Shown: positions 1 through 32,590 of the stretch, one piece after another
Numbering within the stretch: the stretch's first letter is position 1
How the letters are laid out: each line of letters opens with the position of its first letter
Source: an uncultured bacterium
GTDB taxonomy: Bacteria; Actinomycetota; Actinomycetes; S36-B12
DNA: 32,590 nt
Reading direction: 5' to 3'
NCBI GenBank assembly: GCA_903850745.1
Contig: CAINMH010000057.1
Span: 1-32,590, forward strand
The notes under the pieces: model-generated
What the model was told of the DNA's origin: nothing
The model's database searches: none
What the model saw: only the letters and a program-made list of their open reading frames with translations
Translations under genes and position numbers: made by a program

Positions 1-2663
1 GACACATCCACCCGAGGCTGCCCATTAGTGAAGCCCGACAACACGACCTTGCCATTAGCGTCGGTGAGTGTTTGAGCAACCTTGGGAACAGTGAAGGTGA
101 AACCTTCAACGGTTTTGGAGAACGCGAACCCACCCGTTCTACTGGGCGGTCCATAACTGTCATCGAGACAGAAGTCGTTGGCGTCTAGATCCCCATAGGC
201 CCACTCCAGGCAGTCTGAATCCTGATATTGACCCTCATCAGGGTTCAACCCCACCGCAACACCAGGAACAGGGAGCCCGTTGGGCAGCTCGACGGTGACC
301 GTGCGAGCCGCGATCGCCACCTCAGGCAGTTGCAAAACGGTGGAGGTGAACCCTAGATGTCCGTTGAAGATGCCCGACACAGTCGCACCTTCAGCAGTTA
401 GGGCACCAGTGACGGTCACATTGACCGCGCCGGCTGGTGCTAGTGGAAAGTCGATAATTCCATCATCGGTCAAACCATAGGTTTTCGACGATGATGCGGC
501 ACCGTTCGACATCGCCCACGTGATCGCCCCACCAATAACAGGCTCACCCGCAGCATCCACGACCGCGACACGCACTGAGGACTTCACACCCACGGTGGTG
601 ATCAACACCGGGGCAGAGAACGCTGATTGGCCGCGAGCATTAACTGCCGCTATCTCAACCCATGCTGCTTGAGCCGGGCCAGTGAGCCCGGGAACATTGA
701 ACTTTGTGACCACACCGATCTCCGACTCAGTCCACGTCACCCCATCATCCCGAGACACGCTCAGGACATAACCGGTGATTGCTGACCCATTCGATGCAGC
801 CGCATCCCAACGCAACTCAGCAGAATTCGATAAACGCAAACCAGCGCGAGTGTTGCCCGGCACCCCCGGCCACGAGAACGCGATCGCTTCACCCGAGACC
901 ACGCCTTCGCCTTCACCGACCGCGTTACTGGCATAGACCGTGAACAAATAAGGCGTGCCATTAGTCAAACCCTCAACCTCGCATGAGGTGTCTGGCGCAA
1001 CAGCGACACACTCCAGCCCGCCCGGTGCAGATTCCACCCGGTATCCCGTCACGACAGAATCACCTGGATCCATCGGGGCAGTCCAGGACACCACAGCAGT
1101 CCCGTTACCCGGTTCCACGTCCACACCCGACACGACACCAGGAGTGTCACCGGCCACGAACGACACAGCGGTTGAACCCTCGGACTCGATGGCGGAGTCC
1201 ACGGTGAATACCTGCACGGCATAACGATCACCACGCGTCAATCCCGACACCGTGCACGTGCGCTGTACCGACTCACATGACGCAGTTCCTGGAGAGACTC
1301 GCACCCGATACGAATCCGCACCCGTCACCGCAGACCACGACACCGCAGCAATCGTCCCCGACTGCTGCACCGTCACACGGGCAGGAGCATCGGGACGGTA
1401 TTCAGTACTAAACGACACAGCAGCCGACGGCGCAGACGTCCCCGTCGAACCAATCGCCACTACTGAAGCAGTAAAATCCTTGCCCCACTCAAGACCATTA
1501 ATCGAACACGACGTCACCAGCGAAGTACAGGTCAAAGCACCCGGATTCACCGTCACCCGATACGAATCCACGTCCGACATAGGGTCCCATGAAACCGAGA
1601 CGGAATTTCCATCCACTACAGCCGCAACTCCTACCGGATAAGTGCCCGCGCTAACGGTGATTCCTGAAGGAACGCGCAGTTGGTTGTTTCCGTTTGAACC
1701 CCAGCACCTGATTGTGCCTGCCTCGAGGATTGCGCATGCGTGATCATCGCCGACAGCGACTGCATCCACATCCGTCACCGCACTAGGAATGCTGTAGTCC
1801 ATCCAGTTTCCGAAGCATTCAACTTCACCTGGGTATGTGAGCGCGCATCCGGAGCTACCCATAGACACCTGAAGAACTTGGCGAAGGTTCTGGAAGCCGT
1901 CCATCCGGCCATCTCCGAACCCCCAGCAGTCAATCCTTTCGTTTGTGAGAACCGCGCAACTTGCAGCCCGACCCGATGACAAACTGACGGCGTCCGAGAC
2001 GTCACGCGCTCCATCGACTCGGTCCGCGCGATCTTGGAGACCCCAACACTTCACAGTGCCATCGCTCAGTAGCGCGCAGTACATTCCGTCGCCACCCTCA
2101 AGACCAACAACATCGGCTCCAAAATTTGGAGGAGTCCGCAGCCCGTGCGTGTTTGTACCCCAGCACTTAATGGAGCCTGTCGTCAGCAGGACGCACGCAC
2201 CGCCCCATGCAGTGGCCACATGTTGAACACGCCCAAGAGAGTTCGGCACGTTGGTCTGCCCGAGGTCGTTCTCCCCCCAACATGCCACCGATCCACCACG
2301 CGTGACGAGGCATGCGTGTCCGAACGAGACATCAATCTGAACGGCATCCGAGACATCGGGAACGTCACTCACGACATCAGACCTGTCCCAACCCCAGCAG
2401 GTCGGTGACCCACTATCGAGGATGAGGCAGGTGGTGCCTTCCGCTGAGGCGAATCTCGGCATGTAGAGGGCGTTACGGTCTGCTCGAGAGAATTGTGACG
2501 ATGCTTGTGGAGCAGCCGGCTGCGATGCTTTCACATTTGTTTGAACCGAAAGCGGCGCCGATGAAGCTTGGGCCACCGTGGATACACCGACCACGCCGGC
2601 GAGCAATACGGCAGTTGATGCGACCGTGACGATGGCTCGAAGTGTGTGGGTAAGGCGATTCAT
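1..2663 (-). CDS. Secreted RCC1-repeat / fibronectin type III protein, partial (C-terminus beyond left edge)
   Basis: The frame stays open from an ATG at 2663 to the left edge (887 codons seen, no stop). GGGGAA lies 4 bases before the ATG. Residues 1-32 form a Sec signal peptide: basic start (MNRLTHTLR), hydrophobic core, then AQA-SS. Residues ~65-330 hold about seven RCC1-like blades, each carrying a Cys about ten residues before a Cys-Trp-Gly, for example HACAILEAGTIRCWG. Residues ~335-690 hold four Fn3 domains (SVSWDPMSDVDSYRV is typical); the first three each carry a Cys pair, as in LTCTSLVTSC. From ~690 on there is an invasin/Ig-like stretch (VVDAAGEPVIGGAI). The protein is exported and probably a surface or matrix protein; ligand and anchoring are unknown because the C-terminus is missing. 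RCC1 blades paired with Fn3 domains are common in secreted actinobacterial proteins, and the blades need not be a GTPase exchange factor. Confidence 0.85.
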   Translation of the reverse strand, partial: MNRLTHTLRAIVTVASTAVLLAGVVGVSTVAQASSAPLSVQTNVKASQPAAPQASSQFSRADRNALYMPRFASAEGTTCLILDSGSPTCWGWDRSDVVSDVPDVSDAVQIDVSFGHACLVTRGGSVACWGENDLGQTNVPNSLGRVQHVATAWGGACVLLTTGSIKCWGTNTHGLRTPPNFGADVVGLEGGDGMYCALLSDGTVKCWGLQDRADRVDGARDVSDAVSLSSGRAASCAVLTNERIDCWGFGDGRMDGFQNLRQVLQVSMGSSGCALTYPGEVECFGNWMDYSIPSAVTDVDAVAVGDDHACAILEAGTIRCWGSNGNNQLRVPSGITVSAGTYPVGVAAVVDGNSVSVSWDPMSDVDSYRVTVNPGALTCTSLVTSCSINGLEWGKDFTASVVAIGSTGTSAPSAAVSFSTEYRPDAPARVTVQQSGTIAAVSWSAVTGADSYRVRVSPGTASCESVQRTCTVSGLTRGDRYAVQVFTVDSAIESEGSTAVSFVAGDTPGVVSGVDVEPGNGTAVVSWTAPMDPGDSVVTGYRVESAPGGLECVAVAPDTSCEVEGLTNGTPYLFTVYASNAVGEGEGVVSGEAIAFSWPGVPGNTRAGLRLSNSAELRWDAAASNGSAITGYVLSVSRDDGVTWTESEIGVVTKFNVPGLTGPAQAAWVEIAAVNARGQSAFSAPVLITTVGVKSSVRVAVVDAAGEPVIGGAITWAMSNGAASSSKTYGLTDDGIIDFPLAPAGAVNVTVTGALTAEGATVSGIFNGHLGFTSTVLQLPEVAIAARTVTVELPNGLPVPGVAVGLNPDEGQYQDSDCLEWAYGDLDANDFCLDDSYGPPSRTGGFAFSKTVEGFTFTVPKVAQTLTDANGKVVLSGFTNGQPRVDV

Positions 2664-2727
2664 GATGTTCCCCGTTCGTTGGCTTAGTGACTCCGGACGT
2701 CTACAAGGTTGCCGGTGGTTCGAGGTG

Positions 2728-2838
2728 CTACGCGACTGCAACCGACGCAGGCGTTGTGAGTACTGCGCCTAGCACCGTGGCGGCGGCTACGAAGGCAACT
2801 CCGTAACGAGCTTTGCTGTGGATAGATCTTGTCGACAT
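2728..2838 (-). CDS. 36-aa reading frame consisting of a signal peptide only
   Basis: ATG at 2838 is preceded by GGGGGAAGA, a good Shine-Dalgarno site 4 bases upstream. The product starts MSTRSIHSKARYG, has a hydrophobic stretch (VAFVAAATVLGAVL), then an AxA-like end (PASVAVA), and stops at once. It lies 64 bases upstream of the RCC1/Fn3 gene on the same strand. It could be a small secreted or membrane peptide, a leader peptide for the downstream gene, or the surviving 5' end of a lost secreted protein. The other two frames after its stop do not continue into anything recognisable. Confidence 0.35.
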   Translation of the reverse strand: MSTRSIHSKARYGVAFVAAATVLGAVLTTPASVAVA

Positions 2839-3063
2839 ATCGTCTTCCCCCTATGAGCGTGCGACCTGCTTGGCACTGTATCCCATAATTGCATAAATTT
2901 GTCCTTTCGTGCCGCTACCACTGATTTCTCTCGAGAGGACGGTCACGGGCGAGGGGAACTGGCAGACTGCCCCTGGTCGAGAACCCCATGACATCAGTGA
3001 GGGATCGACTCAGAAATCCGACGAGTCTAAAAATTGAGAACCTTTTGATAAGTCGAACAATGA
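2839..3063. other. Intergenic region upstream of the RCC1 gene
   Basis: This stretch lies between the helY stop and the 36-codon frame and shows no gene. It contains the palindrome CTCTCGAGAG near 2928-2937, an inverted repeat GGCA-GAC-TGCC near 2960-2970 inside a GGGG/CCCC pair, and TACAGT on the minus strand at 2875-2880, a possible -10 element for the RCC1 transcript. No inverted repeat here is followed by a T run, so I do not call a terminator. Confidence 0.4.
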
Positions 3064-5763
3064 CTACGCAGTCGCGTAGGAGACAACTCCGCGTTGAATT
3101 GATGCGATGGCAGAAGATGCGACAGCGGAGAGTTCGGGGTCAGGTGAGGCACTAGCAATCTGGCCCAATGCGTCGACAACCTGCTTGGCCCAGCGCACAA
3201 AGTCACCAGGTGGCATGTCTGAGCCGCTCAACACTGCGCTAAGCGTCGCGCCCTTAGTCCAACGCTGGATGACCATTGCGAAACCAGGATCTGGCTCGCG
3301 CAGGAACGCCACACGATGTGCCTTCTCGATTGCTTCTAACTCGGCCCAGATGCGATGTGTTTCGTCGATTGCATCGCGCACCACACCGCCGGGGATGCGC
3401 ACCGGCATGTCTTCACGCTGACGAGACTCGTAGACGAGAATCGAGACCGCGGCCGCGAGTGCAGGTGCATCGAGTCCGGACCAAATTCCTTTGCGCAAAC
3501 ATTCTGCGGTGAGTAGATCCGTCTCGGAGTAGATGCGCTTGAGGGTGTCGCCTGCCTTAGTGGCGACCATTGTGCCGTCGACCTCGCGCAGGTAGTCGAG
3601 TTCGGTCAAGATCTCGCACACACGGTCGAACTGGCGTGCAATGGTGTTGGTGCGGCTATCGATGCGTGAATGAAGAGATCCGAGTTCAGACTGCATACGC
3701 CATGCCTTCTCCGCCCAGCGGGCGTGAGTTTCGCGGTCAGAACAGCCATGACAAGGGTGTGATCGCATCTGCGCCCGTAGACGGGTGATCTCCTCATCCA
3801 CTCCCCCGGCGCGTGGCCGACTCGGCGGGGTGATGCCGCGCACCGCCTCCTTCAGCCGGAGCACCAATTCTTTGCGGCCGTGTGCCGATCGTGGTGCGAA
3901 ACCCTTCGGGAGGCGCACCTGGGCAACGACCGCGGGCGCCTGTGGAAAGTCGACAATGGAAAGCCGGCGCACCTGCTTATCGAGCAACATCACTGTGGGC
4001 CGTGGATCATCGTGTGGCGATAGGCCTGGATCGATCACGACAGCCGCACCCGAACGCCGGCCCGTGGATACGAACACCACGTCGCCCTCGCTGAGCTTCT
4101 CGAGCGCATCGACCGTGTCTGCACGTCGTTTACTCACGCCCTCGCGCACCGCGTCGCGCTCGCGTTGATTAATGCGCTGCCGGATCCCGGCGTATTCCTC
4201 AAAGTCGCCGAGATGACATTGCATGGAACGCCTATATTCGGTGAGTGCCTCCTCGTCACGACGAGCTTGCGCTGCCAAGGAGACGACGGCTCGATCGGCT
4301 TGGAACTGCGCGAATGAAGTCTCCAACACCTCGCGTGCTTGCTCGCGCCCCATTTGGCCGACCAGATTGACCGCCATGTTGTAGGAGGGTCGAAAGGATG
4401 AGCGCAGCGGATACGTACGCGCCGATGCCAGACCCGCTAGCGACCGCGGATCAAGTTCGTTGTGCCACACGATCACACCATGCCCCTCAACGTCGATCCC
4501 ACGTCGCCCAGCGCGCCCGGTCAGCTGCGTGTACTCCCCCGGCGTGATGTCGACGTGTGCATCACCGTTCCATTTGACGAGGCGCTCGAGTACGACAGAG
4601 CGCGCGGGCATGTTGATGCCCAGCGCCAGGGTTTCTGTTGCGAAGACAGCGCGCACGAGACCTTGCTGGAAGAGCGCTTCGACTACCTCCTTGAACCGTG
4701 GGAGCAAACCTGCGTGATGAGCGGCGAACCCGCGCTCGAGCGCATCGATCCATTCGCCGTAGCCGAGAACCGCAAGATCCTCACCTGGTAGATCGGACAC
4801 GGCGTTCTCCACGTATGCCCGAATCTGATCGCGCTCCCCCGGCGTTGTTAGGCGCAGGCCCATGGTGGTGCACTGACGCACTGCCGCTTCGCAGCCGGCT
4901 CGGCTAAAGATGAACGTGATCGCGGGCAACAAGTCAGCGCGAGCAAGACGTTGGATCACCTCACTGCGCATGGGCGTGCGGTCATCACGTGGGCGCTTGC
5001 CGCCTCGCTGGGGACGGGTGTCTGGCTGGCGGCGTCCCTCGCTCGACGAGATGCGTACGAGTTCGGGATTGACCTGCTGCTGGTCGTCGTCGATGAACAG
5101 ATCGAGCAGATGGGTACGTACCAGCACGTGTTGCCACAACGGCACTGGACGATGCTCCTCGACCAGCACATCGGTCGCCCCGCGCACTGTCTCAAGCCAC
5201 TCACCGAACTCCTCGGCATTGCTAACCGTTGCAGATAGCGCAATCACCGTGATGCGTTGTGGCAGGTGAATGATGACTTCCTCCCACACCGCGCCACGCG
5301 AGCGATCGGCGAGATAGTGCACCTCGTCCATCACGACATAGCCGAGCGTGTGCAGGGTGGGTGAATCCGTGTAGAGCATGTTGCGAAGCACCTCGGTCGT
5401 CATGACGACGATCGGGGCTTCGCTGTTGATTGCTGTGTCACCGGTGAGCAGTCCGACGTTCTTAGCCCCGTGACGTTCGACAAGGTCGTGAAACTTCTGG
5501 TTAGACAACGCCTTAATGGGGGTGGTGTAAAAACACTTCAGCCCGGCATCCAACGCTTCTTGGGCCGCAAACTCCCCCACGACCGTCTTGCCTGAGCCGG
5601 TGGGGGCCGCCACGAGGACACCGCGGCCTTCTGCGATCGAAGCGCACGCACGCAGTTGGAAGTCGTCCAACGGGAAGGAATAGGTCTCGGCGAAGCGCTG
5701 CACCGGCCCTTGGAAGCGCTGGCGGGCCTTAGCTGCTGCGAAGCGCTCTGCGGGGGTGGGCAC
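3064..5763 (-). CDS. helY: Ski2/Mtr4-like DEAD/DEAH-box RNA helicase HelY
   Basis: This 899-residue superfamily 2 helicase is full length for actinobacterial HelY. Walker A is APTGSGKT (53-60), motif II is DEVH (146-149), motif III is SAT (177-179), motif V falls in ATETLALGINMP (375-386) and motif VI is QLTGRAGRRG (413-422). The C-terminal ~170 residues match the DSHCT domain of the Mtr4/Ski2 family. Such enzymes unwind structured RNA with ATP, but the bacterial substrate is poorly defined. The start is GTG at 5763, 9 bases after the stop of the lipid-kinase-like gene. No Shine-Dalgarno is present; TAGCCT sits 6 bases upstream, suggesting a leaderless transcript in addition to read-through. 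The position beside tatC and pafBC matches Mycobacterium Rv2092c. Confidence 0.93.
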   Translation of the reverse strand: MPTPAERFAAAKARQRFQGPVQRFAETYSFPLDDFQLRACASIAEGRGVLVAAPTGSGKTVVGEFAAQEALDAGLKCFYTTPIKALSNQKFHDLVERHGAKNVGLLTGDTAINSEAPIVVMTTEVLRNMLYTDSPTLHTLGYVVMDEVHYLADRSRGAVWEEVIIHLPQRITVIALSATVSNAEEFGEWLETVRGATDVLVEEHRPVPLWQHVLVRTHLLDLFIDDDQQQVNPELVRISSSEGRRQPDTRPQRGGKRPRDDRTPMRSEVIQRLARADLLPAITFIFSRAGCEAAVRQCTTMGLRLTTPGERDQIRAYVENAVSDLPGEDLAVLGYGEWIDALERGFAAHHAGLLPRFKEVVEALFQQGLVRAVFATETLALGINMPARSVVLERLVKWNGDAHVDITPGEYTQLTGRAGRRGIDVEGHGVIVWHNELDPRSLAGLASARTYPLRSSFRPSYNMAVNLVGQMGREQAREVLETSFAQFQADRAVVSLAAQARRDEEALTEYRRSMQCHLGDFEEYAGIRQRINQRERDAVREGVSKRRADTVDALEKLSEGDVVFVSTGRRSGAAVVIDPGLSPHDDPRPTVMLLDKQVRRLSIVDFPQAPAVVAQVRLPKGFAPRSAHGRKELVLRLKEAVRGITPPSRPRAGGVDEEITRLRAQMRSHPCHGCSDRETHARWAEKAWRMQSELGSLHSRIDSRTNTIARQFDRVCEILTELDYLREVDGTMVATKAGDTLKRIYSETDLLTAECLRKGIWSGLDAPALAAAVSILVYESRQREDMPVRIPGGVVRDAIDETHRIWAELEAIEKAHRVAFLREPDPGFAMVIQRWTKGATLSAVLSGSDMPPGDFVRWAKQVVDALGQIASASPDPELSAVASSAIASIQRGVVSYATA

Positions 5764-5769
5764 CCCGTA

Positions 5770-5775
5770 AGGCTA
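5770..5775 (-). promoter_or_regulatory. -10 element of helY, overlapping the upstream stop codon
   Basis: TAGCCT ends 6 bases before the GTG start. Its first three bases are the TAG stop of the upstream kinase gene. This matches the TANNNT-N6-start arrangement seen at seven other genes in the window. Confidence 0.5.
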
Positions 5776-6663
5776 TGCCAGTGCGGCTACGACCTTGAGC
5801 GCCGCAGGATGCACCTCGATGGAGATCGGCAAGGGGCCGACTCTTTCCCCGTCGGCATAGGCAATTTGACCTGGGGCCGTGACTTGGATGTGTTTGCCAC
5901 GCAGCGTCGATACTTGCGAATGGGTGACGTGTGTCCCGGCATAAACACGCGGGAAGACCTTGAGCAAGGTCGCCTTGCTGACTTCTCCGAGCCAGGTCAG
6001 ATCAAGCTGACCATCACGGATATCCGCGGATGGACAGATCCGCATACCGCCGCCGTAACGCGGACCATTGCCCACGGACACCAAGATCCCCGCCCCTTCG
6101 TGGACCGCGCCGTCGATCGCGATCGAGTAGGGCCGGGCGGTAAACGTGCGAAGCTCGGCAAGCATCGCCGTGATGTATCTGGCAGTTCCCCGGGGCCAGC
6201 GGATGGCGTTAGCTCTCTCGTTGACATTGGAGTCGAATCCGGTCGAGAGCACACCGAGATACCACCTCGTGGCGCCATCTGCCGTGGTGACCCGGGCAAC
6301 GTCAATGGAGATTACGGGCATTGCCACCAAAGCCTTCGCAATCACCTCGGCGTTGCCCTTTGGCATGCCCAAGGTGCTCGAGATGTCGTTGCCCGTGCCG
6401 CACGGGAGTACGCCCAAGGCCGAAGATGTGCCCACAACGCCCTGGAGGACCGCATTAACCGTCCCGTCGCCGCCGCACGCGATCACCACGTCAGCGGACT
6501 GCGTTGCCAGACGAGCAGACTCGATGGTGTCAGTGACGGAATGGCACAGGAATGCTCGTGTGTGCCAGCCATGTTGGTTCAGAACCTGCGCACACTGTGC
6601 GGCTTGATCGGCAGCCCGACCCTTCCCTGCTCGTGGATTCACGATCAGGGCGGCTGAGGTCAT
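5773..6663 (-). CDS. Diacylglycerol kinase / YegS-type lipid kinase
   Basis: The 296-residue protein has the DAGK catalytic fold. NPRAGKGRA (9-17) is the N-terminal nucleotide-binding loop, GGDGT (64-68) is the signature of the kinase domain, and GTGND (89-93) follows. The C-terminal half has the beta-rich second domain (GNGPRYGGGM, then DGQLDLTWLGE). The family phosphorylates a lipid hydroxyl, usually diacylglycerol, at the inner face of the membrane; the substrate here is not determinable. The ATG overlaps the tatC stop as ATGA, so translation is probably coupled. It sits between tatC and helY in the proteasome-linked operon. Confidence 0.9.
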   Translation of the reverse strand: MTSAALIVNPRAGKGRAADQAAQCAQVLNQHGWHTRAFLCHSVTDTIESARLATQSADVVIACGGDGTVNAVLQGVVGTSSALGVLPCGTGNDISSTLGMPKGNAEVIAKALVAMPVISIDVARVTTADGATRWYLGVLSTGFDSNVNERANAIRWPRGTARYITAMLAELRTFTARPYSIAIDGAVHEGAGILVSVGNGPRYGGGMRICPSADIRDGQLDLTWLGEVSKATLLKVFPRVYAGTHVTHSQVSTLRGKHIQVTAPGQIAYADGERVGPLPISIEVHPAALKVVAALA

Positions 6664-7529
6664 GCCAGTTCGAGAGGCGAAGTCTCGTCATCGCCCCAAT
6701 TGTCGTAGTCAGAATCAGGGCCACGCTTTCGGGCGCGTCGCCGGTCATTGATGAGGCAGATGATGATGGCGATCCCGACAAGTACGAGCATCGGACCTGC
6801 CAGAAGCAACATATTGACCGGGTCGCCTGTTGGCGTGGCGATCGCTCCGAAGATAAAGACGCTGAAGATGATCCACCGCCACCACGAAAGCAGACGTCTG
6901 CCGGTCAGAATCCCGGTGAAGTTGAGTAATACGAGAACCATGGGGAGCAGGAAGCCGACGCCAAAGATCAAGACCATGCGGATAAAGAAGGCAAGGTACT
7001 TGTCGACAGACACGATGTTCTCGACGTTTTCTGGGGTGAACCCAAAGAGGATCTCCAGACCGAACGGCAACACGAAATACGCCAAGGCAACGCCACTCGC
7101 AAACAGTGGAACGGCAACGACAACAAAAGCAATCGCCCAGCGTCGTTCGTGCCGGTGCAGGCCCGGAGTGATGAACCGCCAGAGTTGGTACAGCCAGATG
7201 GGTGAAGAAAGCAGCAGACCGGCCATAGCCGCGACTTGTATCTGCAGCACAAACGGATCAGCCACACCAGTGAGCGCGAGTGTGACCTCTCGACCTTCAG
7301 CACGCGCTTGTTCAATGACGGCATTGAAGGGCTGAGAGAGCCACGCGAAAATTGGCGTGTAGTAAAGCCATCCCACGACCATGCCGATCGCGAGAGCGAT
7401 GCCGCACCTAAAGAGACGATTGCGAAGCTCACGAAGATGAGCCGTTAAGGGCATGCCTTCAGCGGCTGACCGCGACTTACTTTTCTTGCGCCCGGCGTCT
7501 GGGGCTGGGGCCTCGGGTGTCGCGACCAC
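6660..7529 (-). CDS. tatC: Sec-independent translocase subunit TatC
   Basis: This 289-residue integral membrane protein has six hydrophobic segments at about 40-58, 95-115, 132-155, 180-203, 216-233 and 239-260. The conserved cytoplasmic stretch MPLTAHLRELRNRLFR (26-41) and the loop FITPGLHRHERR (119-130) are TatC signatures that take part in twin-arginine signal recognition. The N-terminal tail (1-25) and C-terminal tail are charged. The start is GTG at 7529, two bases after the tatA stop, so the two are co-transcribed and probably translationally coupled. With TatA it exports folded proteins carrying twin-arginine signals. Confidence 0.96.
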   Translation of the reverse strand: MVATPEAPAPDAGRKKSKSRSAAEGMPLTAHLRELRNRLFRCGIALAIGMVVGWLYYTPIFAWLSQPFNAVIEQARAEGREVTLALTGVADPFVLQIQVAAMAGLLLSSPIWLYQLWRFITPGLHRHERRWAIAFVVVAVPLFASGVALAYFVLPFGLEILFGFTPENVENIVSVDKYLAFFIRMVLIFGVGFLLPMVLVLLNFTGILTGRRLLSWWRWIIFSVFIFGAIATPTGDPVNMLLLAGPMLVLVGIAIIICLINDRRRARKRGPDSDYDNWGDDETSPLELA

Positions 7530-7531
7530 GC

Positions 7532-7816
7532 TCAGGACTCAGTGCGCTCCGGCGCTGCCGCCGCTTGAGGCGTCGATGCCTCGATCACAACAGGCGCTGC
7601 CGGCTCGACAGCGGCCGGCGGTGCGGCAGTTGTCGCGGCGGGTGACGCTGGGGCCGCTTCAGACTTGGCGTCGTCAATGAGGCCCTTGGTCTCGGACTTG
7701 AAGATACGAAGCGAACGACCGAGTCCACGTGCTGCGTCGGGAAGGCGCTTGGCACCGAACAAAAGCAGGATGAGGGCGATGAGAATTACCCATTCCCAGC
7801 CACCAAGACTTGGCAT
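7532..7816 (-). CDS. tatA: Twin-arginine translocase subunit TatA
   Basis: The 94-residue protein has one N-terminal membrane helix (about 8-21), the hinge FGAKRLPD (20-27) and an amphipathic helix rich in Arg and Lys (to ~50). A long Ala/Pro-rich acidic tail follows. This is the TatA/E pattern; it forms the protein-conducting oligomer with TatC. ATG at 7816 has a strong Shine-Dalgarno site (GAGGAGGT, 5 bases upstream). A TAGGCT hexamer lies in the short gap after pafC, so tatAC probably has its own promoter inside the larger operon. Confidence 0.95.
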
Positions 7817-7846
7817 TGCCTACCTCCTCGAAGAGTTGTGGGGTCA

Positions 7847-7852
7847 GCCTAC
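7847..7852 (-). promoter_or_regulatory. Probable -10 element of tatAC
   Basis: TAGGCT lies between the pafC stop and tatA, about 30 bases before the tatA ATG. It would give a short leader carrying the Shine-Dalgarno site. No clear -35 is visible. Confidence 0.4.
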
Positions 7853-7865
7853 GCCCTAGGAGGGG

Positions 7866-8810
7866 CTAAACGGTGGTTGATCCGCCATAGCCGGACAGGG
7901 CCTCTTGGGCCAGGGTCCGGACGCGGTCCACCAGCGCTGCCGGTGAGACCGCTCGTGCTTGTCCCCCGAGGCTCAGGACCAGCCGGGCCGCCCACTCCAG
8001 GTCGGAGACGAGGAGTTCGACGGATCGCACGCCATTGGTCTCTCCGAGCAGTTTTGCCGCATGGGTCTCGACCACCCACGATGCCGAGGGCTGCAGGGAA
8101 AGTTCGACCTTCGTCTGGGCCGTGGGCTCGTCGTCGAGTGCCCCCACCGAGGGCGGCACCGATTGCCCACCCAGTGAACAGGTGAGAATCCGGTCAAGCC
8201 GGAAGGTGCGTACGGCCTCGGCCAGGTCGCACCATGCTTCGACGTAGGTATAGCCCTGACCGACGAGGACCCGCATGGGCGTAATGGTGCGCTCGGTGAC
8301 GTCTTCGCGGGTGATGCCGGCGTAGGTCATGTGGACGCTGAGACCTTGAGCGATCGCTTCGTCGAGAACAGCTGCTTGGTCACCGCTTGCTATTCGCATG
8401 TCGACTAAATCGGCGGCAAGTGCTCCGCCACCTGCCCTCTCGAGTTTTGCGGTCGCAGTGACCAGTGCATCGCGGTCATGGTCGCCCGGGACCTGCGCGA
8501 GGACCCGCAGGCCCACCAGGAGCGCGGTGACCTCGTCGGGCGTGAGCCGCATGGGTGCGGTCAACGTTTGCGGGTCGAGTACGTGGATCTCCTCGTCCTC
8601 GTCCCAGAACTGAATATCGACGAGGTGCTCTGGGCCGTAGCCGGGTAAGCCACTGCAAATCAGGAGGTTGAGGTCGTCAACCAGTTCCTCGGTCGTTACC
8701 CCAAAGTGCACGGCGGCTTCAGACACAGTCACGCCGTCATGGGCCGAAAGCCACGGAACTAGAGCAAGCAGACGCGACAGGCGTTCGGGTGCAGCTACCG
8801 GGCGCGTCAT
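7866..8810 (-). CDS. pafC: WYL-domain transcriptional regulator PafC
   Basis: The 314-residue protein has an N-terminal winged-helix-like domain (about 1-75; RLSRLLALVPWLSAH is typical) and a central WYL domain (~160-225: MTYAGITREDVTERTITP, then RTFRLDRI). A C-terminal WCX-like extension follows. In mycobacteria PafC pairs with PafB as an activator of the LexA-independent DNA-damage regulon. The canonical WYL triplet is degenerate here (YTYVEA). Its ATG overlaps the pafB stop as ATGA, as expected for partners made in equal amounts. The name rests on synteny and order (pafB then pafC). Confidence 0.9.
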   Translation of the reverse strand: MTRPVAAPERLSRLLALVPWLSAHDGVTVSEAAVHFGVTTEELVDDLNLLICSGLPGYGPEHLVDIQFWDEDEEIHVLDPQTLTAPMRLTPDEVTALLVGLRVLAQVPGDHDRDALVTATAKLERAGGGALAADLVDMRIASGDQAAVLDEAIAQGLSVHMTYAGITREDVTERTITPMRVLVGQGYTYVEAWCDLAEAVRTFRLDRILTCSLGGQSVPPSVGALDDEPTAQTKVELSLQPSASWVVETHAAKLLGETNGVRSVELLVSDLEWAARLVLSLGGQARAVSPAALVDRVRTLAQEALSGYGGSTTV

Positions 8811-9751
8811 CGTGTGTGCTCCGCAATCAGGATCTGCAGACGTTGCACGACAACGTCACGCACATCGCGTGGCTCAAGCACCACCGCGTCGGGGCCAGCA
8901 GAGAGAATCTCGGGGACTACGTCAAGTCCGTCTGCGCAGGTCACTGACACCACGTCTCCGGCAAGGGATCCACGTAATCGCAAAGAAGCCCCAGCACCAG
9001 GACTCACCTGAACTTGGACAGTGCGATTAGGCGAGTCCCCGATCCAGTCGCCCACTGCGGATCGTGGATCGGTGTCGCGCGGGATGCTGAACGAGTCATC
9101 TGCACCAAATGCCGTGACGGTCCCATCTATGCGCGACAGGCGAAAGACTCTTTGTGACGTGCGATCGACATCAAGACCCACTAGGTACCACGCGCCTCGC
9201 CAAGCAACCAATGCCCACGGCTCGACTTTGCGGGCCTCCGCCTGAGATGCGTCGGGCTTGCGATAGTCGAAACGCACACGTTGCCTGCGGCGAATGGCAC
9301 GCAATAGCGGCACGATGGCCGGCATGGACGTTGCGGAAGTGCCTGTGACTCCGATCAGCAGATTGCCTGCGCCTTCGTTGCCATCTAGCGCTTCGATCTT
9401 GCGCAATGCGGTCGCAGCGGCGGGCTGGCGGGCCGCTGTTTCCCACACCTGTGCAGCGACGGCCAGAACACTCAATTCAGCCGGTGAAAAACGAAGATCG
9501 TCCAGCGCGTAGTCCTCGTGCGTGATGCGATACCCCTCGACCTCGCCCCCGGACATGACCGTCTCGATCGGAATACCCATCGCCCGCAACTCGTCCTGGT
9601 CGCGCTCAAACATGCGCTCAAAGGCGTCATCGGAGGCGCTTGCGTCATAACCAGTGACGTTCGCGCGGATAAATGACCGAGGAACCGCACGGCGAGAGGC
9701 CATCAGGCAGAAGACCAGATTAAGTAGCCGCTCCGTACGATCCACAGCCAC
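8807..9751 (-). CDS. pafB: WYL-domain transcriptional regulator PafB
   Basis: The 314-residue paralogue of the next gene has an N-terminal helix-turn-helix (about 1-60, TERLLNLVFCLMASRR), a WYL domain around residues 150-215 with GAWYLVGLD, and a C-terminal WCX-type extension. Known family role: PafB/PafC together activate repair genes through the promoter TTGTCRGTG-N8-TANNNT after DNA damage; the WYL domain is thought to sense a nucleic-acid ligand. The start is GTG at 9751, 8 bases after the FKBP stop, with AGGA 8 bases upstream. Three possible target sites occur in this window at 18070, 25620 and 29759. Confidence 0.91.
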   Translation of the reverse strand: MAVDRTERLLNLVFCLMASRRAVPRSFIRANVTGYDASASDDAFERMFERDQDELRAMGIPIETVMSGGEVEGYRITHEDYALDDLRFSPAELSVLAVAAQVWETAARQPAAATALRKIEALDGNEGAGNLLIGVTGTSATSMPAIVPLLRAIRRRQRVRFDYRKPDASQAEARKVEPWALVAWRGAWYLVGLDVDRTSQRVFRLSRIDGTVTAFGADDSFSIPRDTDPRSAVGDWIGDSPNRTVQVQVSPGAGASLRLRGSLAGDVVSVTCADGLDVVPEILSAGPDAVVLEPRDVRDVVVQRLQILIAEHTR

Positions 9752-9759
9752 GCGCGTTC

Positions 9760-10116
9760 CTAGCTAACGCCGAGCAGGTCAATCACAAAAACAAGTGTGC
9801 AGCCGGAGAGACGATGTCCACCAGAGGTGCCATATGCCAATTCAGGTGGGCACACCAACTGACGACGGCCCCCGACCTTCATGCCGGGAATGCCTTCTTG
9901 CCAGCCCGCAATGAGACGCGGGAGCGGGAAGTTAATGGACTCACCGCGACTCCACGAAGAGTCGAACTCCTCCCCCGTGGCGAAGTCCACGCCGAGATAG
10001 TGCACATCGACCGTGGCGCCTACAGGGCACTCGGGTCCATCACCAATAACCAGATCAGTGATCTGTAACTGCGTGGGAGCCGGCCCTTCGATGAATTCAA
10101 TCTCTGGCTTGTCCAT
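9760..10116 (-). CDS. FKBP-type peptidyl-prolyl isomerase, cytosolic
   Basis: The protein is a single 118-residue FKBP domain without a signal peptide. Conserved pocket residues are visible in VHYLG (39-43), EFDSSW (50-55), LIAGWQEGIPGM (68-79) and PPELAYG (90-96). Such enzymes interconvert cis and trans prolyl bonds and assist folding. ATG at 10116 has GTGAGGT upstream. The gene follows the lipoprotein FKBP with a gap of 7 bases, and FKBP genes next to pafA are also known in Streptomyces. A role in proteasome assembly or substrate handling would be speculation. Confidence 0.93.
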   Translation of the reverse strand: MDKPEIEFIEGPAPTQLQITDLVIGDGPECPVGATVDVHYLGVDFATGEEFDSSWSRGESINFPLPRLIAGWQEGIPGMKVGGRRQLVCPPELAYGTSGGHRLSGCTLVFVIDLLGVS

Positions 10117-10123
10117 GTCTACC

Positions 10124-10759
10124 TCACTTAGCCGATGAAATTAAGTCAACAACAAAGATCAAAGTCTCGTCAGGGAGGATCGCGCTCGTGGGCGGATTCG
10201 GGCCATAGGCGAGGGCGCCCGGGATGATCAACAGGCGCCGGCCACCAGGCTTCATGCCGGGGATGCCCTCGGTCCAACCCGGGATGACCTGATTAAGACC
10301 AAAGCTTGACGGTTCACCGCGAATCCACGAAGCATCAAACATGGTGCGCGTTGTTTGGCCCAGACCGCAGTAGTTCACCGTGACTGCTGCGCCTGGTTTG
10401 ACGGGGTCGCCTGCACCTGGGAGCAGGTCGATCGAGATTAGCCCTGTCACTGGAGCTAGGTCGGCTTCAATGGCAACCTTGGGTGGCAGTACGCCCCCGA
10501 TGGAGGCGTCCATGACCGTGTTGACGCGGACGCCCGTGGCGCCCGTCGTCTCCGAAAAATCGCTTGTATCACTGGGTACGGGTTCGCCTATCGCACAGTC
10601 CGTGGTCATCCACTTAGCGGCAGCGGTGCTGGTCGGCGATGGCGACGAAGACGTGGGGGCACTCGAGCTTGCGGGCGATGAGGAACCCCCACAGGCGGTG
10701 AGTACAAGACCTAATGAGGCCAGAAGGACAGGGACGGCTATCAGGAGAGGTTTGCGCAC
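10124..10759 (-). CDS. FKBP-type peptidyl-prolyl isomerase, lipoprotein
   Basis: The 211-residue protein starts with a lipoprotein signal (MRKPLLIAVPVLLASLGLVL) ending in the lipobox LTAC with Cys23. A Ser/Pro/Thr-rich linker (24-48) follows, then one degenerate FKBP-like segment and a C-terminal FKBP domain with FDASW, QVIPGWTEGIPGM and IPGALAYG. It should be anchored outside the membrane and act on exported proteins. The start is GTG at 10759: TAGGCT lies 6 bases upstream and no Shine-Dalgarno is visible, so it looks leaderless. It is paralogous to the following cytosolic FKBP gene. Confidence 0.9.
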   Translation of the reverse strand: MRKPLLIAVPVLLASLGLVLTACGGSSSPASSSAPTSSSPSPTSTAAAKWMTTDCAIGEPVPSDTSDFSETTGATGVRVNTVMDASIGGVLPPKVAIEADLAPVTGLISIDLLPGAGDPVKPGAAVTVNYCGLGQTTRTMFDASWIRGEPSSFGLNQVIPGWTEGIPGMKPGGRRLLIIPGALAYGPNPPTSAILPDETLIFVVDLISSAK

Positions 10760-10765
10760 TCCGAC

Positions 10766-10771
10766 AGCCTA
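10766..10771 (-). promoter_or_regulatory. -10 element of the lipoprotein FKBP gene
   Basis: TAGGCT is followed by 6 bases and the GTG start. It lies in the 34-base gap after the pafA stop, so the FKBP-pafBC part can be transcribed separately. Confidence 0.5.
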
Positions 10772-10793
10772 GAGCAGGTATGGGCTGAAGCAA

Positions 10794-12164
10794 CTACATG
10801 CTGGCTATGAGTCTTTCGACACGTTCGTCAACGGCCTGAAATGGGTCCTTGCAGAGCACAGTGCGTTGGGCTTGATCATTGAGTTTGAGGTGCACCCAGT
10901 CAACCGTGAAATCCCGATGCTTCTCCTGCGCCCGTTTGATGAACTCCCCCCGCAATCGGGCCCGAGTTGTCTGTGGAGCGAGGGATTTTGCCTCGAAAAT
11001 TCGCATGTCGTTGACTACGCGAGCGACAGCGCCCTTGCTCTCCAGTAGGTAGTACAACCCTCGGTTTCGAGAGATGTCGTGGTACGCAAGATCAATTTGC
11101 GCCACCCGAGCATCGCCAAGCGGGAGATTGTGTCGCTCGCGGTAACGGTCTAGGAGTCGCATCTTGATGACCCAATCGATTTCGCGCTCCACGGCGGTGA
11201 GGTCTCCCGACTCAATGGCGTTGAGGGTTCTTTCCCAAAGGTCTAACACTCGAGCGTGGATAGAGTCAGGTTCACTGCGCAGATTGGTACGGTCGGCAAA
11301 ATCAAGAGCGCGCTCTAGATATTCCTTTTGCATCTGAAGAGCCGAGAGCTCACGTCCATTGGCCAGCAGCACTGTTTGCTGTCCGGTGATGTCGTGGCTA
11401 ATCTCTCGGATCGCGCGAATGGGGTTGGCGAGAGTGAGATCTCGCATCACGATGTTGGCCTCGCACATACGCAGCATGATGTCGGTAGATCCGACCTTCA
11501 ACATATTTGTGGTTTCGCTCATATTGGAATCGCCCACGATCACATGCAGACGGCGATAGAGCTCGGCATCGGCATGCGGTTCATCACGCGTATTGATGAT
11601 GGGTCGGGATCGTGTCGTTGCCGATGAGACGCCTTCCCACATGTGATCCGCGCGCTGACTCACGCAATACAGGGCTCCCCTAGGTGTCTGCAGGACCTTG
11701 CCAGCGCCGGTAGTGATCTGTCGCGAAATCAGGAAAGGGATGAGCGTGTCGGCGAGCTTGGCAAAATCGCCCTGCCGACCCACGAGGTAGTTCTCGTGGC
11801 AGCCATAGGAGTTGCCCGCACTATCAGTGTTGTTCTTGAAAAGATAGATATCTCCTTCGATGCCTTCGTCATGTAACCGAATCTCGGCATCTAGCAAGAG
11901 CCCCTCGAGGATGCGTTCACCCGCGCGGTCGTGAGCGATGAGCGAGGGGATGTCGTCGCATTCTGCTGTGGCGTATTCCGGGTGACTTCCCACGTCGAGG
12001 TACAAGCGGGAGCCGTTGGCGAGGAACACATTGCTGCTGCGCCCCCAGGACACCACACGCCGGAAGAGGTAGCGAGCAACCTCATCGGGACTAAGCCGTC
12101 GCTGGCCACGAAAAGTGCACGTGACGCCGTACTCGGTCTCAATCCCAAAAATGCGGCGTTGCAT
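10794..12164 (-). CDS. pafA: Pup-protein ligase PafA
   Basis: The protein is 456 residues from the chosen ATG. PafA uses ATP to join the C-terminal glutamate of Pup to substrate lysines. The N-terminus [13 protein letters not shown] puts the metal-binding Glu at position 9, as in known PafA proteins. The catalytic Asp lies in [11 protein letters not shown] (about Asp57), followed by [18 protein letters not shown] and the [13 protein letters not shown] motif shared with Dop. PafA and Dop belong to the carboxylate-amine ligase fold related to glutamine synthetase. An in-frame codon at 12203 would add 13 residues overlapping prcA and unlike the family, so I reject it. The ATG is 7 bases after the prcA stop, with a weak AGG. 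Confidence 0.96.
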
Positions 12165-12171
12165 GTCGTGC

Positions 12172-12870
12172 CTATACGGCGAGAATCCCAGCGAGACTTT
12201 CACTGCTCACGCGCTGGAAAGCACGACCGGGCTGGGTGCGATCGAGATAGGCCACCTCGAGCTGGCTCGGCACGAGGGTCCGCGGGGGCGCATCTCCGTC
12301 TTCGGAACTGAGTGCTTGCACAGCAACCCGAAGCGCCGCATCAAAATCCATGCCGGTGCTCCAGGAATTTTGGAGTGCTGAAAGCACGGACTCTGACGAA
12401 CCACCCATGCTCACGTAGTGCTGCTCATCTGCAACCGAACCGTCGAAAGTGAGGCGGTACATCTGGTCAAGACCAGGTGTTGCGCCCACCTCGGCTACAA
12501 CAATTTCGACCTCAAGTGGCTTCTGGCCCTCTGTGAAAATGGCTCCCAACGACTGCGCATAAGCGTTAGCAAGGCTGCGCACGGTCACGTCGGAGCGGGC
12601 ATAGGCATAACCACGCATATCAGCGAGTCGAACGCCGGCAACGCGCAAGCTCTCAAACTCGTTGTATTTGCCCACCGCAGCGAACGCAATACGGTCGTAG
12701 ATTTCGGACACTTTGTGCAACGCTCGTGAAGGGTTCTCAGCGACGAAGAGGATGCCTCCTTCGTACTGCACCACAACAACACTGCGACCGCGAGCAATGC
12801 CCTTGCGCGCGTAGTCGGCGCGGTCCTTCATGAATTGCTCAGGCGAGACGTAGTACGGACTACTCATCAC
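12172..12870 (-). CDS. prcA: 20S proteasome alpha subunit PrcA
   Basis: The protein is 231-232 residues. The N-terminus [20 protein letters not shown] is the gate-forming segment of alpha subunits, followed by [17 protein letters not shown] and [19 protein letters not shown], which are conserved in actinobacterial PrcA. There is no catalytic Thr, as expected. Alpha heptamers cap the beta rings and receive the tail of Mpa. The start is either GTG at 12870 (GTGA overlap with prcB) or ATG at 12867; GGTGA just upstream serves both. Coupling with prcB fits the equal stoichiometry of the core. Confidence 0.95.
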
Positions 12871-13685
12871 GCTTCACCGCCCTTGGAACGCCCAACTCGG
12901 GCAACGGGGCCATCGGGGTGGGTCTGGCGCGCGGCGACTACAGATTCGATGACTGGCACGAGTTCTGCGTCGCCAATAATGTGCACACCTTCGCGATCGG
13001 CTAAGGCGACCACCGGGTAGATCCGGCGTGCGAGATCAGGGCCACCCGTGGCCGAATCGTCATCGGCGGCATCAAAGAGCGCCTCAATCGCCACCTGAAT
13101 AGCGTCGTGCCGGTCGAGATTTGGGCTGAAGAGTTTCTTCAATGACCCGCGGGCGAACAGCGAACCAGACCCGACTGCGTGGTGATCGCGTTCTTCATAG
13201 CGCCCGCCGGTCACGTCGTAGGAAAAGATTCGGCCGAGACCTCGGATCTGGTCGAAGCCGCCGTACAACGGTACGACTGCCAGCCCTTGCATCGCGAGCG
13301 GCAGATTGGCGCGCAGCAAGGTTGCCAATCGATTCGCTTTGCCATCGAGGCTCAGCGGGACACCCTCGATCTTTTCGTAGTGCTCGAGTTCGACTTGGAA
13401 AAGCCGAACGAGTTCGATCGCGATGCCTGCAGCTCCGGCTATGCCCACGACGGAATGACTATCGGCCTTGAACACTTTTTCGATGTCGCGCTGCGCGATG
13501 ACATTGCCCATGGTGGCTCGTCGATCGCCAGCCATGACGATGCCGCCTGCGCACGTCAGGGCAACGATCGTGGTGCCATGTGGCACTTCCATTCGAGCGG
13601 AATCATCCGCAGTCAGACGCGCCCCGGGCAGCAGATGCGGAGCTGTCTGGGAAAGGTAATCGGAAAAAGAAGAAAGGTCGGTCAC
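12867..13685 (-). CDS. prcB: 20S proteasome beta subunit PrcB
   Basis: The 272-residue precursor is the protease subunit. A propeptide of 37 residues ends in HG and is cleaved to expose Thr38 ([11 protein letters not shown]), the N-terminal nucleophile. The lysine expected near position 33 of the mature chain is in DIEKVFKAD, and the GDRRATMG loop is present. The GTG at 13685 overlaps the pup stop as GTGA, so pup, prcB and prcA are translationally coupled. The subunit forms the central rings of the 20S core. Confidence 0.96.
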
Positions 13686-13864
13686 TGGCCACCCTTTTGG
13701 ACGAAGGACTTCACGAACTCCTCAGCGTTTTCCTCCAGCACATCATCAATCTCATCGAGGATGGAATCGACGTCGGCGGATAAGTCATTGCGGACTGGCG
13801 CTGCGGCCGTGACCTCATCCACCTCGGTGGGGGTCGACGTTCGCTGCTGACGTTCCTGGCTCAT
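13682..13864 (-). CDS. pup: Prokaryotic ubiquitin-like protein Pup
   Basis: This 60-residue, highly charged protein is intrinsically disordered in its N-terminal half. The C-terminal half contains the helix-forming Mpa-binding segment ([20 protein letters not shown]) and ends in GGQ. Because the last residue is Gln, Dop must deamidate it to Glu before PafA can use it, and dop is directly upstream. ATG at 13864 has a strong AGGAGGAG site. A TATAGGCT hexamer lies in the 50-base gap behind dop, so pup-prcBA probably has its own promoter. Confidence 0.97.
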
Positions 13865-13881
13865 GGCTCCTCCTGTCCCGC

Positions 13882-13887
13882 AGCCTA
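13882..13887 (-). promoter_or_regulatory. Probable -10 element of pup-prcBA
   Basis: TAGGCT (within TATAGGCT) lies 18 bases before the pup ATG and would give a short leader containing the Shine-Dalgarno site. A perfect 10-base palindrome GGCGCGCGCC lies just upstream at about 13902-13911. Confidence 0.45.
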
Positions 13888-13914
13888 TATCGCCAGAGGC
13901 GGGCGCGCGCCTTG

Positions 13915-15429
13915 TCAGCGGCGAAGAAGTTGAATTAGATCCTCGGCCGACTGGGCCTCATCGAACAGGTGCCCGACATGCGCGCGAGTCCCTTTGAGCG
14001 GATCCAAGGTGGGGATGCGCTTCAGGGAATCCTGGCCCGTGACATCCAAAATCACCGAGTCCCACGATGCGGCCGCGATCGAGTCGGTGAACCGTCGCAT
14101 GCACTCCCCGCGGAAATATGCGCGCGTATCCTCAGGTGGACTACTCACTGCATGTTCAACCTGGATGGCGGTGGTGAGTCGACGCAAGGATCCCCGGTCC
14201 TCGAGCAGTTGTGCGAGACCACGATTTGGGCGAATATCCGAATACTGCAGGTCAACCAATTGCAGTCTCGGTGAGTTCCAGTCGAGATTGTCTCGGCGCC
14301 GGTACCCCTCCATCAGAGACAATTTGGCAACCCAGTCGACGCGATCTGCGGCACTGAACGGGTCCCTTTCGAGATCGTTTAACAAGGTCTCCCACGAATC
14401 GAGAACTTCACGAGTCTGTTCGTCCATTGCTGAGCCGAATTTGTCTTGGCAATGTTTGGCTGATGCCTCGAAGAACTCCCATTGGAGCTGTAGAGCGGTG
14501 ACACGACGGCCAGATTGCAAGGAGAACGGTTTAGACAACGACACATCGTGTGAAACGGCGTGCATCGTTGCAACCGGCTTCTCCGGGGTGATGTCCGGTA
14601 GGACAATGCCATCTTCAATCAACGTCAACACCAACGCGGTCGTGCCCATCTTGAGGAAAGTGGCGAATTCACTGAGATTCGCATCTCCTACGATGACGTG
14701 CAATCTGCGATGTAGTTCAGGGTCGGCATGCGGTTCATCACGCGTGTTAATGATGGGGCGTTTCAGCGTCGTCTCCAGACCCACCTCCACCTCGAAGAAG
14801 TCCGCCCGCTGGCTGAGCTGGTAGCCGTGTTTGCGGCCTTCTTGGCCAAGCCCCACTCGCCCAGAACCAGACATGATCTGGCGAGTGATGAAGAACGGGG
14901 TGAGAGTCCGGACAATCTCGGCAAACGGGGTACGCCGCTGCATGAGGTAGTTCTCATGGCAGCCGTAGGACGAACCCTTGTTGTCGGTGTTGTTCTTGTA
15001 CAACTGAATCGGCAAGGCGCCCGGTTGAGCGGAGGCAGCGGTTGCTGCTTGCTGCATGATCACCATGCCAGCTCTATCCCAAAGAACCGCATCGCGTGGA
15101 TTGGTGACCTCAGGTGTGCTGTATTCGGGATGGGCGTGATCTACGTAAAAACGCGCCCCATTGGTCAAGATCAGGTTTGCCAGCCCGTGATCATCATCGG
15201 TCAGTTGTGAGGGGTCAGCATCGGCACGACTGAGGTCAAATCCACGTGCGTCACGAAGTGGCGACTCATCGGCATACACCCACCGGGCTTTGGATGCCCG
15301 GTCAAGCCCCGTGATGCCGGCATACGCATTGACGACTTGCGATGACGTCAGCATCGAATTGACATGTGGATGTCCGGGTACGGAGATGCCGTACTCCGTC
15401 TCGATGCCCATAACCCGATGGACGCTCAT
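13915..15429 (-). CDS. dop: Deamidase/depupylase of Pup (Dop)
   Basis: The 504-residue PafA paralogue converts the C-terminal Gln of Pup to Glu and removes Pup from substrates. It keeps GIETEYG (8-14), the catalytic Asp in FYVDHAHPEYS (about Asp97), [18 protein letters not shown] and [13 protein letters not shown]. Compared with PafA it has an insertion at about 40-85 (the Dop loop region, KARWVYADESPLRD), which distinguishes it from the ligase. ATG at 15429 lies two bases after the mpa stop with no Shine-Dalgarno, so it is probably made by re-initiation. Confidence 0.96.
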   Translation of the reverse strand: MSVHRVMGIETEYGISVPGHPHVNSMLTSSQVVNAYAGITGLDRASKARWVYADESPLRDARGFDLSRADADPSQLTDDDHGLANLILTNGARFYVDHAHPEYSTPEVTNPRDAVLWDRAGMVIMQQAATAASAQPGALPIQLYKNNTDNKGSSYGCHENYLMQRRTPFAEIVRTLTPFFITRQIMSGSGRVGLGQEGRKHGYQLSQRADFFEVEVGLETTLKRPIINTRDEPHADPELHRRLHVIVGDANLSEFATFLKMGTTALVLTLIEDGIVLPDITPEKPVATMHAVSHDVSLSKPFSLQSGRRVTALQLQWEFFEASAKHCQDKFGSAMDEQTREVLDSWETLLNDLERDPFSAADRVDWVAKLSLMEGYRRRDNLDWNSPRLQLVDLQYSDIRPNRGLAQLLEDRGSLRRLTTAIQVEHAVSSPPEDTRAYFRGECMRRFTDSIAAASWDSVILDVTGQDSLKRIPTLDPLKGTRAHVGHLFDEAQSAEDLIQLLRR

Positions 15430-15431
15430 TG

Positions 15432-17087
15432 CTACAAGTACTGACCTGTGTTGGTCACCGAGTCAATGGAGCGACCCGCTTCGGTGCCCTGTTTGCCATG
15501 GATCAATGTGCGGATGAAGACGATGCGCTGGCCCTTCTTGCCGGAGATGCGCGCCCAGTCATCAGGATTTGTTGTGTTGGGCAGATCCTCGTTCTCGCGG
15601 AACTCATCAACAGCGGACGAGAGCAGGTGACTGACGCGAATGCCACGTTGTCCGGAGTCAAGGAAGTCTTTGATGGCGAGTTTCTTTGCGCGAGCGACAA
15701 TGTTTTCGATCATCGCACCGCTATTGAAATCGCGGAAATACAGAATCTCTTTGTCGCCGTCGGCATACGTGACTTCGAGGAAATGATTTTCCTCCCCGTC
15801 GGAATACATTCGCTCGATAGTGCGCTGCACCATCGACACACACGTCGCCTCTGGACTACCGCCATGTTCCTGCAGATCATCACTATGAAGCGGCAGATCA
15901 GGTGTGAGGTACTTCATCATGATCTCTCGCGCCGACTCGGCGTCGGGTCGTTCGATCTTGATCTTTACGTCGAGTCGGCCCGGTCGAAGGATGGCTGGGT
16001 CAATCATGTCCTCACGATTCGAAGCACCAATGACGATGACATTCTCGAGCGCTTCGACGCCGTCAAGTTCGCTGAGGAGCTGCGGCACGATCGTGTTTTC
16101 GACGTCCGACGACACTCCCGATCCGCGAGTACGGAAAAGCGAATCCATTTCGTCGAAGAAGACGATGACCGGCATACCCTCCGACGCCTTCTCACGCGCC
16201 CGTTGAAAGATCAGACGGATATGGCGTTCGGTCTCCCCAACATATTTGTTGAGGAGTTCAGGGCCCTTGATGTTGAAAAAGTAGGAGCGACCCTCAGGTC
16301 GACCTGTCTTAGCCGCAACATGCTTGGCCAGACCATTGGCTACGGCTTTGGCGATTAGCGTCTTTCCGCAGCCGGGCGGGCCGTAAAGCAAAATGCCCTT
16401 GGGTGCAGCAAGTTTGTGTTCGGCAAAGAGGTCAGGATGCAGGAACGGCAACTCCACCGCGTCACGAATCATTTCGATTTGTCGGCCAAGGCCACCTATG
16501 TCGGTGTAGTCAATGTCAGGAACTTCTTCCAGCACTAACTCTTCGACTTCGGACTTCGGAATGATCTCAAAGGCGTAACCTGAGCGGTTATCGGTCAGTA
16601 GCGAATCGCCAGCTCGCGGAAGTTTTGCGCGAAGCGGCTCAGCCAGACGAACGATGCGTTCCTCGTCACTGTGGGTGATCACAAGGGCGCGGTCTCCGTC
16701 ATCGAGAATCTCCTTGACCATCATGACGTCACCATGACGTTCAAAGGACAGGGCCTCAACCACAGTGAAGGCTTCGTTCAACATGACTTCTTGGCCAGGC
16801 AGCAAGCCGGAGATGTCCACATTGGGTGCTACGCCGACGCGCATCTTGCGCCCAGATGTGCTGATGTCAATGGAGTCACCATGCGACTTTAGAAAAACGC
16901 CATAGGTAGCCGGTGGTTCCGCCAAACGCTCAATCTCTTCGCGCATGATCACGATCTGATCGCGAGCGTCACGCAGAGTCTCAACGAGTCGCGAGTTGCG
17001 TTCCTTCTCCGCCGCATACTCTCGCTGAAGGGCGGCCAAGCGGCCCTCAAGATCCAATCCCGACGGATTGCCGTCTGACGTAGTCAT
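15432..17087 (-). CDS. mpa: Proteasome-activating AAA ATPase Mpa/ARC
   Basis: The 551-residue hexameric ATPase binds Pup, unfolds pupylated proteins and feeds them into the core. The order is an N-terminal coiled coil (about 12-55), two OB-fold domains (~60-180), then one AAA domain with Walker A GPPGCGKT (236-243), Walker [10 protein letters not shown] (307-315) and an arginine-finger region (RPGRLDVK). The last residues are GQYL, the tail that docks on the alpha ring. The ATG at 17087 is preceded by GGAGGT at 5 bases. An in-frame ATG at 17108 would place that site inside the gene, so I reject it. TAGGGT at 17119-17124 is the likely promoter element. Confidence 0.96.
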
Positions 17088-17118
17088 GAATACCTCCGCC
17101 TTGACCATACCTGCTTAA

Positions 17119-17124
17119 ACCCTA
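17119..17124 (-). promoter_or_regulatory. Probable -10 element of the mpa-dop operon
   Basis: TAGGGT lies in the gap between trmI and mpa. A start about seven bases on would give a ~25-base leader ending in the strong GGAGGT site of mpa. The ATG at 17108 would then be only about four bases from the 5' end. Confidence 0.4.
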
Positions 17125-17142
17125 TGTCGCAGGGAGCGCCAA

Positions 17143-18042
17143 TCACGAAGATTCGGTCGAGGCCTGCTCCCAGTCTTGCCCGTATGCGCCCTTAGCCGGA
17201 CGAGTGCGCCGGAGCGGCAACACGGTCCCCGGCGCCAAGCGACGGGACACAATGAGAAAGCCGGTGTGGGCGATCATGCGATGGTCCGGACGAACCGACA
17301 GACCTTCGAGATGCCATGTACGCACGAGTGACTCTTCAGCGCGAGGCTCTGTCCACTCCCCCGATGCCCGAAGTGCCTCACCGACCCGAGAGAGCTGCGT
17401 GGCAGTGGCGACATAGACGACGAACGCACCGCCGGGGCGAAGGGCTCGAGAAGCAACATCGAGGCACTCCCAGGGTGCCAGCATGTCTAAAACGACAGCA
17501 TCGAATGAACCCGACTCGATTTGCGCTTCCTGGAGATCCCCCACTCGCAACTCCCATTGAGTGGGCGCAGCATCGAACCAGGTAGCTACGTTTTTGCGCG
17601 CCACTTCCGCGAAGTCATCTCGCCGCTCATAGGACAACACCGATCCCGTCACCCCTACCGACCGCAGCAGGGAACAGGTCAGAGCCCCTGAGCCAGCACC
17701 CGCTTCGAGCACGCGGCCGCCAGGTTCAAGGTCAGCGAGCGACACGATGCGGGCAGCATCCTTGGGATAGACAACGGTCGCTCCGCGCGGCATCGAAAGA
17801 ACAAAGTCAAGCAATTGTGGACGCTGGGCCAGATACGAGATGCCACCGATCGTGGTGACCACGATGCCTTCGGGTTGCCCAATGAGGCTGTCGTGGTCGA
17901 TACCGCCTTTATGGGAGTGCCACGTCTTGCCGGGCTTGAGCGTGATTGTCCGAATGCGCCCCTTTGGGTCAGTCAACTGGACGAGGTCACCCTCCACGAA
18001 GGGTCCGCGCGGCCGATTCAAGGGCGTCACATCGTCACTCAC
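17143..18042 (-). CDS. trmI: tRNA (adenine-58-N1)-methyltransferase TrmI
   Basis: The 299-residue SAM-dependent methyltransferase makes m1A58 in the T loop of tRNAs. The N-terminal beta-barrel part (GPFVEGDLVQLTDPKG) is followed by the Rossmann domain with the SAM loop VLEAGAGSGALT and the acidic motif VVLDMLAPW. The family is tetrameric. I choose GTG at 18042 because TAGCCT lies 7 bases upstream (leaderless). TTG at 18069 and GTG at 18030 are alternatives. The gene is divergent from the RecB-family nuclease, with 56 bases between the starts, and sits directly upstream of mpa as in Mycobacterium. Confidence 0.92.
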   Translation of the reverse strand: MSDDVTPLNRPRGPFVEGDLVQLTDPKGRIRTITLKPGKTWHSHKGGIDHDSLIGQPEGIVVTTIGGISYLAQRPQLLDFVLSMPRGATVVYPKDAARIVSLADLEPGGRVLEAGAGSGALTCSLLRSVGVTGSVLSYERRDDFAEVARKNVATWFDAAPTQWELRVGDLQEAQIESGSFDAVVLDMLAPWECLDVASRALRPGGAFVVYVATATQLSRVGEALRASGEWTEPRAEESLVRTWHLEGLSVRPDHRMIAHTGFLIVSRRLAPGTVLPLRRTRPAKGAYGQDWEQASTESS

Positions 18043-18049
18043 ACGCGAC

Positions 18050-18055
18050 AGGCTA
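18050..18055 (-). promoter_or_regulatory. -10 element of trmI (leaderless)
   Basis: TAGCCT is followed by 7 bases and GTG at 18042. It faces away from the nuclease promoter, and the two -10 hexamers are 31 bases apart. Confidence 0.5.
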
Positions 18056-18069
18056 TCGGGGTCCCACAA

Positions 18070-18092
18070 ATGTCGGTCCTGGGTCGTAGCCT
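18070..18092 (+). promoter_or_regulatory. PafBC-type (RecA-NDp) promoter of the RecB-family nuclease
   Basis: ATGTCGGTC, 8 bases, then TAGCCT. The mycobacterial consensus is tTGTCRGTg-N8-TAnnnT; all strongly conserved positions and the spacing match, and only the two weakly conserved outer bases differ. TAGCCT is then 6 bases from the ATG of the nuclease. The consensus is established in mycobacteria; its use here is inferred from the match and from pafB and pafC in the same window. Confidence 0.6.
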
Positions 18093-18098
18093 TCCCGC

Positions 18099-18878
18099 AT
18101 GTCGATCACTTCGTTGTCGCCGTCTCGGGCACAGGACTTTATGCAATGCCCGCAGCTGTTCAAGTACCGCGCGATCGACCGTCTACCTGAGCCCCCGAGT
18201 GCGGCGGCGCTCAAGGGCACGCTCGTACACGGAGTTCTCGAGCTCATGTTCGACCTGCCGGCTGTTGACCGCACCCTAGACAATGTCATGGAACTCGTCG
18301 AAGAAGCCTGGGACGCACTCCTCGCAGATGATCCGTCGCTCCTCGACGTTGCGGTTCCCGGAGGCAACTCGTCTCCCGAGGATGTCCTAGCGTGGCTCAA
18401 CGAAGCACGACCATTGATTCACGCCTACTTTCGTCTGGAAGATCCACGACGACTCGAACCAGAGGGGCGCGAAGTCGAAGTACGCACCGAGATCCCCTCC
18501 GGTCTCGTGTTGCGCGGTTTCGTCGATCGCTTAGACATCGCTCCGGATGGCGCGATTCGCATCGTCGATTACAAGACGGGGAAGGCGCCCAAGCCCGCCT
18601 ACGAAGGCAAAGCGCTTTTCCAGATGCGGTTCTACGCGCTTGTGGTGTGGCGTATCCGAGGTGAGATTCCCAAGATGCTTCAGCTTCTTTACCTCGGCAG
18701 TGGTGACATCGTGCGATACGAGCCGACAGAGGATGAACTTCTCGCAACTGAGCGCACAATTGTTGCGCTACACGAGACAATTGAGCGCGCCATTGCGCTG
18801 GATGAATGGCCTACTAAAACCAGCCGGTTATGTGATTGGTGCGCACACAAGGCAATCTGTCCGGCGTTTTCCCAGTAG
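18099..18878 (+). CDS. RecB-family PD-(D/E)XK exonuclease with Fe-S cysteines
   Basis: The 259-residue protein has the Cas4/AddB-like nuclease fold. Cys17 (MQCPQLFKYR) plus Cys245, Cys248 and Cys254 (CDWCAHKAIC) can bind a 4Fe-4S cluster. The active site is His44 (GTLVHGVLE), Asp143 (GFVDRLD), Asp157 and Lys159 (DYK), then the QMRFY motif (175-179). It probably degrades or trims single-stranded DNA ends during repair; no helicase domain is attached. ATG at 18099 has no Shine-Dalgarno and TAGCCT sits 6 bases upstream. The promoter resembles the PafBC type, supporting a DNA-damage role. No cas genes are nearby, so Cas4 is unlikely. Synteny matches Mycobacterium Rv2119. Confidence 0.9.
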   Translation: MSITSLSPSRAQDFMQCPQLFKYRAIDRLPEPPSAAALKGTLVHGVLELMFDLPAVDRTLDNVMELVEEAWDALLADDPSLLDVAVPGGNSSPEDVLAWLNEARPLIHAYFRLEDPRRLEPEGREVEVRTEIPSGLVLRGFVDRLDIAPDGAIRIVDYKTGKAPKPAYEGKALFQMRFYALVVWRIRGEIPKMLQLLYLGSGDIVRYEPTEDELLATERTIVALHETIERAIALDEWPTKTSRLCDWCAHKAICPAFSQ

Positions 18879-18888
18879 CTGCCTCGAA

Positions 18889-19557
18889 CTAGTTCGGCGT
18901 GATCCATTCGCTGATTCGGTCGAGCGTCACCTCGGTCAGGCTTGACACGACAACGGTTCGCGGGTCAGCCGGCACTGGCGCGATATGCGGAACCGCAATA
19001 ACGAAGGCCCCTGATGCTTGTCCCGACGCGACTCCGGTTGGCGAATCTTCGATCACGACGCACTTCTCGATGTCAACACCGAGTTCCGCAGCTGCCTGCC
19101 AGTAGGGCCTGGGGTGAGGCTTTGAATGAGAGACCTCGTCTCCCGCGACGGTGATCGTGAATGGGTTGAATCCACATTCGCGTACAACTGCTTCGGTGAC
19201 TGCGTCCATCAAAGTGCGCCATGAGGCGGAAACGAGTGCGGTGGGGATGCCCGCGCTGTGGGCCGCTCTCAACAATTCGCGGGCTCCGGGTTGCCAGGAG
19301 GGGTCCTCGCGTCGGAATAGGGACTCCATTGTGGCGATGAGGCGGCTTCCCACGACATCACTTGGGGTCTGGGTCCCTGATTTCGCCACCATGTACTCGG
19401 CGACGCGCTCTAGCGGTCCGCCGAGGCAGACGGCTTGGTCGGCCTCCGACCAGGTGCCCCCCAACGTGGACATCGTGAGGATTTCGCCCTCCAGCCACAC
19501 GTGCTCGGTGTCCACGAGCGTGCCGTCCATATCGAAGAAAATCGCGGCGGGCTGCAC
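18889..19557 (-). CDS. HAD-superfamily hydrolase, beta-phosphoglucomutase-like
   Basis: The 222-residue phosphatase has motif I FFDMDGTLVD (Asp9 nucleophile, Asp11 acid/base), motif II in LVSAS, the lysine of motif III in SKPHPRPYW and motif IV VIEDSPTG. The helical cap lies between motif I and II (WLEGEILTMSTLGG). The family hydrolyses or transfers sugar phosphates; the substrate is unknown. I choose GTG at 19557, because TACCCT lies 6 bases upstream and residues before it (from GTG 19581) do not fit the family. It converges with the nuclease gene (10-base gap) and is divergent from the PAC2 gene. Confidence 0.88.
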   Translation of the reverse strand: MQPAAIFFDMDGTLVDTEHVWLEGEILTMSTLGGTWSEADQAVCLGGPLERVAEYMVAKSGTQTPSDVVGSRLIATMESLFRREDPSWQPGARELLRAAHSAGIPTALVSASWRTLMDAVTEAVVRECGFNPFTITVAGDEVSHSKPHPRPYWQAAAELGVDIEKCVVIEDSPTGVASGQASGAFVIAVPHIAPVPADPRTVVVSSLTEVTLDRISEWITPN

Positions 19558-19563
19558 CTTGCA

Positions 19564-19569
19564 AGGGTA
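19564..19569 (-). promoter_or_regulatory. -10 element of the HAD gene (leaderless)
   Basis: TACCCT is followed by 6 bases and GTG at 19557, which supports the shorter start. Confidence 0.45.
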
Positions 19570-19608
19570 ACCATGGGCCACCCCGACCCAAATTCGCCCG
19601 TAGGGCCA

Positions 19609-19614
19609 TAGGGT
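19609..19614 (+). promoter_or_regulatory. Probable -10 element of the PAC2-family gene
   Basis: TAGGGT would start the transcript near 19621, just before the AAGGAGG site. This places the in-frame TTG at 19614 upstream of the RNA and supports TTG 19635 as start. Confidence 0.45.
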
Positions 19615-19634
19615 TGGGGCAAGGAGGTGCAGTC

Positions 19635-20480
19635 TTGATCGAGTCAGAGTCCCGGCCGACGCTGGTCAACCCGATCATGCTCGCTGCCTTCGAGGGCTGG
19701 AACGACGCGGGCGAGGCTGCCAGCGGAGCCATTGCCCACCTCTGCGAAGTCTGGGACGCAACCGATTTTGCTGAGATCGATCCCGAGGAGTACTACGACT
19801 ATCAAGTCAATCGTCCCAATGTTGCCTTCGATGAAAATGGCGCGCGTACCCTCACCTGGCCCACTACCAGTTTCCATATTGCTCGCTTGCCGTTGGCTAG
19901 CCGCGACGTGATCTTGGTTCAGGGCGTCGAGCCGAACATGCGCTGGAAGCAGTTCACCGCAGAAATCGTCACGCTGGCGCAATCCCTCGGGGTTGAGATG
20001 GTGGTGACCTTGGGTGCCCTGCTCTCCGACAGTCCGCACACTCGTCCAGTCCCCGTCACCGGAACGTCTACCGACAACGAGGTTTCGACCCGACTAGGTC
20101 TCGAACCGTCACGCTACGAGGGACCTACTGGCATCGTGGGCGTGATTCAAGAAGCTTGTCATCGCGCTGGTATCCCCGCCGTGTCTTTCTGGGCGGCGGT
20201 GCCGCACTACGCCGCCGCACCGCCCTCGCCGAAGGCGACGATGGCACTGCTCCAGCATGTCGAGGATGTTTTGGATATGCCGGTGCCCATGGGCGACCTC
20301 ACCGATGATTCGCGGGCTTGGGCGGCGGGCATCGACGAAATGGTGCAAGAGGATGAAGACTTCGCCGGTCACGTACGCGATCTTGAGGAAGCTCGCGACG
20401 ACGACATGGCAGACGTGAGCGGCGATACGATCGCGCGTGAGTTCGAGCGCTATCTACGTCGGCACGGATCAGAAGGTTAA
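19635..20480 (+). CDS. PAC2 (proteasome assembly chaperone 2) family protein
   Basis: The protein is 281 residues from TTG at 19635, which has a strong AAGGAGG 7 bases upstream. An in-frame TTG at 19614 would swallow that site. The N-terminus has the family signature ([20 protein letters not shown]) and a glycine-rich core ([20 protein letters not shown], then [14 protein letters not shown]). The last ~60 residues are acidic and helical. The domain is named after a eukaryotic 20S assembly chaperone. Bacterial members occur in actinobacteria, but their function is not settled. Its position near prcBA is suggestive, not proof. The stop overlaps the mshC stop on the other strand. Confidence 0.88.
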
Positions 20481-21700
20481 GCGCGTACTCCCAGTAAGGC
20501 CATTACGGCATCACGTGTAAGTGAGCCGGCCGATTCGTCCGAACTGTCCGTGGCTGACTGCGTAGCCCACGCATCTACCGCCGCTAATGCCGCGGGTGCA
20601 TCGAGGTCGTTACTGAGATGAGTGCGGATCTGCATCAAGACATCATGACCGGATGCACCTGATTGGGCGTCAAAAGCGCGCCGCCACAGGTCAAGTCGAT
20701 GGCGTGCTGCCACCAAGCACTCTTCAGTCCACTCCCAATCACTGCGATAGTGCTGGGCCAGGATCGCAAGGCGGATTGCGGCCGGATCTTCACCGGATTC
20801 GCGCAACTTCGAAACGAAGACAAGGTTGCCGCGAGACTTGCTCATTTTGTGTCCGTCGAGATGCACCATGCCCGCATGAACGTACGCCTTAGCAAAGGGC
20901 CAGTCCTGGCACAGTAACTGCCCTTGACTCGCTCCCATTTCGTGATGGGGAAAGGCCAGATCTGATCCGCCACCTTGGACGTCGAAACCGAAACCGAGGT
21001 GTTGAATTCCGATGGCCACGCACTCGATGTGCCAGCCAGGTCGACCTGCTCCCAAACTGGCGGGCCAATGGGGTTCTCCGGGCCGTGCGGCCATCCACAG
21101 GAGTGGATCCAGCGCGTCGCGCTTGCCTGGTCGATGCGGGTCTCCCCCGCGCTCGGCGAAGATCGCGATCATCTCCTCGCGAGAGAGATTGGCGACGGAA
21201 CCGAAGCGTGGGTCTGTGCGAATGTCGAGATAGAAGTCGTCATCCACTTGATACACGAGGCCAAGTGCCTGCAATTCCTCAATTCTTCGCACCACCTCAG
21301 GGATTGCTTCCACCGCTCCGATGTAGTCAGTCGGTGGGATCACACTCAAGGCTGCCATGTCAGTGCGGAAGAGCTCTGTCTCGCGCATGGCTACATCGCG
21401 CCAGTCTTGACCCGTTATGGCAGCACGTTCAAGAAGGGGATCATCAATGTCGGTGACATTCTGGGTGTAATGCACTGCATGACCCGCATCGCGCCAAGCA
21501 CGGTTGAGTAGATCAAATGCAATGTAGGTCGCCGCATGACCGATGTGTGTGGCGTCGTATGGCGTGATTCCGCAGACGTACATGCGCGCGGTTGCTTCGG
21601 GAACTGTGGCAACTACTGACTTTGACGAGGTGTCGAAGACTCGGACCGCCGGGCCACTGCCGGGCAGGTCGGGCAAGTCGGGGCTACGCCATGAATCCAC
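20477..21700 (-). CDS. mshC: Mycothiol ligase MshC (cysteine:glucosaminyl-inositol ligase)
   Basis: The 407-residue class I synthetase-like enzyme joins cysteine to glucosaminyl-inositol using ATP, the penultimate step of mycothiol synthesis in the cytosol. [16 protein letters not shown] contains the zinc Cys and the HIGH-type motif; WHIEC and FPHHE complete the metal and substrate site, and KMSKS is present. The [12 protein letters not shown] form and the N-terminus [16 protein letters not shown] identify MshC rather than CysS. The GTG at 21700 starts exactly there and has TACGCT 6 bases upstream. An in-frame start at 21760 would run into the upstream gene. Confidence 0.95.
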
Positions 21701-21706
21701 TGCGTG

Positions 21707-21712
21707 AGCGTA
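21707..21712 (-). promoter_or_regulatory. -10 element of mshC (leaderless)
   Basis: TACGCT is followed by 6 bases and GTG at 21700, inside the 22-base gap after the SCO1664-family gene. Confidence 0.45.
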
Positions 21713-21722
21713 GCGCGGCCGG

Positions 21723-22502
21723 CTAGAAGGCGGGCCAAGGCAGCGGCGGCCACGATCCATTGGGGCTCGGGAACGTCCCGGACTCCAGTAACCGGTCGAT
21801 GCGAGCGACTGTGGCGTCGATCTCCGGCACGGTCAGCCAGTCATCGAGGAGGCCACTCGAGATCTGACCCCTAATCGATTGCAAATTCACGACGATGTCT
21901 GCTGGGATCGGCTCATCGATCCAGCCCCACAGGACTGTACGCAACTTGTCTTCGTGGTGAAAGCACACTCCATGGTCGATGCCGAAGATTCCGCCAACGG
22001 CATCCACCAAGATGTGGCCCCCTTTGCGGTCGGTGTTGTTGGTGATCGCATCGAGGATCGCCAAGCGCTGAAGCTCTGGAGTGTCTGCGTGAACGAGCGA
22101 CACAGGTTGTCCGGCGTAATCCTCTGCGTCCACAATGTGCCGCCAACCAACAGGGATCTCGTCTCGAGGAACGATGTCGACTACCGCTTCTGGGGTGGGA
22201 TCAATCCACAACTGGCACATGCCCTCGCCCAGAGGCCCAGACTCTCGCCATACGGTCGTGGGGACACAGTTCCAATTCAGTGCCTCCGCTATGCGGTACG
22301 CCGCAATTTCGCGGAACCCCAATGTCCCTTCAGCGAAGTCCCACAACGGGCGCTCGCCCTGCCTTGGCTTGTAGACACACGTAAGGGATACATCTTGGAG
22401 AGTGACGACCCCACGAAGAGTGGTGTTGGAAGCCTCCACCAGGCGGCCCTCTATCTCGATCTCACCATGGGTGAGGACCTCCGCGATGTCGTCGAGCTTC
22501 AC
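21723..22502 (-). CDS. SCO1664-family protein (kinase-like fold)
   Basis: The protein is 259 residues from GTG at 22502, which overlaps the DUF3090 stop as GTGA. ATG at 22532 or 22574 would add residues overlapping that gene and unlike the family start (LxxLAHGEL-type). Visible features are a lysine in [17 protein letters not shown], a glutamate in [11 protein letters not shown], then [13 protein letters not shown] and GIDHGVCFH, which resemble the catalytic and metal loops of PI3/4-kinase-like and HipA-like folds. No substrate is known. The order histidine phosphatase, DUF3090, SCO1664-family, mshC is conserved in actinobacteria. Confidence 0.85.
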
Positions 22503-23008
22503 CTTCGTCGATACCCGTTTGCTCGCGGACATAGATGGCCACGTGGGTCCAGCGGCTGGCTGCAAATCGGGCATGGCTTACGGCCCGCCGACACAACTGC
22601 CACGGCCCGATGCGCGAATGCGCGTGCTTGAAGACCACTGAGGTGCACCGTAAGCGAGCCGTCTTCCTCCTCGCTAGTAGCCTCAATCGTCACACACTCT
22701 TTTGCTGAGTCCCACGTGATGGACAGTGTCTGTACCTGAAACGCGGATTCGAGAGGTACTTCCAATGGGCCCAGGTCATCGGAACCCAAGTGCATGGCCG
22801 GAATAGCGGCCGAACCGTTTGTTGCCGCGAGAACGTGATTGAGCAGAGCATCAACGCGCTCAGCCAGAACGCGCACTTGTTCCTTTTCGACGGCCACACT
22901 GACAACCTCAACGTTATTGCGAGCTTGTAGATAAAACTCCCTCTCGCCTGGCTGTCCTACCGTGCCTGCAACAAAGCGCTGCGGTCGATCGAATTCGAAC
23001 TGCGTCAT
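22499..23008 (-). CDS. DUF3090 family protein
   Basis: The 169-residue actinobacterial protein has no assigned function. The N-terminus FEFDRPQRFVAGTVGQPGEREFYLQA is typical, and the C-terminus carries a four-residue metal-site candidate, CPICSQPLDPRGHLCPR, with Cys pairs and a His. ATG at 23008 overlaps the histidine-phosphatase stop as ATGA, and its own stop overlaps the next start, so the three genes form a tightly coupled unit. Confidence 0.9.
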   Translation of the reverse strand: MTQFEFDRPQRFVAGTVGQPGEREFYLQARNNVEVVSVAVEKEQVRVLAERVDALLNHVLAATNGSAAIPAMHLGSDDLGPLEVPLESAFQVQTLSITWDSAKECVTIEATSEEEDGSLTVHLSGLQARAFAHRAVAVVSAGRKPCPICSQPLDPRGHLCPRANGYRRR

Positions 23009-23685
23009 CCTGCTCCACCTCCCACAGTTGCGGAATTCGACTTGCGGCGACTGGGTCGCACAAGTGCGCTGAGATCTGCAGAGGAATCATTCATTCGCAA
23101 TACCGACGTGCCGCTGTCGGAGTAGTTGATGACTGAAACGGAGGCTGGATCCACATGTATGCGCTGGAATTGGTCGAGATGCATGCCCAACGCGTCGGCG
23201 AGAATTGCCTTGATGACGTCGCCGTGGCTCACCGCGACATACATGCTGCGAGGCCCAAGGGACACGTTCCACCGTCGAATCGCCGCAACGGCACGATGTT
23301 GCATCGTGAGCATCGGCTCACCCTCGTCGCCGGGGAACTTCACCGCGCTTGGCTGTGACTGAACGATCTTCCATAGTGGCTCTTTGGCGAGCACCTTGAG
23401 TTCGCGTCCGGTCCAATCTCCATAGCCGCACTCGATCAGTCCGTCTTCTTCATGTAAGGGGCGAACGCCTTTCGACCCGGCGAGAAGCGCTGCCGAGGTT
23501 TCCATCGTGCGCTCAAGTGGGCTGCTGATAACAGCGTCAATCGGTAGCGCAGCTAAACCCAACCCGAGCCGTTCGACCTGCTCGCGCCCCAAGCTATCGA
23601 GGAAGACCCCGGGTGAGCGGCCAGCCAAGAGTCCGGTGGCATTAGCGGTCGTACGCCCATGCCGGACGAGAAGCACTGTGGTCAT
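23005..23685 (-). CDS. Histidine phosphatase family protein (MSMEG_4193-like)
   Basis: The 226-residue protein has the RHG motif LVRHGRTTANATG with the nucleophilic His9, the second catalytic His in VAVSHGDVIKAI, and conserved Arg in SSPLERTMETS. The family hydrolyses phosphoesters; the substrate is unknown. ATG at 23685 has TAGGCT 6 bases upstream, and the purine-rich GCAGGA touches the start, too close to act as a Shine-Dalgarno site, so it appears leaderless. It begins the unit with DUF3090 and the SCO1664-family gene. Confidence 0.9.
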   Translation of the reverse strand: MTTVLLVRHGRTTANATGLLAGRSPGVFLDSLGREQVERLGLGLAALPIDAVISSPLERTMETSAALLAGSKGVRPLHEEDGLIECGYGDWTGRELKVLAKEPLWKIVQSQPSAVKFPGDEGEPMLTMQHRAVAAIRRWNVSLGPRSMYVAVSHGDVIKAILADALGMHLDQFQRIHVDPASVSVINYSDSGTSVLRMNDSSADLSALVRPSRRKSNSATVGGGAG

Positions 23686-23691
23686 TCCTGC

Positions 23692-23697
23692 AGCCTA
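23692..23697 (-). promoter_or_regulatory. -10 element of the histidine phosphatase unit (leaderless)
   Basis: TAGGCT is followed by 6 bases and ATG at 23685, in the 26-base gap after uppP. Confidence 0.5.
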
Positions 23698-23711
23698 GGC
23701 GGCAGTCGAGT

Positions 23712-24530
23712 CTAGGAAACAACCCCGGTCACCAAGAGGATGACCAGCAGGGCCGCGAGACCAAGCCGATAGAAGACGAACGGTCGAAAACTTCCCGTCA
23801 TGAGGTACTTCATCAACCACCTGATCACCGTGTAGCCCACCACAAAGGCGATCACCGTGGCCAAAATCGTGGGTCCCCACGACGTGGGTGCGCCGTCCTT
23901 GCCGATCTTGGTAGCTTCGTAGAACCCCGAAAGCAATACCGCGGGGATGGCCAAGAGAAAGGCAAATCGGGCCGCGGCCGCTCGGGTATAGCCCAGGAAT
24001 AGTCCGCCCGAGATGGTGGCACCAGATCGGGAAACACCCGGGATAAGTGCGAGTGCCTGCGCGAGTCCGATGAGGATGCCGTCACGCCACGTCATCTGCT
24101 CCGACGTGCGCACCCGGGCGCCAAGCGCATCCGACGCACCAAGCACCAGACCAAAGATCGCCAGCATGGCGGCCACGAGCCACAGATTGCGCGCGACGGT
24201 CTCGATCTGATGTGAGAACGCGAGCCCAAGGATTGAAATAGGAATGGTGCCGATGATGACGATCCAGCCCATGCGTGCGTCAGGATCGCTGCGAAGCGAC
24301 GAATCGCGGAGGGAGCGAAACCAGGTAGAGACGATTCTTCCGATGTCCTTGCGAAAGTAGATGAGAACGGCAGCTTCAGTGCCGATCTGTGTGACGGCTG
24401 TGAACGCAGCACCAGGATCGGGCCATTGGAAAATCTGTGAAGCAATCAAAATGTGCGCGCTCGAGGAAATTGGCAGGAACTCCGTGAGCCCTTGAATAAT
24501 CCCAAGGATGATTGCTTCAAACCAGCCCAC
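23712..24530 (-). CDS. uppP: Undecaprenyl-diphosphatase UppP (BacA family)
   Basis: The 272-residue integral membrane enzyme recycles undecaprenyl diphosphate to the monophosphate carrier for peptidoglycan and other envelope polymers. GIIQGLTEFLPISSSAH near the N-terminus and PGVSRSGATISGG in the middle are the two catalytic motifs. Seven to eight hydrophobic segments are visible. GTG at 24530 overlaps the stop of the LLM gene by one base (TAGTG), with GGCGGA upstream. Confidence 0.95.
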   Translation of the reverse strand: MGWFEAIILGIIQGLTEFLPISSSAHILIASQIFQWPDPGAAFTAVTQIGTEAAVLIYFRKDIGRIVSTWFRSLRDSSLRSDPDARMGWIVIIGTIPISILGLAFSHQIETVARNLWLVAAMLAIFGLVLGASDALGARVRTSEQMTWRDGILIGLAQALALIPGVSRSGATISGGLFLGYTRAAAARFAFLLAIPAVLLSGFYEATKIGKDGAPTSWGPTILATVIAFVVGYTVIRWLMKYLMTGSFRPFVFYRLGLAALLVILLVTGVVS

Positions 24531-25579
24531 TATTCCGCCAATCCAGACTCATCTAGGACCTCGGCCATGGTGCGCAGGGTGGCAATCCGTTGTTCCATCG
24601 AACCGATCGACACCGCGAGGGTCAGCGTGGTGACTCCAGATTCGGCATAAGCAGCTAATCGATCCCGGACGCGCTCACGTGGACCGATGAGTGAGGTGCG
24701 GTCAATGAATTCGACGGGCACGGCTCGAGCCGCACCGAAATAATCCTTGGCGAGGTATGCCTCTTGGATAGCTGCAGCGGCTTCGCCGTAACCCAACCTC
24801 GTGGCTAGTGCGTTGTAGAAGTTCTGCTCCTTGCTTCCCATGCCGCCGATGTATAGCGCTGAGTAGCCTCGCAACGGGCCAGCACAGTCTTCCACGTTGT
24901 CACCGATCACAACGGGAACAGTCGGAACGATGTCGAATCCGTCGAGGGTCTTGCCGATCTTTGTGCGTCCGGTCATGACATTGGCCAGCAGATCACTAAT
25001 CGTTTCGGGTACGTAGAAAATGGCCAACCATCCGTCGGCAATTTCACCGGCGAGTTCTAGATTCTTTGGCCCCACCGCGGCTAGATAGAGGGGAATTCTT
25101 TCGCGCACTGGATGCACCGTGAGTGTGAGCGCTTTCCCCGGTCCGTTGGGAAGTGGCAGGGTGAAAAACTCGCCGTCGTATGTCAGTCGTTCGCGGGCAA
25201 GGGCCTTGCGGACAATCTCGACGTATTCACGAGTGCGCTTCAGAGGTTTGTCGAATCGGACACCGTGCCAACCCTCAGAGACCTGCGGGCCCGAGACGCC
25301 CAGCCCAAGTCGAAACCGGCCACCTGAAAGCGTATCGAGGGTCGCGGCAGTCATGGCCGTGTTGGCGGGGGTACGACCCGGGATCTGGAAGATGGCTGAG
25401 CCCACATCGATTCGTGAGGTCTGAGCAGCCACCCACGCCAGAACGGTCGCGGCATCAGAGCCGTAGGCCTCTGCGGCCCACACGACGCTGTAGCCGAGGC
25501 GATCAGCCTCTTGCGCGAGAGCGAGGTTGTCGGCGTCGTTGCCGCCGCCCCAGTAGCCAAGATTAAGTCCGAGCTTCAC
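24530..25579 (-). CDS. LLM-class (F420-dependent) oxidoreductase
   Basis: The 349-residue luciferase-like TIM-barrel protein has the N-terminus MKLGLNLGYWGGGNDAD and LGLGVSGPQVSEGWHG, and LYLAAVGPKNLELAGEIADGW, which are typical of actinobacterial F420-binding members. The cofactor is inferred from the family, and the substrate is unknown. GTG at 25579 has GGAGGG close upstream, with TAGGCT at 25603-25608 as the likely promoter. It is divergent from the aldo/keto reductase and co-transcribed with uppP. Confidence 0.9.
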   Translation of the reverse strand: MKLGLNLGYWGGGNDADNLALAQEADRLGYSVVWAAEAYGSDAATVLAWVAAQTSRIDVGSAIFQIPGRTPANTAMTAATLDTLSGGRFRLGLGVSGPQVSEGWHGVRFDKPLKRTREYVEIVRKALARERLTYDGEFFTLPLPNGPGKALTLTVHPVRERIPLYLAAVGPKNLELAGEIADGWLAIFYVPETISDLLANVMTGRTKIGKTLDGFDIVPTVPVVIGDNVEDCAGPLRGYSALYIGGMGSKEQNFYNALATRLGYGEAAAAIQEAYLAKDYFGAARAVPVEFIDRTSLIGPRERVRDRLAAYAESGVTTLTLAVSIGSMEQRIATLRTMAEVLDESGLAE

Positions 25580-25602
25580 GCGCCCTCCATGCCTTTTTAG
25601 GC

Positions 25603-25608
25603 AGCCTA
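25603..25608 (-). promoter_or_regulatory. Probable -10 element of the LLM-uppP unit
   Basis: TAGGCT lies ~24 bases before GTG 25579 and gives a leader with GGAGGG. A small inverted repeat GCCT-TTTT-AGGC (25591-25602) lies between the hexamer and the gene. Confidence 0.4.
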
Positions 25609-25619
25609 CCTCCCCATGA

Positions 25620-25642
25620 TTGTCAGATCTGGGAGGTAGGTT
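25620..25642 (+). promoter_or_regulatory. Degenerate PafBC-type promoter of the aldo/keto reductase
   Basis: TTGTCAGAT, 8 bases, then TAGGTT, which is 6 bases before the ATG. Seven of nine positions match the RecA-NDp box with exact spacing to the -10; the final two do not. The leaderless -10 is better supported than the activator site. Confidence 0.4.
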
Positions 25643-25648
25643 CGGTGC

Positions 25649-26632
25649 ATGGAGCAGCGACTACTGGGCACCACGGGCCTACAGGTCAGCCGTCTCGCAC
25701 TGGGCACCATGACCTGGGACCGCGGCACCGACGAGGAGACAGCCCGTGCCCAAGTCCACGCCTTTTTGGATGCGGGCGGCAATCTCATTGACACTGCTGA
25801 CGTATACGCCGATGGCATGTCGGAGCGCATTCTCGGATCGATTCTCGAGGACCCCAGCCTGCGATCGCGATCGATCATTGCCACCAAGGCAGTGTCGCGC
25901 CCCGGCACGCCTCGACGATTTGATGCCTCTCGTCAGCACATCCTGCAGGCTCTTGATCGGTCGTTAGAACGCCTAGGCATCGATCACGTTGACATCTGGC
26001 AGATGCACGTCTGGGATGCATTCACCCCGATTGAAGAGACCCTCGCCGCAATGGACGACGCAGTTCGATCAGGCCGCGTCAACTACATAGGCGTGTCCAA
26101 CTACTCCGGCTGGCAACTTGCGCAGGCGGTCACTTGGCAACGCGCAGTGAGTGGTCGTTCCCCCATCATCTCCACGCAGATGGAATATTCATTGCTGCAG
26201 CGCGGGATCGAACGTGAGGTTCTTCCGGCCGCACAAGCCATGGGTGTCGGCATTCTGCCGTGGTCACCACTGGGTCGTGGCGTGCTCACCGCGAAGTACC
26301 GTCACAGTGCGCCCGTCGACTCCCGCGCGAGTTCGGAGGCATTTGGTCCATTCGTGCAGGCTTACCTGCACGACCGGCATCGACGGGTTGTCGACGGTGT
26401 CGCGATGGCCGCCGAGGGATTAGGCGTCTCTCCGGCCGAGGTGGCCTTGGCGTGGGTGCGCGATCGGCCGGGTGTGGTGTCCCCCATTGTGGGCGCACGC
26501 ACCCTCGAGCAATTGCACGCAGCACTTGCCACCGAAGAACTCGAACTTCCCGAAGAAATCGCGCAGGCTCTCGATGATGTCTCGACACCTTCCAGCGGAT
26601 ATCCCGAGAGCGGTATCTACCAGCGTTCCTGA
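25649..26632 (+). CDS. Aldo/keto reductase
   Basis: The 327-residue NADPH-type (beta/alpha)8 oxidoreductase has the catalytic Asp and Tyr in DTADVYADG, Lys in IIATKAV and His in WQMHVWD. The C-terminal cofactor region includes SPIVGARTLEQL. It resembles the Shaker-beta-like group and probably reduces an aldehyde or ketone; the substrate is unknown. ATG at 25649 has no Shine-Dalgarno but TAGGTT 6 bases upstream. It converges on the HIT gene with a 4-base gap and no terminator between them. Confidence 0.92.
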   Translation: MEQRLLGTTGLQVSRLALGTMTWDRGTDEETARAQVHAFLDAGGNLIDTADVYADGMSERILGSILEDPSLRSRSIIATKAVSRPGTPRRFDASRQHILQALDRSLERLGIDHVDIWQMHVWDAFTPIEETLAAMDDAVRSGRVNYIGVSNYSGWQLAQAVTWQRAVSGRSPIISTQMEYSLLQRGIEREVLPAAQAMGVGILPWSPLGRGVLTAKYRHSAPVDSRASSEAFGPFVQAYLHDRHRRVVDGVAMAAEGLGVSPAEVALAWVRDRPGVVSPIVGARTLEQLHAALATEELELPEEIAQALDDVSTPSSGYPESGIYQRS

Positions 26633-26636
26633 CGCG

Positions 26637-27146
26637 TCACAGTCCCCACTCTGCGATGATCAGTTCACGCGTGTCCTCAAGAAGTTGCGGCATAGTTTTG
26701 ACGCCGGCGATGACCGGCATGAAATTGGTGTCACCGGCCCAACGCGGCACGACATGTTGGTGCAGATGGCCGGCGATGCCCGCGCCTGCGACTGCTCCTT
26801 GATTCATCCCGATATTGAAGCCCTGAGCACTCGAAGCTCGGCGCAACGCCCGCATCGACAACTGAGTGAAAAGCCCAAACTCAGCGATCTCATCAGTAGT
26901 GAGATCGGAGTAATCGGGCACGTGACGATAGGGACACACCATGAGGTGACCGGAGTTGTAGGGGTACAAGTTCAAGACAGCGAAAACTAACTCGCCCCGA
27001 GCCACAATGAGACCATCCACATCACCCAGCGTGGGGATGCGACAGAACGGACAATCGTCACCAGCTTCGGTGTGCGTGGGGCGACCCTCCCCGTTGATGT
27101 ACACCATGCGGTGCGGGGTCCAAAGCCGATCCCACGCGTCACTCAT
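26637..27146 (-). CDS. HIT-family nucleotide hydrolase/phosphorylase
   Basis: The 169-residue protein has the histidine triad [10 protein letters not shown] near residue 132 and the N-terminal metal pair CPFC. This resembles actinobacterial Ap4A phosphorylase-type HIT proteins, which split dinucleoside polyphosphates made by aminoacyl-tRNA synthetases. That fits its position directly behind thrS, with an ATGA overlap. The exact substrate is not shown by the sequence. The lipid genes that often follow in other actinobacteria are absent here. Confidence 0.92.
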
Positions 27147-29140
27147 GCGATCTGTAGCCGGTTGCGAACGGCCTCGACAATCTCTGTGACCGCCTCAGAA
27201 ACCGGTATTCCGTTGCGCTGCGTGCCGTCGCGATATCGGAAGGACACAGCTCCGGCAGCGACGTCCTCGTCACCGGCTATGAGCATGTACGGGATTTTCA
27301 GCTTCTGGGCGTTGCGGATCTTCTTCTGCATGCGGTCATCAGATGCATCAACTTCTACCCGCACGCCTTCGGCGCGAAGTGAAGCAGCGACCTGATCAAG
27401 GTAATCCACATGAGAGTCGGTGACTGGAATTCCTACGACCTGGACAGGCGCGAGCCACGGGGGAAACGCGCCGGCATAGTGCTCGAGGAGAACACCGAAG
27501 AAACGCTCGATCGAGCCAAAGAGGGCCCGGTGGATCATGATCGGTTGCTGCCGAGTGCCATCTGCGCTTTGGTACTCCAGATCGAAGCGCTGGGGCAATT
27601 GGAAGTCGACCTGAATGGTTGACATCTGCCACGTGCGACCGATGGCGTCCTTAGCCTGCACAGAGACCTTAGGTCCGTAGAAGGCGGCTCCACCTTCATC
27701 CAGCACAAGAGTCAGTCCTTGCTTCTCCGCAGCGACGCGCAGGGCTTCGGTTGCCTCGGCCCATTCCTCGTCAGTGCCCACGCTCTTCTTTGGGTCGCGC
27801 GTCGACAGCTCGAGGTAAAAGTCGGTCAAGCCGTAGTCGCGCAGCAGATCAAGTACAAAGGTCAACAGGGTGTCGAGCTCTCCGGGCATCTGTTCTTTGG
27901 TGCAGTAGATGTGCGCATCATCCTGAGTGAAGCCGCGCGCGCGAGTGAGTCCCTGAACAACTCCGGACTTCTCATAGCGATAGACGGTGCCGAACTCAAA
28001 AAGCCGCAACGGAAGTTCACGATAAGAACGTCCGCGTGAACGATAAATCAAATTGTGCATGGGGCAGTTCATCGGCTTGAGGTAATACTTCTGTGGTGCG
28101 CGGCGGAGTAGACCGTCCTCGGTGTATTCGGCGTCGAGTTCCATGGGCGGGTACATACCCTCGGAGTACCAATCGAGGTGGCCTGAAGTCTCGAAAAGTT
28201 GGGCCTTGGTCAAGTGCGGGGTGTTGACGAACTCGTAGCCTGCGGCCTCGTGCCGACTGCGCGAGTAGTCCTCCATCACACGGCGTATCACACCGCCCTT
28301 GGGATGAAACACCGCCAGACCCGACCCGATTTCCTCAGGGAACGAGAACAGATCAAGTTCGGCACCAAGACGGCGGTGGTCTCGACGTTCGGCCTCCTGA
28401 AGAAAGGTAAGGTAGCCCTGGAGTTCGTCTTTGCTCGCCCACGCAGTGCCATATATACGCTGAAGAGACTCGTTTTCCTGATTGCCTAGCCAATATGCAG
28501 CGGCACTTCGCATCAACTTCATCGCGTTGGGAGCGATGTAACGCGTAGTGGGCACGTGCGGTCCACGGCACAGATCGCCCCAACAACGCTCGCCCGACTT
28601 TGCGTCCACGTTGTCGTAGATGGTCAATTCAGCGCCGCCGACCTCCATGACATCGGCGCCACCCTCGCTGCCAATCAGACGCATCTTGAATGGCTCGTGC
28701 TTGAGTTCGTGCCGGGCCTCGTCTTCTGTGACAACGCGGCGAGTGAAGCGCTGGCCAGCCTTGAGGATGACTTGCATGCGCTTCTCAAGTGCCTGAAGGT
28801 CTTCTGGAGTGAAGGGCCTGCCGACCGCGAAGTCGTAGTAGAACCCGTCCTTGATTGGAGGGCCGATGCCCAGCTTGGCTTCAGGGAACTCCTGCTGAAC
28901 AGCTTGGGCCAGCACGTGAGCGCATGAGTGCCTCAGGACAGCGAGTCCTTCGGGGTCCGCCGCCGTCACGGCCTCGACCACATCACCTGGCTCGAGCACA
29001 TAGTCGAGGTCCTTGAGCGTCCCATTGACCCGCGCCACGAGGACACTGCGGTCTTGGCCAACAACATCCATGGCCGTCGTACCCGTCTCGACCTCGCGAA
29101 CCTCAGGTTCGGGGCTGACGACGGTGACGCTCAGGCTCAT
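27143..29140 (-). CDS. thrS: Threonyl-tRNA synthetase
   Basis: This 665-residue class II synthetase charges tRNA-Thr. The N-terminal TGS domain (to ~60) is followed by the editing domain with HSCAHVLA, then the catalytic core with PMNCPMH (zinc Cys), motif 2 [13 protein letters not shown] and [11 protein letters not shown], and motif 3 [15 protein letters not shown]. The C-terminal anticodon-binding domain starts near 565. ATG at 29140 has GAGGAG 8 bases upstream. A longer in-frame start at 29227 adds 29 residues with no family match and is rejected. No T-box structure was recognised in the leader. Confidence 0.96.
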
Positions 29141-29165
29141 TAGATGCTCCTCTAGTAGTGATCCA

Positions 29166-29171
29166 AGGTTA
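29166..29171 (-). promoter_or_regulatory. Probable -10 element of thrS
   Basis: TAACCT lies 25 bases before the thrS ATG and would give a leader of ~19 bases with GAGGAG. The gap to the upstream gene is 121 bases and holds nothing else I can name. Confidence 0.4.
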
Positions 29172-29261
29172 GACGGTACGGAACACCAACAGCCCGGAGG
29201 ACACCTCGTGCGCCGAACTGCCACCACCTAAACCATGGAAAACCAAATTGGCAGTTGGCGG

Positions 29262-29747
29262 TTAGCTCACCTTGGGGCACCACACCTCTGCGTACTTGGT
29301 GTCCGTGCCTGACGTTCCTGCTGGTTTCCAGGTAATGACTTCGGTCCGGCCTGCGTAGCTGTTCGCCGCATTAACCCAAAAGGTGACTCGAGATGGCTGG
29401 GTGGTGTTGGGCCACCACGTGACGTTTCTCCCGACGTTCGGGTTATAGGTGAAGTTGGGTGACACACCGCTCCGTTCCCAGACCGAAGGCGTGGAGGACC
29501 CCGCGGGGAGTGCGGTCCAGTCAAGCTGGATTGTCATGTTGTCACCACCTCCCCAGTTCACCCTCGTGCAGGTGAGGACAACACTGTCGTCTTTCGTCGC
29601 GACAGTGGAGACGGTGCCTGACCTTGAGCCCGTGGTAGTGACACCAACTACGACGGCACCTGCAACGAGGACCAGAGCCACTGCTCCAACAATTACGAGG
29701 CGTCGAGTGCGACGAGTGGAGCGGGTTGCGGTCGGCGTCTCGGTCAT
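29262..29747 (-). CDS. Unknown membrane-anchored extracellular protein
   Basis: I do not recognise this 161-residue protein. It has an Arg/Thr-rich cytoplasmic start (to ~16), one hydrophobic helix (~17-40, VIVGAVALVLVAGAVVVGV) with no obvious cleavage site, then an ~120-residue extracytoplasmic domain. That domain is rich in Thr, Ser, Asn and Trp, with two Cys (LTCTRVNW and VWCPKVS) that could form a disulphide across a small beta-sandwich (NVTWWPN, VTFWVNAAN). ATG 29747 has GGGAG 8 bases upstream. TAGGTT at 29786-29791 is the likely promoter, and a PafBC-type site lies between it and the gene on the opposite strand. Confidence 0.75.
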   Translation of the reverse strand: MTETPTATRSTRRTRRLVIVGAVALVLVAGAVVVGVTTTGSRSGTVSTVATKDDSVVLTCTRVNWGGGDNMTIQLDWTALPAGSSTPSVWERSGVSPNFTYNPNVGRNVTWWPNTTQPSRVTFWVNAANSYAGRTEVITWKPAGTSGTDTKYAEVWCPKVS

Positions 29748-29758
29748 CAAGGACTCCC

Positions 29759-29781
29759 TTGTCGGTGTTTACCGATAATCT
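29759..29781 (+). promoter_or_regulatory. Full-consensus PafBC-type (RecA-NDp) promoter facing away from the unknown gene
   Basis: TTGTCGGTG, 8 bases, then TAATCT: every defined position of TTGTCRGTG-N8-TANNNT matches. It reads to the right, toward the antisense of tRNA-Val, with no protein gene downstream. The site includes an inverted repeat TCGGT-GTTT-ACCGA (29762-29775) inside the 5' leader of the leftward unknown gene, so it may act as an operator. Confidence 0.45.
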
Positions 29782-29785
29782 GAGG

Positions 29786-29791
29786 AACCTA
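29786..29791 (-). promoter_or_regulatory. Probable -10 element of the unknown gene at 29262-29747
   Basis: TAGGTT would start the RNA near 29779, inside the PafBC-type site, giving a leader of ~32 bases with GGGAG before the ATG. Confidence 0.4.
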
Positions 29792-29835
29792 TCCGACGAA
29801 TCCCCCGGGCATGGCTCACTGGCTGAGTGTGACGG

Positions 29836-29910
<75 letters not shown>

Positions 29911-29922
29911 GTCAGGCCCGTA

Positions 29923-29928
29923 AGACTA
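29923..29928 (-). promoter_or_regulatory. Probable -10 element of tRNA-Val
   Basis: TAGTCT lies in the 28-base gap between pabC and the tRNA, so the tRNA can be transcribed on its own. Confidence 0.4.
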
Positions 29929-29938
29929 CCAGCCCATT

Positions 29939-30772
29939 TCACGGGTCGATGTTGGCCGTTGACTCCCTAGCGAACGTACTGGCCACCTTGGCCGTGATGC
30001 TTCCGCTCACCAGCGTTCGATCATCAACTCGAGTCACCGAATGCACGTCGCGCGTGGAGGAGGCGAGAAAGATCTCATCTGCTGTGTGAAGCACCTCCAG
30101 AGGCAGGTCGGCTTCGCGCACGTCAGACCACTCACAAATCAGCGCTCTGGTGATCCCGGGGAGGCAGCCACTGCTCAGCGTTGGCGTTATTACCTCACCA
30201 TCAATCACGACGAAAATGTTTGTGCCGGTGCCTTCACACAGTTGCCCCACGGTGTTGCCGAAGATCGCCTCAGAAGCCCCGAGGCCATGTGCATGCGCGA
30301 GGGCATGCACATTCTCTGCATACGACGTTGACTTCACGCCAGCCAATGCACTCCGCTCATTGCGGGGCCAAGGCACAGTTACCACCGTTGTCGTAGCTGG
30401 CCACGGTGAAATCGGCGAAGCTGCGACGAACACTGTCGCTGGAGCCGTCCCGCGATCACTCCCGAGCGGACCGTCTCCTCCGGTCACTGTGATCCGGAGA
30501 CGCGCCAGTGGCACTCGATCACTCGATGAGAGCACCGCGTCAACTGCCTCGCGAATGATTGCGTAGTTGGGATGCGGGAGGCCAAGCCCGGCACACGAGG
30601 TGCCCAGCCGAGCCAAATGACGAGTCAACGCAAATGCTTGTCCGTCGACCACCTTCATGGTCTCGAAGACTCCGTCAGCGACCGTGAACCCGTGATCGAA
30701 TGGCGAGACCCGAGCCTCTTCGGCAGGCATGAGTGTGCCGCCGTCGTAGGACCCCATCCAGACCAGACTCAT
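29939..30772 (-). CDS. pabC: Class IV aminotransferase, probable aminodeoxychorismate lyase
   Basis: The 277-residue PLP enzyme has the PLP lysine in GVKSTSYAEN, with EGTGTNIFVV and LPGITRALI as conserved phosphate-binding segments. Class IV members include branched-chain aminotransferases, D-Ala aminotransferases and 4-amino-4-deoxychorismate lyase. The overlap with pabB (ATGA at 30769-30772) points to the last: pyruvate release to give p-aminobenzoate for folate. The ATG at 30772 is chosen over a longer frame from 30916 that would lie inside pabB and does not match the family. Confidence 0.85.
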   Translation of the reverse strand: MSLVWMGSYDGGTLMPAEEARVSPFDHGFTVADGVFETMKVVDGQAFALTRHLARLGTSCAGLGLPHPNYAIIREAVDAVLSSSDRVPLARLRITVTGGDGPLGSDRGTAPATVFVAASPISPWPATTTVVTVPWPRNERSALAGVKSTSYAENVHALAHAHGLGASEAIFGNTVGQLCEGTGTNIFVVIDGEVITPTLSSGCLPGITRALICEWSDVREADLPLEVLHTADEIFLASSTRDVHSVTRVDDRTLVSGSITAKVASTFARESTANIDP

Positions 30773-31794
30773 GAGATGGCACCTTGCCATACACCGCTGG
30801 CTACGTCGATCAAATGCGCCGCTTTGAGTTGCGTTTCTTGCCATTCGCGGGTGGGGTCCGAGCCCCACGTGATGCCGGCTCCAGTGCCAAAGTGCACCTG
30901 GTCCCCCTGCATCCAAAAGGTTCTGATGGCGACAGCCAACTCGGCCTCACCGCTGTCGGCGTCGACCCAACCGATTGCACCGCAGTAGACATCACGCGAG
31001 ACGCTCTCCACCTCGTCGATAATTCGCAGAGCGCTCGACTTGGGGGCGCCGGTGACTGAGCCGGGTGGAAAGGTGCTGGCAAGGATCTCTGGCCAGGTTG
31101 CCGTGTCACGCAACTCCCCCGCGACGCGAGACACAAGATGAACGAGTCCCGGATGCTCTTCAACTTTTAGTAGCTCCGGCACGCTGACTGAGCCCGTGTC
31201 GCAAATGGCCGAGAGATCATTGCGAACGAGGTCAACGATCATGATGTTCTCGGCGCGATCTTTCTGCGTCAGGTCTTCTTCGACGCGACCGGTGCCCTTG
31301 ATCGGCCCAGATTCGATGTGTCGGCCAGTACGCCTCAGGAACAGCTCTGGCGATGCAGTGGCTACGTGTGCACCGGGCACACGCACAAACCCGCCGTATG
31401 GAGACGGGTTGCCCGCGTCGAGTAATGCATGAAGGCCACCCACATCGCACGAGTCCGGATCAGAAAGCTGTGCAGAGAGAACTCGACACAGATTTGCTTG
31501 ATAGACATCACCAGATTCAATGAGCGCTCGCACGCGTTGCACCGCCGCTATATACGACTGTTCATTCTGAGAGGATTTCCACGTTGAGGCTTGCGGTCCA
31601 GTCCAGGCTCCGGCGACCGATGCCGCTGATGCAGATATCCAATGCTCAAATCGGGCGAGAACTGGATCGCCCCTGTAGGGGATCACGACCGCCCATCGCC
31701 CCGCCGAGTCCAGTGCGGCCAGATCCGAGGTAACGTCGATCAACCCCGAGGCGACGAGACCTCCTAATCGAGCGGCTGGCTGCACATTGTGCAT
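30769..31794 (-). CDS. pabB: Aminodeoxychorismate synthase component I (chorismate-binding)
   Basis: The 341-residue chorismate-binding domain protein has ESGPIKGTGR, whose lysine is typical of PabB (anthranilate synthases have Ala there), DLVRNDLS, VHLVSRVAGEL, PPGSVTGAPK and the C-terminal GAGITWGSDP. It transfers ammonia to chorismate to make aminodeoxychorismate, with a separate glutaminase not present in the window. It is shorter than the ~450-residue enterobacterial form because the N-terminal part is reduced. ATG at 31794 has no clear Shine-Dalgarno. Confidence 0.88.
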   Translation of the reverse strand: MHNVQPAARLGGLVASGLIDVTSDLAALDSAGRWAVVIPYRGDPVLARFEHWISASAASVAGAWTGPQASTWKSSQNEQSYIAAVQRVRALIESGDVYQANLCRVLSAQLSDPDSCDVGGLHALLDAGNPSPYGGFVRVPGAHVATASPELFLRRTGRHIESGPIKGTGRVEEDLTQKDRAENIMIVDLVRNDLSAICDTGSVSVPELLKVEEHPGLVHLVSRVAGELRDTATWPEILASTFPPGSVTGAPKSSALRIIDEVESVSRDVYCGAIGWVDADSGEAELAVAIRTFWMQGDQVHFGTGAGITWGSDPTREWQETQLKAAHLIDVASGVWQGAIS

Positions 31795-31839
31795 TCTGCC
31801 GGTCCTGCCCCCGCATTGGTGACCAGTGCCTGCTTCGGC

Positions 31840-31845
31840 TAAAGT
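31840..31845 (+). promoter_or_regulatory. Probable -10 element of the tRNA-Gly/tRNA-Cys unit
   Basis: TAAAGT would start the RNA near 31852. A perfect inverted repeat GACGGT-CTG-ACCGTC (31854-31868) then fills the leader up to 2 bases before mature tRNA-Gly. Confidence 0.45.
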
Positions 31846-31853
31846 CCCTCTTT

Positions 31854-31868
31854 GACGGTCTGACCGTC
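31854..31868 (+). repeat. Inverted repeat in the pre-tRNA-Gly leader
   Basis: GACGGT, 3-base loop CTG, ACCGTC: a perfect 6-bp stem immediately upstream of tRNA-Gly. It could fold in the precursor and mark the RNase P region, or be an operator in DNA form. Confidence 0.5.
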
Positions 31869-31870
31869 AT

Positions 31871-31943
31871 GCGGACGTAGCGCAGTTGGTAGCGCATCAC
31901 CTTGCCAAGGTGAGGGTCGCGGGTTCGAGTCCCGTCGTCCGCT
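31871..31943 (+). tRNA. tRNA-Gly (anticodon GCC)
   Basis: Acceptor GCGGACG/CGTCCGC, D arm GCGC/GCGC, anticodon stem TCACC/GGTGA with loop TTGCCAA, T arm GCGGG-TTCGAGT-CCCGT, discriminator T. CCA is not encoded. tRNA-Cys follows after 34 bases, probably in one transcript. Confidence 0.96.
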
Positions 31944-31977
31944 CGCAGGATCGCTGTTTTCTGGCGGTCCACCGCCT

Positions 31978-32048
31978 GGTGGAGTGGCCGAGAGGCGAGG
32001 CAACGGCCTGCAAAGCCGTGTACACGGGTTCAAATCCCGTCTCCACCT
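31978..32048 (+). tRNA. tRNA-Cys (anticodon GCA)
   Basis: Acceptor GGTGGAG/CTCCACC, D arm starting GCC, anticodon stem ACGGC/GCCGT with loop CTGCAAA, T arm ACGGG-TTCAAAT-CCCGT, discriminator T. CCA is not encoded. The Gly-Cys tandem is common in actinobacteria. Confidence 0.95.
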
Positions 32049-32057
32049 CTCTTTGGG

Positions 32058-32076
32058 GCTCCTAGGGGGCTTTGTT
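32058..32076 (+). terminator. Possible weak terminator after the tRNA pair
   Basis: GCTCC-TAG-GGGGC forms a 5-bp stem with one G-T pair, followed by TTTGTT. It overlaps the end of the convergent acyltransferase gene. Confidence 0.3.
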
Positions 32077-32590
32077 CTCCGCAGCCGAGACCACCATCGG
32101 CACCAAGCTCAAGGACATCCCGGGGGCCAAGGCATTGGCATAGGTGGCCGTCAGGTGATCCTGGTCGCGGAAGACCATGAGATTGGCTCGCACCATGGGG
32201 CACGTACCCACGTAGCAAATTCCGCCGTTGAAGTCGACCGTGTCCACACCGGGCATCCCCTTGACCACGTCAACATCGACGCTCAGTGGTGGCACGACCA
32301 GATCAGCAGGTTCGTCGCAGAGAGCTGGGTTGGCAGCGTTCCTCTCCACGCATAGGACCGGATCAGTCAGCAGCGACGGCGTGTCGTGAATGACAACGAA
32401 TCGAGTACCCATTGACGTCACAGCCGTCGCCGAATCGCGCCAACCTTGATCCCACAGCGGGGTCTCCGCGTCGCCAGATACGACCTGTCCGCTGGAATCC
32501 ACGACAGAGGGCGGCTTGATGGAGTTGACCATCACAGCGACCGGCTTGGAGTTGTCTCGCATGTCAGCGAGGACGTTTTCGCGCCAGACA
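32062..32590 (-). CDS. C-terminal SGNH domain of a membrane acyltransferase, partial
   Basis: The frame is open to the right edge and stops at 32062; about 175 residues are visible. The fragment resembles the extracytoplasmic SGNH domain fused to acyltransferase-3 (OafA/YrhL-like) proteins: VVIHDTPSLLTDPVLCVER, then CYVGTCPMVRANLMVFRDQDHLT. The DQDHLT segment supplies the Asp-x-x-His end of the SGNH active site. Cys pairs fit an extracellular location. Such enzymes O-acylate cell-envelope glycans. The membrane half and the nucleophilic serine motif must lie beyond the window, so the full architecture is inferred. Confidence 0.75.
   Translation of the reverse strand, partial: VWRENVLADMRDNSKPVAVMVNSIKPPSVVDSSGQVVSGDAETPLWDQGWRDSATAVTSMGTRFVVIHDTPSLLTDPVLCVERNAANPALCDEPADLVVPPLSVDVDVVKGMPGVDTVDFNGGICYVGTCPMVRANLMVFRDQDHLTATYANALAPGMSLSLVPMVVSAAENKAP

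Follow-up and report, generated by a model that had tools for sequence, protein, structure and literature searches.

The closest described relatives of the site reported here are the PafBC-dependent (RecA-NDp) promoters. Their motif was described at the recA gene of Streptomyces rimosus in 2002, as cited in passages of PMC5087735 and PMC2375139, and it has been said to reach other Actinobacteria (PMC8223512). For Streptomyces coelicolor, the relevant passages place the motif of the RecA-NDp set before ung, uvrB, radA, and dinG (PMC2375139) and report that SCO6735 is UV-induced (PMC5087735). For S. venezuelae, a study from 2022 remarked that an initial search suggested that the PafBC motif is not conserved (PMC9380542). 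In Mycobacterium tuberculosis, the putative recB-like exonuclease Rv2119 was found to be overexpressed after mitomycin C treatment in a recA deletion (PMC8151990).

We analyzed a stretch of 32,590 nucleotides from an uncultured actinomycete (contig CAINMH010000057.1), hereafter called the window, in which a site of this type directly precedes the gene of a putative nuclease. The kind of promoter is already known, but it gives a useful pointer to a conserved nuclease.

Results

The site, TGTCGGTCCTGGGTCGTAGCCT, spans positions 18071-18092 of the forward strand and shows the arrangement TGTCRG, N10, TANNNT that characterizes PafBC-dependent (RecA-NDp) promoters. More specifically, the box TGTCGG (18071-18076) is separated by 10 nt from the -10 hexamer TAGCCT (18087-18092), which is followed by TCCCGC and by the ATG at 18099, the sole in-frame start of the nuclease gene before the upstream stop. 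A preliminary description of the window had reported a damage-type box with exact spacing at the start of this gene, and its sequence, coordinates, and spacing are all as claimed. If the A of the ATG is taken as +1, the box lies at -28 to -23, a position which would match the PafBC-specific -26 motif seen in the mycobacterial initiation complex (PMC11804915), and both box and spacing match the published TGTCGG-10N-TA-3N-T (PMC8151990). With 6 nt between the -10 and the ATG, use of this promoter would necessarily give a leaderless transcript.

The downstream gene (18099-18878, forward strand) encodes a protein of 259 residues, which we assign to the stand-alone Fe-S nucleases of the PD-(D/E)XK class, of the RecB/Cas4/AdnA type. 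The protein matches PF12705 (PDDEXK_1, 9.4e-38), in agreement with its earlier designation as a plausible DNA-end processing nuclease, and in the alignment its conserved LSPSRA core starts at residue 6. Ten residues are invariant in 15 orthologs, namely H44, D143, D157, K159, Q175, and Y179, together with C17, C245, C248, and C254, which provide the catalytic His, the Asp, the Asp-x-Lys, the QxxxY, and the four cysteines of the Fe-S PD-(D/E)XK class. The predicted structure (pLDDT 92.8) finds its best fold matches in the nuclease domain of AdnA, Cas4-family proteins, and Dna2, with AddAB also among them. The Cas4 equivalog (TIGR00372) cut-off is not reached, with 50.9 bits compared to 65. These residues and the modeled fold suggest that the protein is an active nuclease and that it carries an Fe-S cluster.

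Of 166 genomes in the order to which the window belongs, 149 contain nuclease matches, though weak and probably paralogous ones are among them, and a leaderless -10 is present at 87 of the 90 loci with the strongest matches. When up to one mismatch is allowed, 33 of these 87 loci have TGTCRG precisely N10 away from the -10, compared to 0-3 loci at the 20 other spacers. By family, this corresponds to 13 of 15 loci in f3, 6 of 7 in both f5 and f6, 1 of 4 in f7, and 7 of 54 in the window's own family, f1. At the same tolerance, the N10 box is found in 68 of 72 named actinomycete loci (58 of them perfect), a set chosen by similarity to the query and including a few loci from the window's own order. 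It is also found in 54 of 65 loci of a class-wide set, composed of a sample plus some hand-added families, with 17 of 17 in family f9 but 1 of 7 in f27, a family with small genomes. Other spacers gave about 0-4 matches, except for spacer 4 in the named set, where 20 near-matches among the 72 loci (4 in the class-wide set) apparently trace back to the Streptomyces spacer TGGCGGG, which is repetitive. Since the loci are related by descent, binomial values exaggerate the significance, and we consider this comparison between spacers the safer control.

Both members of the window's own genus keep TGTCRG, the sister species showing TGTCAGC where the window has TGTCGGT. Conservation of the box in close relatives, the lack of which would have refuted the claim according to the preliminary description, thus extends to the sister species and far beyond, although most of the remaining genera in the own family have lost the box. 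Judging from this conservation, with the box standing before orthologs of the gene in much of the Actinomycetes, the promoter is real and old and of a known kind. Because the box is spacer-locked at the orthologous nuclease in the three sets (68/72, 54/65, and 33/87), the nuclease gene very probably has a PafBC-dependent (RecA-NDp) promoter at 18071-18092.

The nuclease gene and trmI, encoding a tRNA methyltransferase (17143-18042, reverse strand; PF14801 and PF08704), are divergent, with a start-to-start distance of 57 bp. trmI has a probable GTG start at 18042 and a leaderless -10 of its own, TAGCCT at 18050-18055 of the reverse strand, 7 nt 5' of this GTG. The short distance, as well as the overlap of the box with the trmI -35 region, would be consistent with a site common to both genes, through which trmI is repressed or driven as well and at which the use of one promoter excludes that of the other. 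Nevertheless, trmI directly adjoins the nuclease gene in the own family, whereas in most other actinomycetes whose fetched stretch includes trmI the start of this gene is about 1.3 kb more distant and the box is still found at the nuclease. It is therefore the nuclease that the box goes with; the suggestion that the site also acts on trmI finds no support as a conserved function, and we regard a shared element as doubtful, though at this locus, with 57 bp between the starts, a local effect on trmI may exist.

The window also contains the Pup-proteasome locus, including pafC and pafB (7866-9751, reverse strand), which are found 8-10 kb from the site, where the preliminary description had placed them at about 8 kb. 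pafC (7866-8810) encodes the HTH_PafC domain (PF19187, 2.6e-38) together with WYL and WCX domains, and pafB (8807-9751), directly 5' of pafC, encodes a WYL domain (3.6e-21). Both genes look intact, which argues against the possibility that a genuine motif is recognized here by a different regulator, such as ClgR or a WYL protein other than PafBC. In favor of such a regulator, a passage of PMC5656591 mentions a report that ClgR recognizes the RecA-independent motif, and in family f5 the search for PF19187 gave no match (genomes G020-G026), though the box is kept. However, the apparent persistence of the box without PafBC in this family is weakened by the presence of WYL proteins in all but one genome, with close pairs on one contig in 6 of 8, which are probably strongly diverged PafBC proteins still accompanying the box. 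Structural work, moreover, assigns the -26 motif to the HTH of PafB (PMC11804915). Altogether, we consider binding by another regulator very unlikely.

Two lineages mostly lack the box at the nuclease: in the own family, PafC is present in nearly all genomes and the -10 is kept, and in family f27, PafC is present in all genomes tested and the leaderless -10 stays. Since PafC is kept there, the nuclease seems to have left the regulon, or the motif to have changed, in these two families. The presence of the box in only 7 of 54 and 1 of 7 orthologs, respectively, with PafC at hand, counts against a PafBC promoter, as does the fact that the relaxed motif also matches coding regions by chance. A chance match at the nuclease, whose gene would then be read from an ordinary sigma A promoter that depends on its -10 only, would fit the own family, where the -10 is kept far better than the box and many members lack the latter, but it is highly improbable in view of the spacer-locked conservation across the class and of TGTCRG in both members of the own genus.

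A PafBC-dependent promoter at the nuclease gene is also in keeping with the motif counts. TGTCRGT-N9-TANNNT occurs twice in the window, compared to 0.06 expected from dinucleotide shuffles, none of which contained two matches. In the whole genome of 2.57 Mb, it has 14 matches, compared to 2 for the control, which is the same pattern read backwards, and TGTCRG-N10-TANNNT has 25 matches, compared to 11 for its control. The targets include recA, a DnaQ/GIY-YIG exonuclease with a leaderless gap of 7, a DUF6504-dnaE2 pair (the ORF after DUF6504 was named dnaE2 by eye), about ten DUF222/HNH genes, the RecB/Cas4-like nuclease, and an aldo/keto reductase of the window. The genome-wide enrichment before repair genes on which the earlier proposal had hinged is thus present. 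Relaxed-pattern matches within coding regions (L046, L049, L052, L054, and L055) were taken as chance by inspection.

The DUF222/HNH genes are 13E12-like and have a damage box 5' of their start (L002, L003, L006, L009, L011-L014, L048, and L053), several of them being near-identical. The DUF222 assignment was confirmed with Pfam in three of the four genes tested, L048 giving no hit, and was made by sequence likeness for the remainder.

The preliminary description had counted the motif twice in the window, compared to about 0.1 occurrences expected. The two text matches stand, but the second of them, at 29760, is not supported as a promoter. It points at a tRNA gene of the opposite strand, facing its 3' end, and the sister genome lacks about 0.7 kb beside the tRNA gene (29152-29836 of the window), including the ORF at 29262-29750 and the motif itself. 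Because of its absence from the sister genome and its orientation towards the tRNA, we do not regard this match as another promoter. The 29760 motif is an imperfect palindrome as well, TTGTCGGT-GTTT-ACCGATAA.

A better partner of the nuclease site is the candidate PafBC promoter TGTCAGATCTGGGAGGTAGGTT (25621-25642, forward strand), a relaxed match located 6 nt 5' of the ATG at 25649 of an aldo/keto reductase gene. The gap between -10 and ATG is the same as at the nuclease, and all 22 nt are identical in the sister genome. The aldo/keto reductase itself has no obvious link to repair.

The motif is also abundant in eight genomes of a Streptomyces-like genus (g55), with 31-85 matches each, compared to 0-5 for the reversed pattern. 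We consider this genus to be Streptomyces because its nuclease locus and those of named Streptomyces share 80-85% DNA identity. In one of these genomes (G236), 30 sites were read, which precede sbcD, ung, rarA, ruvC, the RecB/Cas4-like nuclease, a DnaQ-like exonuclease, uvrB, and ogt, and also recD2, an AlkZ-like glycosylase, dinG, recA, thyX, xseA, and radA, dinG and recA being named by sequence likeness. At most of these sites, not all, the gene starts 6-9 nt past the -10. We do not present this motif set as new, since passages of PMC2375139 and PMC5087735 already deal with such a set. The abundance of the motif bears on the remark about S. venezuelae (PMC9380542) and makes it directly testable whether Streptomyces has a PafBC response. 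In G213, which belongs to family f23, TGTCGGTGCCCGCCCGTAGGGT recurs round the chromosome in many near-identical copies, as if a promoter-bearing gene family had spread.

Discussion

By analogy with M. smegmatis and M. tuberculosis, single-stranded DNA would, after DNA damage, bind to PafBC through the WYL domains of the latter. PafBC activated in this way would then join the housekeeping RNA polymerase (sigma A) at promoters that combine the TGTCRG -26 box with a -10 hexamer, and transcription would begin there through sigma adaptation. At the locus described here, PafBC may bind the box and induce the gene upon damage, in which case transcription would start on the A of the ATG at 18099 or on an adjacent nucleotide, giving a leaderless mRNA, and the larger amount of Fe-S RecB/Cas4-like nuclease could serve DNA-end processing.

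One may go further and imagine that the core of the actinomycete PafBC regulon includes the nuclease almost universally and that the enzyme closes a feedback loop, in which single-stranded DNA activates PafBC and the induced nuclease makes or removes single-stranded DNA; we see this as speculative and rather unlikely. If it were true, the PafBC-induced nuclease would amplify or end the damage response, and the lineages without the box, namely most of the own family and f27, would have rewired the loop while keeping PafBC. Independently of such a loop, the strongly conserved PafBC-type promoter makes the nuclease a promising conserved repair factor, all the more since our literature search found no in-depth study of it.

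Compared to the RecA-NDp/PafBC promoters of mycobacterial recA (P1) and of S. rimosus recA, the window site has the same TGTCRG, the same 10-nt spacer, the same TANNNT, and the same position before a repair gene, here a putative one. It differs in belonging to a predicted leaderless nuclease gene of a freshwater-type actinomycete. The RecA-NDp set of S. coelicolor shares the motif with the window, whereas PafBC and the nuclease are unnamed in the corresponding passages (PMC2375139 and PMC5087735).

With regard to the protein, the window nuclease appears to have the same fold and the same Fe-S PD-(D/E)XK layout as the nuclease domain of AdnA, the Cas4 family, Dna2, and AddB, but it has no helicase domain and stays under the Cas4 equivalog cut-off. 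Rv2119 of M. tuberculosis is recB-like, as is the window nuclease, and the two may be orthologs, as suggested by this description and by a locus number beside that of trmI (Rv2118c).
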